From: Myxococcales bacterium
GTDB lineage: Bacteria > Myxococcota_A > Polyangia > Polyangiales > Polyangiaceae
Reading direction: 5' to 3'
Assembly (NCBI GenBank): GCA_013297655.1
Contig: JAAFHV010000030.1
Location: 1-51,158, forward strand
DNA length: 51,158 nucleotides
The notes beneath the pieces are model-generated. The model saw only the letters and a program-made list of their open reading frames with translations, made no database searches and was not told the origin of the DNA. Shown here one piece after another: positions 1 to 51,158 of the stretch. How positions within the stretch are numbered: position 1 is the first letter of the stretch; each line of letters begins with the position of its first letter. Position numbers and translations under genes: made by a program.

Positions 1-2
1 TC

Positions 3-527
3 GTGAAAACGCGAGCGAGGTGGGCCCTCGCGTTCGCGGTCGCAACGCTCGCGGCACCGAGATTCGCGGTGGCTGAGCCCACCAGCACCGGATGGGTGCT
101 CACGAACGCGCGTGGCGGAAAGGCCATTTCGGGAGCGGGTTATCGGCTCTTCAATGTCTACAACAAGCAGCACCTCGTGGTTCGGCCCGGGAAGGCGCCG
201 TCGGTCGACACGAGCCCGACCGCGCCCTACGACGTGGAGATCGTGACGGCGCGCGGGGGAGAGCTGCGCTGTGGGGAGCCCTTCTCGTTACGAGTTGCAG
301 GATACAACCTCGTCCTCGAGCCAAAGTCCGGCGCGATAGTGCCGACGACGGATCGCAAAGCAGACGAGTGGAAGCTCCTCGGCTGTCCGCGCGGAGTCGT
401 CGCGCTCGGCCAACCCCTCGCGCTCGTGAACGTGAAGCGCGGCGACGCGTGGGTGGGTTGCAAGCACCACGGGGCGATTGCGTATTGTTGGGACGACAAA
501 CAGCTCATGGGCATCGCCACCGAGTGA
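3..527 (+). CDS. Exported protein of unknown function
   Basis: A 174-residue protein with a clear Sec signal peptide: basic start, hydrophobic core about residues 7-22, and a likely A-x-A cleavage near residue 24. The mature part is rich in beta-prone segments and has four Cys (in RCGEP, LGCPRG, VGCKHH and YCWDD), which could form disulfides after export. I recognise no catalytic motif. The start used is GTG at position 3, two bases from the window edge, so an upstream start cannot be excluded. It is followed by a 114-bp gap and another exported protein on the same strand, probably separately transcribed. Function unknown. Confidence 0.7.
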   Translation: MKTRARWALAFAVATLAAPRFAVAEPTSTGWVLTNARGGKAISGAGYRLFNVYNKQHLVVRPGKAPSVDTSPTAPYDVEIVTARGGELRCGEPFSLRVAGYNLVLEPKSGAIVPTTDRKADEWKLLGCPRGVVALGQPLALVNVKRGDAWVGCKHHGAIAYCWDDKQLMGIATE

Positions 528-628
528 CACCCCTTCGTCAGCCGAAGAAGGTCTACGTGCGTTCGTGCGCATGTCGCGGGGTGCTCACCACGACATCGCC
601 GCGAGTAGAACCCGTGTTCGAGGCGCAG

Positions 629-634
629 TAGAGT
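629..634 (+). promoter_or_regulatory. -10-like box TAGAGT for the lipoprotein gene at 642
   Basis: TAGAGT lies 7 nt before the ATG at 642. It overlaps an alternative in-frame GTG at 633, which would sit inside the -10 box, so ATG 642 is preferred. The geometry (box, 5-9 nt, start codon) recurs at many genes here and implies a leaderless or nearly leaderless transcript. Confidence 0.4.
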
Positions 635-641
635 GCCTCCC

Positions 642-1865
642 ATGTGGCCACCCCGCACCGTTCTGGTCGTCGGTGCCGCGCTCGCCGGCGTGGCGCTGAC
701 CGCGTGCCAATGGCTCGTGGGAATCGGAGCGCTCGACGAGACCTCTCCCGTGGCGCCTCCGCCGTCCGCGATCGCCGACGGAGGCGACGCCGCGGAGCCG
801 TTCATCAGCGACGCGGATACCGAAGCCGAAGCGGCGCCGAGCTGCCGGCTCGGTTTCGCGGTTTGTGCGGGCACGTGCGTCGCGATAGGCAATGATCCCA
901 AACACTGCGGCGGATGTGGGCACGATTGCCTCGGCGCAGAGTGCCTCGCCGGCGAGTGTGAGCCCGAGCTCGTCGCGCCCGACTCGAAGGGCGGCGCGGT
1001 CTACGTCCGCGGTGACGAGATCTTTTATCGTGTCGACGAAGACCTCGTCACGTCGCGGCTCGTCGCGCGAAACTTGACCACGCGTGCGGTCCGCGACGTG
1101 TGCGACCTCGGGTCTTACTTTACGATGCACCCGCTCCCCGGGACGGAGTGGCTCGTTACGGACAACACGTTCGGCTCGAGTCCGGCGCGCGCGCGCGTGC
1201 GTGTCGTCGACGGCGCGACCGGTGTCACGGTTCGCACCCTCTACTCTGGCCTGGTGAACCCGAACGTGCGCACCGCGGTCGCCCACGGCGACGACGTGTA
1301 CGTCGCCACCCGCGCCGACGTGCTCCACGTAAAGCTCGCGGGCGGCCCCGTCTCCGTGATCCGGGCGATCCCGGCGACCGAAGGGTTAGGGGCGACGCAG
1401 GCCATCCACGCGAGCGCCGCCGCGGTCTACTTCGGTATCGAGGACACCAACGGTCTTCACGAGATCGCGCGTACGGCAGGCGCCATGTCTCGCCGCGTCG
1501 ACGAAGCGCCGCGGCAGAAGAGCGCGTCTGCGGGCTACATCGACACGAGGCCCGGCTTCGTGCGCTGGCTCATCGGCGACGAGCTGCGCGACACGCCGCT
1601 CGACGGAGGGGTGTCTGCGGTCTACACGCTTCCCCTCGCGACGCCGCACGGCCCGATCGGCGGCGGATCCAAGCTCTTCGTAGCAGACGACCAGTTCGGC
1701 AACTCGAAGACGAGCCGCGTGCTCCGCATCGATCTCGAGACCCGCGAGGTGCTCGTGCTCGCGAGCCGACAAGATCCCTACGGCCAGCTCGCGGTCGACG
1801 ATCGCTACGTCTATATGCCGCGTTATGCCAACTTCGGCGGCGGGGTCTTTCGTGTCGCCCGCTGA
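642..1865 (+). CDS. Cys-motif lipoprotein with beta-propeller-like body
   Basis: A 407-residue predicted lipoprotein. A hydrophobic signal ends in a lipobox (V-A-L-T-A-C), followed by a low-complexity acidic/Ala spacer. Then comes a short Cys cluster (C-x-G-T-C, H-C-G-G-C-G-H-D-C, C-L-A-G-E-C), a pattern I know from many myxobacterial surface lipoproteins. The remaining 280 residues show repeating short beta-strand blocks (V-Y-V-A-T-R, V-Y-F-G-I, Y-V-Y-M-P), consistent with a sugar-binding or propeller-like fold. No enzyme motif is visible. ATG 642 is chosen over GTG 633 because of the -10-like box at 629-634. It converges on the dehydrogenase gene ending at 1912. Role on the cell surface unknown. 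Confidence 0.75.
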   Translation: MWPPRTVLVVGAALAGVALTACQWLVGIGALDETSPVAPPPSAIADGGDAAEPFISDADTEAEAAPSCRLGFAVCAGTCVAIGNDPKHCGGCGHDCLGAECLAGECEPELVAPDSKGGAVYVRGDEIFYRVDEDLVTSRLVARNLTTRAVRDVCDLGSYFTMHPLPGTEWLVTDNTFGSSPARARVRVVDGATGVTVRTLYSGLVNPNVRTAVAHGDDVYVATRADVLHVKLAGGPVSVIRAIPATEGLGATQAIHASAAAVYFGIEDTNGLHEIARTAGAMSRRVDEAPRQKSASAGYIDTRPGFVRWLIGDELRDTPLDGGVSAVYTLPLATPHGPIGGGSKLFVADDQFGNSKTSRVLRIDLETREVLVLASRQDPYGQLAVDDRYVYMPRYANFGGGVFRVAR

Positions 1866-1911
1866 AGATCGAGGCCAAGCTAGCGCCGCTCCACCGCGGT
1901 GCGGGCGCGCC

Positions 1912-2922
1912 TCATAACGGCGCCGAGGGGGCAAGGCGTTCTCCGCTCTTCTCCTCTAGCCACGCGACCAGCTTGGCGCGCTCTTCTTTGGTGTCGCTCT
2001 TTTTCGTTCGCCCAAAACGGTGAATCGGGCGCGGCCGTCGATCGAGCCAAAAGAGGCCTCGTTCGTGGATCGGCTCCCCGTCGCTGGCCGCGAGCCACAC
2101 CAGCGTCTCGGCGCCGTCGTCGGCCGTACGCAAGAGCGGCCCCATCACCTTTCGAAACGTGGGGAGCGACCGTGCCACGCCGGGGGTCTCCGCCCACCCG
2201 GGGTGCATCGCGTGGACGACGATGTTCCTCTCCGCGAGCGCCTTCGCCATCAGCTCGGTCAAGGTGACTTGCGCACGTTTCGCGCGCGCATAGGCCACGA
2301 CGCCGTCGTAGCCGCGCGCGGGCATCTCCAATCGTGATACGTCGAGCGGCTCCGAGTACATCCCCCCGGACGAGACCCACAGAATGCGCGCCGGGCGGCC
2401 GGTCTCGCGCGCCGAACGCTCGAGCGCCGGCAAGAGCCGCGCGCCGAGCACGAACGGGCCGACGACTTGGCTCGCGATCGTGGTCTCGATCCCCTCCGGC
2501 GATACCGAACGAACGTCGTCGAGCGCGCCTGCGTTGTGAATCAGGACGTCGATCCGTGAGTGCTCTTTCGAAAGCTCGGCCGCGACGCGTCGCATGTCGG
2601 CCTGGTGGCCGGTGTCGCCCTCGCGCACCCCGACTCGGGCACTCGGAATGGCCTCCACGATCGCGCGCCGGGTGCGCTCGGCCTTTTCGCGATTTCGCGC
2701 CACGATCTCCACCGTCGCGCCGAGCTTGGCGAGAGAGCGCGCCGCCGAGAGCCCCAGCCCGGAGGTCGCGCCCGTAATGACCACGACGCGCCCTTCGAGC
2801 GAGGGCAGGCTCGTTTCATCCCAATGATCGAGCGAGCGCCGCGCCGCCGAGCCAATACGTGTGAAGCTGCCGACGACGCTCGCTTCGAGGAGCGCATCGA
2901 CCGCGTCTGCGATCTTTCCCAT
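1912..2922 (-). CDS. Short-chain dehydrogenase/reductase (SDR), DHRS12-like
   Basis: A 336-residue NAD(P)-dependent oxidoreductase of the classical SDR fold. Visible motifs: cofactor loop T50-G-A-T-S-G-L-G57, N130-A-G132, catalytic Ser at 184/185, and Tyr211-x-x-x-Lys215. The MHPGWAETPGV segment after the active site is typical of the SDR subgroup that includes DHRS12. The N-terminal 40 residues before the Rossmann fold and the charged C-terminal tail also resemble that group. Its ATG directly follows the TAA of the SRPBCC gene, so the two are co-translated. The SRPBCC partner suggests action on a hydrophobic or lipid substrate, but the substrate is unknown. Confidence 0.88.
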   Translation of the reverse strand: MGKIADAVDALLEASVVGSFTRIGSAARRSLDHWDETSLPSLEGRVVVITGATSGLGLSAARSLAKLGATVEIVARNREKAERTRRAIVEAIPSARVGVREGDTGHQADMRRVAAELSKEHSRIDVLIHNAGALDDVRSVSPEGIETTIASQVVGPFVLGARLLPALERSARETGRPARILWVSSGGMYSEPLDVSRLEMPARGYDGVVAYARAKRAQVTLTELMAKALAERNIVVHAMHPGWAETPGVARSLPTFRKVMGPLLRTADDGAETLVWLAASDGEPIHERGLFWLDRRPRPIHRFGRTKKSDTKEERAKLVAWLEEKSGERLAPSAPL

Positions 2923-3369
2923 TTAGGCCACCTCGTCCGACCGAAGCGCGCGCCGGAGCCCCTTCGCCGCCCGGTCACCGAGGCGATCGAAGACGATCCC
3001 CAGGCCCGCGTCGAGGAGCGCGAGCGGCCCGTTGAGGCGTAGCTCCGCGTCGTAGGTCACCACCGAGCCAACCCCGTCAGGACCGGGCTCGACGAGGATC
3101 TCGTCGACCGATCGGAGGGCCCACGTCTTCGCCTCGACCAGCACGCGCCGGCCCGGCTCTACCTGGAGCACCTCGTAACGAAGGGTGGGACGCGTGCCGG
3201 CGGTCACGGTCACGTCGTACGTGGCGCCCACGCTTCCATGCTCGCCGCCGGTGCGCACCGACCGCGCGACGCCCGGGTCCCACGTCGCGAAATTCTCGAG
3301 GTTCGCCATGTAGGCGAACGCCTCGGGAGCGGAGAGCGGGGAGGGGAGCGAGACGACGTAACGAGCCAT
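2923..3369 (-). CDS. SRPBCC-family (START-like) ligand-binding protein
   Basis: About 148 residues from ATG 3369, which is preceded on the minus strand by a GAGG ribosome-binding site. The frame is open further upstream, but without similar support. The sequence (A-R-Y-V-V-S-L-P, then P-x-x-A-F-A-Y-M-A-N-L-E-N-F-A-T-W-D-P-G) is the typical start of polyketide-cyclase/SRPBCC proteins, which form a helix-grip cavity for hydrophobic ligands. The alternating strands after it and the long C-terminal helix (D-R-L-G-D-R-A-A-K-G-L) fit. It is first gene of a two-gene unit with the SDR enzyme; the stop TAA and the next ATG abut at 2922/2923. Ligand unknown. Confidence 0.82.
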   Translation of the reverse strand: MARYVVSLPSPLSAPEAFAYMANLENFATWDPGVARSVRTGGEHGSVGATYDVTVTAGTRPTLRYEVLQVEPGRRVLVEAKTWALRSVDEILVEPGPDGVGSVVTYDAELRLNGPLALLDAGLGIVFDRLGDRAAKGLRRALRSDEVA

Positions 3370-3681
3370 GGCACCTCGGGGTTTTCGGAGCAGCGCTCGC
3401 AGTTTGGGGCCGGTGAGCCTCGGTGACCAGCGGGACCGCTCGAGAGCCAGGATTGGCAAATACGCCACAGTCGCCGCGACGAGGCGCGTACGGCGACCGC
3501 GCGACCCACCCACACCAAGGCCCGCGCCCCGGTCCGCGGGTGGCCGCGCACTCCGCTCACGGGCTTTTGGCTCTCGCGTCGCCCCGAAAAACGGTTGACC
3601 CGCCGTTTGCCGGGTGATGCCCTCGACCGAGCCGAAGCGAGCGCGCCGGCATCCGAAAGCTCCCGCGGCCCGTCCTCAAAA
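3370..3681. other. Divergent intergenic region, no gene seen
   Basis: This 312-bp gap separates the minus-strand SRPBCC/SDR pair from the plus-strand helicase operon and must hold both promoters. A TTGACC -35-like hexamer lies at 3597-3602, but I see no convincing -10 at the right distance. Frames run into it from both sides (to 3513 on minus, from 3595 on plus), but neither extension has a better start signal than the ATGs chosen. Confidence 0.5.
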
Positions 3682-6600
3682 ATGACCTCTCTCGTGTGGC
3701 CTCTTGGCACCCTCCATCCCCTTCAGCGGCGCTATCTCGCGGAGGACCTCGTGCGCCTCCGGCGATCGGACGAGCAACGGCGCTACGCGTCGCCTCAGCG
3801 CGCGGCGAAGGTCGACCCGAACCCGCACCAAATCGAGGCGGTCATCTTCGCGCTCGCGCGCCTACGGGAGGGCGGGTGCATCTTGGCCGACGAGGTAGGC
3901 CTCGGAAAGACGATCGAGACCGGCCTCGTGATCGCGCAGATGCTCGCCGAGGGGGCCACGCGCGTTTTGCTCGTGGGGCCGAAGGCGCTCCTCGGGCAAT
4001 GGCGACAAGAGCTCTTTACCCTCTTCGACATCGAGTCCAAAGAAGGGCACACCGGCGCCGGGGGCTTCGAGGGGGCAGGCGTGTTCCTCGTGGGGCGCGA
4101 GCAGGCGGGGAGCGAGAAGGGGCGCGACGCGCTGCTCGCCTCGGGTCGCTTCGACCTCTGCGTCATCGACGAGGCGCACGAGGTGTTCGCCGGCATCTAC
4201 AAGCGCTACGACAAGTTCGGCGAATACCGCGAAGACAGCAAAGAAGCGCGCACCGCCGGCCGCGTCCGCGAGGTGCTCGGCACCTTCCAAACGCCCGTGC
4301 TCCTCCTCACCGCGACCCCCATTCAAAACAACTTGGCCGAGCTCTGGGGCCTCGTGCAATACGTCGACCCGCTCGGCACGTTGCTCGGCGATTTGCCCAC
4401 GTTTCGCGAGGTGTTCTGCGGGGTGGACGACCGCATGCTCGCCCGCGGGCAAGACGACGAGCTGCGCGCGCGACTGAAGACCGTGGTGCAGCGCACGCTG
4501 CGCCGGCAAGCGCAGGAGTTCCTCGAGAAGCCCTTCGTCGATAGGCAAGCGCGGCTCTTCGAATACGAGATGAGCATGGAAGAGCGCTCCCTCTACGACG
4601 ACGTCACGAAGTACCTGCTCGAGCCGAACATCGTCGCGTTTCGGGGCAGCCATCGCCAGCTCCTGCTCATCGGGTTTCACCGTCGCATGGCGTCGTCCAC
4701 TCGCGCCCTCGCGGCGAGCCTCGCCCGCGTCGCGAGCCGTCTCCGCGCGATGCATCGTGGGGAGTCGACCGAGGGCAAGGCCGACACCGATTTGCTCCTC
4801 GCCGACCTCGAGCAGACCGACCTCGAGCGCACGCCACGAGACGAAGCCGAGGAAGAAGAAGAGGACACGCGCGGTCAAGCGGCGGATCCGGAGGCGGTGC
4901 GCCTGGAGCTCGCGCGGGTGGAGAGCTACGTGCGTCGCGCCGAGGCCCTCGTGAACGACGATGGCAAGTTTCGGGCGCTGCTCACCGCGCTCTCGTTCGT
5001 GCGCGAGCAGGGCCGCCACGGCAAGGGCGCAGGGAAGCTCGTCATCTTCACCGAGTCGCTCGTCACGCAGGACCACATCCGCGAGCGCCTCCTCGAGAGC
5101 GGGCTCGTACGCGACCAGGAAATTACCCTGTTTCGTGGAACGAACGACTCCAAGCGGGCGCAGGAAGCGCTCCAGAATTGGCGCGACGAGGTCCCGACCG
5201 ACGGGCCGGAGCCGAGCCGCGAAATGGCGATGCGCCTCGCCCTCGTGCACGAGCTCGCGACCCGTTCGCGGGTGCTCGTCTCCACCGAAGCAGGCGCCAA
5301 GGGACTGAACCTGCAGTTCTGCGATGCGCTCGTGAACTACGATCTTCCATGGAACCCGCAGCGCATCGAGCAGCGTATCGGGCGCTGCCACCGGTATGGC
5401 CAAAAGAACGCCGTCACCGTGATAAACTTCCTCGCGAAGGACAACGAAGCGCAGCGCCTCACCTTCGATATTTTGAGCCAAAAGCTCGAGCTCTTCGGCA
5501 CCGTTCTGGACGCGTCCGACAAGGTGCTCCACCACGGCGACGCAGCCGCCGGCGGTGTGCTCGCTTCTGCCCTCGGCGCCGAGTTCGAGGCCGAGCTACG
5601 CCGCATCTACGAGCGCTCTCGCACGGTCGACGAGGTCACCGCCGAGCTGCGGAGCCTACGCGAGCGGGTCGCAGAAGATCGCCGCCGCTTCGAGGACACC
5701 CACGCCCGCACCGCGAAGCTCATCGAAGAGCACCTCGACGACGACGTGCGCCGCGCCCTCCGCTCGCGCCGCGAAGAGCTTCCCGCCGCCCTCGCCGCGC
5801 TCGATCGCGACATATGGACCACCGTGCGCGCCTACCTGCAAGCGCACGAAGTTCCCTATGCGATCGAGGGCGCCATTGGCGGTGACGTGCTCCGTGTGAG
5901 TGCCCACGAGCGACTCCCGGCGACCCTCGCGGGAGGCACCACCGCCGCGATCGGCGCGGTCGCCGGTCACGCCTCGCTGCACCCGAGGCACCCGCTCGTG
6001 GTCGCCGCGATCGCCGATGCTCGTGCGGCGACGACCACCCACGGTTCGCACTCACCCTTCGGCAGAGGAGCCGAGGCCGGAGCGCCTACGGTCTCCCGCG
6101 TCTCCCGCGGAGCTATCGCCGTTCGTGTCCCGAGCGACGCGACTCCGGACCTCGCCGCGCTGCGAGGAAAACATGGCCTCTTGCGCGTCGCGAAGGTGTC
6201 GTTCGATGGGTTCGAGCGAGTCGAGCGACTCTTGCCTATCGTCGTGCTCGCCGACACCCTGGAGCCGCTCCCGCCCGCGACCGCCGAGGCGCTCCTTCGT
6301 GCGCAGATGGTGAACAGCGCCCCCGTCGACCTCCCGCGAGGCGCCGACGCGGTGCTCCCCGAAGACATGGCCGACGCGATGGAGACCGTCCGCCGCGCCG
6401 CGCAAACCGAGGTCGACGCGGCGGAGCAGCTTCGCTTCGAGCGCGCCTCGTTCCAAGCGCAGAGGTACATCGAAGACAGGCTCCTCGTGCAAAAACGTAG
6501 GCACGCCGAGCTCGTGCAAAAGCTCGACGAAGCCCAAGCCCGCCGCGACGCCTCGATTGGCTACGACGCGCGCACGGAAGCCGAGCGCCGGGTGATGGAG

Positions 6601-6756
6601 ATCGACGTGAAGGTGACCGAGCTCGAGGCGGTCGTAGAGAAGCTCGAGCGCCGGGAGAACCCTACGTTTCAGCGCTTCCACGACCATATTCATCAACGCC
6701 GCTACGCCGTGCCCGTGGTGGAGACCCTGTTCGAGACGGAGCTCGTCATCGAATGA
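3682..6756 (+). CDS. SNF2/RapA-like DEAH-box helicase with long C-terminal coiled coil
   Basis: A 1024-residue superfamily 2 ATPase. From ATG 3682: Q-like motif around N47-P-H-Q50, Walker A D70-E-V-G-L-G-K-T77 (Lys76), Walker B D163-E-A-H166, motif III T210-A-T-P, motif V (S-T-E-A-G-A-K-G-L-N-L-Q), motif VI Q564-R-I-G-R-C-H-R-Y-G-Q. This is the SNF2/RapA layout, with translocase rather than strand-separating activity expected. A charged insert (Glu/Asp run) sits between the two RecA-like lobes. The last third is alpha-helical with a coiled coil before the end. It is the first gene of a three-gene operon; its TGA overlaps the nuclease ATG by 4 bp. Likely role: DNA translocase feeding an Mre11/Rad50-type complex, in repair or in defence against foreign DNA (inference). 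Confidence 0.9.
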   Translation: MTSLVWPLGTLHPLQRRYLAEDLVRLRRSDEQRRYASPQRAAKVDPNPHQIEAVIFALARLREGGCILADEVGLGKTIETGLVIAQMLAEGATRVLLVGPKALLGQWRQELFTLFDIESKEGHTGAGGFEGAGVFLVGREQAGSEKGRDALLASGRFDLCVIDEAHEVFAGIYKRYDKFGEYREDSKEARTAGRVREVLGTFQTPVLLLTATPIQNNLAELWGLVQYVDPLGTLLGDLPTFREVFCGVDDRMLARGQDDELRARLKTVVQRTLRRQAQEFLEKPFVDRQARLFEYEMSMEERSLYDDVTKYLLEPNIVAFRGSHRQLLLIGFHRRMASSTRALAASLARVASRLRAMHRGESTEGKADTDLLLADLEQTDLERTPRDEAEEEEEDTRGQAADPEAVRLELARVESYVRRAEALVNDDGKFRALLTALSFVREQGRHGKGAGKLVIFTESLVTQDHIRERLLESGLVRDQEITLFRGTNDSKRAQEALQNWRDEVPTDGPEPSREMAMRLALVHELATRSRVLVSTEAGAKGLNLQFCDALVNYDLPWNPQRIEQRIGRCHRYGQKNAVTVINFLAKDNEAQRLTFDILSQKLELFGTVLDASDKVLHHGDAAAGGVLASALGAEFEAELRRIYERSRTVDEVTAELRSLRERVAEDRRRFEDTHARTAKLIEEHLDDDVRRALRSRREELPAALAALDRDIWTTVRAYLQAHEVPYAIEGAIGGDVLRVSAHERLPATLAGGTTAAIGAVAGHASLHPRHPLVVAAIADARAATTTHGSHSPFGRGAEAGAPTVSRVSRGAIAVRVPSDATPDLAALRGKHGLLRVAKVSFDGFERVERLLPIVVLADTLEPLPPATAEALLRAQMVNSAPVDLPRGADAVLPEDMADAMETVRRAAQTEVDAAEQLRFERASFQAQRYIEDRLLVQKRRHAELVQKLDEAQARRDASIGYDARTEAERRVMEIDVKVTELEAVVEKLERRENPTFQRFHDHIHQRRYAVPVVETLFETELVIE

Positions 6757-7922
6757 GCCCAGCACCGGAGGACGACGTCGTGTTGAAGCTGCTCCACACC
6801 GCGGATTGGCACCTTGGCCGCCGCTTTCCTGGCTTCGTGCGCGAGGACGCCGAGCGAAAGCTCACCCGCGCGCGGGTCGACGTGCTCGAGCGCATCTTCG
6901 GCCTCGCCGAGCGCTACGAGGTAGACGCGGTGCTCTGCGCGGGCGATCTCTTCGACGTGCCCTCGCCGCTCCCGGAGTGGTGGGAGCCCCTGGTGGAGCA
7001 GCTCGTCAAGCGCAACTGGGCATTACGACCGGTGTTCCTGCTCCCCGGCAATCACGATCCGCTCCTCCCCGATTCGATTTGGGCGCGCGGGAGTAAGCTC
7101 CGAAACGCGCTTCCCCCTTGGGTCCACGTCGTCGACGCTTCGCCGCTGGAGGTTCCCCTCGTCGGCAATGCGGTGCTCTACGCCGTGCCGTGCACCAGCA
7201 AAGCGGGCCAGCGCGACCCTACCGAGCTCATCCCCAAGCGCGCCGCGGGCGACGATCGCATTCGCATCGGCATGGTGCACGGCAGCACGTTCGACATGAA
7301 AGATTGCCAAACCGACTTCCCGATATCGCGCGACGCAGCGATCGATCGTGGCCTCGACTACCTCGCGATAGGAGACACCCACGGCTTTCGCTTCGTGCCC
7401 GCCGAAAGGCGCGAGCCGCCGACGGTGTATCCCGGCGCGCCGGAGCCCACCGCGTTCGACGAGAAGGACGCCGGCAAGGTGGCGCTCGTCTTCGTCAATC
7501 GCCGCCGCAAGGTCACGGTGCAACCCGAGGCGGTCGCGACCTGGACGTGGGAAGAGCGCCATATCGCCACCATGGCGGAGCTCCGTGACCTCCGCGCGCG
7601 CACGGACCTCGACCGTCGTGTGCTGCGTTTACGCGTGGAAATGTGCGTGCCCGCCCCCGAATACGAAGAAGCCGAGCGCCTCCTCGAGGACCTGGAAGGC
7701 ACCGTCGCCAAACACGGCCGCGTCGGTGTGCTCCAGCTCGAACGCGCTGGCCTCGTGCTCGAGACGAGCAGTATCGATGTGTACTGCAAAGATTTTCCGG
7801 ACGTGCTGCGGAGCGCGGTCGAACGCCTCCGCGAGCAGGCCAACACCGAAGATCCGGCGCGCGCAAAGGTGGCTGAGCGGGCCCTCTTCCACCTCTATCG
7901 TCTCGGTCGAAAGGCCTCCTGA
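6753..7922 (+). CDS. Mre11/SbcD/YhaO-like metallophosphoesterase nuclease
   Basis: A 389-residue calcineurin-fold phosphoesterase with the full set of metal ligands: D18-x-H20, G64-D65-L-F-D68, G99-N100-H101-D102, H176 (M-V-H-G) and G207-D208-T-H210. These are the two-metal nuclease motifs of Mre11/SbcD. The remaining 180 residues would form the capping and ATPase-binding regions. Length matches SbcD or YhaO. The start ATG overlaps the helicase stop (ATGA, 6753-6756), and the next gene, an SMC-type ATPase, begins one base after its TGA, so a physical complex is very likely. Expected activity is ATP-regulated endo/exonuclease on DNA ends or hairpins; the actual substrate is unknown. Confidence 0.9.
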   Translation: MSPAPEDDVVLKLLHTADWHLGRRFPGFVREDAERKLTRARVDVLERIFGLAERYEVDAVLCAGDLFDVPSPLPEWWEPLVEQLVKRNWALRPVFLLPGNHDPLLPDSIWARGSKLRNALPPWVHVVDASPLEVPLVGNAVLYAVPCTSKAGQRDPTELIPKRAAGDDRIRIGMVHGSTFDMKDCQTDFPISRDAAIDRGLDYLAIGDTHGFRFVPAERREPPTVYPGAPEPTAFDEKDAGKVALVFVNRRRKVTVQPEAVATWTWEERHIATMAELRDLRARTDLDRRVLRLRVEMCVPAPEYEEAERLLEDLEGTVAKHGRVGVLQLERAGLVLETSSIDVYCKDFPDVLRSAVERLREQANTEDPARAKVAERALFHLYRLGRKAS

Positions 7923-7923
7923 G

Positions 7924-10900
7924 ATGCGGTTCGTCAAGCTCGTCGTGAAGAGCTTCCAGGCCATCGAGAGCGCGGAGATCGAGCTCGGCCGCGGGCTCAA
8001 CGTTCTTTATGGGCCCAACGATCTCGGAAAATCCACGGTCGCGAGCGCCATCCGCGCCGCCCTCTTGGTGATGCCGGGCACGGCCGAAGCGAGCCGTTAT
8101 CGACCCTGGTTCGCCGACGGAGGCGCGCCCGAGGTGACGCTCACCCTCGTCGACGACGACGATCGCTACTGGCGTGTGAAGAAGTCGTTCGGCGCTTCGG
8201 GGGCGCAAGCAAAGTCCGATCTTGCCACATCGAAAGACGGAGTCGCGTTCGTTCACGACAGCGACGGGCGCGCGGTAGACGAGCAGCTCAGGAAGCTCCT
8301 CGGATGGGGAATCCCTTCACCAGGCGGAAAGGGCGCTCCGCGTGGGCTGCCCACGAGCTTTCTCGCGAACGTGCTCCTCGGCGAACAATCGAACGTGGAG
8401 TCCATTCTCGCGCAGAGCACGGAGGGCGACGGCGCCAGCTCGGGGAAGGAGCGACTCCGCAAGGCCCTCGCCGGCCTCGCCGAAGATCCGTGGTTCAAGC
8501 GCGTGCTCACCGAAGCGCAGAAGAAGGTGGACGCGTATTTTACCCCCGCCGGGCAGCGCAAACGCGGCAAGGGCTCCCCGTTCATCCAGGCGTCCGACTT
8601 GGTGAAGGCGCGCGGAGAGAAGCTCGACGAGCTCCGAAGAGGGGTGGAGGAGTCGCGCGCGGTCGAAGAGAACGTCCGTACTCTACGCGAGCGCAGCCTC
8701 GCCGCCCGCGAGGCCTGCGACGAGGCCACTCGCGAGCTCGCCACGCTACGCCAAGCGTATGCGCGCGCCGCCGAGCGTACCCGCGCCGAAGAGAAGCTCG
8801 CCCGCGCCACGGCGGAGGTCGAAGCGCTCGACCAGCGGGCGAACGAGGTCGCCGAGGCCGAACGTGAAGCGAAGCGTCTCGAAGGTGTCGTTGCCAGTGC
8901 CGCCGAGCGCGTGGTGGAGGCGAGCGCCCTCGCCGTGAGCGCGGAGGAGGCGGTTCGCGCGGCGGAAGATGCGCTCCGCGCAGCCGCGGGGGAGGACGGC
9001 GCGAGGCAGCGCGAGGTGAACCGCGCCAATCTACAGCGAGAGCGCGCCGAGCTCGCGACCAAGAAGGTCGAGGCGGAGAAGCGTCGCGACGCTGCGGCGG
9101 CCGCGCAGAAGCTCGCGCAGTCGGCGAAGGACGCAGGAGAGGAAAAAACGCGGGCGCTCGAGGATCTTGCCAACGCGCAATCGGGCGAAGAGGGGGCGCG
9201 CGCCGTGCTCACGGAGGCGGAAGGCGACCTCGCCCTCGCGCGCAGCATCGTGGCTTATGGTCAGTGGCACGCCGCCGAAGCTGCCGCGAATCACGCCCTC
9301 GCCGCCCGCGATCGTGCCGAGTCGGAGCGGGCACGGAGCAAAGCGAAGGAGGCCGCGGCGTCCGAGTACGAGGCGCGCGCGATCTCGCTGGAAGCAGAGG
9401 CCACCGCCGCGCGCGCGCTGCTGCCCGATCCAGCGCTCACGAAACGAATCGAAGATCTCTTCCAGCGCATCGCCATGGCAGAAGCGTCCCTCGGGGGAGG
9501 GTTCTCCATCGTGCTGAAGGGCACTGGCAAGGCTGCGCTCCACGTGACCACCGACGGGGAACAGGTCGTCGGCGGCACGATGCTGGACGGCAAGCTGGTG
9601 CTCGAGGCCGACAAAATGGCCAGTGTCGGCATTGCCGATTTGCTCGACGTCGAGATCGTCGCCGGTGCGGCCGAAAAGCGACACGAGCTCGAGAGGCTGC
9701 GCGAGCGTTGGGCGAACGAGGCCCTCCCGTTCTTGAAGCGGGCGGGAGTCGAGGCTCCTCTTGCCCTCCGCGAAAAGAAGACCGCGCTCGATGCCCTCGA
9801 TGCGAAGCTGGTGCAGCTCCGAAGCGACGCGCGCCAACATCGCACCGAGGCCGCCGCCGCCGAAGCCGCCGCGACCCTGGAAGACCAACGTCGGGCGATG
9901 CTCGACGCGAGCGCGAGAGAGGCCTCGGTGCTCGAGGCGAAGCTCGGGGCCCAAGATCGTGCGCTCCTCGCGCAGTACGTGGAGCGCCTCGGGCCGCAAT
10001 GGAAAGAGCAAGCCGACGCGCTCGTAAGTGCCAAAGAGGAGTCGCTCGCGGACGCGCGCGGCAAGCTGGAAAATGCACGGAGTGCGCGTGAAATGGCGCA
10101 GTATCGCGCCGCCGACGCGGAAAAGCTCGACACGAGCGCGCGCGCCGCGGCCGAGGGTGCGCTCGCCGCGCTCGGGCAACGAAAGGGCAAGTCGCCCGCG
10201 GGTGCGCTCGTAAAGCTCCTCGACGAGGCTCGCACCGAGCTCGACACCGTCGCTGCGCGCGTGCTCGTCGTCGATACCGAGCTTGGCGCGCTCGAGCGGG
10301 AGGCCTCCGAGAAGGTGAACGCAGCGAAGGCGAACGTGGAGCGCGCAGAGGCTTCGCGCGATGCGGCGATGGCCGGTCGTGCGGGCCTGGTGCAGATCCA
10401 GGAGGCCGCGCGAGCCGATCTCCAGCGCGCGCTCGGGAGAGCGGAGGCGCTTCGCAAAGCGCTCGAGGGCGCCGATCGTGCCGGCTCCGAGCAGCGCCTC
10501 GCCGAAGCCAAAGAGGCATTCGCGGTGTATGCCTCCGATTCGCTCGTCTCTCGTCCCGGCGCTCCAGGGATCACTGCCGACGACGTCACGGCGGCGGAGG
10601 CGCGCGAGGCCGAGGCAAAGTCCAAGCTCGACGAGTGCAAGGCAGAGGCGAGTCACGCCGAAGGGGCGCTCACCAAAGTAGGCGGCGCGGGTGTCCGCGA
10701 CGAGCTCCTTCGGTCGCGCGAGGCCTACGATCTCGCCAAGGAGCGCCAACACGATCTCGAGGTCGACGCGGACGCCTGGCGCCTGCTCCGCGAGACCTTG
10801 GAAGAGGTAGAGAAAGAGGGCAGTACGCACCTCGGGAAGTCGCTCGCGGCGCCCGTGTCGAGCCGCCTCGCCGACTTGAGCCGCGGTCGTTACTCGGGGC

Positions 10901-11292
10901 TCCGCCTCGACCAGCACCTGCGCGCCGAGGCCATGGACGTGGCCGCCGCGAAGGCGAGTGACGACGTGCTCGAGGCGCTCTCGGTCGGCACGCGCGATCA
11001 AGTCGCGACGTTGTTACGCCTCACGGTGGCAGAGCAGCTCAAGAGCGCCATCGTGCTCGACGACCATTTGGTCCACACCGACCCCGAACGCCTCGAGTGG
11101 TTCCGCGACACCTTGCGAAGCGTGGCCCTCGGCACCCAAGTCATCGTCATTACGTGCAGACCACACGATTATCTCGGCGCCTTCGATCTGTCCCAGGGCG
11201 CGACGCGCGACCTCGCGGGTGGCATGATGCGTGTCATCGACGCGACGAAGGTGATTCGGCGCTTCGGCCCCGCGCCGACCTCGCGCCGCTGA
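7924..11292 (+). CDS. Rad50/SbcC/YhaN-like SMC ATPase without zinc hook
   Basis: A 1122-residue SMC-family ATPase. The N-terminal half-ATPase has Walker A G30-P-N-D-L-G-K-S-T38. The C-terminal half has an ABC signature L1019-S-V-G-T-R-D-Q and Walker B ending in L1045-D-D. Between them are two very long Ala/Glu/Arg-rich coiled coils. The turn of the coil, about residues 500-585, is a globular Gly-rich beta segment resembling an SMC hinge; no C-x-x-C zinc hook occurs anywhere. ATG 7924 is chosen because the MRFVKLVVKSF start is typical; the same frame is open upstream inside the nuclease gene. It follows that gene by one base. It should form a nuclease/ATPase complex with the protein before it. 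Confidence 0.9.
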   Translation: MRFVKLVVKSFQAIESAEIELGRGLNVLYGPNDLGKSTVASAIRAALLVMPGTAEASRYRPWFADGGAPEVTLTLVDDDDRYWRVKKSFGASGAQAKSDLATSKDGVAFVHDSDGRAVDEQLRKLLGWGIPSPGGKGAPRGLPTSFLANVLLGEQSNVESILAQSTEGDGASSGKERLRKALAGLAEDPWFKRVLTEAQKKVDAYFTPAGQRKRGKGSPFIQASDLVKARGEKLDELRRGVEESRAVEENVRTLRERSLAAREACDEATRELATLRQAYARAAERTRAEEKLARATAEVEALDQRANEVAEAEREAKRLEGVVASAAERVVEASALAVSAEEAVRAAEDALRAAAGEDGARQREVNRANLQRERAELATKKVEAEKRRDAAAAAQKLAQSAKDAGEEKTRALEDLANAQSGEEGARAVLTEAEGDLALARSIVAYGQWHAAEAAANHALAARDRAESERARSKAKEAAASEYEARAISLEAEATAARALLPDPALTKRIEDLFQRIAMAEASLGGGFSIVLKGTGKAALHVTTDGEQVVGGTMLDGKLVLEADKMASVGIADLLDVEIVAGAAEKRHELERLRERWANEALPFLKRAGVEAPLALREKKTALDALDAKLVQLRSDARQHRTEAAAAEAAATLEDQRRAMLDASAREASVLEAKLGAQDRALLAQYVERLGPQWKEQADALVSAKEESLADARGKLENARSAREMAQYRAADAEKLDTSARAAAEGALAALGQRKGKSPAGALVKLLDEARTELDTVAARVLVVDTELGALEREASEKVNAAKANVERAEASRDAAMAGRAGLVQIQEAARADLQRALGRAEALRKALEGADRAGSEQRLAEAKEAFAVYASDSLVSRPGAPGITADDVTAAEAREAEAKSKLDECKAEASHAEGALTKVGGAGVRDELLRSREAYDLAKERQHDLEVDADAWRLLRETLEEVEKEGSTHLGKSLAAPVSSRLADLSRGRYSGLRLDQHLRAEAMDVAAAKASDDVLEALSVGTRDQVATLLRLTVAEQLKSAIVLDDHLVHTDPERLEWFRDTLRSVALGTQVIVITCRPHDYLGAFDLSQGATRDLAGGMMRVIDATKVIRRFGPAPTSRR

Positions 11293-11463
11293 CGCTCAAG
11301 AAAAGACGTCCTCGACGGTAGCGGCGGCGAAGGAGCGCTGAAGCCATTCTTTCAAGGTGGGGAGATCGGCGCGCGAGATGCGAGCGGCCACCTCGGGAGG
11401 AGTGGCCAACCCACGGGCGGCGAGTGAGGCGAGCAGCGCGCCGGCCATCGCCTGACGTCCCTG

Positions 11464-11607
11464 CTCGAGGCCCTTTTCGAGTCCCTGCTCGAGGCCCTTT
11501 TCGAGTCCTTGCTCGAGGCCCTTTTCGAGTCCTTGCTCGAGGCCCTTTTCGAGTCCTTGCTCGAGGCCCTTTTCGAGTCCTTGCTCGAGGCCCTGCTCGA
11601 GGCCTTC
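11464..11607 (-). repeat. 24-bp tandem repeat encoding (GLEQGLEK)n
   Basis: Five 24-bp units begin at 11464, 11488, 11512, 11536 and 11560, followed by a 12-bp half unit at 11584 and a degenerate unit from 11596. The first unit differs by one base; the next four look identical. It encodes an 8-residue amphipathic repeat in the Rpn-family gene. Such arrays expand and contract in whole in-frame units by slippage. Confidence 0.9.
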
Positions 11608-12235
11608 TTGCCAATACTTCTTGGCGAAATCGCCTTGGGGTTTGAATCGTTGCATCATGAGGTTCTCCAAAGCAGCACGCGCTGCGCCTGCGAGGGTGAC
11701 CGTAAGGAGATCGAAGTATAGCTCGCCGCGCGCGGTGAGGCCTTCGAGTGCGTTCAGTGCGCGAACGGCGGCCTCGGGGTCGGTCGGCCGCGCGAGTGAG
11801 GTGACGAGGGCGAGGGCGGGATGCTCCGGCCCGACCTGCAACTGTCCTATTTGCGCGAGCAGGCGGGGGCCCACGACGAGCGGAACGAACCGCGAGCCGC
11901 TCGGACGGATGCTCTCCGCGTCCTTGGCCCAAGCTTCGACCCGCTCGTCGAGGGTGAGCACGAGCACGGTCGCCGGAGCTTGGCCGCGGCGCGCGGCTTC
12001 GGATTCGTAGACGGGCCACGTCCAGCGCTTCGAATCGTCGATCTTGAGCTGAATCTCCAGGACCACGATCCACGCCGAACCGTCCGCATGGCGAAGCCGG
12101 ATGCACGCATCGGCCGCGAGCTCGGGCACCGATACGGAAGTAGGGAGCGCCCCCTCCACCGCGAGCCCCTCAACCGGAAATCCCGCGACGGGCAGCAAGT
12201 CGAGGAGAAAGCCCTCGTCGAGCTCGAAGAGGTAC

Positions 12236-12415
12236 TTAACAGCCCGTTGATTTACTCCCGTCGGCCAATCGCCGCCGCATCCCGACCGCCTTCGTTGCGA
12301 TCCTGCGGTGCGTGCTCACCTAGAAAACTAGGCTCCGCGCGCTCCTCGGATCGCGCCTCGGCGGATCGGGCGCGGACGACGACCGGCCTCGGTCCGTAAA
12401 TCAACGGGCTGTTAA
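12236..12415. mobile_element. 172-bp MITE-like palindromic element with TTAA target duplication
   Basis: Element 12240-12411. The left end CAGCCCGTTGATTTAC (12240-12255) and the right end (12396-12411) are perfect 16-bp inverted repeats starting CAG. Directly outside both ends is TTAA (12236-12239 and 12412-12415), consistent with a 4-bp target duplication. The interior is also an imperfect palindrome throughout, centred on CCTAG-AAAA-CTAGG (12319-12332), so the whole element can fold into one long hairpin. It encodes no transposase and would need one in trans. It disrupts the Rpn-family gene on the minus strand. Family unassigned. Confidence 0.85.
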
Positions 12416-12540
12416 GCGCTTCATGAAGCGGCGACGGCATGACGCCGGCATTGCGCGCGCCATGCCAGCCCGGAACCACGGGAAAACAAGCGCAGCGTGT
12501 CTCGCCTGCTGTCCCGGGCCAGAATGCGCGCCGTCCCGGG

Positions 12541-12564
12541 CCGTCCTCACGAGAACGAGGACGG
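12541..12564. terminator. Possible stem-loop after the propeller-protein gene
   Basis: CCGTCCTC (12541-12548), 8-nt loop, GAGGACGG (12557-12564), five bases past the stop of the minus-strand gene ending at 12569. There is no T-run, so intrinsic termination would be weak; it may be an RNA 3'-end hairpin. Confidence 0.3.
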
Positions 12565-12568
12565 GCTG

Positions 12569-13951
12569 TTACGTCTCGTCGCTGGTCGCGCCAACGTCGG
12601 TCGATGGTTCGTCCGCGCTTCGTGTCGTGGGGTCGGGGGCTCCACTGTCGGTCGCGACCTCGGTTGCGGTTTGCATCGTCGGGTCGGAGGCTCCAACGTC
12701 GGTCGGAGGTTCGTTCGCGCTTTGCATGGCAGGGTCGGCGCTCGTGTCGATACGCATGAGCACACCGCGGCCGGTGTGGACGTAGACACCCTTCTTTCCA
12801 ATCCATACGCGCGAGCCGCGCTGACCGGCGAGCACGGGCCAAGTCGCGAGGACCTTCCCCTCGAAGTCCCTTTGGCGGAGCTCGCTGTCCATCGCCACCA
12901 TCACGAACGCGGGGTTTTCGCCAGGTGGCGTAGCGGCGTAGTGCGCGGCGTGGTCCGTGACGGTGAGGGTAGGCCCGCGTGACGGGATGCGGTGAAAGTG
13001 CTGATTCGGAGCCCGCGTGCCCACGTCGACCGTGCCGTTGTCGTAGACCACGAGCGAGCTCGCCTCGTCCATTTCGAGGCGTTCGATGCGTATCTTGCCG
13101 GCGCTCACGTCGTGGACCTCGATTTGGCCTACACCGGTCGTGACGGCGACCAACTTGCCATTGTGCGATAGCGCGGCGAACGAGGGCCCCGTCCCACCGT
13201 GCGGCGTAGAGAAGGTGCGCACTTGGGTGCCATCCGCGCGGACGAGCGCGAGCCCCTCGGTATCGGGGACGAGCATGGAACCGTCGCGCGCGATCGCGAG
13301 GCAGGTGCAGATCCGCGCGACGTCGTTGCGAGGCACGGTGACGACGAAACGTTCTTCGAGCGCGCCGGGGTCCATCGCCGCCTTCGGTCCGAGGCGGAGC
13401 ACGCCGAAGGTGACGCGTGGGCCCGACGGAGCGCGATAGGGCCCTTCCGGAGCTTCGGAGTCGCGATCGGCGAGCAACCACACCGCGCCGTCGGGTCCTA
13501 CGCGCACCTCGCGGACTGCAGGGTAGGCGCCGAGCGCGAGCGATGTCACCACCCCGGTCGCGAGGTCCACCTTCCGAAGAAAGCCCCAGTCGCCGAGATA
13601 CGCGACGCCGCGCGCCTCGTCGATCGCGAACGCTGCGCCCATCGGCGGCCCGATCTCGGTGCCGAGGACGAGCTCGAGACCGCCCTTCGTACCGGTGCCG
13701 ACGAAATCCTTCGCGAAGAGATCCAAGAGCGCCTTGTCGGCGAGTTGAAACGCGGCGACGTCGGCGAGCTCGGGTTGGAATCGCTTCGGCACGTGGAGCT
13801 TCTCGCGCGGTTTTCCCTTTCGCGGAGTGACCACCACGAGGAGCTGCGGCACGCCCCCGTCGTCGAAGGTGAGGGTTACGCGAGCTTCGCCGCTCGGCCC
13901 CCGGAACACGAGATCACCGAGCCAAGCCGCGAGCTTTCGAGAAAGATCCAC
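12569..13951 (-). CDS. Beta-propeller-like protein with C-terminal 17-residue repeats
   Basis: A 460-residue cytoplasmic-type protein (no signal peptide) from GTG 13951, which has a TACGTT box 5 nt upstream. Residues about 90-400 contain repeated strand patterns of a WD40/NHL/YVTN-like propeller (I-D-E-A-R-G-V-A-Y-L-G-D; V-R-V-G-P-D-G-A-V-W-L-L; I-A-R-D-G-S-M-L-V-P-D). The last 55 residues are three 17-residue repeats beginning D-P-(A/T)-(M/T)-(Q/R) and ending (T-D-V-G-A or similar), likely disordered. No catalytic residues are recognisable. Not obviously in an operon: the interrupted Rpn gene lies downstream on the same strand. Function unknown. Confidence 0.7.
   Translation of the reverse strand: MDLSRKLAAWLGDLVFRGPSGEARVTLTFDDGGVPQLLVVVTPRKGKPREKLHVPKRFQPELADVAAFQLADKALLDLFAKDFVGTGTKGGLELVLGTEIGPPMGAAFAIDEARGVAYLGDWGFLRKVDLATGVVTSLALGAYPAVREVRVGPDGAVWLLADRDSEAPEGPYRAPSGPRVTFGVLRLGPKAAMDPGALEERFVVTVPRNDVARICTCLAIARDGSMLVPDTEGLALVRADGTQVRTFSTPHGGTGPSFAALSHNGKLVAVTTGVGQIEVHDVSAGKIRIERLEMDEASSLVVYDNGTVDVGTRAPNQHFHRIPSRGPTLTVTDHAAHYAATPPGENPAFVMVAMDSELRQRDFEGKVLATWPVLAGQRGSRVWIGKKGVYVHTGRGVLMRIDTSADPAMQSANEPPTDVGASDPTMQTATEVATDSGAPDPTTRSADEPSTDVGATSDET
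12572..12736 (-). repeat. Three 51-bp coding repeats
   Basis: Three imperfect 51-bp units encode the 17-residue Asp/Pro/Thr/Ser-rich C-terminal repeats of the propeller-like protein. Units share D-P at the start and a T-D-x-G-A type end. Confidence 0.75.
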
Positions 13952-13956
13952 GAGCC

Positions 13957-13962
13957 AACGTA
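13957..13962 (-). promoter_or_regulatory. -10-like box TACGTT
   Basis: On the minus strand TACGTT is followed by 5 nt and the GTG start at 13951. It fits the short-leader promoter pattern seen at other genes in this window. Confidence 0.35.
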
Positions 13963-14116
13963 CAGAAGAACGGCCGCGCGCACCCGTCGATGTGCGTCGC
14001 GGGGGCGCGGCGAGCTCATCGGGGCCGGTTTTTCGTCCGATCGTCCACGAGGGAAAAGCCGAACGGCTCGCTCCCGAGGGAACGAACCGCTCTGGTCGCT
14101 TGGCGCTGCGCCAAGA

Positions 14117-16078
14117 TCAGGGATCTTTGAACCGCATGCAGCGACCACCCATCCAGCCCGCCTTGAACTCGGGATAGATACCGCGCGCGTTCGCGCCGCT
14201 CGCTGCGCCGATGCCGTTGAAGTGGCCCGTCGCGAACGCGAGGCCCGCGCCTGGTGCGTCGGCGAGCGCCATCTCGTGCATGTTGCCGCGCAGGTCCATC
14301 CAGGGCTCGTCACCGGCGTTGATGCGGACGACGTCCTCCGTCATGCGGCCGGGCGCGGCGACGCGGTTGGCGCCGTCCGTCACCCCGGCGCCGGTGGCGG
14401 GGTAGAAGTAGGCGAAGGGAGCTTGGCCCGCGTCGCACGTGAAGTTCGCCTGCGGCGCGGCGGTAGAGAGCGCGACCATGCGACCGTGCTCGCCCGTTTC
14501 GCAGGTGGGCCGTGCGCCGACGACGCGGCGGCTCGTGCCGGTGTTGGCGACGAAACGAAGCACGGCGCTCGTCGCGAGCTGCCCGCCGTCCCACGCGCAG
14601 AACGCGGCGAGCACGGCGTTGGGAATGCAGTTCATCGATTGGGTATCGAGCTGCGCCTGCGAGAAGAAGCGCTTCCCGCCGAGGTTCTTGTCGACCATGA
14701 CGTTCTCCGGGTACCACCAAGTGGGATATCCGTAGATGCCATTCGAGGTGACACGGCAGTTGTCGCCGTGGGTGTAGAAATACGTGCCGCCGTATCCGAA
14801 GATGCGGTCGAGCCCCACGTCGCCAACGGTGCCGAAGTCCTTCGTCGCGTCGATCCCGCCGCGCGGAATGTCGACGATGGTCGAGAAGTTCGTCGGCATC
14901 CACATGTTCCACTCGGCGTTCCAATAGGCAGGCGGATTGGCATCGACCCAGCCCTTGATGTTCGGAACGCCACCGTTCGCCTGCATGATGCGCTCGACGA
15001 AGGTGCGCACACGACCGGCGGTGACCTCGTATTTGTCGAGGTAAACGACCTTGCCCGGGTTTCGCGGGTCCGTGTAACCCGCGACCGGGAGCGACTTGCA
15101 GCAGCTCTCGTGCATCGCGCCGGCGGCGCCCACCTCGCCCGCGCCGCAGGTGGTTCCACCGTTCGGGTTCGTGCAGCTTCGCGCGTCCGCGCAGCGCATC
15201 GTCGCGTCGCAGCCGTCCGAGGCGCAGTCGCGGTGGAGCGCGCACACCTTGCCGGTCGCGCATTTCTTCCCCGCCGGAGGCGCGGCGCCGCCGCAGTCGA
15301 TGTCGGACTCGTCGCCGTTCTTCACGCCGTCGGTGTAGGTCGCCGCGACGCACACGTTCCCGGTGCACACGCCGCTCCCGCAGTCGGTCCCGCTGGTGCA
15401 TGCCGTACCGGGGGGGCAAGGCGGCGCTTTGGTGTCGAATCCGGCGGGGCCTTTGCCACAATCGATGCCGGTCTCGTTGCCATTCTTGATGCCGTCCGTG
15501 CTCGTCGGCGCCTTGCAGACTCCCCCGTTGCACACCCCGTCGGCGCAATCGTTGGCTTCTTTGCAGACCTTGCCTTCGCTGCAGCGCTTGGCGTTGGTGG
15601 GCGCGGCGCCGCCACAGTCGACGTCGGTCTCGGTGCCGTTCTTCACGTTGTCGTTGCCCGTCGGCGCGAAACAGACGAACCCACGACACGAGAGGCTCTT
15701 GCAGTCGGCGCCCTTGGCGCACGCCTTTCCGTCGTCGCAGCGAGGGGCCACGTTCGGATCACCGCCGCAGTCGACGTCGGTCTCGGTCCCGTTCTTGATG
15801 CCGTCGCCAGCCGAGCGCGAGAAACAGACCGAGTCTTTGCAGACGTTGCTCACGCAGTCGGCGGGGACAGAGCAGCCCGCGCCGTCGGCGCAGGGGGGAC
15901 TCGCGCATTTGGCTTTTCCCCCCGAGTCCGGATCCGTCGGCACCGAGGCGTCGACCACCGGATCGGGCTCGTCGATCGCGGCAGGATCGGTGCCGCACGC
16001 GACGAGCGAGGCGAGCGAGCCGAGCGTCCCGGCGATGGCCAGCACATGTCCGAAGGGCAGGGATTTCAAGTTGCGCAT
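14117..16078 (-). CDS. SUMF1-like lipoprotein with four Cys-rich repeats
   Basis: A 653-residue predicted lipoprotein; lipobox L-V-A-C at about residue 28. ATG 16078 has a GAGGT site just upstream and is preferred over an ATG seven codons earlier. After an acidic spacer come four repeats of about 52 residues, each starting D-G-(I/V)-K-N-G-x-E-x-x-(I/V)-D-C-G-G and containing about seven Cys. From about residue 320 follows a formylglycine-generating-enzyme/SUMF1-like domain (Y-L-D-K-Y-E-V-T-A-G-R-V-R near its start; W-M-D-L-R-G-N-M-H-E-M-A and G-G-R-C-M-R-F near its end). Such domains in lipoproteins are usually binding rather than catalytic. The repeats likely form a rigid disulfide stalk on the cell surface. 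Confidence 0.85.
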   Translation of the reverse strand: MRNLKSLPFGHVLAIAGTLGSLASLVACGTDPAAIDEPDPVVDASVPTDPDSGGKAKCASPPCADGAGCSVPADCVSNVCKDSVCFSRSAGDGIKNGTETDVDCGGDPNVAPRCDDGKACAKGADCKSLSCRGFVCFAPTGNDNVKNGTETDVDCGGAAPTNAKRCSEGKVCKEANDCADGVCNGGVCKAPTSTDGIKNGNETGIDCGKGPAGFDTKAPPCPPGTACTSGTDCGSGVCTGNVCVAATYTDGVKNGDESDIDCGGAAPPAGKKCATGKVCALHRDCASDGCDATMRCADARSCTNPNGGTTCGAGEVGAAGAMHESCCKSLPVAGYTDPRNPGKVVYLDKYEVTAGRVRTFVERIMQANGGVPNIKGWVDANPPAYWNAEWNMWMPTNFSTIVDIPRGGIDATKDFGTVGDVGLDRIFGYGGTYFYTHGDNCRVTSNGIYGYPTWWYPENVMVDKNLGGKRFFSQAQLDTQSMNCIPNAVLAAFCAWDGGQLATSAVLRFVANTGTSRRVVGARPTCETGEHGRMVALSTAAPQANFTCDAGQAPFAYFYPATGAGVTDGANRVAAPGRMTEDVVRINAGDEPWMDLRGNMHEMALADAPGAGLAFATGHFNGIGAASGANARGIYPEFKAGWMGGRCMRFKDP

Positions 16079-16218
16079 CTCGAGCACCTCGGTTTGCAAG
16101 TGCGACGCTTCCCCAAGCCGCCGCGTGACAATCCTTTAAGGGTCATGGAAAGCGAGGCCCCCCGCAAGGAATTTCTGTTCGCGCGCGCATCGTAATGGAG
16201 CCGGGGTAGGTGCGGCTC

Positions 16219-16249
16219 GTCTGGCTAGTCTGCCTAGTCTGCCTAGTCT
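16219..16249. repeat. 9-bp tandem repeat
   Basis: Three and a part copies of GTCTGSCTA (16219-16227, 16228-16236, 16237-16245, then GTCT) in the gap between the SUMF1-like gene and the metallopeptidase gene. Non-coding; no function evident. Confidence 0.7.
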
Positions 16250-16279
16250 TGCGCGTCGGTCGCACGGGAAGCGGGAGGG

Positions 16280-17041
16280 CTACGCGCGGGCGGCCTCCAA
16301 GAGGCGCGCGGTGCTCTCGACGACGAGCTCGGCAGGTGTTCGTTTCAACGCGCGTGCAGCGCGATCGGCGAGGTACGTTCCTGCGCGGAGCCCGATCCAC
16401 CTCCGGCCGTCGGCGTGTTTGCCATAAAGCCACGTCGCGACATTGGCATTCGGGGGGAGCGCTTCGAGCTCGGTCACCCACGTATTGGCGTTGGCGGGGT
16501 AATCGCCCCACGGAGGCAACTTCATGTTCGCGCCGCTCGCCGCCGCGTCGCGCTCGAACGCGGTCGCGAGCCCTTCTGCCACCACGTGGTCCATCAGCGA
16601 CCTTCGCGGTACGGCCGCGTCGCGCACGAGGTGGTGCAGCTCGTGGTGGAGGGAGCCTCGAAGCTGAGCGCTCACCGTCGCCACCACACCTCCCGGGCGC
16701 GCCGGATCGACCACCCACGCGACCATGCTCGGTGGATAGGCGGTCGCCGTCTCGCCGGTCTCGGGGATGACGTCCTTTCCGGCTTCCACGGTGATGGTCA
16801 GCGAAAGAGGGAGCGCGGGGAGGGCCTGGCGCGCTTCTACGATCGCTGCCTCTGCGCAACCTTCGATCGCCCTTCGTTCCGCGCGCGAAAACTCGTAAGC
16901 GCCAACGTACGAAAAGGTGACGTCGCGGTGCTTGCAAGCCGCGACGACTGGCAACCCCAACGCCGCGCCGAGAAACGCTCGCCGGGTGAAGGGTGCTGAA
17001 CGTGCGTGCTCTACTCCGCGTATGCGGGAAACGGGGATCAC
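16280..17041 (-). CDS. Putative zinc metallopeptidase lipoprotein (DUF2268-like)
   Basis: A 253-residue protein from GTG 17041. It has an R-R-A-F-L-G twin-arginine-like signal and a lipobox V-A-A-C36, so it is probably a folded, Tat-exported lipoprotein. The zinc site is H132-H133-E134-L-H-H137 (HExxH), with a candidate third ligand E156 in V-V-A-E-G-L-A-T-A-F-E. That arrangement matches the DUF2268 group of predicted Zn-dependent proteases. A TAGCCT box lies 6 nt before the start. The gene runs toward the SUMF1-like gene on the same strand, 200 bp apart, so co-transcription is possible but not shown. Confidence 0.78.
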   Translation of the reverse strand: MIPVSRIRGVEHARSAPFTRRAFLGAALGLPVVAACKHRDVTFSYVGAYEFSRAERRAIEGCAEAAIVEARQALPALPLSLTITVEAGKDVIPETGETATAYPPSMVAWVVDPARPGGVVATVSAQLRGSLHHELHHLVRDAAVPRRSLMDHVVAEGLATAFERDAAASGANMKLPPWGDYPANANTWVTELEALPPNANVATWLYGKHADGRRWIGLRAGTYLADRAARALKRTPAELVVESTARLLEAARA

Positions 17042-17047
17042 GTCGAA

Positions 17048-17053
17048 AGGCTA
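17048..17053 (-). promoter_or_regulatory. -10-like box TAGCCT
   Basis: Minus-strand TAGCCT, then 6 nt, then GTG 17041. Same short-leader geometry as several other genes here. Confidence 0.4.
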
Positions 17054-17174
17054 GAGATCCCTTCACCCGGTGTCACGAGCGGCGGCGCTCGGCCGCGGGC
17101 CGTTCGGCGTCGGAGGTGCGCGACGTGGCCGAATCGACTAGCCTCTCCCGTCTTCACGCACCATACGAGGGCGC

Positions 17175-17348
17175 ATGTTCGTTCGCTTTCTTTTGATCTT
17201 GGGATTTCTCGTCGCCGTCGCCGCGTGGAAGCTCTCCACTTTTTCGCCCCCCACCGGCGCGACGATCACGGCCGACGCGGGAACGTCGTCGTCGGCCACG
17301 CTTCGTTTCGTACTGCCCACGTTGAGGCTCGTCGTCGAAAAGCGCTGA
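17175..17348 (+). CDS. Small single-pass membrane protein, 57 residues
   Basis: ATG 17175 is preceded by CGAGG four bases upstream, a fair ribosome-binding site. The frame encodes 57 residues: a short basic start (M-F-V-R), a hydrophobic segment about residues 5-18 (F-L-L-I-L-G-F-L-V-A-V-A-A-W), a Ser/Thr/Ala/Asp-rich middle, and a C-terminus ending V-V-E-K-R. It could be an anchored membrane peptide or a small exported protein. It lies in the gap between the divergent metallopeptidase and transporter genes. Third-position GC is high, as expected of a real gene here. No family recognised. Confidence 0.5.
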   Translation: MFVRFLLILGFLVAVAAWKLSTFSPPTGATITADAGTSSSATLRFVLPTLRLVVEKR

Positions 17349-17411
17349 ATCGCTCGTCTCCCGGGCCATCGAGGCGACGAAGCACGTCGCGCGAGCGATT
17401 CGCGGACGCGG

Positions 17412-17417
17412 TATCCT
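17412..17417 (+). promoter_or_regulatory. -10-like box TATCCT for the transporter
   Basis: TATCCT ends 9 nt before the TTG start at 17427, so transcription would begin within a few bases of the start codon. No good -35 is visible. Confidence 0.4.
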
Positions 17418-17426
17418 CGCCGGGCC

Positions 17427-18719
17427 TTGGCCCCTCCGCGCCGTCTACGCTCCATCTTGGCGGGCTCCGCCGGGAACCTGATCGAGTGGTACGATTGGTA
17501 CGCTTACTCGGCGTTTTCCCTCTATTTCGCGGCGGCGTTCTTCCCTCCCGCCGATCCCACGGCCCAGCTCCTGAGCGCCGCGGCGGTGTTCGCGGTGGGC
17601 TTCGTCGTGCGTCCGATCGGGGCGTGGCTCATGGGCACCTACGCCGATCGCCACGGCCGCAAAGCCGGCCTCACGCTGTCGGTGCTGCTCATGTGCGCGG
17701 GCTCGTTCCTCATCGCGGGGTGCCCGCGTCACGCCACGATCGGGGTCGCCGCGCCGATCATTTTGGTCTTCGCGCGCCTGCTGCAAGGGCTCAGCGTCGG
17801 CGGTGAATATGGCGCGAGCGCGACCTATTTGTCGGAGGTCGCGGAGGGCTCGCGGCGTGGCCTTTGGTCGAGCCTGCAGTACGTCACGCTCATCGCCGGG
17901 CAGCTCGTGGCGCTCGGGGTGCTGCTCGTGCTTCAGGCGGTGCTCTCCAAAGAAGCGCTCGATGGGTGGGGGTGGCGCGTCCCGTTCGTCATCGGAGGAT
18001 TGCTGTCGATCGTGGTGCTCGTGCTCCGTCGCGGCCTCGCGGAGACTCCGTCGTTCGACGGCGTGAAGGAGCGAGGTCTTACCGCGCGATCGAGCGCGTT
18101 TCGCCTCTTTCGCGAGCACCCGAAGGAGGCGTTCGTCGTCATCGGTCTCACCGCCGGCGGCACCCTCGCGTTCTATGCATACACCACGTACATGCAGAAG
18201 TTCCTCGTCCACACTTCGGGGTTCACGAAAGACGTCGCCACTCGCATCATGGCGGCGGCGCTCTTCGTCTTCATGCTGCTTCAGCCGATGGTCGGCGCGC
18301 TCTCGGATCGGGTGGGTCGAAAGCCGGTCATGATCGCCTTCGGTGTGCTCGGCACGCTAGGCACGTATCCCCTCTTGAGCCTCGTCGCGCGCACCCACGA
18401 TCCTTATGTTGCGTTCGCCCTCGTGCTCGCCGCTCTCGTCGTCGTCTCCGGGTACACCGCGATCAACGCGGTCGTGAAGGCGGAGCTCTTCCCTGCAGAA
18501 ATACGCACCCTCGGCGTCGCGCTGCCCTACGCGATCGCGAACACCCTCTTCGGAGGAACGGCCGAGTACGTCGCGTTGTGGTTCAAGGCGCACGGCATGG
18601 AGCGCGGCTTCTACGTTTATGTCACCGTCACGATCGCGGTCTCGCTCGTGGTCTATGCACGCATGCGTGATACACGCATCCATAGCCGCATCGCGACCGA
18701 CGTGCCCGACCGCGCCTGA
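17427..18719 (+). CDS. MFS transporter, metabolite:H+ symporter (MHS/KgtP-like)
   Basis: A 430-residue protein with about 12 membrane spans. The N-terminal G-N-L-I-E-W-Y-D-W-Y-A-Y signature of span 1 is characteristic of the MHS branch (alpha-ketoglutarate, proline/betaine, citrate and shikimate symporters). The loop 2-3 motif is G-T-Y-A-D-R-H-G-R-K, and the equivalent in the second half is L-S-D-R-V-G-R-K. Q-G-L-S-V-G-G-E-Y-G-A is the conserved span 4 motif. Start TTG 17427 gives the right N-terminal length and is preceded by a TATCCT box. Expected role is uptake of an organic acid or compatible solute with protons; the substrate cannot be told from sequence. Confidence 0.88.
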   Translation: MAPPRRLRSILAGSAGNLIEWYDWYAYSAFSLYFAAAFFPPADPTAQLLSAAAVFAVGFVVRPIGAWLMGTYADRHGRKAGLTLSVLLMCAGSFLIAGCPRHATIGVAAPIILVFARLLQGLSVGGEYGASATYLSEVAEGSRRGLWSSLQYVTLIAGQLVALGVLLVLQAVLSKEALDGWGWRVPFVIGGLLSIVVLVLRRGLAETPSFDGVKERGLTARSSAFRLFREHPKEAFVVIGLTAGGTLAFYAYTTYMQKFLVHTSGFTKDVATRIMAAALFVFMLLQPMVGALSDRVGRKPVMIAFGVLGTLGTYPLLSLVARTHDPYVAFALVLAALVVVSGYTAINAVVKAELFPAEIRTLGVALPYAIANTLFGGTAEYVALWFKAHGMERGFYVYVTVTIAVSLVVYARMRDTRIHSRIATDVPDRA

Positions 18720-18805
18720 TCGCTCCGTGATCTCCGCGCGAGGTCGAGCGGCGCGCGCCGCATGCGCCGAGCGGCTCGTGCTACGTTTCCAGCAGGGGAG
18801 CGCGC

Positions 18806-19714
18806 ATGTACCGAACCGCACCGAAGGCGTCCGAGCTCGCGCGTGTCAACGTCGACGCCGTCCACGCTCGCAGCGCGGGCACGTTCGCGCTCGTGTTCGG
18901 TGCCTTTTTCGTGGCCTATCTGTTCGCGCGCGAGCTCGTCCCGCAGCCCCCGCCCGAGATCGCCGATCGCGTCGCGCTCGCGCTTCCGATCGTGCTCGCG
19001 GCGCCGCTCGCGTTTTGGTCCTTCCTCGCCGCGCGGGTGACTCTTCCGCCGAAGCGCCTCGAGCACACCCACACGTCGCCGAGCGCGGTCGGTGCGCTGT
19101 TGGTCTTCTTCTCGGTGGGCGTGCTCCTCTTCGTGCTCCTCCTTTGGACCATCGCGCCGCGCACATGGAGCGACGCGTGGACGTGCCACTCGAACGGGCG
19201 CGGGAAGACGTCGTGTAGCTTCGCTTCCGACGTGAGCGGCTGGGCCACTGCCATCTTCGCGATAGGCATCATTCCGGCGTTCGGCGCGGCGATGTCCGGT
19301 CTCGTCGTGTTGGTCGACGTCGTGCGTGCCTTTCGGCGCGCGCTCGGCGGCGTTCAGTTGCAAATCGACTCCGATATCGTTGCGCCCGAGGCCGGTCTTC
19401 CGGTCACGATCGATCTCGTGATCGGCGGAAACGCGCGCGTCGACCAGGTCGAGGTTCGGCTCGAGCGCACCGCCTCGTTCCGCAAGGGCAAGCAGGTGAC
19501 CACGAAGGTGCAAGGAGCCGCCGTCCTCCTCCGTGGAACCGGCGTCGCGACCACCACCACCGCGCCCGCCGTGTTGCGCGGACAGGGCATCGCGCCCCCG
19601 TGCCCGAACGCCGCCGACATCGGCGCCGAGTCCGTCGCCCAACGTTTCGTCGTCGAGTACGTCATGGGTGGCTCGACCTCGACCGAGACGTTCGGCCTCA
19701 GAGAGCCCGGATAA
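18806..19714 (+). CDS. Polytopic membrane protein of unknown function
   Basis: A 302-residue protein with ATG 18806 preceded by GGGGAG. Four hydrophobic segments are visible at about residues 24-44, 56-75, 94-115 and 146-172. Between spans 3 and 4 a short loop holds two Cys (T-C-H-S-N, T-S-C-S-F). The C-terminal 110 residues are soluble and beta-rich (V-Q-L-Q-I-D-S, V-T-I-D-L-V-I-G-G, V-D-Q-V-E-V-R-L-E-R-T), resembling an immunoglobulin- or arrestin-like sandwich. No known family recognised. It follows the transporter by 86 bp and converges on the gene ending at 19732. Confidence 0.7.
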   Translation: MYRTAPKASELARVNVDAVHARSAGTFALVFGAFFVAYLFARELVPQPPPEIADRVALALPIVLAAPLAFWSFLAARVTLPPKRLEHTHTSPSAVGALLVFFSVGVLLFVLLLWTIAPRTWSDAWTCHSNGRGKTSCSFASDVSGWATAIFAIGIIPAFGAAMSGLVVLVDVVRAFRRALGGVQLQIDSDIVAPEAGLPVTIDLVIGGNARVDQVEVRLERTASFRKGKQVTTKVQGAAVLLRGTGVATTTTAPAVLRGQGIAPPCPNAADIGAESVAQRFVVEYVMGGSTSTETFGLREPG

Positions 19715-19731
19715 AGCCACGCGCGCAGGTG

Positions 19732-20595
19732 CTACGAAGAGATGGTCGTTGCCATAAGCGCTCGGCAAACTTCGTCTGCTATCGCGTCGGCGCCACCCTC
19801 GGGGGGCAGGTTCGCCAACGAAAAGCGCGCGAGGCGGCGGTCGTAATCGTCCGCGAAAGATGTATCCTTCACACATCGCCCGACCGCGTCGATCGCGGCG
19901 CGCTCGGCCTCCGCGTAGGGGGCTCTCGCGCGCGCGACCGCGATCTCGTGGAGCACGAGGAGCGCGGCTTCGCGCCCGCGAGCTTCGTCGCTCGTCACCC
20001 CCGCGTGAATCGTGAGGGTGCCCGAATCAGGGAACACCCGCCCCGAAATGCCGAGCGCGGCGCACACGACGATCCGCGGCTCCAGCACCGCCGGCACGAT
20101 CGCAGAGAGCTCGGCGAGCGCGGCGTGTACGTCCGCGAGCGCCGCGCTCGCCCGCGCATGAAGCGCCAGGAATCCCTCGTTCACGAACGCCTCGCTCGCG
20201 AGCGCCATGTCACATAGGAGCAGCTCCGATAGTCGGGTATCGCCGCGCGCCATCGCCGCGTGGGTGGGCGCGTGCGTCTCCGCGAACGTGGCGAGGTCGG
20301 CGAACGTGGCGCGGCCAGCGCGCCGAAGAAACGATGGCAGATCGCCCACTCCCGAAAAGAGGCGCGGGAGCCCCTGCGCCACGAGCAGGCCCTCGCCCGC
20401 GAGGTAGGTGAGCGCCTCCTGGTTCTCGTCGAACGTGGCGGTGGTCGTGACGAGGCGCGGATCGTCCACCCGCTCCAGCACGGCGGCGCGGGTCGCTCCG
20501 CGCGTGCCCGCCGCGACACCGACGGACGAGAGGGCGACGTACGCGAGCTCCTCGTACGCGGTCGCGACACGGATCGCCGGAGCGGGAGGGCTCAT
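19732..20595 (-). CDS. Unknown helical protein coupled to a Tat-type Cys-repeat protein
   Basis: A 287-residue, mainly alpha-helical protein without signal peptide or membrane span. The start is ATG 20595, which overlaps the TGA of the upstream gene (ATGA, 20592-20595), so translation is coupled. The frame is open further upstream but only through the other gene. It contains three Cys (L-L-L-C-D-M, V-V-C-A-A-L, G-R-C-V-K) and a helix with L-V-L-H-E-I-A-V-A-R. No family recognised. The strict coupling suggests it processes, chaperones or binds the small exported partner; this is inference only. Confidence 0.7.
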   Translation of the reverse strand: MSPPAPAIRVATAYEELAYVALSSVGVAAGTRGATRAAVLERVDDPRLVTTTATFDENQEALTYLAGEGLLVAQGLPRLFSGVGDLPSFLRRAGRATFADLATFAETHAPTHAAMARGDTRLSELLLCDMALASEAFVNEGFLALHARASAALADVHAALAELSAIVPAVLEPRIVVCAALGISGRVFPDSGTLTIHAGVTSDEARGREAALLVLHEIAVARARAPYAEAERAAIDAVGRCVKDTSFADDYDRRLARFSLANLPPEGGADAIADEVCRALMATTISS

Positions 20596-20942
20596 CGCGC
20601 GGAGTCGGTGCTGCCGTCGTCGGCGTCGGCGTCGGTGCCCGCGTCGCCCGCGTCGAACGGTGGGGCCGTGAGGCAAGGCTGCGGCGCGGCGTCGCTCGCG
20701 TCTCGGCCCGAGTCTTCGAGCGGCATCCCGAGGCACGGTTGTGGCGCGGTCTCGGCGCCAGAGTCCTCGATCGGATCGAAGTTGGTGGTGGGCGAAAGGC
20801 ACGCCGCGCACCCCATCTGAGCGCGCGCCAAACCCGCGACCGCCGCGGCGACGAAGAAGCTTCGCCGCGCCAAGATAGCCCGTCGGTCCTCGTCGATCGA
20901 TGCTGCCGGAGAGGGAGGCGGTGTCTTGGGCTCGTCGCTCAT
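20592..20942 (-). CDS. Short Tat-type exported protein with repeated A-P-Q-P-C-L motif
   Basis: A 116-residue protein. After a 25-residue polar leader come two Arg-Arg pairs and a hydrophobic segment (A-R-R-S-F-F-V-A-A-A-V-A-G-L), a twin-arginine-like signal. Two Cys follow (M-G-C-A-A-C-L-S-P), then two copies of the motif A-P-Q-P-C-L followed about seven residues later by D-(S/A)-G. The tail is very acidic. The layout (leader, then short Cys-bearing repeats) resembles precursor peptides or small exported redox/metal proteins, but I cannot assign a family. Its stop overlaps the start of the 287-residue gene. Confidence 0.65.
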   Translation of the reverse strand: MSDEPKTPPPSPAASIDEDRRAILARRSFFVAAAVAGLARAQMGCAACLSPTTNFDPIEDSGAETAPQPCLGMPLEDSGRDASDAAPQPCLTAPPFDAGDAGTDADADDGSTDSAR

Positions 20943-20991
20943 TCGAACGATGGTTCACGCTTCTCGCGCTGACCGCAACTGGCGAGCATCT

Positions 20992-21702
20992 TCACGCTGC
21001 GGCGCGGGCGCGCAGCTCGGAGCTGCGAACAGGAGTGTAGACAGGCGCTTCGCGGAGGGAGAGCTGCTTACGGACCTCCTCGAGGGGCCGATCGAGCAAC
21101 GACTCCCACGCCACAGCGGGGAGCCATTTGGCCGCGCGCCCACGCCGGAACCCATCGGCGATCGCGCTTCGAGCCTCGGGGGCGCCGATGGTCTTCATGA
21201 GGCCAATGCCAATGATGAGCGCGATTCCTGGATTCCACGTTTGGGCGAACGTGAAGCCGAGGAGCGCCGTTTCGCCGAGCACGTCGCCGTGATACCCCAC
21301 CGCCGCGTGCCACAAGTCGTGCGTGTCGCGGAGGCGCGAATGCACCCAATCGAGCGGCGCGGGGAGCGCGTTTCGGTGGATTTGGCCCTTTTCCCCCGCC
21401 TCACGAATGCCTGCGGGGGAGATGTTCTCCCGCTCCACGAACGCGAGATAGGCGCGACCGAGGGAGCCCTCCGGCAACCGCGCGAGGCCATCGCGGTCGT
21501 CGAGGAGGTGCACGACATCTGGCCGCGACACGAGGAGCGCGCGCCCCTCTTCGCTCTCCGCCATTCGCGCGGCGACGCGCTCCAACGTATCGACCGAGAG
21601 AGACTCGATGATCGTGAACACCTGCGGGAGATCGTCCGGATCGCAGGAGAGCTTCTTTGCGGCGCGCAACGCACGGGCGGGGTCGAACTGAGTAAAGGCC
21701 AT
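20992..21702 (-). CDS. Coq4-family protein
   Basis: A 236-residue protein with the metal-binding Coq4 signature H128-D129-x-x-H132-x(11)-E144 (segment R-D-T-H-D-L-W-H, then G-Y-H-G-D-V-L-G-E). The downstream hydrophobic helices fit the family. In eukaryotes and several bacteria Coq4 acts in ubiquinone biosynthesis, in ring decarboxylation/hydroxylation. Here no other coq gene is adjacent, so the substrate is open. ATG 21702 has a good AGGAG site. The gene is divergent from a TetR regulator, and the shared 187-bp region holds a -35/-10 pair and palindromes, so repression by that TetR is likely. Confidence 0.8.
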   Translation of the reverse strand: MAFTQFDPARALRAAKKLSCDPDDLPQVFTIIESLSVDTLERVAARMAESEEGRALLVSRPDVVHLLDDRDGLARLPEGSLGRAYLAFVERENISPAGIREAGEKGQIHRNALPAPLDWVHSRLRDTHDLWHAAVGYHGDVLGETALLGFTFAQTWNPGIALIIGIGLMKTIGAPEARSAIADGFRRGRAAKWLPAVAWESLLDRPLEEVRKQLSLREAPVYTPVRSSELRARAAA

Positions 21703-21740
21703 CGGCGGTTCTCCTGTTGGGCCTGCTGGCCGTGAAAGAG

Positions 21741-21790
21741 AGGATGAATCCTGTGAACAATGTTGTCAACAGACTGCCGACAGTTTTGTC
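21741..21790 (-). promoter_or_regulatory. Coq4-like gene promoter overlapped by palindromes (putative TetR operator)
   Basis: On the minus strand TTGACA (plus 21764-21769) is followed after 17 nt by CATCCT (plus 21741-21746). The -35 is embedded in GTTGTCAAC (21762-21770), and a second palindrome GACAGTTTTGTC lies at 21779-21790. This AT-rich patch stands out from its surroundings. Position and symmetry suit binding by the divergent TetR-family protein. Confidence 0.5.
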
Positions 21791-21889
21791 AGTAGCTCGC
21801 GGCGGGCAAGGTTCTCGCGCGAGGTGTCGGAGGGCGGCGCGGCGATCGAAGGCTTGTCTTGCCCGCCTCGATGGGGCAGATCCTGGGGT

Positions 21890-22525
21890 GTGAGCGCGCC
21901 CCGCAGCACGAAAAAAGCCCGTCCACGACGGCTCGACGCTGCCTCCGCGCGGGCGGAGATCTTGGACGCGGCGGAGAAACGCCTCGTCGCGGCGGGGCCC
22001 TCCGGCATTCGGCTCCAAGACGTAGCGAGAGATGCGGGCGTGTCGCACCCCACCGTGCTCCATCATTTCGGGAGCCGCGAAGCGCTCGTGAAGGCGGTCA
22101 CCGCGCGCACGCTCGACACGATCCACGCGCGGCTCGTGGACACGATCGCGGTGTCCGGTGGCGGCGAAGGTCCTCTCGGGGCGATGCTCGAGTCCGTGTT
22201 TCAGGCGCTCTCGGGAGGGCAGGGGCGGGTGCTCCTTTGGCTCGCGCTCGAGGGCCTCGATCTCGACGGTGTCGGCGGCGGGCTCGAGGGCGTGGTCACC
22301 GCTTCTCATGCGCTGCGCAAGGTGCGCCAAGGCGCGCGCGGGAAAGTGGCTCCGCGAGAAGACACGGCGCGCGTGGTCGTTCTGGCGGCGCTCGTGCTGT
22401 GCGGCTCCAGCGTGCTCGGGCCGCACCTCTACGCGAACGCGGGCCTCGGCGAGGCGTCCGAGGCGGGACCGAAATTCCGCGCGTGGCTCGCGAAGCTGCT
22501 CGCGAAACACCTCCTCGAAGCCTGA
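21890..22525 (+). CDS. TetR-family transcriptional regulator
   Basis: A 211-residue regulator. Residues about 12-60 are the TetR helix-turn-helix (A-R-A-E-I-L-D-A-A-E, then L-Q-D-V-A-R-D-A-G-V-S-H-P-T-V-L-H-H-F-G). The rest is the helical ligand and dimer domain. GTG 21890 is preferred to a GTG 22 codons upstream because it gives the usual TetR length and follows GGGG. The divergent Coq4-like gene is its likely target, and it may also repress itself. The effector is unknown but is probably hydrophobic, as in most of the family. Confidence 0.88.
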   Translation: MSAPRSTKKARPRRLDAASARAEILDAAEKRLVAAGPSGIRLQDVARDAGVSHPTVLHHFGSREALVKAVTARTLDTIHARLVDTIAVSGGGEGPLGAMLESVFQALSGGQGRVLLWLALEGLDLDGVGGGLEGVVTASHALRKVRQGARGKVAPREDTARVVVLAALVLCGSSVLGPHLYANAGLGEASEAGPKFRAWLAKLLAKHLLEA

Positions 22526-22610
22526 CGCGAGCGCTTCAGTTTCCTGCCCGCGACCGCCTCGTGCGTGCGGCTCGCGGCGCCTCGCGCTTTCGGCGCGGCT
22601 CGCGACGACG

Positions 22611-22616
22611 TAACTT
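22611..22616 (+). promoter_or_regulatory. -10-like box TAACTT
   Basis: TAACTT, then 6 nt, then GTG 22623. No Shine-Dalgarno sequence is present, so a leaderless mRNA is likely. Confidence 0.4.
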
Positions 22617-22622
22617 TGGATC

Positions 22623-23987
22623 GTGGATCCGCACTTCGTGGCTGCGCTCGTCTCGGCGGGCATCACGTTCGCGTCGGGGGCGGGGCTCCTTCGTCGTCGC
22701 TCGGTGGTGCGCGCGATCGAGGAGCGTAGGCGTTCGTTCGTGGAGGGGCTCCCCGCGTTCGGCCAAGGTCCCGCGCAGCGCGCCTCCATCGCGGCGCTCG
22801 ATCGTTTCGCTGCGACGCGCGACGGCCTCGAGGCGCTCGCTTCCGCCTCGCCGCACCTCGATCTTCCGCGCTTCACCGGCGCCTCCTCGGGTCCGGAGGC
22901 GGAGCTCCTCGCCCTCGCCGAGCACTTTGTGCAAGATGCACGTACCTCCCTCGGGCTCGTCTGCGACGCGGGGCAGGCGCGCGCGCTCCTGGAGGCCGAT
23001 CCAGGTATTTTTCAGGCGCTTCACGAGCGTGGGGCGGAGGCCCTCGCGTCGCGCGCGAGCGTCGCCCAGATGCGCGCGAAGATCGCGGAGCGGCACGAAG
23101 CTTCCTGCGCGAGGCTCGCGCGCCTCGAGGCGGCCTCGGCCTTCGCGCCCGGCTCGATCGAAGATCGTGTGACGACGATGGCGCACGCTTCGGCGCTCGG
23201 CGCGCTCGGCGCGAAGGTGGGCGCGGCGGTCGGCACCCTCGTTCTCCCGGGGGTCGGCACGCTGCTCGGCACCGCGATCGGAGGCCTCGCCGCCGGCGTG
23301 GGAGGGGCCACCGCCGCGCGCGAGCTCGACAAAGAGGGGCGCGCCGCGCATGCCCGTGCGCGCGGTGAGCTCGCCCACGCGCTCGCGGTGGAGGTGCCCG
23401 CGTCGGCGATGCGCGCGCTCGAAGCGGTGCGCGCGGTCGATCGAGAGCAGCGTGAGCTCCTCTCCGTCGCGCGCGCCCGTGCGACCGCGAAGCGGCCACG
23501 TCCACCCGAGCTCCGCGCCGTGACGAACGATCTCTTGCGTGCGCTCTCGTGGCGACTCGACGAGGGAGGATCGCTGCTCGCGAGCGAAGGCGCGCTCCTC
23601 GGTCACGCTGGCGCCTCGGCATGGACGCGCGCGGTGAAGGCAAAAGAAGAGACCCATGCGCGTGAAGCGCTCGCGTCGAAGCGGAGGAGCCACGCCCGCG
23701 CGACGGAGGCGCTCAAATCGGCGCTGCGGCAGGAAGACGCGCTCGCCGCCCTCGGTTGGATCGTGGCCGTTCCGCTCCCGAGCCATCCGGAGGTGGACGA
23801 GCTCTTCGAGGCGCTCGCCACCCTCGTGACGCGCCTCGTGGACGACGAAGCGGCCGCCCTCGCTGCGGAGCGGAAGTCACTCGTCGACGCGTGGACACGC
23901 GCCATCGCGGAGGTCGACCGCGTGCTCGAGGCCGAGCTCGCGCGTCACGCCGCGGTGCGGAAGGCGATCGTGGCGCGCCATTCCTGA
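22623..23987 (+). CDS. Large helical protein with a central glycine-zipper membrane hairpin
   Basis: A 454-residue protein. It has a hydrophobic N-terminal segment (about residues 6-22). A long helical region rich in Ala/Arg/Glu follows, then a Gly-rich stretch at about 190-230 with G-x-x-x-G spacing (G-A-K-V-G-A-A-V-G-T, G-V-G-T-L-L-G-T-A-I-G-G). After that comes a second helical coiled region. Glycine-zipper hairpins flanked by coiled coils occur in membrane-inserting toxins, phage tape-measure-like proteins and dynamin-like or pore proteins, but there is no GTPase motif here. It stands alone between TetR and the oxidase gene. Function unknown. Confidence 0.65.
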   Translation: MDPHFVAALVSAGITFASGAGLLRRRSVVRAIEERRRSFVEGLPAFGQGPAQRASIAALDRFAATRDGLEALASASPHLDLPRFTGASSGPEAELLALAEHFVQDARTSLGLVCDAGQARALLEADPGIFQALHERGAEALASRASVAQMRAKIAERHEASCARLARLEAASAFAPGSIEDRVTTMAHASALGALGAKVGAAVGTLVLPGVGTLLGTAIGGLAAGVGGATAARELDKEGRAAHARARGELAHALAVEVPASAMRALEAVRAVDREQRELLSVARARATAKRPRPPELRAVTNDLLRALSWRLDEGGSLLASEGALLGHAGASAWTRAVKAKEETHAREALASKRRSHARATEALKSALRQEDALAALGWIVAVPLPSHPEVDELFEALATLVTRLVDDEAAALAAERKSLVDAWTRAIAEVDRVLEAELARHAAVRKAIVARHS

Positions 23988-24069
23988 GCGGATGGCGCCG
24001 GCAGCGCCCGATTGCCAATGACGAATGTCGAGCTCGCCCGCGCGCGAAGTGGCGTGCGCGCCCGCGACC

Positions 24070-25431
24070 TCACATGCCTTTTCCGGGGTTCATGATGCCG
24101 CGCGGATCGAAGACGGCCTTGATTCCACGCATGAGCTGCTGCTCGCGGACGCCGACCATTCGCGTCATATAGCGCTGCTTCAGGGAGCCGATGCCATGCT
24201 CGCCCGCGATGGTTCCGCCGAGGCTCATCGCGGCCTCGAGGATCTCGTCGAACGCGCGGAGGGCTGCCGATTTCGACGCCTCGTCGTCGTGGCGGAACAC
24301 GATCGTGGGGTGCAAGTTGCCATCCCCCGCGTGGCCAAAAGTGCCAATGACTACGTTTTGTCGCGCGCCAATTTCGGCGATTCGCGCGAACATTTCGGGG
24401 AGCGCGGGCTTTGGCACGGCCACGTCGTCGAGCAAGGTCGTGCCCAGTTTTTCCAGGGCGGGGAGCGCCATTCGCCTCGCCATCACGAGGTGCTTCGACT
24501 CCTCCGCGTCGGACGATCGCAGCACGCTCCTCGCCGCGTGTGCTCCGCAAATCGCCTCGCACGCCGCCATCGTCGCGTCGGCAAAAGGGGAGTCGCTCTG
24601 CACGAGCACGAAGGCGGCGGCGTCGAGGTCGAGGTCCATCCGCGTCATTGCGTCGACGGCGCGAAGGGTGGTGTTGTCCATCACCTCGAGGAGCGACAAG
24701 TCGTGTTGCGCTTCCATCGCCACGATCGCCCTCGCGGCCGCCTCTACGGTGGAGAAGAACGCGACGAGGGTGGAGGGGGGGAGCGGCTTGCGGAGGAGGC
24801 GCACCGTGGCCTCCAAGACCACGCCGAGGGTGCCCTCCGAGCCGACGAAGAGGCGCGTCAGATCGAGGCCAGCGACGTTTTTGTCCGTGATTTTCCCCGT
24901 GTCGATGATCGTGCCGTCTGCGAGGGCGACCTTGAGCGAAGCGACGTGATCGCCGGTGACGCCGTATTTCAAGCAGCACGAGCCGCCCGCGTTGGTAGCG
25001 ATGTTCCCGCCGAGGGTAGAGATCTCGCGGCTCGCGGGATCGGGCGCGTAGTGGAGCCCGAGGGCGTTCGCCTCGCGGACCAGATCGGCGTTCAGCACCC
25101 CCGGCTCCACCACCGCGGTGCGGGTGCCGGGATCGATCTTCACGATCCGGTTCATCGCCGCGACCGAGAGCACGATGCACCCGTCGACAGCGTTCGCGCC
25201 CCCCGCGAGCCCCGTGCCAGCCCCGCGCGTCACGACGGGGATGTGCCGCTCGTTGGCGAACGCGAGCACTGCCGTGACGTCCTCCGCCATGCGCGCCCGT
25301 ACGAGCGCGCTCGCCGTTCCCGCCGGGGCGAGCGGCGCCTGATCGTGAGAGAACGAAGCGACCACGTCGGGATCGAGCTTCGTTATCGTGGGCAGTAGCT
25401 GCTGGAGCAGCGCGGGCCACGGCGCCGTCAC
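24070..25431 (-). CDS. FAD-linked oxidase, GlcD / D-lactate dehydrogenase type
   Basis: A 453-residue flavoprotein of the VAO/GlcD family. The FAD-binding PCMH part has V-V-T-R-G-A-G-T-G-L-A-G-G-A near residue 70 and the conserved I-S-T-L-G-G-N-I-A-T-N-A-G-G. The C-terminal oxidase part ends in G-H-A-G-D-G-N-L-H-P, G-E-H-G-I-G-S-L-K and D-P-(R)-G-I-M-N-P-G-K. Expected reaction: oxidation of a 2-hydroxy acid such as glycolate or D-lactate to the keto acid. Start GTG 25431 overlaps the regulator stop (GTGA), so it is co-translated with the FadR-like gene. No GlcE/GlcF subunits are adjacent. Confidence 0.9.
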   Translation of the reverse strand: MTAPWPALLQQLLPTITKLDPDVVASFSHDQAPLAPAGTASALVRARMAEDVTAVLAFANERHIPVVTRGAGTGLAGGANAVDGCIVLSVAAMNRIVKIDPGTRTAVVEPGVLNADLVREANALGLHYAPDPASREISTLGGNIATNAGGSCCLKYGVTGDHVASLKVALADGTIIDTGKITDKNVAGLDLTRLFVGSEGTLGVVLEATVRLLRKPLPPSTLVAFFSTVEAAARAIVAMEAQHDLSLLEVMDNTTLRAVDAMTRMDLDLDAAAFVLVQSDSPFADATMAACEAICGAHAARSVLRSSDAEESKHLVMARRMALPALEKLGTTLLDDVAVPKPALPEMFARIAEIGARQNVVIGTFGHAGDGNLHPTIVFRHDDEASKSAALRAFDEILEAAMSLGGTIAGEHGIGSLKQRYMTRMVGVREQQLMRGIKAVFDPRGIMNPGKGM

Positions 25432-26192
25432 GGGGTGGCCTTCTTTCGTTCCGTGCCGAGATAGAACTCGCGAATGTGATCCTCCACGAGGGCGGCAGCT
25501 TTCTCCTGCTTGCCACGCTCGATCGCGGAGAGGATCTCCTCGTGCTCGCGCGTGAGCTCGACCATCGCGGTCTTCGAGCTTCGCACCGCGTGGAGGCGCT
25601 CGCCGAGGTGCGCGGAGATGACCTCGCGGAGCACTTCCATGACGAGCGGAAACGCGGCGTTCCCGGTCGCGCGCGCGATGCCCTTGTGGAAGGCGAGGTC
25701 GGCGGCGCGAAAGCGCTCTACGTCGAGGTTTTTGACCTTCATCACGGCGAGCGCGTCCTTCGCGTCGTCCAGCACGGCGGGCTTCGTTTGGGCGCGCTTG
25801 GCGGCGAGGCTCACCATCGACCGCTCGAGCGAGATTCGGAGCTCCACGATGTCGCCGAGCGGCACTTGCCCGAGGCGGAGCACGTTCTCCATGACGTCGG
25901 CGGCGGTGCTCATCGACTTCTCTGCCGACACGCGCGGGCGCTGGGTCGAAACCGTGTCGCCGCCGGAGAGCAGCCCCTGCGCTTGCAGAATACGGAGCGC
26001 CTCGCGGACAGTAGACCTCCCGACGCCGAGCTGTTGCCCGAGCTCCTTCTCGCTCGGCATCGCGGTGCCGATCGTGATTTTTCCGCTCACGATGGCCTGC
26101 CGAAGCTGACGCGACACCGCGATCGAGAGCGGCTCCCGGGTGGTGGGCACCAGCGCAAAGGGCTTCTCTTCGGTGGCGGTCGCTCGTTTCAT
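25428..26192 (-). CDS. GntR-family regulator, FadR/FCD subgroup
   Basis: A 254-residue regulator. The winged helix is at about residues 20-85 (M-P-S-E-K-E-L-G-Q-Q-L-G-V-G-R-S-T-V-R-E-A-L-R). The C-terminal FCD domain has a metal/ligand site formed by an Asp and three His (D-L-A-F-H-K, E-H-E-E-I, E-D-H-I-R). FCD regulators bind carboxylates, which fits control of the 2-hydroxy-acid oxidase directly downstream and overlapping by 4 bp (GTGA). A TTGT-N3-ACAA palindrome in its own promoter suggests autoregulation and control of the divergent hydrolase. This regulator-first arrangement is common for lactate/glycolate operons (LldR type). Confidence 0.9.
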   Translation of the reverse strand: MKRATATEEKPFALVPTTREPLSIAVSRQLRQAIVSGKITIGTAMPSEKELGQQLGVGRSTVREALRILQAQGLLSGGDTVSTQRPRVSAEKSMSTAADVMENVLRLGQVPLGDIVELRISLERSMVSLAAKRAQTKPAVLDDAKDALAVMKVKNLDVERFRAADLAFHKGIARATGNAAFPLVMEVLREVISAHLGERLHAVRSSKTAMVELTREHEEILSAIERGKQEKAAALVEDHIREFYLGTERKKATP

Positions 26193-26200
26193 TGCCCTTT

Positions 26201-26231
26201 AGGCTAGCAGGTTGGCCGCTTGTCTGACAAG
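26201..26231 (-). promoter_or_regulatory. Promoter TTGTCA-N18-TAGCCT with FadR-type operator CTTGTCTGACAAG
   Basis: On the minus strand TTGTCA (plus 26225-26230) and TAGCCT (plus 26201-26206) are 18 nt apart and lie before ATG 26192. The perfect palindrome CTTGT-CTG-ACAAG (26219-26231) covers the -35. It matches the T-G/T-GT-N3-AC-A/C-A half-site pattern of FadR/LldR-type GntR regulators. It also lies just upstream of the divergent hydrolase gene, so one operator could control both directions. Confidence 0.65.
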
Positions 26232-26257
26232 CTGACGGGCACAACGAAGGAGCCACC

Positions 26258-26863
26258 ATGAGCATCGCCGCGAAGAGCACTGCCCTCGTCCTCATCGAGT
26301 ACCAGAACGATTTCACCACCGAAGGGGGCGTGTTTCACCCCGCCGTCGCGCCCGTCATGAAAGAGAACGGGATGCTCGCGAACACGGTGAAGCTCGTCGC
26401 CGACGCGCGAAAGAAGGGCGTCGCCATCCTCCACACGCCGATCATGTTCGCCTCCGGCTACGGCGAGATCACCCCCCACCCGTATGGCATCTTGAAGGGC
26501 GTCGTCGACAACAAAGCCTTCATCAAGGGCTCGTGGGGCGCTGCGATCGTGGGCGACTTGGCCCCCCAAGACGGCGACATCGTCATCGAAGGAAAGCGCG
26601 GCCTCGACGCCTTCGCGAGCACCAATTTGGACTTCGTGCTCCGTAGCAAAGGCATCAAGACGGTGGTCATCGGCGGCTTTCTCACGAACTGCTGCGTGGA
26701 GTCGACCATGCGCACCGCGTACGAGCACGGGTTCGAGGTGATCACCCTCACCGACTGCTGCGCGGCCACCTCCGGCGAGGCCCACGCGAACGCGCTGCAG
26801 CACGATTTTGGCATGTTCTCGAAGCCGATGACCTCGACGGACGTGCTCGCCGCCCTCGGCTGA
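26258..26863 (+). CDS. Isochorismatase-like cysteine hydrolase
   Basis: A 201-residue enzyme of the isochorismatase/nicotinamidase superfamily with the triad D18 (E-Y-Q-N-D-F), K113 (E-G-K-R-G-L-D-A-F) and C146 (T-N-C-C-V-E-S-T). Family members hydrolyse amides (nicotinamide, ureidoacrylate, biuret, carbamoylsarcosine) or vinyl ethers; the substrate here is unclear. ATG 26258 has an AGGAG site. It is divergent from the FadR-like regulator with the palindromic operator between them, so it is probably co-regulated with the 2-hydroxy-acid oxidase. Confidence 0.88.
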   Translation: MSIAAKSTALVLIEYQNDFTTEGGVFHPAVAPVMKENGMLANTVKLVADARKKGVAILHTPIMFASGYGEITPHPYGILKGVVDNKAFIKGSWGAAIVGDLAPQDGDIVIEGKRGLDAFASTNLDFVLRSKGIKTVVIGGFLTNCCVESTMRTAYEHGFEVITLTDCCAATSGEAHANALQHDFGMFSKPMTSTDVLAALG

Positions 26864-26968
26864 GCGCGTCGCTCGACGTTCCTCGGGTGGGCCGGCCTCT
26901 CGCGCGTCGCTCACCCGAGAGCGCTCACCCACCGAGCAGCGCGACGAGCAATCACGATCCGATTCGCA

Positions 26969-27487
26969 TCACCTTCGCGAAGCGGCGCACGCACGCGACG
27001 CGGGCTTTCCGTCGCGGAGCTCCACGTGGAGCTCGAGGGTGCCCGCCCGTACGCGGGTGGGCCCCGTCGCGCTCGTCGGAAGGGGGCACTTGCCGGGCAC
27101 CATCGGGAAACAGTCGGTGCACATCGGCATGCGGCTCGGATCCTTTCGTACCGCGACGGACACCGCGCCGGGCGAGCTCTGGGTCGCGACGCAGAGGAGG
27201 GCGTCGTTGCAGCCGCAGTCGTGCTCCACCGTGACGTTGCCGTCGATCTCGACGCATACACGCTCCGGATCGGTCGCTGGCGACGCGTGAGGGAAGCTCG
27301 CGATCGGCGCGGGCGCGGGCGGTGGCGACGGCGGCGGCGCGTTCGTGTCGCTTCCGGTCGATGGCGGGAGGCTTACGTGTGGAGGGCTCGCGGCTGCGGG
27401 CGAAGATGGTCGCGGACCCGGCGCGGGTGCGTCGTGGCATCCGAAGAGCCCGCCGAGCAGCGTCACGCCGATAGCCCACTTCGACAT
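26969..27487 (-). CDS. Small lipoprotein with Pro/Ala/Ser-rich spacer
   Basis: A 172-residue protein with a short signal and lipobox (G-L-F-G-C, Cys17). It is followed by about 50 residues rich in Pro, Ala and Ser that would act as a spacer from the membrane. The folded part has six Cys (V-C-V-E-I, D-C-G-C-N, L-L-C-V, M-C-T-D-C-F, K-C-P-L), suggesting three disulfides. No family recognised. A TATCTC box lies 6 nt before ATG 27487. Confidence 0.68.
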   Translation of the reverse strand: MSKWAIGVTLLGGLFGCHDAPAPGPRPSSPAAASPPHVSLPPSTGSDTNAPPPSPPPAPAPIASFPHASPATDPERVCVEIDGNVTVEHDCGCNDALLCVATQSSPGAVSVAVRKDPSRMPMCTDCFPMVPGKCPLPTSATGPTRVRAGTLELHVELRDGKPASRACAASRR

Positions 27488-27512
27488 CGCTCAGAGATAC
27501 CACGCGCGCGGC

Positions 27513-28049
27513 TCACGGCACGATGCGGACCGGAGCTCCTTTGGGAACGCTCGCGAACAAGAGATCCATGTGCGCGTTCGCGACGGCTACGCAGCCGAGG
27601 GTCCAGTCGCTCTCGGTGCCGCCGCCATGGAGGAAGATGTCGCCACCGAGGCGCGTGTTTTGCGGTGGCCTCTCGCCGTTCTCGATCGCCTCCACGATCG
27701 CTCGGTGCTCGTCGCGCGTGATGAGCCCTCGCGCGAGGCCGAGCTTCGCGTCGACGATGCTCGGATAACTGAGCCCGAGGGAGAGGTGGTACTGGCTCCG
27801 CGGATTGCGGTGCGTCACGTAGTAGTCGCCCTCCGGGGTCGCGCCGTCGCCGCGCCTTCGTTTCGTTCCCAAGGGCTGCGGGCCGAGCGCGATCGCGAAC
27901 CTTCGCACGAGCGCGTCGCCGGCGAAGAGCTCGAGCCTTCGCGCAGCCTTCCGCACCACGATGCGCACGGCTTCGCTCGCCGAAGCGCGACCAGCCACCG
28001 AGAGGATCGACAAAGGCAACGCGAAGACCGAGCGACGTGAGATCCGCAT
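27513..28049 (-). CDS. L,D-transpeptidase (YkuD) family protein
   Basis: A 178-residue exported protein. An S-R-R-S-V-F-A-L signal (possibly Tat) is followed by a YkuD domain with the catalytic motif H141-G-G-G-T...T-L-G-C153-V. The P-L-G-T-K and T-P-E-G-D-Y-Y-V-T segments are typical of the family. Such enzymes form 3-3 crosslinks in peptidoglycan or attach proteins to it; small single-domain versions may also be murein-acting endopeptidase-like. ATG 28049 has a strong GAGGAAGG site and is preferred over an earlier in-frame ATG. It is divergent from the VIT/VWA gene. Confidence 0.85.
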   Translation of the reverse strand: MRISRRSVFALPLSILSVAGRASASEAVRIVVRKAARRLELFAGDALVRRFAIALGPQPLGTKRRRGDGATPEGDYYVTHRNPRSQYHLSLGLSYPSIVDAKLGLARGLITRDEHRAIVEAIENGERPPQNTRLGGDIFLHGGGTESDWTLGCVAVANAHMDLLFASVPKGAPVRIVP

Positions 28050-28122
28050 GTGCCTTCCTCGCGCGTCGAGCCCGGTTCGTGACATCCCCCCACACACACT
28101 GGAAAAAAAGGTGGCCGCGGTC

Positions 28123-28158
28123 AAAATAGGTCCGATGAACCCACAAGGGGCCTATTTT
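28123..28158. promoter_or_regulatory. AT-rich 11-bp inverted repeat in divergent region
   Basis: AAAATAGGTCC (28123-28133) pairs with GGGCCTATTTT (28148-28158) around a 14-nt loop, with one G-T pair. The right arm is followed by T and then GC-rich sequence. It lies between the L,D-transpeptidase and the VIT/VWA gene in the only AT-rich patch nearby. It could be an operator, or a terminator-like hairpin in the VIT/VWA leader. Confidence 0.45.
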
Positions 28159-28254
28159 TCCCTGCGATTCCGGCCCCGTAAAAATCGTTCGCGCCACAGT
28201 CACAAGGCGCCCCGCTCGTCGCGTTCTCTCGCGAACCCGACGAAAGGAACGATC

Positions 28255-30531
28255 ATGCAGACTCTCGGAGCACGCATCTTGGACACGGTCATGCCTTGGG
28301 CACGCAAGACGAACGAAGCGGACAGCGGCGGCGAGCTCGTGGACACGCGCGGTCGTGTGTTGCCGCTTCGCTCCACGCACCTTCGCGTCGAAGCGGGGCA
28401 GGGCATCGCGCGGGTCGTGCTCGAGCAGCGGTTCGTGAACCCGCACGACGAGATCTTGAACGTGACGTACCGCATGCCGCTGCCCCCCGAGGGTGCGGTG
28501 AGCGGCTACGCGTTCACCTTCGCAGACGAGAAGGTGGAGGGCGTGGTTCGTCCGCGGGCAGAGGCGAGAGAGGCGTTCGAGCGCGCGATCGTGGAGGGGC
28601 GCACCGCGGGCCTCCTCGACCAAGAGCGGGCCAACATCTTCACGCAGCGACTCGGCAATATCCCCAAACGAACCGAGCTTACGGCCACGATCACGATCGA
28701 CATGCCGCTCACGTGGTTGCCCGAGGGCGCGTGGGAGCTTCGCTTTCCGACCGTGATCGGCCCTCGGTACACGAGCGCGGGCCCGAACGCGGACACGATC
28801 GCGAAGGAGGTAGGGATCCAGGTCTCGACTTCGGCGCTCGTGAACCGCGCGCACGTCGAGATTCATCTCCGTGATTCGCTCGTGTCCGGCGCACGGCCCG
28901 AGTCGCCGTCGCACACGCTCGCGCCGTTCGATGCTCGCGAGAGCGTCGTTCGTTTCGTGAACGAAGAGGGCGAGCGTCTCGATCGCGACCTCGTCGTGCG
29001 CTGGCGAGTCGCCACTCCGGAGGTCGGTCTCACCCTCGCGACCGCGCGGCCCGAAGCACGTACCCCGCATGGCCACGACGCCTACGGGATCGTCACTCTC
29101 ACGCCGCCTCGAAAAAATGCCTCCGAAACGCACGTCGCGCGCGACTTGGTCATCCTCGTCGACACCAGCGGATCGATGAGCGGCTTCCCGCTCACGTCTG
29201 CCAAGCTCGCCGCGACGTTGCTCCTCGAGTCGCTCGGGGAGGCCGATCGTTTCGAGCTCGTGGCCTTCTCCGACGCTCCGCGCCCGTTCGCCGCGTCACC
29301 TCGTTCCGCCACCAAGAGCGCGAAGAGAGAGGCGCTCGCGTGGCTCTCCAAGCTCAGCGCCGGCGGCGCGACCGAGATGCACACGGCCGTGATCGAGGCG
29401 ATGCGCTCGCTGCGACCGGGCTCGCAGCGTCAGGTCGTGATCATGACGGACGGCTACATCGGCGGCGAAGAAGAGATCGTGCGCACCCTCGTGGAGACTC
29501 TCCCTCGATCGTGCCGATTGCACTTCGTGTGCGCGGGGTCGGCCGCGAACCGCTCGCTCGCCCTCGCGATGGCGCGCGCGGGGAGGGGAACCGAGTGCAC
29601 GATCGCGGTCGGCGAAGATCCCGAGCGTGCCCTCGCGCGCTTGATGAAAGGCACCGCGGGCCCGGTGTTGACCGACGTCACGTTGTCCGGCTCCGCGGTG
29701 CTCGAGAGCGCGACCGAGTACCTCCCCGACGTGTTCGCCGATTCGCCGCTCCGGATCGCGGCGAAGCTCCGCGCCGAAGGGGGCGAGCTCGTCGTCAAAG
29801 GCACGAGCGCCGAAGGCACGTGGGAAAAGCGTGTCACCGTTCCCAAGACCAGCCACGGCGAGGGCGACCGCGGGATCGTCGCTCTCTTCGCCCGCGAGTG
29901 CGTCGAAGACCTCGAGATGCGCATGTCGTACGGCCACGGCATGGGCCGCCAAGACTCCGCGATCGAGCGCCTCGGGGTGGTGTTCCAGATCGCGACGCGC
30001 CTCACGTCGTGGGTCGCCATCAGCGCCAAGATCACGGTCGATCCAGGCGAAAAGAAGCGCTCGGAGGACGTGCCGCAGGAGGTTCCGCACGGAACCACGG
30101 TCGCGTCGTTCGGTCTTCGCGGCGTCGCCTCCGAGACTGACGCGGACGAGGAGCTCGCGTCGTTGGCGTCGTTCGACGTGGGCACGCTCGACGACATGTC
30201 CGACGTCCGCACGATCGTGCCGCAGGGGAGCGCGGCTCCTTCGATCGCGAGCTTCGGCGCCGTGCCGCCGCGCGCCGCGATGCCGACGAGCCTCGCGGGA
30301 CCGAGCCAAGGCTCGAGCGAGGGAGCTCGTACACGTGCGGGCGCGGCTTCCGTCTCGTCGCCGAGCGCGGCTCCCGTCTCGTCGCCGAGCTATTCGCTCC
30401 CCGCGCGCGCGCAAGCGGAGATGGCCGGCGCGCCGATCCGGAAATCGCGGCGCACGTGGCCTATCGCGCTGCTGGTCCTTTTCCTGATGATCCTCGTGGC
30501 CGCTCTGGTCGTGTATTGGATGCGCGGATGA
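28255..30531 (+). CDS. VIT and VWA domain protein with C-terminal membrane anchor
   Basis: A 758-residue protein. Residues about 15-180 form a VIT domain (V-D-T-R-G-R-V-L-P-L-R-S; Y-R-M-P-L-P-P-E-G-A-V-S-G-Y; G-L-L-D-Q-E-R-A-N-I-F-T). A von Willebrand A domain follows with an intact MIDAS (D303-T-S-G-S307; later I-M-T-D-G). The region after 600 is low complexity with two copies of V-S-S-P-S. A single hydrophobic span at about 732-755 ends near the C-terminus, so the protein is tail-anchored with the domains inside the cell. ATG 28255 has an AAAGGA site. The last bases overlap the sigma factor start (ATGA), so signalling to that sigma factor is plausible. Confidence 0.88.
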   Translation: MQTLGARILDTVMPWARKTNEADSGGELVDTRGRVLPLRSTHLRVEAGQGIARVVLEQRFVNPHDEILNVTYRMPLPPEGAVSGYAFTFADEKVEGVVRPRAEAREAFERAIVEGRTAGLLDQERANIFTQRLGNIPKRTELTATITIDMPLTWLPEGAWELRFPTVIGPRYTSAGPNADTIAKEVGIQVSTSALVNRAHVEIHLRDSLVSGARPESPSHTLAPFDARESVVRFVNEEGERLDRDLVVRWRVATPEVGLTLATARPEARTPHGHDAYGIVTLTPPRKNASETHVARDLVILVDTSGSMSGFPLTSAKLAATLLLESLGEADRFELVAFSDAPRPFAASPRSATKSAKREALAWLSKLSAGGATEMHTAVIEAMRSLRPGSQRQVVIMTDGYIGGEEEIVRTLVETLPRSCRLHFVCAGSAANRSLALAMARAGRGTECTIAVGEDPERALARLMKGTAGPVLTDVTLSGSAVLESATEYLPDVFADSPLRIAAKLRAEGGELVVKGTSAEGTWEKRVTVPKTSHGEGDRGIVALFARECVEDLEMRMSYGHGMGRQDSAIERLGVVFQIATRLTSWVAISAKITVDPGEKKRSEDVPQEVPHGTTVASFGLRGVASETDADEELASLASFDVGTLDDMSDVRTIVPQGSAAPSIASFGAVPPRAAMPTSLAGPSQGSSEGARTRAGAASVSSPSAAPVSSPSYSLPARAQAEMAGAPIRKSRRTWPIALLVLFLMILVAALVVYWMRG

Positions 30532-31112
30532 CCACGACGCTGCCCGACCTCGACACCTTGCAGCCTGCGATCGCGGGTGGAGACACGCGGGCATTTGGTG
30601 CATGGCTCGCCGTGGGAGAGCCCGTCCTGCGGCGCGCGCTCGGCTCGTTCGCGACACGGGTCGACGTCGAGTCGGTGCTTCAGGAGGGCCTCCTTCGGCT
30701 TTGGCAGGTCGCGCCGAGGTTCGAGCCCGATGGGAGCCCGAATGGCTTCTTGCGCCTCGGGCTTCGCATCACGAGAAACCTGGCCATCTCCGAGACACGC
30801 CGCCTCGGCTCCAAAGTGGAGCCGGTCGAACGCGCCGACGACGAGACGAAGCACGTGCCGGAGGAAGATCCGCGCCCCGATCCCTTCCTCCGGAGTGCCA
30901 TTGTAGAATGCACAGAAAAACTCCCCGAGAGCCCCAAAAAAGCGCTCCTCGCGCGGTGTGAGAGCTCCGGGCACGACACCGACACCACCTTGGCGGAGCG
31001 GCTCGGCATGCGCCTCAACACGTTCCTCCAAAACTTCACCCGCGCGCGGCGCCTCCTCGGAGATTGCCTCGCCGCGCACGGGATCGAGCTCCCCGGGAGG
31101 ATCGGCGCATGA
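30528..31112 (+). CDS. ECF-type RNA polymerase sigma factor
   Basis: A 194-residue sigma-70-family protein. Region 2 is seen in V-E-S-V-L-Q-E-G-L-L-R-L-W-Q and L-R-I-T-R-N-L-A-I-S-E-T-R-R; region 4 in L-P-E-S-P-K-K-A-L-L-A-R ... L-A-E-R-L-G-M-R-L-N-T-F-L-Q-N-F-T-R-A-R-R. ATG 30528 overlaps the VIT/VWA stop, and its own stop overlaps the next small gene (ATGA, 31109-31112). It lacks a classical adjacent zinc anti-sigma factor; the VIT/VWA protein or the small acidic protein may play that role. Promoter targets unknown. Confidence 0.82.
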   Translation: MTTTLPDLDTLQPAIAGGDTRAFGAWLAVGEPVLRRALGSFATRVDVESVLQEGLLRLWQVAPRFEPDGSPNGFLRLGLRITRNLAISETRRLGSKVEPVERADDETKHVPEEDPRPDPFLRSAIVECTEKLPESPKKALLARCESSGHDTDTTLAERLGMRLNTFLQNFTRARRLLGDCLAAHGIELPGRIGA

Positions 31113-31345
31113 GCGACGAGAACGAAGAAGAGCTCCTCCTCGCGAAGGTGGTGTCCGCCCATCGTGACGTCCCGCGCGGGGGGCAGCTTCGGCATCACCC
31201 GGCGTGGGCCGATCTCTCCCTCGAGGGGCGCGAGAAGGCGCACGCGATCGCGACGGGGCTCCGCGCGGCGGAGGCGGCCCTCGATCCCGACGGCCTCTCC
31301 AGCACGGCGCGGGCGGTGCTCGCGAGGATCCGCGGCGGGGGCTGA
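31109..31345 (+). CDS. Small acidic protein coupled to the sigma factor
   Basis: A 78-residue soluble protein starting M-S-D-E-N-E-E-E-L-L-L-A-K. The ATG overlaps the sigma factor TGA by 4 bp. It has an acidic N-terminal helix and a second helix (E-G-R-E-K-A-H-A-I-A-T-G-L-R). No Cys, membrane span or known domain. Position suggests a partner or antagonist of the sigma factor, but this is inference. Confidence 0.6.
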   Translation: MSDENEEELLLAKVVSAHRDVPRGGQLRHHPAWADLSLEGREKAHAIATGLRAAEAALDPDGLSSTARAVLARIRGGG

Positions 31346-31451
31346 CACACGAAGTGCTCATCGCCTTCGCGCGACGCTTCGACCCGAAGAATCGACGGCT
31401 CACGAAGGACGAAACCGACGAGACACGTTCGCGGATGCACTGTTCACCGCG

Positions 31452-32651
31452 ATGACCTCAGGAATCGACGCTCTCGGCTTCGCGATCCCGAATCGCTACC
31501 TCTCGCTCACCGATCTCGCGCTCGCGCGTGGGGTCCCTGCCTCGAAGTACACCGAAGGCATCGGCACCCGCGCGATGGCGGTCCCCGGGCCCGACGACGA
31601 CACCGTGACGCTCGCGACACGCGCCGCGGCCGACGCGCTCGCGCGAGGGAAAATCGACCCCTCCGAGATTGGCATGTTGGTCGTCGGCACCGAGACGGCG
31701 GTCGACCACTCGAAGCCGGTCGCGTCGTTCGTGCAGGGGCTCCTCGGTCTCCCGAGCGGGTGCCGCGTGTTCGAAACGAAGCACGCGTGTTACGGCGGGA
31801 CGGCGGGCCTCTTCGCCGCCCTCGACTGGATCGACGCGGGCCGATCGAAGGGAAAAAAAGCGCTCGTCGTGTGCTCCGACATCGCGCGCTACGGCTTGCG
31901 TACCCCCGGCGAGCCCACCCAAGGCGCCGGCGCGGTCGCCTTCGTGGTGTCCGAGTCTCCGCGTGTGCTCACGATCGACGGCGCGACGACGGGGCGCTAC
32001 TCGGCGCACGTGTTCGACTTCTGGCGGCCGCTCGATCGGAAGGACGCGCTCGTCGATGGGCGCTACTCGGTGGAGTGTTACCTCGACGCGGTGCGTGGCG
32101 CTTTTCGCTCGTTTCGAGGCGAATCCGCCACCAGTGAGAGTCGCTTTTCGGATCGCTATGCGGCGATGCTCTACCACGTTCCGTACGGGAAAATGGCGCG
32201 CAAAGCCCACTCCACCCTCCGCGCGGAGGACGGCGATCCGAGCCCCGACCTCACGTTCGATTCGCTCGTCGCGCCGAGCCTCGTGCTGCCCTCGCTCGTG
32301 GGAAACATCTACACGGGCTCGCTCTACCTCGCGCTCCTCGGGCTCCTCGCCACCGACGGGGAGCGGCTCGCGGGGAAGCGTGTCTCGCTCTTCAGCTACG
32401 GCAGCGGCTCGTGCGCGGAGCTCTTCGAGGGCGTGGTGATGCCGGGGGCAGAGGGCTCTCTCGCGGACGTCATGGGCATCGTCGAGGCGCGCGAGCGTAT
32501 CGACGTGGCGACCTACGAGGCGCTCTTCGCCGAGCGCGACGCGCGCGATTCACGCGATTCACGGGAGCCTGTCCACGTCGAGGCCGCCACCGTGCGCATG
32601 CGTGATCCGCGCTTCCTCGGGAGTCGTGAGGGCAAACGGATTTACGGCTGA
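31452..32651 (+). CDS. mvaS: Hydroxymethylglutaryl-CoA synthase-like enzyme
   Basis: A 399-residue thiolase-fold enzyme from ATG 31452. The catalytic set of HMG-CoA synthase is visible: E81 (V-G-T-E-T), C113 (E-T-K-H-A-C-Y-G-G-T-A) and H242 (Y-H-V-P-Y-G-K-M-A). The G-S-G-S-C-A-E-L-F-E loop near the end is also conserved. It condenses acetyl-CoA with acetoacetyl-CoA (mevalonate pathway) or, in its polyketide variants, installs beta-branches. No other mevalonate or polyketide gene lies in the window, so both roles remain open. Residue positions close to those of known bacterial mvaS favour the mevalonate role. The leader has no clear ribosome-binding site. Confidence 0.88.
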   Translation: MTSGIDALGFAIPNRYLSLTDLALARGVPASKYTEGIGTRAMAVPGPDDDTVTLATRAAADALARGKIDPSEIGMLVVGTETAVDHSKPVASFVQGLLGLPSGCRVFETKHACYGGTAGLFAALDWIDAGRSKGKKALVVCSDIARYGLRTPGEPTQGAGAVAFVVSESPRVLTIDGATTGRYSAHVFDFWRPLDRKDALVDGRYSVECYLDAVRGAFRSFRGESATSESRFSDRYAAMLYHVPYGKMARKAHSTLRAEDGDPSPDLTFDSLVAPSLVLPSLVGNIYTGSLYLALLGLLATDGERLAGKRVSLFSYGSGSCAELFEGVVMPGAEGSLADVMGIVEARERIDVATYEALFAERDARDSRDSREPVHVEAATVRMRDPRFLGSREGKRIYG

Positions 32652-32750
32652 CAGCGGCATAAAACTACGCTCGCACGCGAACAATGTCCTTTTGCGCACG
32701 TGACGTCGTGGGGACTTGGATGTGCGTCGCGGTGACGGCGAAGATGAAGG

Positions 32751-33825
32751 ATGCACCACGGTCGTTTGCTCGTCTTCGCCGGCTCGCTCGTGGTCGCGGC
32801 CTCGGTCTGCGGTTGTGCACTCGAGGTCGGAGCGGAAGTGGAGACACGCTCCGAAGAAGTCGTCCTCCGTGTCTCGACGGTGCCTTCCGCGACGGTGTCG
32901 GCGGCAGGGGTGAAGGGCATCGCCGGGAGCGACGGAAAAGCCGAGCTCCGTGTGCCTGCCTCGAAGCTGCCCGTCGGGCCGCAGTCGCTCGCGATCGACG
33001 TCGTGAACGAAGGAACGAACCGAACGGGCAAGACGATCGTCTCGTTCGATCGCGCGAAGGTGCCGACCCGGCTCGAGGTCTCCGCGACGCCGGAATACTC
33101 CGGTATCGGTGGGGTCTGCAACGCGGCGCCTTGTGCTCGGAACGAGATCTTCGTCTCGCTGGAGGGAGTGGCGAGCTTGCGTTGGAAAGCGCCGCTGGGG
33201 AGTGAGCTCCGGATCTTCGACAAGGCGACCCCGAGGTCCGAGGCTGCCGAACAAGACGTCGTCGTCGATATGTCGCGCGAGGTGCTCGCGCTCGACGTCG
33301 CCCTCTTCGCTCGAAAGCAACAGCCGCTCGAAAACGCGGTGATTCGCATTCCGTTCCGCCTCGAGACACGAGACGGAGACGTGCGCGAAGAGACGGTCGT
33401 GCTCTTCGTGAGCCGAACGGCCGTGCTCGTCGACGCGCTCGCGAACGTGGCGACCGCCCCGGTCCGCATCGGCGTGGACACCCGCCACGAGGGCCCGTCG
33501 CGTGTCGTCTATCGTGTTCGAACGCGGACCTTCGTCGGCAAGGGTACACTCGCCGATCTCGACCTCGTCGCGACCGAGGCGCTCACGAAAAAAAGACAAG
33601 ATCAAGAGCTGCGGCGTCGCCATCTACGGTGGGCCGAGGATCTCCGTCATTCACGACGACATCTACGACGTCGACGACGTCGTCTCCGTTTACGAGCGTC
33701 GCACCGGGAAGCTCGTCGCGACGCGGTCGTTCGTCGGCACTTCGGATTGCCCCGAGGCGCTACCGCAGAAAGAGCCCCCGAAACAAGACGCGGCGATCGA
33801 TCTGTGGCTCGCGAGCCTCCCTTGA
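32751..33825 (+). pseudogene. Exported protein split by a +1 frameshift at an A7 run
   Basis: From ATG 32751 the frame encodes a Cys-bearing signal (A-S-V-C-G-C) and about 250 residues of beta-rich exported protein, up to L-T-K-K. The original frame then turns into Arg-rich, non-coding-like sequence. The adjacent frame from 33589 continues sensibly (K-K-D-K-I-K-S-C-G-V-A-I-Y-G-G to L-W-L-A-S-L-P, stop 33825). The switch lies exactly at seven As (33588-33594): six As would give one frame of 357 residues. This may be a sequencing error, a recent mutation, phase variation or transcriptional slippage. Function unknown; it converges on the gene ending at 33851. Confidence 0.7.
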
Positions 33826-33850
33826 GGTGCGTGTACGACGCACGCAGGCG

Positions 33851-36481
33851 TCAGTGGCGATCTTTCCAAAGTACGCACGGGTACATCGAGTGCCCGAACA
33901 ACTCGGTGTACGCGTTCGGGCCGGCGAGCTTCTCCGCCTCCAGCACGAGCGACGTGGCGGCGTCTGGTTTGCCCTCGAAATGCGCTTTCGCGGCGAGGGC
34001 CATCTTCTCGCTCGCCGCCATCGTGACGGGGAGGCGTACACGCTCGTCTTCGTGAATGCCAATCACGGACGGGAGAGGGCTCGTGTGATCGGCATACAGA
34101 TCGGCGACCTCGAACGGCCGCTCGCGGCGCTGGAGGGCATACTCGACGACCGGCAAATCGTCTGTCACCGCGCCGAATCCTTGCGCGTATTTCTCGAGCG
34201 CGGCGCGGTCGGCGACGAACGTACCGAGGAGATCCACCGGCGCCGCGAAGCCCGCGTGCGCGAGCGTCGCGCCCACCTTGGGCTCCGCCCAGCGCGCGCG
34301 CCACCTGTCCATGTCGAGGAGCAGCGGCTCGTTCGAGCCGAGCAAAATGGCCTCGTTCAGCGCCGGGATCCAGAGCGAGACGTAGGGGAACACCTCCAAC
34401 ATGCTCTTCACGAGCATGCGGTTTTGGGCGTCCGATTGCTCTTGGAGTGGGATCCACTGCGTGACCTGACCGCCAGGGGCGAGGCGCTTCGAGATGAGCG
34501 CGTAGAGCTCGCGGGTGTAGAGGCTCACGATCCCGGCCGAGATGGGCGGCGGCGGCTCGAACGAGATCACGTCGAACTTGGCGCTCGGGTGCGCCTCCAA
34601 GAAATGACGACCGTCGTCGAGCACCGTCTTGGTGCGGGGATCTTTCAAGACGCCGTGGTTTTCGCTCTCGAAGTACGGCGCGGCGGCGAGCACGTCCGGG
34701 CTCACGTCGACGATCGTGAGGCTCTTCATCTCGTCGTAGCGCGCGAACGTGCCGGCGGTGGTGCCGGTGCCGAAGCACACGAGCAGCACGTCGTTCGGCT
34801 TCGGGTGGCTCAACATGGGCAGGTTCGCGAGCGACGACATGTACCTGCGCCCCAGCACCGAGGTGCTCGCGTACGAAACCGACCCCGACACGATTTGCCG
34901 AAAATCCCAGGGTGTTTTGGCGCATTCGGCGGGGCAGCCGGGCTCGTTCTTGCAACTGTCCTCGTACGAGTGGGAGAGCACCGCCACGATCCCGTCGCGC
35001 CCCTCGACGACCGAGAGCGGCTGCCCCGCGTTGCGCGCGAGCCACTTGCCCACGAGCCAACCGGGTGGCGCGGTGAAGAGGGAGAGCGGCGCGAGCATCG
35101 CCGCGGCCGCGTAGGTGCGCACGCGCTCACGCTGGGTCGCCTGCGTATCGAAGCGCACCAGCGCGACGGCGAGGAGCCCGTTCGTCACCGAGACGAGCAC
35201 GAACGACCACTGCGTCCCCACGAGCGGGATCGTGACGAAGCCCACGAGGAGCGAGCCCACGATGCCGCCGATCGTGTTGACGGCGTAGAGCGTGCCCACC
35301 GTGCGCCCCGCGGTGCGAAGGTGCTTCGTCGCGAGCTGCACCACACAAGGGAACACCACGCCGATCACGGTCGAAGGCACGAGCATCACGATCGCGGCCA
35401 GCACGAGCAAACGAAGGATGACGTCGCCCGGCAGCGCGCGCGCGAGGAACGCCGCGAGGGCGCTCGAATGGCCGAGCGCCACCATCGACAAGAGGCCCAA
35501 AAAGCCCAGAAAAAGCTGCGCCGTCGTGAACACCTCGATGTCGCGGTATTTGCCCGCGAGGCGCGTCGCGTAGATGAGCGCCCCGAGCACGAGCCCCACG
35601 AGGAAGGCCACGAGCGACATGGAAAAGGCATACGACGTGGAGTGGACGAACATGCCAATCAGCCGAAACCACAATACTTCGTATCCAATCGACGTGAACC
35701 CCGCGAACGCGAACGCGACGAGGATCACGTTCGCCATTCCGGCGCCTCCTTTGGGCCCACCGGCTGCGGGCGCCGCGCTCGCGGGGGTGGCGCTCGTGTC
35801 GCCAGTCTCGCCGAGCGGGCTCGTGTCCCCCGCGTCGTCGGGGGTCGAAGCGCTCGTCGCCAGCTCTGGTTTCTCCGTGCGGAGCGCGAGGAGGAGCGAA
35901 GCCCCCGCGACGCCGAGGTTCACGATCGAAGCGGCGCAGGCGGTCTTCCAGAGGCCGTGCGCGCCGATGGTCCACGTGCCCGCGAGGCCCGCCCCCGCCG
36001 CTGCGCCGAGGGTGTTCACGCCGTAAAGGACGCCGAAGTGTTTGCCCACGCTCGGCAGCTCGCGCGCGACGAAGCGGGTCAGGAGCGGCAGCGTGCCACC
36101 CATGACGAACGCGGGCGGCACCACGAGGAGGAGCGAGAGAACCACGCGCGCCCCGAGTGGCCCGCCGCCGGGCACACCGAGCGCGGCCGTGATGCGCGGC
36201 AGATCGCGGAGCAGCCACGTGAACACCAGCGCGACGACCCCGGTGGCGAGCTCGAGCAGCGCGTAGGCCCGCAGGGGGCGAGTCACCAAAGACGCGCGTC
36301 GCCCGAAAAAATAGCTCCCCAGCGCGAGGCCACCGAGGAACCCCGAGACGACCAAGCTCGCCGCGAACGTGGTGTGCCCCACCACGAGCGACAGGTAACG
36401 CAGCCACACCACCTCGAACACGAGCCCGCTCGTTCCAGAGAGGAAGAACAGGCCAACGACGCCGAGATCACGCGCTCGCAT
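33851..36481 (-). CDS. Polytopic membrane protein with spermidine-synthase-like domain
   Basis: An 876-residue protein. The first 450 residues contain about 14 hydrophobic spans in two similar blocks (each starting near S-G-x-x-G-x-x-x-E-V-x-W-x-R), separated by a Thr/Ser/Ala/Gly-rich loop. The C-terminal part is a Rossmann methyltransferase-like fold of the spermidine synthase type (V-L-L-V-C-F-G-T-G-T-T-A-G, V-D-V-S-P-D-V, D-V-I-S-F-E-P-P-P-P). Before it lies a Cys-rich insert (C-K-N-E-P-G-C-P-A-E-C). Known relatives are fused MFS-like/spermidine-synthase-like proteins of unclear substrate. ATG 36481 has a GATAGT box 6 nt upstream. True polyamine synthesis is unproven. Confidence 0.85.
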   Translation of the reverse strand: MRARDLGVVGLFFLSGTSGLVFEVVWLRYLSLVVGHTTFAASLVVSGFLGGLALGSYFFGRRASLVTRPLRAYALLELATGVVALVFTWLLRDLPRITAALGVPGGGPLGARVVLSLLLVVPPAFVMGGTLPLLTRFVARELPSVGKHFGVLYGVNTLGAAAGAGLAGTWTIGAHGLWKTACAASIVNLGVAGASLLLALRTEKPELATSASTPDDAGDTSPLGETGDTSATPASAAPAAGGPKGGAGMANVILVAFAFAGFTSIGYEVLWFRLIGMFVHSTSYAFSMSLVAFLVGLVLGALIYATRLAGKYRDIEVFTTAQLFLGFLGLLSMVALGHSSALAAFLARALPGDVILRLLVLAAIVMLVPSTVIGVVFPCVVQLATKHLRTAGRTVGTLYAVNTIGGIVGSLLVGFVTIPLVGTQWSFVLVSVTNGLLAVALVRFDTQATQRERVRTYAAAAMLAPLSLFTAPPGWLVGKWLARNAGQPLSVVEGRDGIVAVLSHSYEDSCKNEPGCPAECAKTPWDFRQIVSGSVSYASTSVLGRRYMSSLANLPMLSHPKPNDVLLVCFGTGTTAGTFARYDEMKSLTIVDVSPDVLAAAPYFESENHGVLKDPRTKTVLDDGRHFLEAHPSAKFDVISFEPPPPISAGIVSLYTRELYALISKRLAPGGQVTQWIPLQEQSDAQNRMLVKSMLEVFPYVSLWIPALNEAILLGSNEPLLLDMDRWRARWAEPKVGATLAHAGFAAPVDLLGTFVADRAALEKYAQGFGAVTDDLPVVEYALQRRERPFEVADLYADHTSPLPSVIGIHEDERVRLPVTMAASEKMALAAKAHFEGKPDAATSLVLEAEKLAGPNAYTELFGHSMYPCVLWKDRH

Positions 36482-36487
36482 CGCTGC

Positions 36488-36493
36488 ACTATC
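36488..36493 (-). promoter_or_regulatory. -10-like box GATAGT
   Basis: Minus-strand GATAGT, 6 nt, ATG 36481, matching the short-leader geometry of other genes in the window. Confidence 0.3.
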
Positions 36494-36569
36494 TCATGAC
36501 CCCTTCACGCGAGCGTGAGAACACGCCTTTTCATGGTCACACTCGACCGCGAGCGCCGATGGACCCGAC

Positions 36570-37367
36570 ATGGTTCCACTTCGTCGGCTCGTTCTCGCCT
36601 CGCTCGTGGTGTCGCTCGCCGCGTGCCGGAGGGGTACGCCTGGCGGGCACCACGAGGACACGGGGGCGTCGGCGTCTGCTACGACCCCCGCGTCGGCTTC
36701 TGCGACCGCGGCAGCTCCTCCGCTCCCTCCGCTCGGCGGGGTGTGGCTCGAGGCGATCGACGACATCGGCGTGGTGGCCGTTCCGCTCGGGGCGACCGCG
36801 CCGAGGCCGGTCGTCGTCGCGCTCCACGGAGCCGGGAGCCTCGCCGAGTTCGCGTGCGGCGATTGGATGTATCCTACAAAAGCCTATCCGTTCATCGTCT
36901 GTCCTCGCTCGGCGGCGGAGCGGCCCGGGAGGCTCGCGTCGTGGAGCTCGGTGGAGGACGCGGCGTCGCGGATGCGGATCGTGACGGAGCGCGTGAAAGC
37001 CAAGTTCGGACCTTGGATCGCCGACACCGATCCGATCGTGGTCGGCTTCTCGCAAGGCGCGGAGATGGCCGTGCTCGCCGCCGATCGCAAGCTAGTGCCG
37101 TGGTCGGCGCTCTTCGTTCACGAGGGCGGCTATCGGCAAGCGAAGGACGTGCTCGCCAAGCTTCTTCGCAGCGACGCCCCCGTTCAAGCGACGTGCTGCA
37201 CGTACGGCTGCGGCGCGCAGATCCCCACGCGCCTCGGGCCGCGCGCCTACCGCGCCGACTACGGGCCGCACGGTCACACGATCGGCGCCGTCGGCGACTC
37301 GTTGCGGCGCGACTTCGGGCGTCTCGTACGTGACCGCGTGGAGTGGCAGGGCTTCTTCGCGCGCTGA
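36570..37367 (+). CDS. Alpha/beta-hydrolase lipoprotein
   Basis: A 265-residue lipoprotein (lipobox S-L-A-A-C, Cys19) with an Ala/Ser/Thr/Pro spacer. The hydrolase fold shows the oxyanion strand V-V-V-A-L-H-G-A-G-S and the nucleophile elbow G-F-S161-Q-G-A, as in carboxylesterase/phospholipase relatives. A late H-G-H may supply the His. Two Cys pairs (C-G-D-W, V-C-P-R, T-C-C-T-Y-G-C-G) suggest disulfides after export. Substrate unknown; probably an ester. Divergent from the spermidine-synthase-like gene. Confidence 0.78.
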   Translation: MVPLRRLVLASLVVSLAACRRGTPGGHHEDTGASASATTPASASATAAAPPLPPLGGVWLEAIDDIGVVAVPLGATAPRPVVVALHGAGSLAEFACGDWMYPTKAYPFIVCPRSAAERPGRLASWSSVEDAASRMRIVTERVKAKFGPWIADTDPIVVGFSQGAEMAVLAADRKLVPWSALFVHEGGYRQAKDVLAKLLRSDAPVQATCCTYGCGAQIPTRLGPRAYRADYGPHGHTIGAVGDSLRRDFGRLVRDRVEWQGFFAR

Positions 37368-37479
37368 GCACGGGGCGCCGTTGCGTCACGATCCGCGACA
37401 AAAACAAGGGTCCGGCGCGATGCGGCGCGCTCGTGCTCGCGCTCCGGAATCGGCGCTCCTCGTGCGACGTTCGACCGTC

Positions 37480-38553
37480 ATGCGCTCGCGTTCGCGGATT
37501 CGCGGTCTCTTCGTGCTCGCAGGTCTCGTGCTCGCGGCGTGCGAGTCGTCGCGCGTCCCCGCGCAAGAGGCCCACATCCCCGACGCACATTCCTCCCTCG
37601 ATGGGGCGGCGACCCCGACGACGGCCACGACCGCCAGCGACGCGTCGACGGCAGATACCTCGCTCACGACGAACGTCGCGGCGGACGCGGGCTCGGCGAG
37701 CACGACGTGCAACGGCGTGACGCTCCCGAAGAGCGTGGCGCGCCTCGGTTGTGCAAAGGAAGACAGCGACGTCGCCGGCCGTCCCGCGGGGTACTCCAGC
37801 GACGGCGCGTTCCTCGGCGCGTGCGTTTCGGCGTGCGATCCGTGCCCGCTCGCGTGCAGCTTCACGGGGAAAAATGGCGCCTCCCGAGCGTTTTCCGATT
37901 ATTACGCGCCGAGCAACCCGAAGGCGCGCGCGATCGAGGCGAGCCGCCTCTCGGACGAAGAGAAGGAGAAGCGTATCGCCGCGCTCGAGGTGACGGAGCA
38001 CGCGAGCTTCGAGAAGAGCCTCGCCGCGCTCGCGCTCACGAAGGGCCCACCGGGGCGTCCGCTCTCGGGGCCGTTTCCCTACGACGATCTCGCGCTGGTC
38101 TCGAAGGGTGAGGTCTCTCCGCGATCGGGAGAGGCGATCCTCTCGTTCGGCGCCGCCGTCGACGGCGAAGATCCCGTGTATCCGATCCGCATCACGCTCG
38201 CGCCGCACCCGATGTGGAACGGGCCGCTCTCGCTCGATCCGAAGGCGCTCGCGAAGCTCGACGCGGCGGGGAAAAAGAAGCTCCAAGACGAAACACGCGC
38301 CGAGCTGCGCTCCCAGTTCGGGCTCTCCGAGCCGGAGCTCGTGTATGTCGATGTCTCGAAGGACGGTAGCGAGCTCGGCGTGGTCGCGTTCGTCACCGGG
38401 CCCATGTGGTACGAGAGCGCGCGCGAGACACGCACGCCGCTCCGCGGTTTCGTCGCGAAAATCTACGAAGAGACCGCGACCCGGCGCGAGAAGCGCGGCG
38501 ACGCTGCCGGTGCGTTGGCCCTCCGCGACAAGGCACGGGCCCTCGGAAAGTGA
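37480..38553 (+). CDS. Cys-rich lipoprotein of unknown function
   Basis: A 357-residue predicted lipoprotein. ATG 37480 gives a compact signal with lipobox V-L-A-A-C; the frame is open upstream without a better start. After a Thr/Ala/Ser/Asp spacer comes a Cys-rich stretch (T-C-N-G-V, G-C-A-K-E, G-A-C-V-S-A-C-D-P-C-P-L-A-C). Then comes a 200-residue domain with a charged helix (D-E-E-K-E-K-R-I-A-A-L-E) and beta strands. No family recognised. It shares its strand with the hydrolase lipoprotein before it (113 bp apart). Confidence 0.68.
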   Translation: MRSRSRIRGLFVLAGLVLAACESSRVPAQEAHIPDAHSSLDGAATPTTATTASDASTADTSLTTNVAADAGSASTTCNGVTLPKSVARLGCAKEDSDVAGRPAGYSSDGAFLGACVSACDPCPLACSFTGKNGASRAFSDYYAPSNPKARAIEASRLSDEEKEKRIAALEVTEHASFEKSLAALALTKGPPGRPLSGPFPYDDLALVSKGEVSPRSGEAILSFGAAVDGEDPVYPIRITLAPHPMWNGPLSLDPKALAKLDAAGKKKLQDETRAELRSQFGLSEPELVYVDVSKDGSELGVVAFVTGPMWYESARETRTPLRGFVAKIYEETATRREKRGDAAGALALRDKARALGK

Positions 38554-38602
38554 GCCGCGCGCGTCCTCCGAAGGGACGACATGCGCGATCGGACCTCCCC
38601 GC

Positions 38603-38608
38603 TATCCT
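38603..38608 (+). promoter_or_regulatory. -10-like box TATCCT
   Basis: TATCCT, 6 nt, ATG 38615. Same box and spacing as the promoter at 49705. No clear -35. Confidence 0.4.
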
Positions 38609-38614
38609 ATCGGA

Positions 38615-39760
38615 ATGATGCGATCTTCTCTGCCCGTGGCGTTGCTCTTCGGCGTGGTCTCCTCGACGGCGTGGGCGTGCAGCGGCGATTCTCCAGGAGG
38701 CGATCCTGCAGACGGCGGAACCGCGTCCGACGGAGCACCGCTCGTGCCCACCGATGGCGGCGGCGGAGGCGCGGAGTGTGCGTCGCTGCCCGTCAAAGAA
38801 GAGCTCGCCGATCTCGGCGCGAACGCGACGACCCGCTTCGGCCTCGGAGCAGGCGGGCTCGTCGCGCTCGATCGAAAGCTCGGCGCCGACACCGGCAACC
38901 CGATCCTCCCGAAGACCGGCGCGCTCCTCCTCGTGCCCAAAACGGGCGGCGCGCCGACTCCGTTTTACACGCCGACGCCGCCGCGCATCCTCGCGAGCTA
39001 CATCGTCGCGGGCAACGACGTACTCGTCATGGATTACGATGCCGCGTCGTCCGGGAGGTCGGGTCAGCTCTACAAAAAGAGCTTCGGCGACGCGACCGCG
39101 ACCCCGATCGGCACTCCGCAATACGACGGGCTCGCCTCGTACATCGCCGCCGCCGACGCGAGCAACGTCTACGTGGTGACGCCAGGAGCCTCGGGCAAGT
39201 TCAAGGTGGTTCGTGTCGATCGCGCCACCGGGACGGAGACGTCGATGGCGGAGCTCGCGAGCACCCAGTTCGCGCAGGCGCAGCTCCAAGGCGGGTTCGT
39301 CTGGTTCTACGCCGCGCAGGGAACGGGTGCACTCTACAAGTCTCCCGTCGCCGGCGGGGAGGCCGTCCGCGTCACCGATCGTGGCTGCTTCGGCGGCGGC
39401 TTGCTCGTCGCGGAAGGCGCATTTTTCTGCGGCGGATCGCTTCGCCTAGAGAAGCTCGACGCGGCCTTTGCGAACCCAGTCCTCATCCTCGACGCGCTCG
39501 AAGAGAAAGACGCGAGCGCTCCCCGCCCGCAGGCCGTGTTCGGCTCCGAGGTGCTCGTCACGCTCGCGATCGAGGCGAAGCGCCGCACCAAAATCTACGC
39601 CGCGCCCACGATCGGCGGGGCCAAACGCGCCATCGCGTGCGACGTGGGCAACATCGCCGACGCGTATGTCGACGGCGACTACGCCTACTTCCTCGACGAA
39701 AAATCGAACGCGAGCGAGCCTTCGGTCAAGAAGCTCTGGCGCGTCCGCCACGCGCGCTGA
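38615..39760 (+). CDS. Beta-propeller-like lipoprotein
   Basis: A 381-residue predicted lipoprotein; M-M start (38615 or 38618), signal ending S-T-A-W-A-C, then an Asp/Gly/Ala spacer. The body contains recurring strand blocks of a propeller (G-L-V-A-L-D-R-K; A-L-L-L-V-P-K; V-Y-V-V-T-P; G-A-L-Y-K-S-P-V-A-G-G; Y-A-Y-F-L-D-E). It resembles in style the lipoprotein at 642 but lacks its C-G-G-C-G cluster. No enzymatic motif. Likely surface-exposed with an unknown ligand. Confidence 0.7.
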   Translation: MMRSSLPVALLFGVVSSTAWACSGDSPGGDPADGGTASDGAPLVPTDGGGGGAECASLPVKEELADLGANATTRFGLGAGGLVALDRKLGADTGNPILPKTGALLLVPKTGGAPTPFYTPTPPRILASYIVAGNDVLVMDYDAASSGRSGQLYKKSFGDATATPIGTPQYDGLASYIAAADASNVYVVTPGASGKFKVVRVDRATGTETSMAELASTQFAQAQLQGGFVWFYAAQGTGALYKSPVAGGEAVRVTDRGCFGGGLLVAEGAFFCGGSLRLEKLDAAFANPVLILDALEEKDASAPRPQAVFGSEVLVTLAIEAKRRTKIYAAPTIGGAKRAIACDVGNIADAYVDGDYAYFLDEKSNASEPSVKKLWRVRHAR

Positions 39761-39838
39761 GTGCGCTGAGTCGGTCCCATCGGCCTCCACGTCGACGGTT
39801 GCTGTCACGCCGACGAAGGCCGCGTAGACTCGAGGCGC

Positions 39839-40921
39839 TTGCTTCGACGTTCGCTCGTTCATCGTCTCGCTCCATTCGTAGGCTTCGCGCTCGCCGCCGG
39901 CGTGCTCGTGTGGTCTTCGGCCGCCAGTGCGCAGCAGGGGAAAAAACGAACCTCCACCCTCGGGTGGGACAGGCTGCCCGGCGCCGACACGTGCGTCGCC
40001 ACGCAGCCCCTCGCGCGCGCGGTGGAGACACGCCTCGGGCGCAAGGTGTTCGTGTCCCCCGCCGAGGCCGACGTCTCCGTCGAGGGGCGCATCGAGAAGA
40101 AAGGGCAGGGTTTTTCTGCCACGATCGTGATTCGCGACGGCGAAGGAAAGCTGCTCGGCACCCGCTCGCTCGAGAAGAACGATGCATCCTGCACCAACCT
40201 GACCGACTCCCTCGTCCTCGTCATCGCGGTGATGATCGATCCCGACGCGGCGATGGCACCCGCGCCTCCCGTAGCTCCGGATCCGCCGCCTCCGAATCCA
40301 CCGCCCACTCCCGCGCAGCCTCCCGTTACCCGCGTCGAGACGGTCTACGTGCAGGTGCCAGGTCCGCCCGTGCCGGTGAAGGAGAAGCCGCAGAAGCCGA
40401 TCCTCATGTTCGACGGCGCGGTCTCGGGCCGCGTGACGGTCGGAACGGTGCCGGATCCGGGGCTCGGACTCTCGCTCGTCGGGGTGCTCGTCCCGCGGGG
40501 GTTCATTGGAATTTTGGGGCGCGCCTCGTTCGTGTTCCCGCGCACCGCGCCCGCGCTCGAGGCCGAGATCGCGTTCTCGCATGGCACCCTCGGCGGTGGC
40601 CTTTGCCCGCTCGCGCACACGTTCGGTCGTGTGTTCCTTAGCGCGTGCGGCGAGGGCGAGATTGGCCTCTTGCTCGCGCGTCCCTCCGGGCTGCCGCGCA
40701 CGGTGAACGAGGCGCGCATCACGCTCGCGGGCGGCCTGAGCTTCGGCGCGTCGGTCACCCTCGTGGGGCCCTTCACGGTTCGCGCGGGCGTCACCGGCAT
40801 GCTCCCCCTCATCCGCGAGTCGTTCACGTACACGCTGCCTACGGGCGCGACGGCAGAGGCGTTTCGGCAGCTCCCGGTCACGTTTGCAGGCGATTTGGGC
40901 TTCGGCGTGCGGTTCCCCTGA
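39839..40921 (+). CDS. Exported protein: small N-domain, Pro-rich linker, barrel-like C-domain
   Basis: A 360-residue protein with a Sec signal (cleavage near A-S-A-Q, residue 32), start TTG 39839. Residues 35-135 form a compact domain (T-C-V-A-T-Q-P-L-A-R-A-V-E; A-D-V-S-V-E-G-R-I). A Pro-rich linker spans about 140-165 and would cross the periplasm or peptidoglycan. The C-terminal 180 residues alternate short hydrophobic strands with Gly-rich turns and end in a Phe/Pro (G-F-G-V-R-F-P), as in outer-membrane beta-barrels. Role unknown, possibly an envelope structural protein. Confidence 0.68.
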   Translation: MLRRSLVHRLAPFVGFALAAGVLVWSSAASAQQGKKRTSTLGWDRLPGADTCVATQPLARAVETRLGRKVFVSPAEADVSVEGRIEKKGQGFSATIVIRDGEGKLLGTRSLEKNDASCTNLTDSLVLVIAVMIDPDAAMAPAPPVAPDPPPPNPPPTPAQPPVTRVETVYVQVPGPPVPVKEKPQKPILMFDGAVSGRVTVGTVPDPGLGLSLVGVLVPRGFIGILGRASFVFPRTAPALEAEIAFSHGTLGGGLCPLAHTFGRVFLSACGEGEIGLLLARPSGLPRTVNEARITLAGGLSFGASVTLVGPFTVRAGVTGMLPLIRESFTYTLPTGATAEAFRQLPVTFAGDLGFGVRFP

Positions 40922-40946
40922 AGCTCGCGGTCGATGGGAGTGGCGC

Positions 40947-41513
40947 TCAGGGGTGGTACCGGTCCACCACGCCGAGCACACCCTCGATCGATCGTTTGCA
41001 CAGCGTGATCCCGACCCCCACACCCGCCGCGTCGGCGATGCTCGTGATCTGCTCGTTCGCCTTGAACGTGCAAGATGCATAGAACGGCGCGCGTGAGGGG
41101 CCCGTCGACTCCGCCGATGGACCGGCCGCGACAAAGGTCAGGGTGCCCTTTTGTTGAACGAGCGAGATCGTGTTCGCGACGTCTTTCCCGCCGCTCGTGA
41201 AGTGGATCGTGGTGTCCTTTCGGCCCGCGATCGCGCCGCGCTCCGGGTGGCCCGCCGTGTAGGCCGCGACGGCGGCGTCCTGGCCGCCTGGCTCACCCAA
41301 GCGTCGATGCTCGATCACGCGCTCGTCGTTTCCGTGTCCGCACGTCCATCGGCTAAGACCGTTGCTCTCCTCGAACGTGCAGCCCTCGAAGAACGGCTTC
41401 TCGTCGGCGGTGAAGCTCCCCGTGCCCGCCGAGCCGAAGAGCGAGCCCCCACACCCCGCGATCCCAACGAGCGAGGCGAGGCCGAAGACACGAAACGAAG
41501 AGAGGAAGCGCAT
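40947..41513 (-). CDS. Lipoprotein of unknown function
   Basis: A 188-residue predicted lipoprotein with lipobox G-I-A-G-C (Cys21). Five further Cys occur in the body (E-G-C-T-F, W-T-C-G-H, A-S-C-T-F, T-L-C-K-R). Two short repeats of similar design (F-F-E-G-C-T-F-E and F-Y-A-S-C-T-F-K) suggest internal duplication. No family recognised. It is divergent from the ECF sigma gene at 41699. Confidence 0.68.
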   Translation of the reverse strand: MRFLSSFRVFGLASLVGIAGCGGSLFGSAGTGSFTADEKPFFEGCTFEESNGLSRWTCGHGNDERVIEHRRLGEPGGQDAAVAAYTAGHPERGAIAGRKDTTIHFTSGGKDVANTISLVQQKGTLTFVAAGPSAESTGPSRAPFYASCTFKANEQITSIADAAGVGVGITLCKRSIEGVLGVVDRYHP

Positions 41514-41698
41514 CCTCTCATGGTCTCCGTCGAGGCCGCTCTCCGCAAGGCAAAAAGCCGCCTAAACGCGGGCACTTAGCTCGTTCGGGCGAGGATTCTT
41601 GTTCTTTTTCGGGGAGCTTCGATAATCCGAGCGCGCCGCGTCCACCCACGAGGACGAGGTGACGCGCGTCGCGCTCTCCCTCCTCTTCGAGCCCCTTG

Positions 41699-42247
41699 AT
41701 GACCACCGCCGCACCCGCCCACGACTTGCCGAGACCTGCGCTCGACGTCGGCACGGTGTTTCGCGAAAATCTTCCCTTCGTGTTCCGCGCGCTCCGGCGG
41801 CTCGGGATCGCCGAGTCCGACGTGGACGACGTCTGCCAAGAGGTGTTCGTCGTGGTGATGCGGAAGCTCGGGGAGTTCGAGGGGCGCTCCCAGCTTCGCA
41901 CTTGGATTTACGGCATCTGCGTGCGCACCGCTTCGGACTACCGCAAGCGCGCGCCCCGGCGTCGTGAGGTGATTACGGACGAGCCGCCCGAGGGTGTCGT
42001 CTCCCACGGCCCGCTCGATCACGCGACCGCGTCGCAGGCGAGGGACATTTTGGACCGAATCCTTTCGCGCCTCGACGACGACAAACGCGCCGTCTTCGTC
42101 CTCTACGAAATCGAAGAGCTTCCCATGAACGAGGTCGCGCAAGCGCTCGAGTGCCCGCTGCAAACCGCCTACTCGCGCTTGCATGCTGCACGTAAACGCG
42201 TCGAGGAGCTCGCGAGAGAGCTCGACCCAGGAGGGTATGCGTCATGA
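41699..42247 (+). CDS. ECF-type RNA polymerase sigma factor
   Basis: A 182-residue sigma factor of the RpoE type from ATG 41699. Region 2: F-R-E-N-L-P-F-V-F-R-A-L-R-R-L ... V-D-D-V-C-Q-E-V-F-V-V-V, then L-R-T-W-I-Y-G-I-C-V. Region 4: L-D-D-D-K-R-A-V-F-V-L-Y-E-I-E-E-L-P-M-N-E-V-A-Q-A-L ... Y-S-R-L-H-A-A-R-K-R-V. Its TGA overlaps the next gene by 4 bp (ATGA), which encodes a membrane protein that is probably its anti-sigma factor. Confidence 0.9.
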   Translation: MTTAAPAHDLPRPALDVGTVFRENLPFVFRALRRLGIAESDVDDVCQEVFVVVMRKLGEFEGRSQLRTWIYGICVRTASDYRKRAPRRREVITDEPPEGVVSHGPLDHATASQARDILDRILSRLDDDKRAVFVLYEIEELPMNEVAQALECPLQTAYSRLHAARKRVEELARELDPGGYAS

Positions 42248-42993
42248 GCAGTGGCGACCCCATCCGCCTCCGCGAAGGAGGCTCGTCTTTCCTGAAAAAA
42301 GCCCTCGAATCTGCGCGTTCCGACGTGCCGAACGAGGATCGCGCGCAAGCGCTCGAGTCGAAGATTCTCCCGCTCCTGCTTCCTCCGATACCTCCCGCGC
42401 CGCCGCCTCTTGGCGCGGGCGCGGCGGGGGCGGTGAAGGCAGGCACGGCCGCGCTCGGAGCGAAGGCGGGGCTCGGCTTCGCGAAGGTCACGATGCTCGC
42501 GATCGCGGCGGCGGCGGTGCTCGCAGGTGCGGGGGTCGGCGCGATCGTCGTCAGCACGTCGAGCTCGGCGCCTGCTGCGCCGAGCGGCATCGTGTCTGCG
42601 CCGGTGGTCTCGTCTTCGCCCGTCGTCGCGCCGGAGCCGAGCCTCGCGCTCGTCCCGCTTCCGCAGGTGAGCGCGGCGCCGTCGATCGCGCCGAAGCCGA
42701 TCGCGAAGCCCTCCGCGTCCGTCGAAGAGGCGGATCCCGCGCTCGAGCCCGCGCTCCTTCGCCAAGCCCAAGACGCGCTCCGCAGCAACCCATCCGATGC
42801 GCTCGCGAAGACCCAAGAGCACGCCCGAAAGTACCCGCGCGGTCTCCTCGTGCAGGAGCGCGAGGTCATCGCGATCGAGGCGCTCGTGAAAATGGGTCGC
42901 AAGCCCGAGGCCGAGGCCCGCGCCGCCCGCTTCGAGAAGAGTTTCCCCGGCTCGACCCACGCCCGCCGCATCGACGCGCTCTTGGCGAAGTGA
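42244..42993 (+). CDS. Putative anti-sigma-type membrane protein
   Basis: A 249-residue protein coupled to the sigma gene. A 60-residue cytoplasmic N-terminus with a Pro-rich run is followed by one hydrophobic span at about residues 80-103 (V-T-M-L-A-I-A-A-A-A-V-L-A-G-A-G-V-G-A-I-V-V). A Val/Ser/Pro/Ala-rich linker and a C-terminal helical domain with TPR-like character (L-L-V-Q-E-R-E-V-I-A-I-E-A-L; A-R-A-A-R-F-E-K-S-F-P-G-S) complete it. The order sigma/membrane protein, one span and cytoplasmic N-terminus suit an anti-sigma factor. It lacks a ZAS zinc motif. A damaged copy of its 3' end lies at 45127-45261. Confidence 0.72.
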   Translation: MSSGDPIRLREGGSSFLKKALESARSDVPNEDRAQALESKILPLLLPPIPPAPPPLGAGAAGAVKAGTAALGAKAGLGFAKVTMLAIAAAAVLAGAGVGAIVVSTSSSAPAAPSGIVSAPVVSSSPVVAPEPSLALVPLPQVSAAPSIAPKPIAKPSASVEEADPALEPALLRQAQDALRSNPSDALAKTQEHARKYPRGLLVQEREVIAIEALVKMGRKPEAEARAARFEKSFPGSTHARRIDALLAK

Positions 42994-43613
42994 GCCCCGT
43001 GCGGCCCTGGTGGGCAGATTCACCTGCGAGAAAGCTGCGTGAGCTCGAGTCTCATGAAACGCGGAGTGCGCGTAGCGTGCCCACTCCATCCCATTTCTAG
43101 AGGATGTTGGATTGCTCGCGTCTGCCCGAATCGGTGGATTCCTCATCGAGATCGAGGTCGAGCTCGGAGGCGGCATCGCGAGGGCTCCCTTCACGTTCGC
43201 TGTCGTCTCGAACGCGCGCGTTAGCGCCCGAGGAGATAGGCCACGATCGGGCCCAAAAACGGAAGCGTCGCACCGGAGGTGTTTGCCGTCATGCCCGGGA
43301 CGAGCAGCCTCGCGCCGGCGGTTCGTGCGTTCCTCCATTTTGCCGCGCGCGAGGTGACGACAGAGCGCCTCCGCCGACCCGACGCTCGTGAGCCGGGCGC
43401 GATGGCATTTGATCTCCCGCAACCTCTGGCGTGGTGAGCCCTCGCGTCGAGGTACGGCTCGTTCCCAAGGTGATGCCGCGCGGCCCCGGCGATCACCAAA
43501 ACACCTAGGATTTATGGGAGTTTCCGCTTCTCGTCCCCGCCTCTTGGGGTGGCACGCGCCCTGCACATGTAGGTTCGACTCGCACGTACGCGGGTCTCGT
43601 AGGGAGGCTTTCG
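42994..43613. other. 620-bp region without a supported gene; contains repeated segments
   Basis: The first 100 bases (to about 43087) recur, diverged, at 45259-45430; shared blocks include AGAAAGCTGCGTGA and CTCATGAAACGCGGAGTGCG. Short frames exist on both strands (43104-43391 plus, 43112-43357 plus, 43221-43499 minus). The last 30 codons of the minus one (ending 43221) are hydrophobic with high third-position GC and could be a gene remnant. None has a usable start signal, so no gene is called. Confidence 0.5.
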
Positions 43614-44912
43614 ATGGCGCGCAAATGGACGGTCGGTGCGGCGGTGCTCGGGGTTTCGCTCATGGCTTTTGGGTGCGCGGCCGAGACGGACATCGACGAG
43701 AGCGAGGAGCAGGTCTCCGCGCAGAGCGCGACAGCGATCAAACAAGGCCTCGACGCCGCGGTGGCCAAGAACGAAGCGCGCCTCGCGCCGCTCCGCGCGA
43801 ACAAGACGGCGTCGAACTACCGAGACAAGTTCGGGTCGGAGCCCTACCTGAGGCTCCACGCCGCAACGGAGACCGTGAAAGGCACGGTCGTCGTGTTCCA
43901 CGGCTTCTCGGGTATGCCCATCCAGCAGAACCCGCTCGTCGCCTACCTCTTCACGCAGGGGTACGACGTCTTCGACGCGAGTGTCGCTGGGCACTACAAG
44001 GTGAACGTCCCCGGGAGCGAGCGCTCGTTCCTCGGGAGCAACAACCTCAAGTCCGGCGGCCTTACGCCGCTCGACAACAAGTTTATCGCGTGGCCCTATT
44101 CGGACTACGGGCGCGATCCGGTAAAGGAGTACTCGGCCGAGGTCGAGGCGACGTTCGAGATCATGAAGACGCTGCGCGCGCCCTTCTTCGCGGCGGGCCT
44201 CTCGGCGGGCGCGACCCAGGCCATTGGCATCGCAGCGAGCCATCCTAAGGAGTTCAAGCGGGTCGTCGCGTTGGCGCCGCTGCTCGACCTCGAGCCCGAG
44301 AAAAAGAAGCAGCTCACGGGCGCGGCGGCGCTGATCACCACTGCGCGCGTCATCGCCGGGCGAGGGGAGTGGGACGGCTGGTTCGCGTGGGACAAGTCGA
44401 ACCCGTTCCCTCAAGGGTGCTTCTGGGGCCTCCAGAAATACGGCCAATCGCTGCTCCCGCGCGCACGGGGCTTCCAGGCCGAGAAGCAGCAGGTCTTCCT
44501 CGTGACGACCGACAACGAGGACGCCGCCGATTCCTCGCAAACGAAGCGGTTCTTCGACGCGGCGGGAGGCAGCGCGGCCGGGCACGTGTTTTACAACTAC
44601 CGTGCAGAGCAGCGCGTTCCACACCCAATCAACGGGCTCGATGCCCGCAGCCAGGGGATGATCAACCACTACTACAAGACCCTCTTTCAAGAGATGGTGC
44701 GCTTCCTCGATCGAGGCGTCGTCAAGACGGAGCGTCTCGGCCTCCAGGACCTCGCCCGGGAAGATGGCGGCAAAGCGCTTCCGGGGTACACGGAGCCCGC
44801 GCGTATGGATTGGGACCTGAAGACCTTCGGCGGGCCGGACTGCACTCCCGCCAATGGTGAGTGCATGCGGAAGGCGCTCCCAGGCCACATCGCTGTCGGC
44901 GATGTAAAGTAG
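43614..44912 (+). CDS. Alpha/beta-hydrolase (lipase-like) lipoprotein
   Basis: A 432-residue predicted lipoprotein: lipobox M-A-F-G-C (Cys21), ATG 43614 with a GGGAGG site. Hydrolase motifs: oxyanion strand V-V-V-F-H96-G-F-S-G-M-P and nucleophile elbow G-L-S197-A-G-A, with a late H-P-I-N-G-L-D as the likely catalytic His. The fold suggests an esterase/lipase acting on carboxyl esters outside the cell; two Cys near the end (D-C-T-P, E-C-M-R) could form a disulfide. The gene sits between the anti-sigma gene and its decayed partial copy, so it may have arrived or been duplicated with that segment. Confidence 0.8.
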   Translation: MARKWTVGAAVLGVSLMAFGCAAETDIDESEEQVSAQSATAIKQGLDAAVAKNEARLAPLRANKTASNYRDKFGSEPYLRLHAATETVKGTVVVFHGFSGMPIQQNPLVAYLFTQGYDVFDASVAGHYKVNVPGSERSFLGSNNLKSGGLTPLDNKFIAWPYSDYGRDPVKEYSAEVEATFEIMKTLRAPFFAAGLSAGATQAIGIAASHPKEFKRVVALAPLLDLEPEKKKQLTGAAALITTARVIAGRGEWDGWFAWDKSNPFPQGCFWGLQKYGQSLLPRARGFQAEKQQVFLVTTDNEDAADSSQTKRFFDAAGGSAAGHVFYNYRAEQRVPHPINGLDARSQGMINHYYKTLFQEMVRFLDRGVVKTERLGLQDLAREDGGKALPGYTEPARMDWDLKTFGGPDCTPANGECMRKALPGHIAVGDVK

Positions 44913-45126
44913 GAACGCAAGAGCTTTCGAGGGAAGGCGAGGTTGGCACTCGCGACGATGCTCTCGCGAACGGCAGAAGGAGCGAGCGGCGGCTCGACTG
45001 CACGTGCGGTTCAGCTCAGGTCGGAAAAGGTTCGCTGAGCCGCGCCGGCGGCCCTCTGTCCGCCGCCTCGCTGTTCGCATAGAACCCGAGCACAGCCTTC
45101 ACGACGGGCCGCGTAAGCCGAGACCC

Positions 45127-45261
45127 GCAGGAGCGCGAGGTCATCGCGATCGAGGCGCTCGTGAAGATGGGTCGCCCGAGGCCGAGACCCGCGCCGCCCG
45201 CTTCGAGGAGCGCTTCCCCGGCTCGACCCCCCGACGCATCGACGCGCTCTTGGGGAAGTGA
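45127..45261 (+). pseudogene. Decayed 3' copy of the anti-sigma-like gene
   Basis: This segment matches 42852-42993 (the C-terminal 47 codons) closely: it begins GCAGGAGCGCGAGGTCATCG and ends GGGGAAGTGA with the same stop. A 4-nt deletion near 45174 breaks the frame, and there is a 3-nt loss and several substitutions further on. The 5' end is lost. Diverged downstream sequence also matches (see 42994-43613), so this was a segmental duplication rather than transfer of a lone gene. Confidence 0.8.
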
Positions 45262-45460
45262 GCCCATCTCGGCCGCTCGGCGCGAAGAATTCTTCGCCAG
45301 AAAGCTGCGTGATCCCGGCAGGTTGTGTGACGCGAGCAGGAGATCGAAAAGAAATCGACGAGGGCTTCATAAAGCTCCTCACGAGCCTCCACCCACCTCA
45401 TGAAACGCGGAGTGCGCGGAAGCGTGCCCGTCCACGTCCGTGCCCACTGGGAGGCCTCTT

Positions 45461-46381
45461 ATGCGATCGCTCGTTCTCGCTTCGGTGTTTGCCGTGTCCG
45501 CTCTCGTCGCCTGCGGTGGTTCCACGACCGAGATCCCCGATCCGGAAGGCTCGGGTCCCATCGCGAGGCCCACGCCCGGCACGACCGATCCGAGCAATCC
45601 GAGCGCCCCGGTCGATCCTTCGAACCCCGCGAACCCGAGCGATCCTGCGAACGGCCCATACGTGAGCGTGCACGTGCGCGCCACGCAGGCTCCTTTTGCG
45701 CACGCGCCGAACACGGTGGGGCAGACGCCGAGCCTGCAAAAGATGGCGTGGAAGAGCCTCACCCTCTTCGCCTCGAAGGACGATCCGAACGGCTACCGCG
45801 TGTTCGATCACGGCACCGCGCCGGTGGAAGGTGGGCTCTCGGCCGGCGACGACACCGTGGTCGCGAAGCTGCCGATCAAGGGGCTCCGCGCGGGCCGCTA
45901 CACCTACGCCCGGGCCGAGGTTTCGTATGTAAAGTACAACGTTGTCTCCAACATGCACTCGCTCGGCTTCACGATCCCGGGCACGTTCGAGAACGTTCAG
46001 GTGCTCGCGAACGGCACGATGCTCGACGGTCAGCGCCGCGACAAAGGCTTTTACCGCTACACCTTCAAGTCGGCCCAGCTCGCTCCGCAGAGCGTAGAGG
46101 GCAACGACGCGCCGCTCCCGCAGACCACCGGCGCCGGCGGAATTGCCCTCGAAAGTGGCCCGAACGGCCTCGTGTACGCGTTCCCGATCGACATGACGAT
46201 CGACCTCGGCGTGACGGGCGATCTTCACGCCATCTTCGAGGTGAACACCCACGAGAACTTCCGCTGGCTCGACCAGGCGGTGCCCGGCTACTCCGCGGGG
46301 ACGTACGACACGACGCCGACGAGCTTCGAGCCAGTCGTGAGCTTCGGCGCCAACTCCGCTCGTCTATACTGGGAACAATGA
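45461..46381 (+). CDS. Lipoprotein, paralogue 1 of a tandem pair
   Basis: A 306-residue predicted lipoprotein (lipobox A-L-V-A-C) with a GGGAGG site before ATG 45461. A spacer with N-P-S-(D/A)-P-type repeats is followed by a beta-rich domain. Motifs shared with the next gene: V-R-A-T-Q-A, T-V-G-Q-T-P, G-L-R-A-G-R-Y-T, I-P-G-T-F-E-N-V-Q-V-L, I-F-E-V-N-T-H-E-N-F-R-W, S-F-E-P-V-V-S-F-G. No known family recognised. Its stop overlaps the next start (ATGA), so the pair is co-translated. Confidence 0.72.
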   Translation: MRSLVLASVFAVSALVACGGSTTEIPDPEGSGPIARPTPGTTDPSNPSAPVDPSNPANPSDPANGPYVSVHVRATQAPFAHAPNTVGQTPSLQKMAWKSLTLFASKDDPNGYRVFDHGTAPVEGGLSAGDDTVVAKLPIKGLRAGRYTYARAEVSYVKYNVVSNMHSLGFTIPGTFENVQVLANGTMLDGQRRDKGFYRYTFKSAQLAPQSVEGNDAPLPQTTGAGGIALESGPNGLVYAFPIDMTIDLGVTGDLHAIFEVNTHENFRWLDQAVPGYSAGTYDTTPTSFEPVVSFGANSARLYWEQ

Positions 46382-47286
46382 GCTCCCGCGTCCTTCGCCT
46401 CTTCGCCATCACCGCCCTCGTCGCGACCCCTATCGCCGCATGCAGCGGCGCGGTCGACGTGGGCGGCTTCGGGCCCGCCGACGGCGGCGCGAACGTCGAT
46501 GGGGCTCCGTCCGCCTCGACGATCGACAGCGGAAAACCCGTACCGACCGGCCCCACGGTGGAGGTTCGGCTCCGCGCCACGCAGGCCGTGGTGCCCGTCG
46601 CGCCGAGCACCGCGGGGCAAACGCCTCTCGCGCAGTCGCTCGCGATCCTGAGCTTGCTCCTCTACAAAGACGCGGCCGACACCGATCCGCTCGTCGTGTT
46701 CGACGCCAAACAGACCACCACGAACGGCGTCGAGTGCAGCGTGTCGGACAAGGCCGATACCGCGATCGCGACGGTGCCGATCGCGGGGCTAAAAGCGGGG
46801 CGTTACACCCGCGCGCGCATCGGCGTCGCCTCGGTAAAGTGGAAAGTACGCGGCGTCGCCCACGTCTCCACGCTCGCCGTTCCCGGCACGTTCGAGACGG
46901 TGCAGGTGCTCACCAAGGGCGCCTCCGCCGAGGGGCAAGTGCGCGAGCAGGGGTATTACAAGACCGTCTTCGAGACCACGGGCCAAGCTCCGTTTCCCAC
47001 CGAGGGAAACCAACAGCTCCCCATTCCGCCGCAGTCGGGGATCGTGAAGTTCGTGAACGAAGGCTCGGCCGCGTTTTACGAGTTCCCCGTCGATCTCACC
47101 GTCGACCTCGGCGTAACGCAGAACCTGGCCAGCATCTTCGAGGTGAACACCTACGAGAACTTCCGCTGGACCGACCAAGACATGCCGAACTACACGGTCG
47201 GCGCGTGGGACACGACTGGCGCCGCGTTCGAGCCGGTGGTCAGCTTCGGCGTGAACAGCGCGACCCTCACGTTCGCGCAGAAGTAG
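46378..47286 (+). CDS. Lipoprotein, paralogue 2 of a tandem pair
   Basis: A 302-residue predicted lipoprotein from ATG 46378 (4-bp overlap with the previous gene), lipobox P-I-A-A-C. It shares with its neighbour the core blocks V-R-L-R-A-T-Q-A, T-A-G-Q-T-P, G-L-K-A-G-R-Y-T-R-A-R, V-P-G-T-F-E-T-V-Q-V-L, I-F-E-V-N-T-Y-E-N-F-R-W and F-E-P-V-V-S-F-G-V-N-S-A, so the two arose by duplication and then diverged. Co-translation suggests a heteromeric surface complex. Function unknown. Confidence 0.72.
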   Translation: MSSRVLRLFAITALVATPIAACSGAVDVGGFGPADGGANVDGAPSASTIDSGKPVPTGPTVEVRLRATQAVVPVAPSTAGQTPLAQSLAILSLLLYKDAADTDPLVVFDAKQTTTNGVECSVSDKADTAIATVPIAGLKAGRYTRARIGVASVKWKVRGVAHVSTLAVPGTFETVQVLTKGASAEGQVREQGYYKTVFETTGQAPFPTEGNQQLPIPPQSGIVKFVNEGSAAFYEFPVDLTVDLGVTQNLASIFEVNTYENFRWTDQDMPNYTVGAWDTTGAAFEPVVSFGVNSATLTFAQK

Positions 47287-47352
47287 CGCGTCGACACGCT
47301 GATTTCCCAAGCACCGACTCACCTTCGCGCGAGTCTCTTCGCGCGTTGGTGG

Positions 47353-47380
47353 TTGCCGCGTCGCCGTGGGCTCGTATCCT
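47353..47380 (+). promoter_or_regulatory. Promoter TTGCCG-N16-TATCCT
   Basis: TTGCCG (47353-47358), 16 nt, TATCCT (47375-47380), then 9 nt to TTG 47390. Same design as the promoter at 49683-49710. It places the -10 inside the frame that would follow an alternative GTG at 47366, which argues for TTG 47390 as the start. Confidence 0.5.
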
Positions 47381-47389
47381 CGGGCTCCT

Positions 47390-48505
47390 TTGCCGCCCGC
47401 GAAAGCCGTCCTCGACACCCGCGCTCTCAATCGTGCGCTCCTCGCGCGTCACCACCTGCTCGAGCGTACACGCGGGTCGGTGCGCGACGTGGTGCACGAG
47501 GTGGCAGGACTGCAGTCGCAAGAGCCGCGAGATCCGTTCGTGGCCCTCTATTCACGAATCGAGGGCTTTCGTCGTGAGCACTTGCTCGCTGCGCTGAACG
47601 ACAAATCGCTCGTTCGCGCGACCTACCTCCGCGGCACCCTTCATACCGCTACGGCGGAGGATTTTCTCGCGTTCCGCACGCTGTTCCTGCCTGTCTTCAT
47701 GCGCGAGCTGACCTCCCGGAAGAAGGTCGCGGGGGGATACGACGAGGCGGAAGCGACTGCCATCGTGAAATCGCTCCTCGGGAAAGGGCCAACCACGTTG
47801 CGTGCCCTCGCCGACGCCGTGGTGGAGCGGTTCCCGAAGGCGAACGCCGAGCTCGTGGGTCATTGGGCGCGGGTCATGAACCCGCTCGTGGTCGTCCCGA
47901 GCGACGATCGCTACGGTCATGCACGGCCGCCGCGCTGGGTCCTCGCCGAGAAATGGCTCGCCAAAAAGCCGCGCGCGAAGCCCGACCTGGGGTCGTTCTT
48001 GCTCCGTGGGATCGCTGCGTTCGGGCCGTGCACGGCAGCCGACTTGCGTACGTGGTCGCGGCTCACGGCGATAGGTCCCGCGCTCGAGGCGCTTCGTCCG
48101 CGGCTCGTCACGTTCGAGGACGAGCGCGGCCGCGAGCTCTTCGATTTGTCAGAGGCGCCGCGCCCCTCGCGCGACGTTCCGGCGCCGATTCGCTTCTTGG
48201 CCGAGTACGACAACGTGTTTCTCTCGCACGACGATCGCGCGCGCATCCTGCCACCCGAGCACCAAAAGCCGGTCACCGAGGCCGCGAACGCGCGCCGCAT
48301 GTCGGCCATCCTAGTCGACGGCTTCGTCCGCGCGGCGTGGTCCTTCACGCGCGAGAGGAGGACGTCGATCCTCGAGATCCGACCTTTCGAGAAGCTCGGG
48401 AAGAAGGTTCTCTCGTCGATCGAAGAGGAGGGCGAGGCGATGCTGAGGTGCGTCGAGCCCGACCTCGACGACCTCGATGTCCGGCGCGTCGGCTCGCACG
48501 TGTGA
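47390..48505 (+). CDS. Winged-helix DNA glycosylase, AlkZ/YcaQ-like
   Basis: A 371-residue protein of the HTH_42 (AlkZ/YcaQ) family from TTG 47390. The diagnostic Q-x-Q active-site motif is present as Q42-S-Q44 in [14 protein letters not shown]. Other family blocks: [34 protein letters not shown] and [15 protein letters not shown]. Relatives excise alkylated or crosslinked bases, including toxin-derived interstrand crosslinks. No toxin cluster is adjacent here; a general repair role is possible. Confidence 0.82.
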
Positions 48506-48588
48506 GCGCACCCCGGCTCGTGCGTCATCATCGGGCGGCGGAGGGATTGTCGTCGACATGCCGTCCGCGGCGGGGCAAAACACGAGGA

Positions 48589-49668
48589 ATGCGCTCGAGC
48601 TCTCCCCCGACCGATGGTGATCCGCGAAGCTGGCAGAGCTGGGCGGTGGGCCAAATCGAAGCCGACTTCCAGCGTTCGGCAGATACCCACCTCATCGCCG
48701 CGCCGGTGCCGGCCCTCGTCGACGCGGGGATCGATCTCTATTTCAAAGACGAGTCGACCCACCCGACGGGGAGCCTGAAACACCGCCTCGCGCGGTCGCT
48801 CTTCTTATATGCACTATGCAACGGATGGATCGCGGAGGGCACCACCGTGGTGGAGGCCTCGAGCGGCTCGACGGCGGTGAGCGAGGCGTACTTTGCGCGC
48901 CTCCTCGGGCTCCCGTTCGTCGCGGTGATGCCGAAGGGCACCTCGGCCGAGAAGCTGGCGCAGATCGAGTTTTACGGGGGTAAGTGCCACTTCGTGGAGC
49001 GGGCCGCGGCGGTGAACGAAGAGGCGCGTGCCCTCGCGAAGGCGAGCTCGGGCCACTACCTGGACCAGTTCACGTTCGCAGAGCGGGCGACCGATTGGCG
49101 CGGGAACAACAACATCGCCGAGAGCATGATCGCGCAGATGAAGCACGAGCGCTTCCCGATCCCGAAGTGGGTGGTGGTGGGGGCGGGCACCGGCGGCACG
49201 AGCGCGACCATCGGCCGGTATCTTCGGTATCACCGCTTGCCCTCGCGCCTCTGCGTCGCCGATCCGGAGGGCTCGGTGTACGCGCGATACCACGCCACGG
49301 GCGACAAGGGCCTGCTCTCCGACGGCTCCCGCATCGAGGGGATTGGCCGGCCGCAGGTGGAGCTCAGCTTCGTGCGCTCCGTCGTGTGCAGAATGCACAC
49401 GGTATCCAATTTGGAGTCGATCGCGGCGATGCACGTCTTGGGGGATATCCTCGGCCGGCGGGTGGGCCCCTCCACCGGGACGAACTTCGCGTCGGTGCTC
49501 ACGTTGGCGACCGAGATGCGCGCGCGCGGCGAAAAGGGTTCCATCTTGTCGCTGATTTGCGACGCGGGCGATCGGTACCGCGTGTCGTATTACGACGAAG
49601 CGTGGGTGCGCACGCACATGGGCGACATTGGCCCCGCACGAAGCGCCCTGCTGGCGAAGCTCACGTAA
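48589..49668 (+). CDS. PLP-dependent cysteine synthase/desulfhydrase family (Cds1-like)
   Basis: A 359-residue fold-type II PLP enzyme. The PLP lysine is K64 in [10 protein letters not shown]; the substrate loop is S91-S-G-S-T95. The phosphate-binding turn is [10 protein letters not shown], and V-G-P-S-T-G-T-N lies near the end. The [15 protein letters not shown] start closely resembles Cds1, an L-cysteine desulfhydrase that makes H2S, pyruvate and ammonia; cysteine synthase activity is the alternative. ATG 48589 is chosen, but the purine-rich site (GAGGA) is very close to it, so the true start may differ by a few codons. Confidence 0.82.
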
Positions 49669-49682
49669 ATCGCGTCGTGCCC

Positions 49683-49710
49683 TTGCGTGAAGGGGGAGTC
49701 TGCCTATCCT
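49683..49710 (+). promoter_or_regulatory. Promoter TTGCGT-N16-TATCCT (leaderless)
   Basis: TTGCGT (49683-49688), 16 nt, TATCCT (49705-49710), then 6 nt to GTG 49717. The copy at 51013-51040 keeps both hexamers and the spacing although the spacer sequence has changed, which supports function. Confidence 0.6.
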
Positions 49711-49716
49711 CGAGGG

Positions 49717-50958
49717 GTGTCGAGCGAGCCCACACCTGCGCCCCTTACACGCGCCGAAGAAGACGCGGACGTGGCATTCGCGCTGGAGGGCGTGCCGTGG
49801 GTGCGCGCGGTGTACGCGGTGGACGCGCCGCGGGCGGACGAGCGCCGTTACTTGGTTCATCTCACGGAGGAGGGAAAGACCTACGGCCTCGCGGAGGTGC
49901 ACTATGCGCTCATGCGCTCGCGCGGCCGGAGGGAGAGCGCCGACGTGGAGCTCGTCTCTTTTTTGCCGCCGCTCGGGCGCCATCGGTTGCTCACCCTCTC
50001 TACGGCAGCGCGTGAGGCGGCGCGAGGGAGGGCGCGTACTGCGTTTTCCCCGGAGGTGATCGCCGACGTAGACGTGCCGCCCGTACGCGCCTACGTGCCG
50101 CCGGAGCCGCGCGGCCACCAAGTGCTCGTCATCGACGACGATCCCGAGACGGAGCGCGCGGTGCGCGGCGTCTTTCCCTTTCCAGACAAGATCGTGCTCT
50201 GTCCGTACCGGGACACGGCGATCGCGCTCATGATGTGTTGGTCGTACGACCGCGTGATCGTGGCCGAGTCGTTTGCGTTCGGCGAAGAGGGCATTCTCGC
50301 GCGCCTCCTGAACGTCGATTTGCTCGGGATAACGCCCATTGCGGTGCTCGCCACCCCCGCGCGCTACGTGGAGGCGATGGAGGCGATCGCGGTCGCGAAC
50401 CGCCCTTGGCAGGTCTTGTCGGCACCGGTCGACGCGATCACCCTCTCTCTCAAGTTCGGCCGCACCTCGAACGTGGACGCCCTCGCGCTCGCCGGGCAAA
50501 GCGCGGCGCGGGCCTGCCTGGGACCCAAAGACATCTATACGCCGCCGGCTCCGCCATCGCCCTCGACGAGCGATACGAAGAAACCCGCGGTGCTCCTCGT
50601 CGACGCGACCCTCGAGGCCGTCGACGCGAAGCTGGGCTCGACGTCGCACCTCGACGTGACGATCGCGACGGGATACTGGGACGCGGTCGAGAAGCTGCGC
50701 TGGGCGACGTTCGATACGGTGCTCTGCGATGCCAGCGCGCGCCACCACGGACAGCCCCTTTACCGCGAGCTCTGGAATCTGTTTCCGGGTCTCATGGCGC
50801 GTACGATTTTGGTGACCTCGCCCGAAGCCGAGTCTGCCCTTGGCCCGCGATCGCAGGCAAAGACTGCGAAGCGGCTGCTCGCGCGGCCTCTCACCGCGGC
50901 GCGGGTGATCGCGGCGGTGAGGAGCTTTCAAGGAGTCGACGTTCGCTCCGCGACGTAG
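49717..50958 (+). CDS. Two-receiver-domain protein with degenerate phosphorylation sites
   Basis: A 413-residue protein from GTG 49717. Residues 1-130 form an unknown mixed domain. A first receiver-like domain (about 133-245) has the acidic pocket I139-D-D-D142-P, but the phosphoacceptor position reads V-V-A-E184 (V-I-V-A-E-S), so it is Glu rather than Asp. A Pro-rich linker leads to a second receiver-like domain (about 290-405) with D338 in V-L-C-D-A-S; the conserved Lys at its end is replaced by Arg (L-A-R-P-L-T-A). No output domain is present. Likely a protein-interaction module in signalling. A second copy of the gene starts 1330 bp downstream. Confidence 0.75.
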   Translation: MSSEPTPAPLTRAEEDADVAFALEGVPWVRAVYAVDAPRADERRYLVHLTEEGKTYGLAEVHYALMRSRGRRESADVELVSFLPPLGRHRLLTLSTAAREAARGRARTAFSPEVIADVDVPPVRAYVPPEPRGHQVLVIDDDPETERAVRGVFPFPDKIVLCPYRDTAIALMMCWSYDRVIVAESFAFGEEGILARLLNVDLLGITPIAVLATPARYVEAMEAIAVANRPWQVLSAPVDAITLSLKFGRTSNVDALALAGQSAARACLGPKDIYTPPAPPSPSTSDTKKPAVLLVDATLEAVDAKLGSTSHLDVTIATGYWDAVEKLRWATFDTVLCDASARHHGQPLYRELWNLFPGLMARTILVTSPEAESALGPRSQAKTAKRLLARPLTAARVIAAVRSFQGVDVRSAT

Positions 50959-51012
50959 CTCTCTTTCGTCGCTATCGATGGTTCCGAGCGAGACGATCGT
51001 CGCGTCCGTGCC

Positions 51013-51040
51013 TTGCGCTAGTAGGGAATTGGCCTATCCT
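51013..51040 (+). promoter_or_regulatory. Promoter TTGCGC-N16-TATCCT of the second copy
   Basis: Same -35, -10, 16-nt spacing and 6-nt distance to GTG 51047 as the first copy, with a largely different spacer. Confidence 0.55.
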
Positions 51041-51046
51041 CGAGGG

Positions 51047-51158
51047 GTGTCGAGCGAGCCCACACCTGCGCCCCTTACACGCGCCGAAGAAGACGCGGAC
51101 GTGGCATTCGCGCTGGAGGGCGTGCCGTGGGTGCGCGCGGTGTACGCGGTGGACGCGC
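51047..51158 (+). CDS. Second copy of the two-receiver-domain gene (partial, cut by window edge)
   Basis: From 51032 to the window end (127 bp) the sequence is identical to 49702-49828, covering the -10 box, the GTG start and the first 37 codons. The upstream 20 bases are only partly alike. The gene therefore is a recent tandem copy of its neighbour; how far the identity extends cannot be seen here. Confidence 0.85.
   Translation, partial: MSSEPTPAPLTRAEEDADVAFALEGVPWVRAVYAVDA

Follow-up and report, generated by a model that had tools for sequence, protein, structure and literature searches.

The operon and its three products

The window, the whole stretch of DNA analysed here, is a complete contig of 51,158 bases that forms part of a 9.9-Mb genome. 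Near its left end lie three codirectional genes, which we call HEL, MRE and SMC.

3682..6756, + strand: HEL, RapA/DrmD-type SNF2 dsDNA translocase (1024 aa; ATG at 3682, stop at 6756)
3898-3912, + strand: GLGKT motif of HEL
4168-4179, + strand: DEAH motif of HEL
5371-5403, + strand: QRIGRCHRYGQ motif of HEL
6753..6756, + strand: stop/start overlap of HEL and MRE (ATGA, 4 bp)
6753..7922, + strand: MRE, SbcD/YhaO-type metallophosphoesterase nuclease (389 aa; ATG at 6753; predicted ligands D18, H20, D65, N100, H101, H176, D208 and H210)
7924..11292, + strand: SMC, Rad50/YhaN-type coiled-coil ABC ATPase (1122 aa; ATG at 7924)
8011-8034, + strand: Walker A of SMC (GPNDLGKS)
9502..9660, + strand: predicted beta domain at the apex of SMC (AlphaFold, local pLDDT about 70-78), about 53 residues (527-579) that separate the two coiled-coil arms where a zinc hook would otherwise sit
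10978-11001, + strand: signature motif of SMC (LSVGTRDQ)
11047-11070, + strand: Walker B/D-loop of SMC (LDDHL)

The open reading frames match the three-gene operon described in an earlier note on this DNA, with its 4-bp overlap between HEL and MRE and 1-bp spacer between MRE and SMC. Third-position GC of the three genes is 0.81-0.84, of coding type and like that of the neighbouring genes, and by inspection the ATGA overlap recurs at about 20 other loci carrying the cassette.

The SNF2/RapA-like translocase with intact motifs that the same note proposed is borne out by the three helicase motifs, which are intact and collinear in all relatives, and by Pfam matches to SNF2-rel_dom (3e-24) and Helicase_C (2e-14). 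The best family model is DrmD_b of DISARM (1e-123; 1e-121 in PADLOC), which covers residues 40-701, the SNF2 core. The predicted structure (pLDDT 76) matches Escherichia coli RapA (8spg) over 711 aligned residues spanning HEL residues 12-1024 (VIA Z 20, rmsd 10.1); the match begins at RapA residue 124, so the N-terminal part of RapA is absent from HEL. Beyond the core, residues ~726-1010 form a predicted beta domain and a long helical hairpin. With RecA core motifs and a RapA-like C-terminal part, HEL belongs with the RapA/DrmD-type SNF2 translocases.

MRE matches Pfam Metallophos (2e-14) and the SbcD model (1e-17), the latter at 64.5 bits, below the curated cut-off of 77.65. Seven of the eight Mre11 ligand positions are canonical, but the GHxH motif reads GDTH, its first histidine replaced by aspartate (D208), as in 34 of 35 family members; because of this substitution the claim that all nuclease ligands are present was slightly overstated. 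Motif I is DxH in 34 of the 35 cassette-clade nucleases and DxQ in 68 of 69 helicase-less YhaO-like relatives (L058-L129). With DxH and GDTH together, the cassette nuclease thus resembles canonical Mre11 at motif I and carries the family's aspartate at the other site. The exchange of DxH for DxQ is itself an unusual metal-site change across a widespread family.

In SMC, an ABC head is interrupted by a long coiled coil (predicted structure with pLDDT 77 and pTM 0.42). The head fold agrees with the description of a Rad50-type ATPase (VIA Z 27.0 to 3qf7 over 336 residues, rmsd 4.4; 23.6 to E. coli SbcC, 6s6v), but the zinc hook is missing, and no CxxC hook occurs in any of 12 full-length relatives, the window copy included. 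The rokubacterial homologue (L056, 3906-8048) has a hydrophobic, possibly membrane-spanning apex and no beta domain.

Directly beyond SMC lies a gene that the earlier note assigned to the Rpn family and regarded, with a transposon-like insertion, as part of an accessory island.

11296-12198, - strand: Rpn-like protein gene (Pfam: repeat match only)
11433-11624, - strand: 12-nt tandem repeat tract of EQGLEKGL type within this gene
12236-12415: MITE-like element of 180 bp, bounded by perfect 20-bp terminal inverted repeats (TTAACAGCCCGTTGATTTAC) and situated shortly upstream of the Rpn-like gene

The insertion is real: its terminal repeat has nine matches in the genome at no more than 2 mismatches, against 0 for the reversed control. 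The Rpn label, on the other hand, finds no support in Pfam, and the repeat tract makes the protein match FliH/Yae1 models. The gene was rejected as a fourth component of the cassette, as it lies near none of the other 34 loci.

Distribution and phylogeny

The order HEL-MRE-SMC is recurrent beyond chance. Of 317 genomes in the class of the window, 28 (about 9%) carry the MRE clade, at 30 loci in all, and HEL stands directly upstream at 27 of these loci, the exceptions being G357, G417 and G187. The cassette is therefore no core vertical locus shared by all relatives. A species-wide scan set apart eight loci whose nucleases are 39-67% identical to MRE from YhaO/YhaN-like pairs at about 26-36%; HEL is upstream in seven of the eight and missing only from L055, which shares its contig with G357. 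The two scans overlap, L054 and L052 being G384 and G493 of the class-wide scan. Outside the class the cassette occurs in Vicinamibacteria (L051, Acidobacteriota), Gammaproteobacteria (L053), Rokubacteria (L056, Rokubacteriota) and, in a divergent form, Obscuribacterales (L057). In L315 (L054, 6577-9546) the HEL gene is broken across frames, by assembly error or decay, next to an intact-looking MRE.

All cassette helicases fall into one clade of the HEL tree (SH-aLRT 99), the sole member from outside a cassette being G121, at a contig end; the rows labelled 'other' within this clade are, G121 apart, duplicate retrievals of genes already in the tree. The MRE and SMC-head trees require three changes and are consistent with one MRE-SMC clade that gained HEL once and later lost it twice. 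In G187 and G417, which belong to one genus, HEL has been lost, MRE and SMC are kept and SMC is shortened; these two loci and G211 also have a Sir2 gene and a second uncharacterised gene nearby in common. Parts of the HEL clade mirror host families whereas other groups mix phyla, so both vertical inheritance and transfer have taken place. One sister pair of the MRE tree joins a Myxococcota locus (L030) to the Acidobacteriota locus L051 with SH-aLRT 100.

No cassette was found on plasmids or viral contigs. A phage-borne origin was considered and rejected: nuclease matches on viral contigs are 22-41% identical, mostly over short stretches, and viral SNF2 relatives stand without MRE or SMC. A candidate empty site in G006 was not clean, two left-flank genes being conserved, the next gene different and no right-flank gene near. 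No further gene is common to more than 3 of the 35 cassette loci, which share no fourth component.

Relation to known systems and defence neighbours

The closest relatives of MRE and SMC are YhaO/YhaN-type pairs, which share the nuclease-ATPase pairing, usually with a 4-bp overlap, the LSxGTxxQ and LDDxL style of the ATPase and the GDxH nuclease motif. The ATPases of these pairs have about 880 residues and no accompanying helicase, whereas the cassette ATPases mostly have 1078-1380 and come with an SNF2 motor. In trees and gene maps the cassette shows an adjacent nuclease and long coiled-coil ATPase within the same sequence clade as these pairs, and we take the wider helicase-less family to be the one named YhaO/YhaN. 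Judged from sequence, the cassette is a member of this broad family with an added motor. SbcCD and Mre11-Rad50 combine an Mre11 nuclease with a Rad50 ABC head, and the cassette pairs a head of Rad50 type with a probable Mre11-type nuclease; it differs in lacking the zinc hook, in its aspartate for one metal histidine, in its LDD Walker B, in its extra SNF2 gene and in being rare and accessory. E. coli RapA, matched along the whole length of HEL, differs in that HEL is operonic with a nuclease and an SMC protein.

Membership of three known defence systems was examined and rejected. HEL resembles DrmD of DISARM through its SNF2 core but scores 414 bits against an equivalog cut-off of 950, which no protein in 235 genomes of the phylum exceeds, and the window has no DrmA, DrmB, DrmC or methyltransferase alongside and no DISARM core gene among its other proteins. 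Lamassu shares the logic of an SMC-like ATPase with a nuclease, and its LmuB head matches the SMC model (Z 19), but in sequence SMC matches LmuB weakly (best 2e-7); the window has no match to LmuA or LmuC, and the cassette has a dedicated Mre11-type nuclease, an SNF2 motor, a much longer coiled coil and no zinc hook. For Wadjet (JetABCD, with kleisin, KITE and a toprim-type nuclease) no Jet match was listed for MRE or SMC, and none was found among the other window proteins. In PADLOC 2.0, the defence catalogue covered here, MRE had no match and HEL and SMC had sub-family matches only. The literature searched contained no description of a helicase-nuclease-SMC combination.

The expectation of a defence or accessory island finds no support in the window itself, where none of the other 31 proteins matches PADLOC at 1e-10, and most sampled cassettes lie amid housekeeping genes. 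Across loci, however, the 87 nearest neighbours include strong, specific matches to Avs2, PglZ, BrxHI, SngC and type I and type II methyltransferases, against mainly generic kinase and regulator models (best 1e-109) among 86 control neighbours; among PADLOC matches, those of kinases and helicases are in part unspecific. In G085 a BREX locus with BrxC (7e-38), PglZ, BrxD-like and BrxHI-like genes stands upstream of the cassette, and the BrxHI-like gene overlaps the start of HEL by 4 bp (ATGA), so that the cassette closes the BREX operon. BrxD/SngB-like and BrxHI/SngC-like genes lie directly upstream in G501 and G248, Avs2 (2e-259) is the neighbour of SMC in G351, and in L057 the cassette abuts the type I restriction genes HsdM-HsdS-HsdR. 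The defence linkage proposed earlier thus holds in several genomes, together with spread across phyla.

Full-length SngC/BrxHI-type helicases (E < 1e-120) number 14 in the 28 cassette genomes, and 3 of the 14 lie within 6 kb upstream of a cassette where 0.02-0.034 would be expected; the corresponding P of about 1e-6 to 6e-6 is only indicative, because we settled on this test with the neighbours already known. The three cassettes linked to BREX type 2-like (BrxD, BrxHI) or Shango-like (SngB, SngC) genes occupy separate branches of the HEL tree. The cassette is nevertheless core to neither system, since most copies stand alone. An 876-aa protein of G501 was considered as a PglZ: its HGG..EE and TADHG motifs are PglZ-like but no proof, and BLASTP to the G085 PglZ is not significant. 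The 1195-aa protein upstream of it has no sequence match in the PDB.

A candidate defence cassette and its alternatives

The cassette, rare and mobile in soil bacteria and repeatedly found beside anti-virus systems, is probably an undescribed defence module, a role judged from genomic context. We lean, with some reserve, towards a self-contained, horizontally mobile three-gene cassette directed against invading DNA. Its history, as read from the trees and gene maps, would be that a dedicated motor lineage joined a dedicated YhaO/YhaN-like nuclease-clamp lineage, and that the resulting unit is now spreading and attaching itself to known defence systems. By analogy with the families involved, its most likely role is restriction of foreign DNA through motor-assisted loading of an Mre11-Rad50-like nuclease. 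The RapA/DrmD-like motor would load on and translocate along foreign dsDNA, where it may strip proteins or sense ends, replication intermediates or similar features, and would deliver or activate a complex that MRE forms with the long coiled-coil ATPase. This complex would clamp DNA through ATP-dependent engagement of its Rad50-type heads, and MRE, predicted from its ligands to be an Mn-type nuclease, would cut or degrade what is clamped; in some genomes the cassette would serve as an additional effector attached to a BREX or Shango operon. To the full version of this proposal, an undescribed system whose autonomous SNF2 motor drives the Mre11-Rad50-like clamp onto invading DNA, and which can in addition serve BREX/Shango operons as an interchangeable effector, we give about an even chance.

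The main rival, which we consider unlikely although it deserves serious attention, is accessory repair of double-strand breaks or replication forks, in which an SbcCD-like YhaO/YhaN end-processing pair gained a RapA/Rad54-like motor that clears proteins from ends, the defence linkage reflecting shared insertion hot spots. Membership of MRE and SMC in a wide family of helicase-less pairs, the closeness of the SMC head to Rad50 of Mre11-Rad50 complexes, the lack of defence neighbours at most cassettes and the retention of MRE-SMC without HEL in two nested lineages all fit such a role. It accords poorly with a cassette present in so small a fraction of the class, with several cross-phylum transfers and with its recurrent attachment behind BREX/Shango genes, in one case through a translational overlap. 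The kinship of HEL also speaks against it: the closest relatives beyond its clade are SNF2 proteins that plasmids and viral contigs encode beside DNA methyltransferases or restriction helicases, and are thus putative defence-type motors and not Rad54-like.

Far less probable is a fragment derived from DISARM or BREX, in which HEL would be a leftover DrmD/BrxH that came to lie beside MRE-SMC by accident. DrmD_b being the best profile match of HEL and the closing position in the BREX operon of G085 would suit such an origin, but the score lies well below the cut-off, HEL forms a clade of its own, no DISARM core gene is present in the window, and the conserved three-gene order at 27 of 30 loci largely refutes an accidental link. 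We attach equally little weight to a function in competence, conjugation or mobile-element maintenance, processing incoming or transposing DNA to the benefit of an element: horizontal spread is what this would predict, yet the surroundings of the cassettes have no integrase, transfer or plasmid gene in common, and no cassette was found on plasmids.

On the favoured reading of a defence cassette, its occurrence downstream of BREX genes and also of Shango-like ones suggests an exchange of effector modules among defence systems. SMC/Rad50-like complexes, such as those of Wadjet and Lamassu, are increasingly recognised as foreign-DNA sensors (reviewed in PMC10586767). If the proposal is true, a version equipped with an Mre11-type nuclease and an SNF2 motor of its own would connect immunity with the end-processing machines of the chromosome, and the question of how an SMC-like clamp comes to be loaded on foreign DNA would gain an answer that can be tested.

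What the first reader, a model, noticed from the sequence alone, without database searches (positions are those of the whole stretch)
12236..12415. TTAA-flanked 172-bp hairpin MITE whose removal restores the Rpn-family reading frame
Perfect 16-bp terminal inverted repeats, TTAA on both sides, and full-length palindromy around CCTAG-AAAA-CTAGG. The insertion adds 176 bp; deleting it gives exactly 323 codons including stop, and the junction reads L-H-E-A-L-K-Y-L-F-E-L. This fixes the target, the duplication length and the original gene. TTAA duplication is uncommon for bacterial elements.
Basis: seen in the sequence. Interest (0 to 1): 0.8.

Follow-up and report, generated by a model that had tools for sequence, protein, structure and literature searches.

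The report
IS1182-type hairpin MITE interrupting gene
A 172-base non-coding mobile element has landed inside a gene of a soil myxobacterium, leaving a 4-base copy of its target on each side, and its interior is a conserved hairpin that also sits, without the mobile ends, just after the stop codons of dozens of other genes in the same genome.

Summary
Bases 12240-12411 are a 172-bp element with perfect 16-bp terminal inverted repeats (TIRs), flanked by TTAA on both sides, folding nearly end to end (z = -9.3). It is a real MITE. The genome holds about 20 related copies. Three paralogues of the interrupted gene align without a gap across the junction, and removing 176 bp restores 323 codons.

The target is not a TTAA speciality. 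Other copies show the duplication is 4 bp with consensus YTAR (TTAG/TTAG, CTAA/CTAA, CTGG/CTGG, CTAG/CTAG). In related genomes the same TIR class bounds complete 1.3-1.5 kb insertion sequences with an IS5/IS1182-type DDE transposase; IS1182-like elements ending CAGCCCGTGGAYCTA are closest. No such transposase was found in this draft genome, so the MITEs look orphaned.

Unexpectedly, the interior belongs to a large family of covarying hairpins, absent from Rfam. A model built only from hairpins at gene ends finds the MITE interior (E = 6e-9). In this genome 32 of 37 such hairpins begin right after the stop codon of a same-strand gene; none of 12 MITE copies do. The MITE is a new member of a known kind; the hairpin family is the part worth following. 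'Rpn family' is plausible, not proven.

The parts
12236..12239 (.). Left copy of the 4-bp target duplication, TTAA (YTAR class)
   Evidence: YTAR consensus from other copies
12240..12411 (.). 172-bp MITE with IS1182/IS5-type ends; no coding capacity recognised
12240..12255 (+). Left terminal inverted repeat CAGCCCGTTGATTTAC
12396..12411 (-). Right terminal inverted repeat, perfect inverse of the left
12412..12415 (.). Right copy of the target duplication, TTAA
12267..12388 (+). Extended hairpin matched end to end by a model built only from gene-end hairpins of this genome (R2, 42.7 bits, E 6e-9)
12294..12358 (+). Conserved hairpin core TGCGGTGCGTGCTCAC-CTAG-AAAA-CTAG-GCTCCGCGCGCTCCTCG, shared with hairpins of other Myxococcota genomes
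12319..12332 (+). Apical stem and loop CCTAG-AAAA-CTAGG; the stem varies in other copies with compensatory changes
12416..12440 (-). 5' piece of the interrupted gene (ATG at 12440; MPSPLHEA...)
11296..12235 (-). Remainder of the interrupted gene (candidate PD-(D/E)XK protein with C-terminal EQGLEKGL repeats); an open frame could restart at TTG 12198

Best explanation
The element is a non-autonomous DNA transposon (MITE). A DDE transposase of the IS5/IS1182 type recognised the CAG...-type terminal repeats in trans and inserted the element into a TTAA site, an instance of its YTAR target, duplicating the 4 bp and splitting the gene after codon 9. Shown: the ends, the target duplication, related copies, uninterrupted paralogues, and complete insertion sequences with the same class of ends in relatives. 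Inferred: that this transposase class moved it and that transposition was in trans; the enzyme is absent from the assembly, so the family is probably orphaned here.
For: Perfect TIRs, TTAA/TTAA and strong fold. Related copies in the same genome, one at 97%. Three paralogues (C101, C353, C501) align ungapped across the restored junction at 74-76% DNA identity; homologues elsewhere begin MPSxxHEA. TIR class with CTAG in 21 of 108 same-family genomes, against almost no matches for the reversed control pattern. Equal non-palindromic flanks TTAG/TTAG x4, CTAA/CTAA, CTGG/CTGG x2 besides many CTAG/CTAG establish a 4-bp YTAR duplication. All four complete NF033581 (IS5_4) transposase loci over the cut-off lie between such TIRs, with CTAA/CTAA, CTAG/CTAG x2 and CTAG/TTAG flanks; the G042 protein carries PF05598 and PF01609. 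IS1182-like elements with ends CAGCCCGTGGAYCTA show TTAG/TTAG and CTAG/CTAG. IS5 duplicates Py-T-A-Pu, mostly CTAG, also TTAA (PMC5493358); an IS1182 element with 4-bp repeats (PMC3281130) and 160-bp IS1182 MITEs with 4-bp repeats (PMC3852290) are published.
Against: No transposase of this type was found in the host assembly, though it is a 546-contig draft. Several older copies in this genome have unequal flanks, for example TTAG/CTAG at C530 and C507. The MITE shares little sequence with the complete elements beyond the ends. No close relative with an exact orthologous empty site was found; the empty-site evidence comes from paralogues.
Confidence: 0.9

Rival explanations
1. The element is a Tc1/mariner (IS630)-type MITE that duplicates only TA; the outermost A/G and T/C belong to the TIR.
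For: TTAG/CTAG and GTAG/CTAG copies fit TA plus a G...C-ended TIR without mutation; an IS630 transposase gene abuts the complete element in G042.
Against: TTAG/TTAG (five copies counting an IS1182 element), CTAA/CTAA and CTGG/CTGG have covarying first bases that only a 4-bp duplication explains simply. Every complete element found with these ends carries an IS5/IS1182-type transposase, not IS630.
Confidence: 0.06
2. The hairpin is a fixed regulatory or RNA element of this gene's 5' region, not an insertion; the real start lies downstream.
For: The downstream frame stays open and has a possible TTG start at 12198; the interior belongs to a conserved structured family.
Against: Three paralogues and many homologues have an uninterrupted N-terminus without the hairpin; the same element with the same ends is scattered at unrelated loci.
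Confidence: 0.03
3. An extension of the best explanation, not an alternative to it: the MITE arose when IS1182-type ends captured a pre-existing gene-end hairpin, so the conserved interior is cargo with its own cellular role, for example an mRNA 3' end structure.
For: A model from gene-end hairpins alone finds the MITE interior, full length, at 6e-9, and also hairpins with quite different ends in other genomes; 32 of 37 gene-end hairpins follow a stop codon in sense, MITE copies 0 of 12.
Against: The direction of capture is not shown; the gene-end hairpins could instead be decayed MITEs. The orientation bias is not seen in the sampled hairpins of other genomes (13 versus 10 of 23).
Confidence: 0.35

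Closest known systems
IS1182/IS5-family insertion sequences (NF033581 IS5_4; NF033551 IS1182) and their MITEs, e.g. the ISMac2-related MITEs
   Same: Same class of TIR (for the complete elements found here), 4-bp duplication with YTAR consensus, short non-coding derivatives in multiple copies
   Different: No autonomous partner in the host genome; interior is a conserved covarying hairpin and not recognisable internal IS sequence. The ISMac2 MITEs were compared by published length, copy number and repeat size only, not by sequence
E. coli IS5
   Same: 4-bp Py-T-A-Pu duplication, CTAG preferred, TTAA allowed (PMC5493358)
   Different: IS5 itself is a complete element with its own transposase; direct homology to it was not tested
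IS1272 (IS1182 family)
   Same: IS1182-family relative; the family is described as heterogeneous with some members targeting palindromes (PMC5678879)
   Different: IS1272 replaces inverted repeats and leaves no target duplication; these elements duplicate 4 bp
REP sequences of E. coli
   Same: Repeated hairpins, a share of them close after stop codons; REPs within 15 nt of a stop can lower translation (PMC12306157)
   Different: The hairpins here are about 125 nt with invariant internal loops and 37 consensus pairs; no RAYT link was tested

Membership tests
MITE (non-autonomous DNA transposon) | Short element with terminal inverted repeats and no transposase gene | tested here: met
   172 bp, 16-bp perfect TIRs; only mechanical ORFs overlap it, none a transposase
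MITE (non-autonomous DNA transposon) | Multiple dispersed copies | tested here: met
MITE (non-autonomous DNA transposon) | Target-site duplication and a demonstrable empty site | tested here: met
   TTAA/TTAA; ungapped paralogues
MITE (non-autonomous DNA transposon) | Autonomous partner with the same ends | tested here: inconclusive
   Complete IS with the same class of ends in relatives; none in this genome
IS5/IS1182-derived MITE | 4-bp YTAR target duplication | tested here: met
   published consensus PMC5493358, PMC10359306
IS5/IS1182-derived MITE | Ends shared with elements encoding IS5/IS1182 DDE transposases | tested here: met
   match is at class level (13 of 15 positions with the IS1182-like end)
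IS5/IS1182-derived MITE | Mobilised by that transposase | not testable with these tools
   Needs a transposition assay
IS630/Tc1-mariner MITE | 2-bp TA duplication only | tested here: not met
   Covarying 4-bp flanks
Rpn family (interrupted gene) | Match to a curated Rpn or PD-(D/E)XK profile | tested here: not met
   No Pfam or NCBIfam match for the 183-aa core
Rpn family (interrupted gene) | PD-(D/E)XK fold | tested here: inconclusive
   Invariant D30, E48, Q50, K57; the best PDB matches include many such nucleases but all have E > 0.04
Known structured RNA family (hairpin interior) | Match to an Rfam 15 family | tested here: not met

The most novel reading that the evidence does not exclude
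The interior of the MITE is a member of an undescribed family of about 125-nt covarying hairpins of Myxococcota that, in this genome, attach in sense orientation directly after stop codons of ordinary genes (such as RecR, H+-pyrophosphatase and a FabH-like synthase) and act as an mRNA 3'-end or translation-end structure; different mobile ends, including IS1182-type ones, have captured or spread it.
Probability: 0.35. Interest if true: 0.75.

Novelty: new variant of a known kind. Interest (0 to 1): 0.5.

Why it matters
As a MITE it documents an IS1182-type element family in Myxococcota with a clean insertion and empty site. The hairpin it carries is more important: it is conserved in structure across genera, missing from Rfam, abundant (60 matches in this genome), placed with near-codon precision after stop codons in one orientation, and shared with a mobile element. 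That gives a directly testable case of a mobile element and a gene-end structure sharing one nucleic-acid fold, in a group where transcript ends are, to my knowledge, poorly understood.

Tried and rejected
Looked for an autonomous partner in the own genome with PF13751, NF033581 and the G042 transposase: none. Exact 27-base end pattern in 84,980 named genomes: none. TA-only duplication: considered because of TTAG/CTAG copies, rejected on covarying 4-bp flanks. Fixed-structure reading of the hairpin: rejected by paralogues. Integron-like cassette reading of the gene-end hairpins: judged unlikely because several upstream genes are ordinary housekeeping-type functions such as RecR and H+-pyrophosphatase; no attC search was run. 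Intrinsic terminator reading: no consistent T-run after the hairpins by eye, not formally tested. Rfam: nothing. The inverted-repeat finder did not list the 16-bp TIR; it was verified directly. Literature searches found no description of these repeats in myxobacteria within the held library.

Full report
OBSERVATION. The window carries TTAA (12236-12239), CAGCCCGTTGATTTAC (12240-12255), a self-complementary interior, the perfect inverse of the first 16 bases (12396-12411) and TTAA again (12412-12415). The strand folds at -63.9 kcal/mol, z -9.3 against dinucleotide shuffles. The element lies in the 5' part of a minus-strand gene. Taking out 176 bp gives a single frame of 323 codons including stop, MPSPLHEALKYLFEL..., while the occupied gene stops after 62 codons inside the element.

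EMPTY SITE. The same genome has three paralogues (contigs C101, C353, C501) that align with the restored gene across the junction without any gap, at 74-76% identity; where this gene has CTTAAG they have CTCAAG. Homologues in other genomes of the family begin MPSxxHEA and have no hairpin there. The insertion is therefore real and the target was TTAA.

FAMILY IN THE GENOME. With the 180 bases as query the own genome gives 35 matching pieces at roughly 20 loci; the C530 copy is 97% identical over its full length. The ends occur in inverted pairs 151-316 bp apart. Longer copies contain a 29-base module, GTCCCTCGTCAGGGACTTCCAAGGGTCGT, in an arm and near the tip.

TARGET. This copy cannot by itself distinguish a TTAA duplication from TA plus an A-ended TIR. 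In related genomes the same TIR class gives TTAG/TTAG (four loci), CTAA/CTAA, CTGG/CTGG (two) and many CTAG/CTAG, so the duplication is 4 bp and its consensus YTAR. Some older copies have unequal flanks, e.g. TTAG/CTAG, which I take as decay or exchange between copies. E. coli IS5 duplicates Py-T-A-Pu, most often CTAG, with TTAA also recorded (PMC5493358; PMC10359306).

AUTONOMOUS RELATIVES. The pattern CTAGCAGSCYGYTGAAAAA (one mismatch) is found in 21 of 108 genomes of the family, with almost no matches for the reversed control. In G042 it bounds a 1,407-bp element with a 386-aa transposase (NF033581 263 bits; PF05598, PF01609). A search with NF033581 over 108 genomes finds four complete proteins over the cut-off (G042, G048, G073, G074), and all four lie between such TIRs; G048 has the non-palindromic duplication CTAA/CTAA. 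IS1182-like elements of genus g43 (514-aa protein, best match NF033551 at 180 bits, below its 270-bit cut-off) end in CAGCCCGTGGAYCTA, closest to the window's ends, with TTAG/TTAG and CTAG/CTAG at two of three loci. Nothing of this type was found in the host genome. IS1182 elements and 160-bp IS1182 MITEs with 4-bp repeats are published (PMC3281130; PMC3852290). So the element is a new family of a known kind.

INTERRUPTED GENE. 'Rpn' is not supported by Pfam or NCBIfam. The alignment of 28 relatives keeps D30, E48, Q50 and K57, and the predicted model (mean pLDDT 82.7) weakly matches PD-(D/E)XK nucleases, none below E 0.04. Plausible, not shown.

THE HAIRPIN INTERIOR. DNA comparison with 108 genomes unexpectedly returned the centre of the element and not its ends. 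The core TGCGGTGCGTGCTCAC...GCTCCGCGCGCTCCTCG recurs in Polyangiaceae, Sandaracinaceae and other MAGs (51 stretches), with different outer arms and ends. In 25 sequences 9 of 18 consensus pairs have compensatory changes, while the TCA/CTCC internal loop is nearly invariant. These sequences were partly chosen by a pattern, so the invariance of the core is overstated there; the outer pairs were not chosen.

Model R1 built from them finds 60 matches in the own genome and matches in 31 of 108 genomes. In the own genome, besides the MITEs, there is a second class without these TIRs. Of 37 scored, 32 have an open frame of at least 120 codons ending in a stop on the 5' side, 27 of those 32 with the stop 27-34 nt before the model start, i.e. 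directly where the hairpin begins; the 3' side gives 9 antisense, and of discordant cases 23 to 0 favour the 5' side (p 2e-7). MITE copies: 0 of 12. A codon-usage gene call agrees for most loci; that script stopped early on an N run. In 23 hairpins from other genomes the bias is absent (13 versus 10). Upstream genes include RecR, H+-pyrophosphatase, a FabH-like synthase and a metallophosphatase.

Twenty-one gene-end hairpins align over 133 columns with 37 consensus pairs, 20 of them with compensatory changes. Model R2, built from these alone, finds the window at 12267-12388 (+) with 42.7 bits, E 6e-9, and hairpins with unrelated ends in other genomes. E-values are rough because calibration was shortened, and long GC-rich hairpins may score generously; the complete IS loci and the rest of the window gave no match.

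MECHANISM. Shown: insertion, 4-bp duplication, copies, end class. Inferred: movement in trans by an IS1182/IS5-type transposase, now lost or unassembled. Inferred, less certain: the interior is not random filler but a conserved nucleic-acid structure that in this genome also marks gene ends; whether the MITE captured it or spawned it is open.

Noticed in passing
Own-genome loci L374-L391, L412-L427: A family of about 125-nt covarying hairpins directly after stop codons of same-strand genes, absent from Rfam; 20 of 37 consensus pairs with compensatory changes.
   Followed up: partly
L039, L040, L042, L044-L046, L201 (own genome): A 29-base module GTCCCTCGTCAGGGACTTCCAAGGGTCGT (16-base near-palindrome at its head) is inserted in an arm and near the tip of longer MITE copies, and a variant with TTGCGGGCCTGTAGCG also occurs. 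Not present in the window.
   Followed up: partly
L153 and L154 (G054:C19:34471, G054:C35:29193): Two loci consist of almost nothing but two TIRs head to head (30 bp between CTAG duplications), apparently a minimal form of this element class.
   Followed up: no
L312 (G086): An IS1182-like element has CTAA on the left and TTAG on the right, reverse complements of each other and not a direct duplication.
   Followed up: no
G048 contig ends (e.g. L150-L152, L229-L238): 141-bp elements of the same TIR class lie at very many contig ends of this genome, suggesting high copy number that breaks the assembly.
   Followed up: no
L205, L210 (own genome C200, C301): Two MITE-type ends begin exactly at a TAG stop codon inside a CTAG target, so insertion there would keep the stop.
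   Followed up: no
window 11455-11615: The interrupted gene encodes a run of EQGLEKGL repeats from 24-base tandem repeats near its C-terminus, predicted as one long helix.
   Followed up: no
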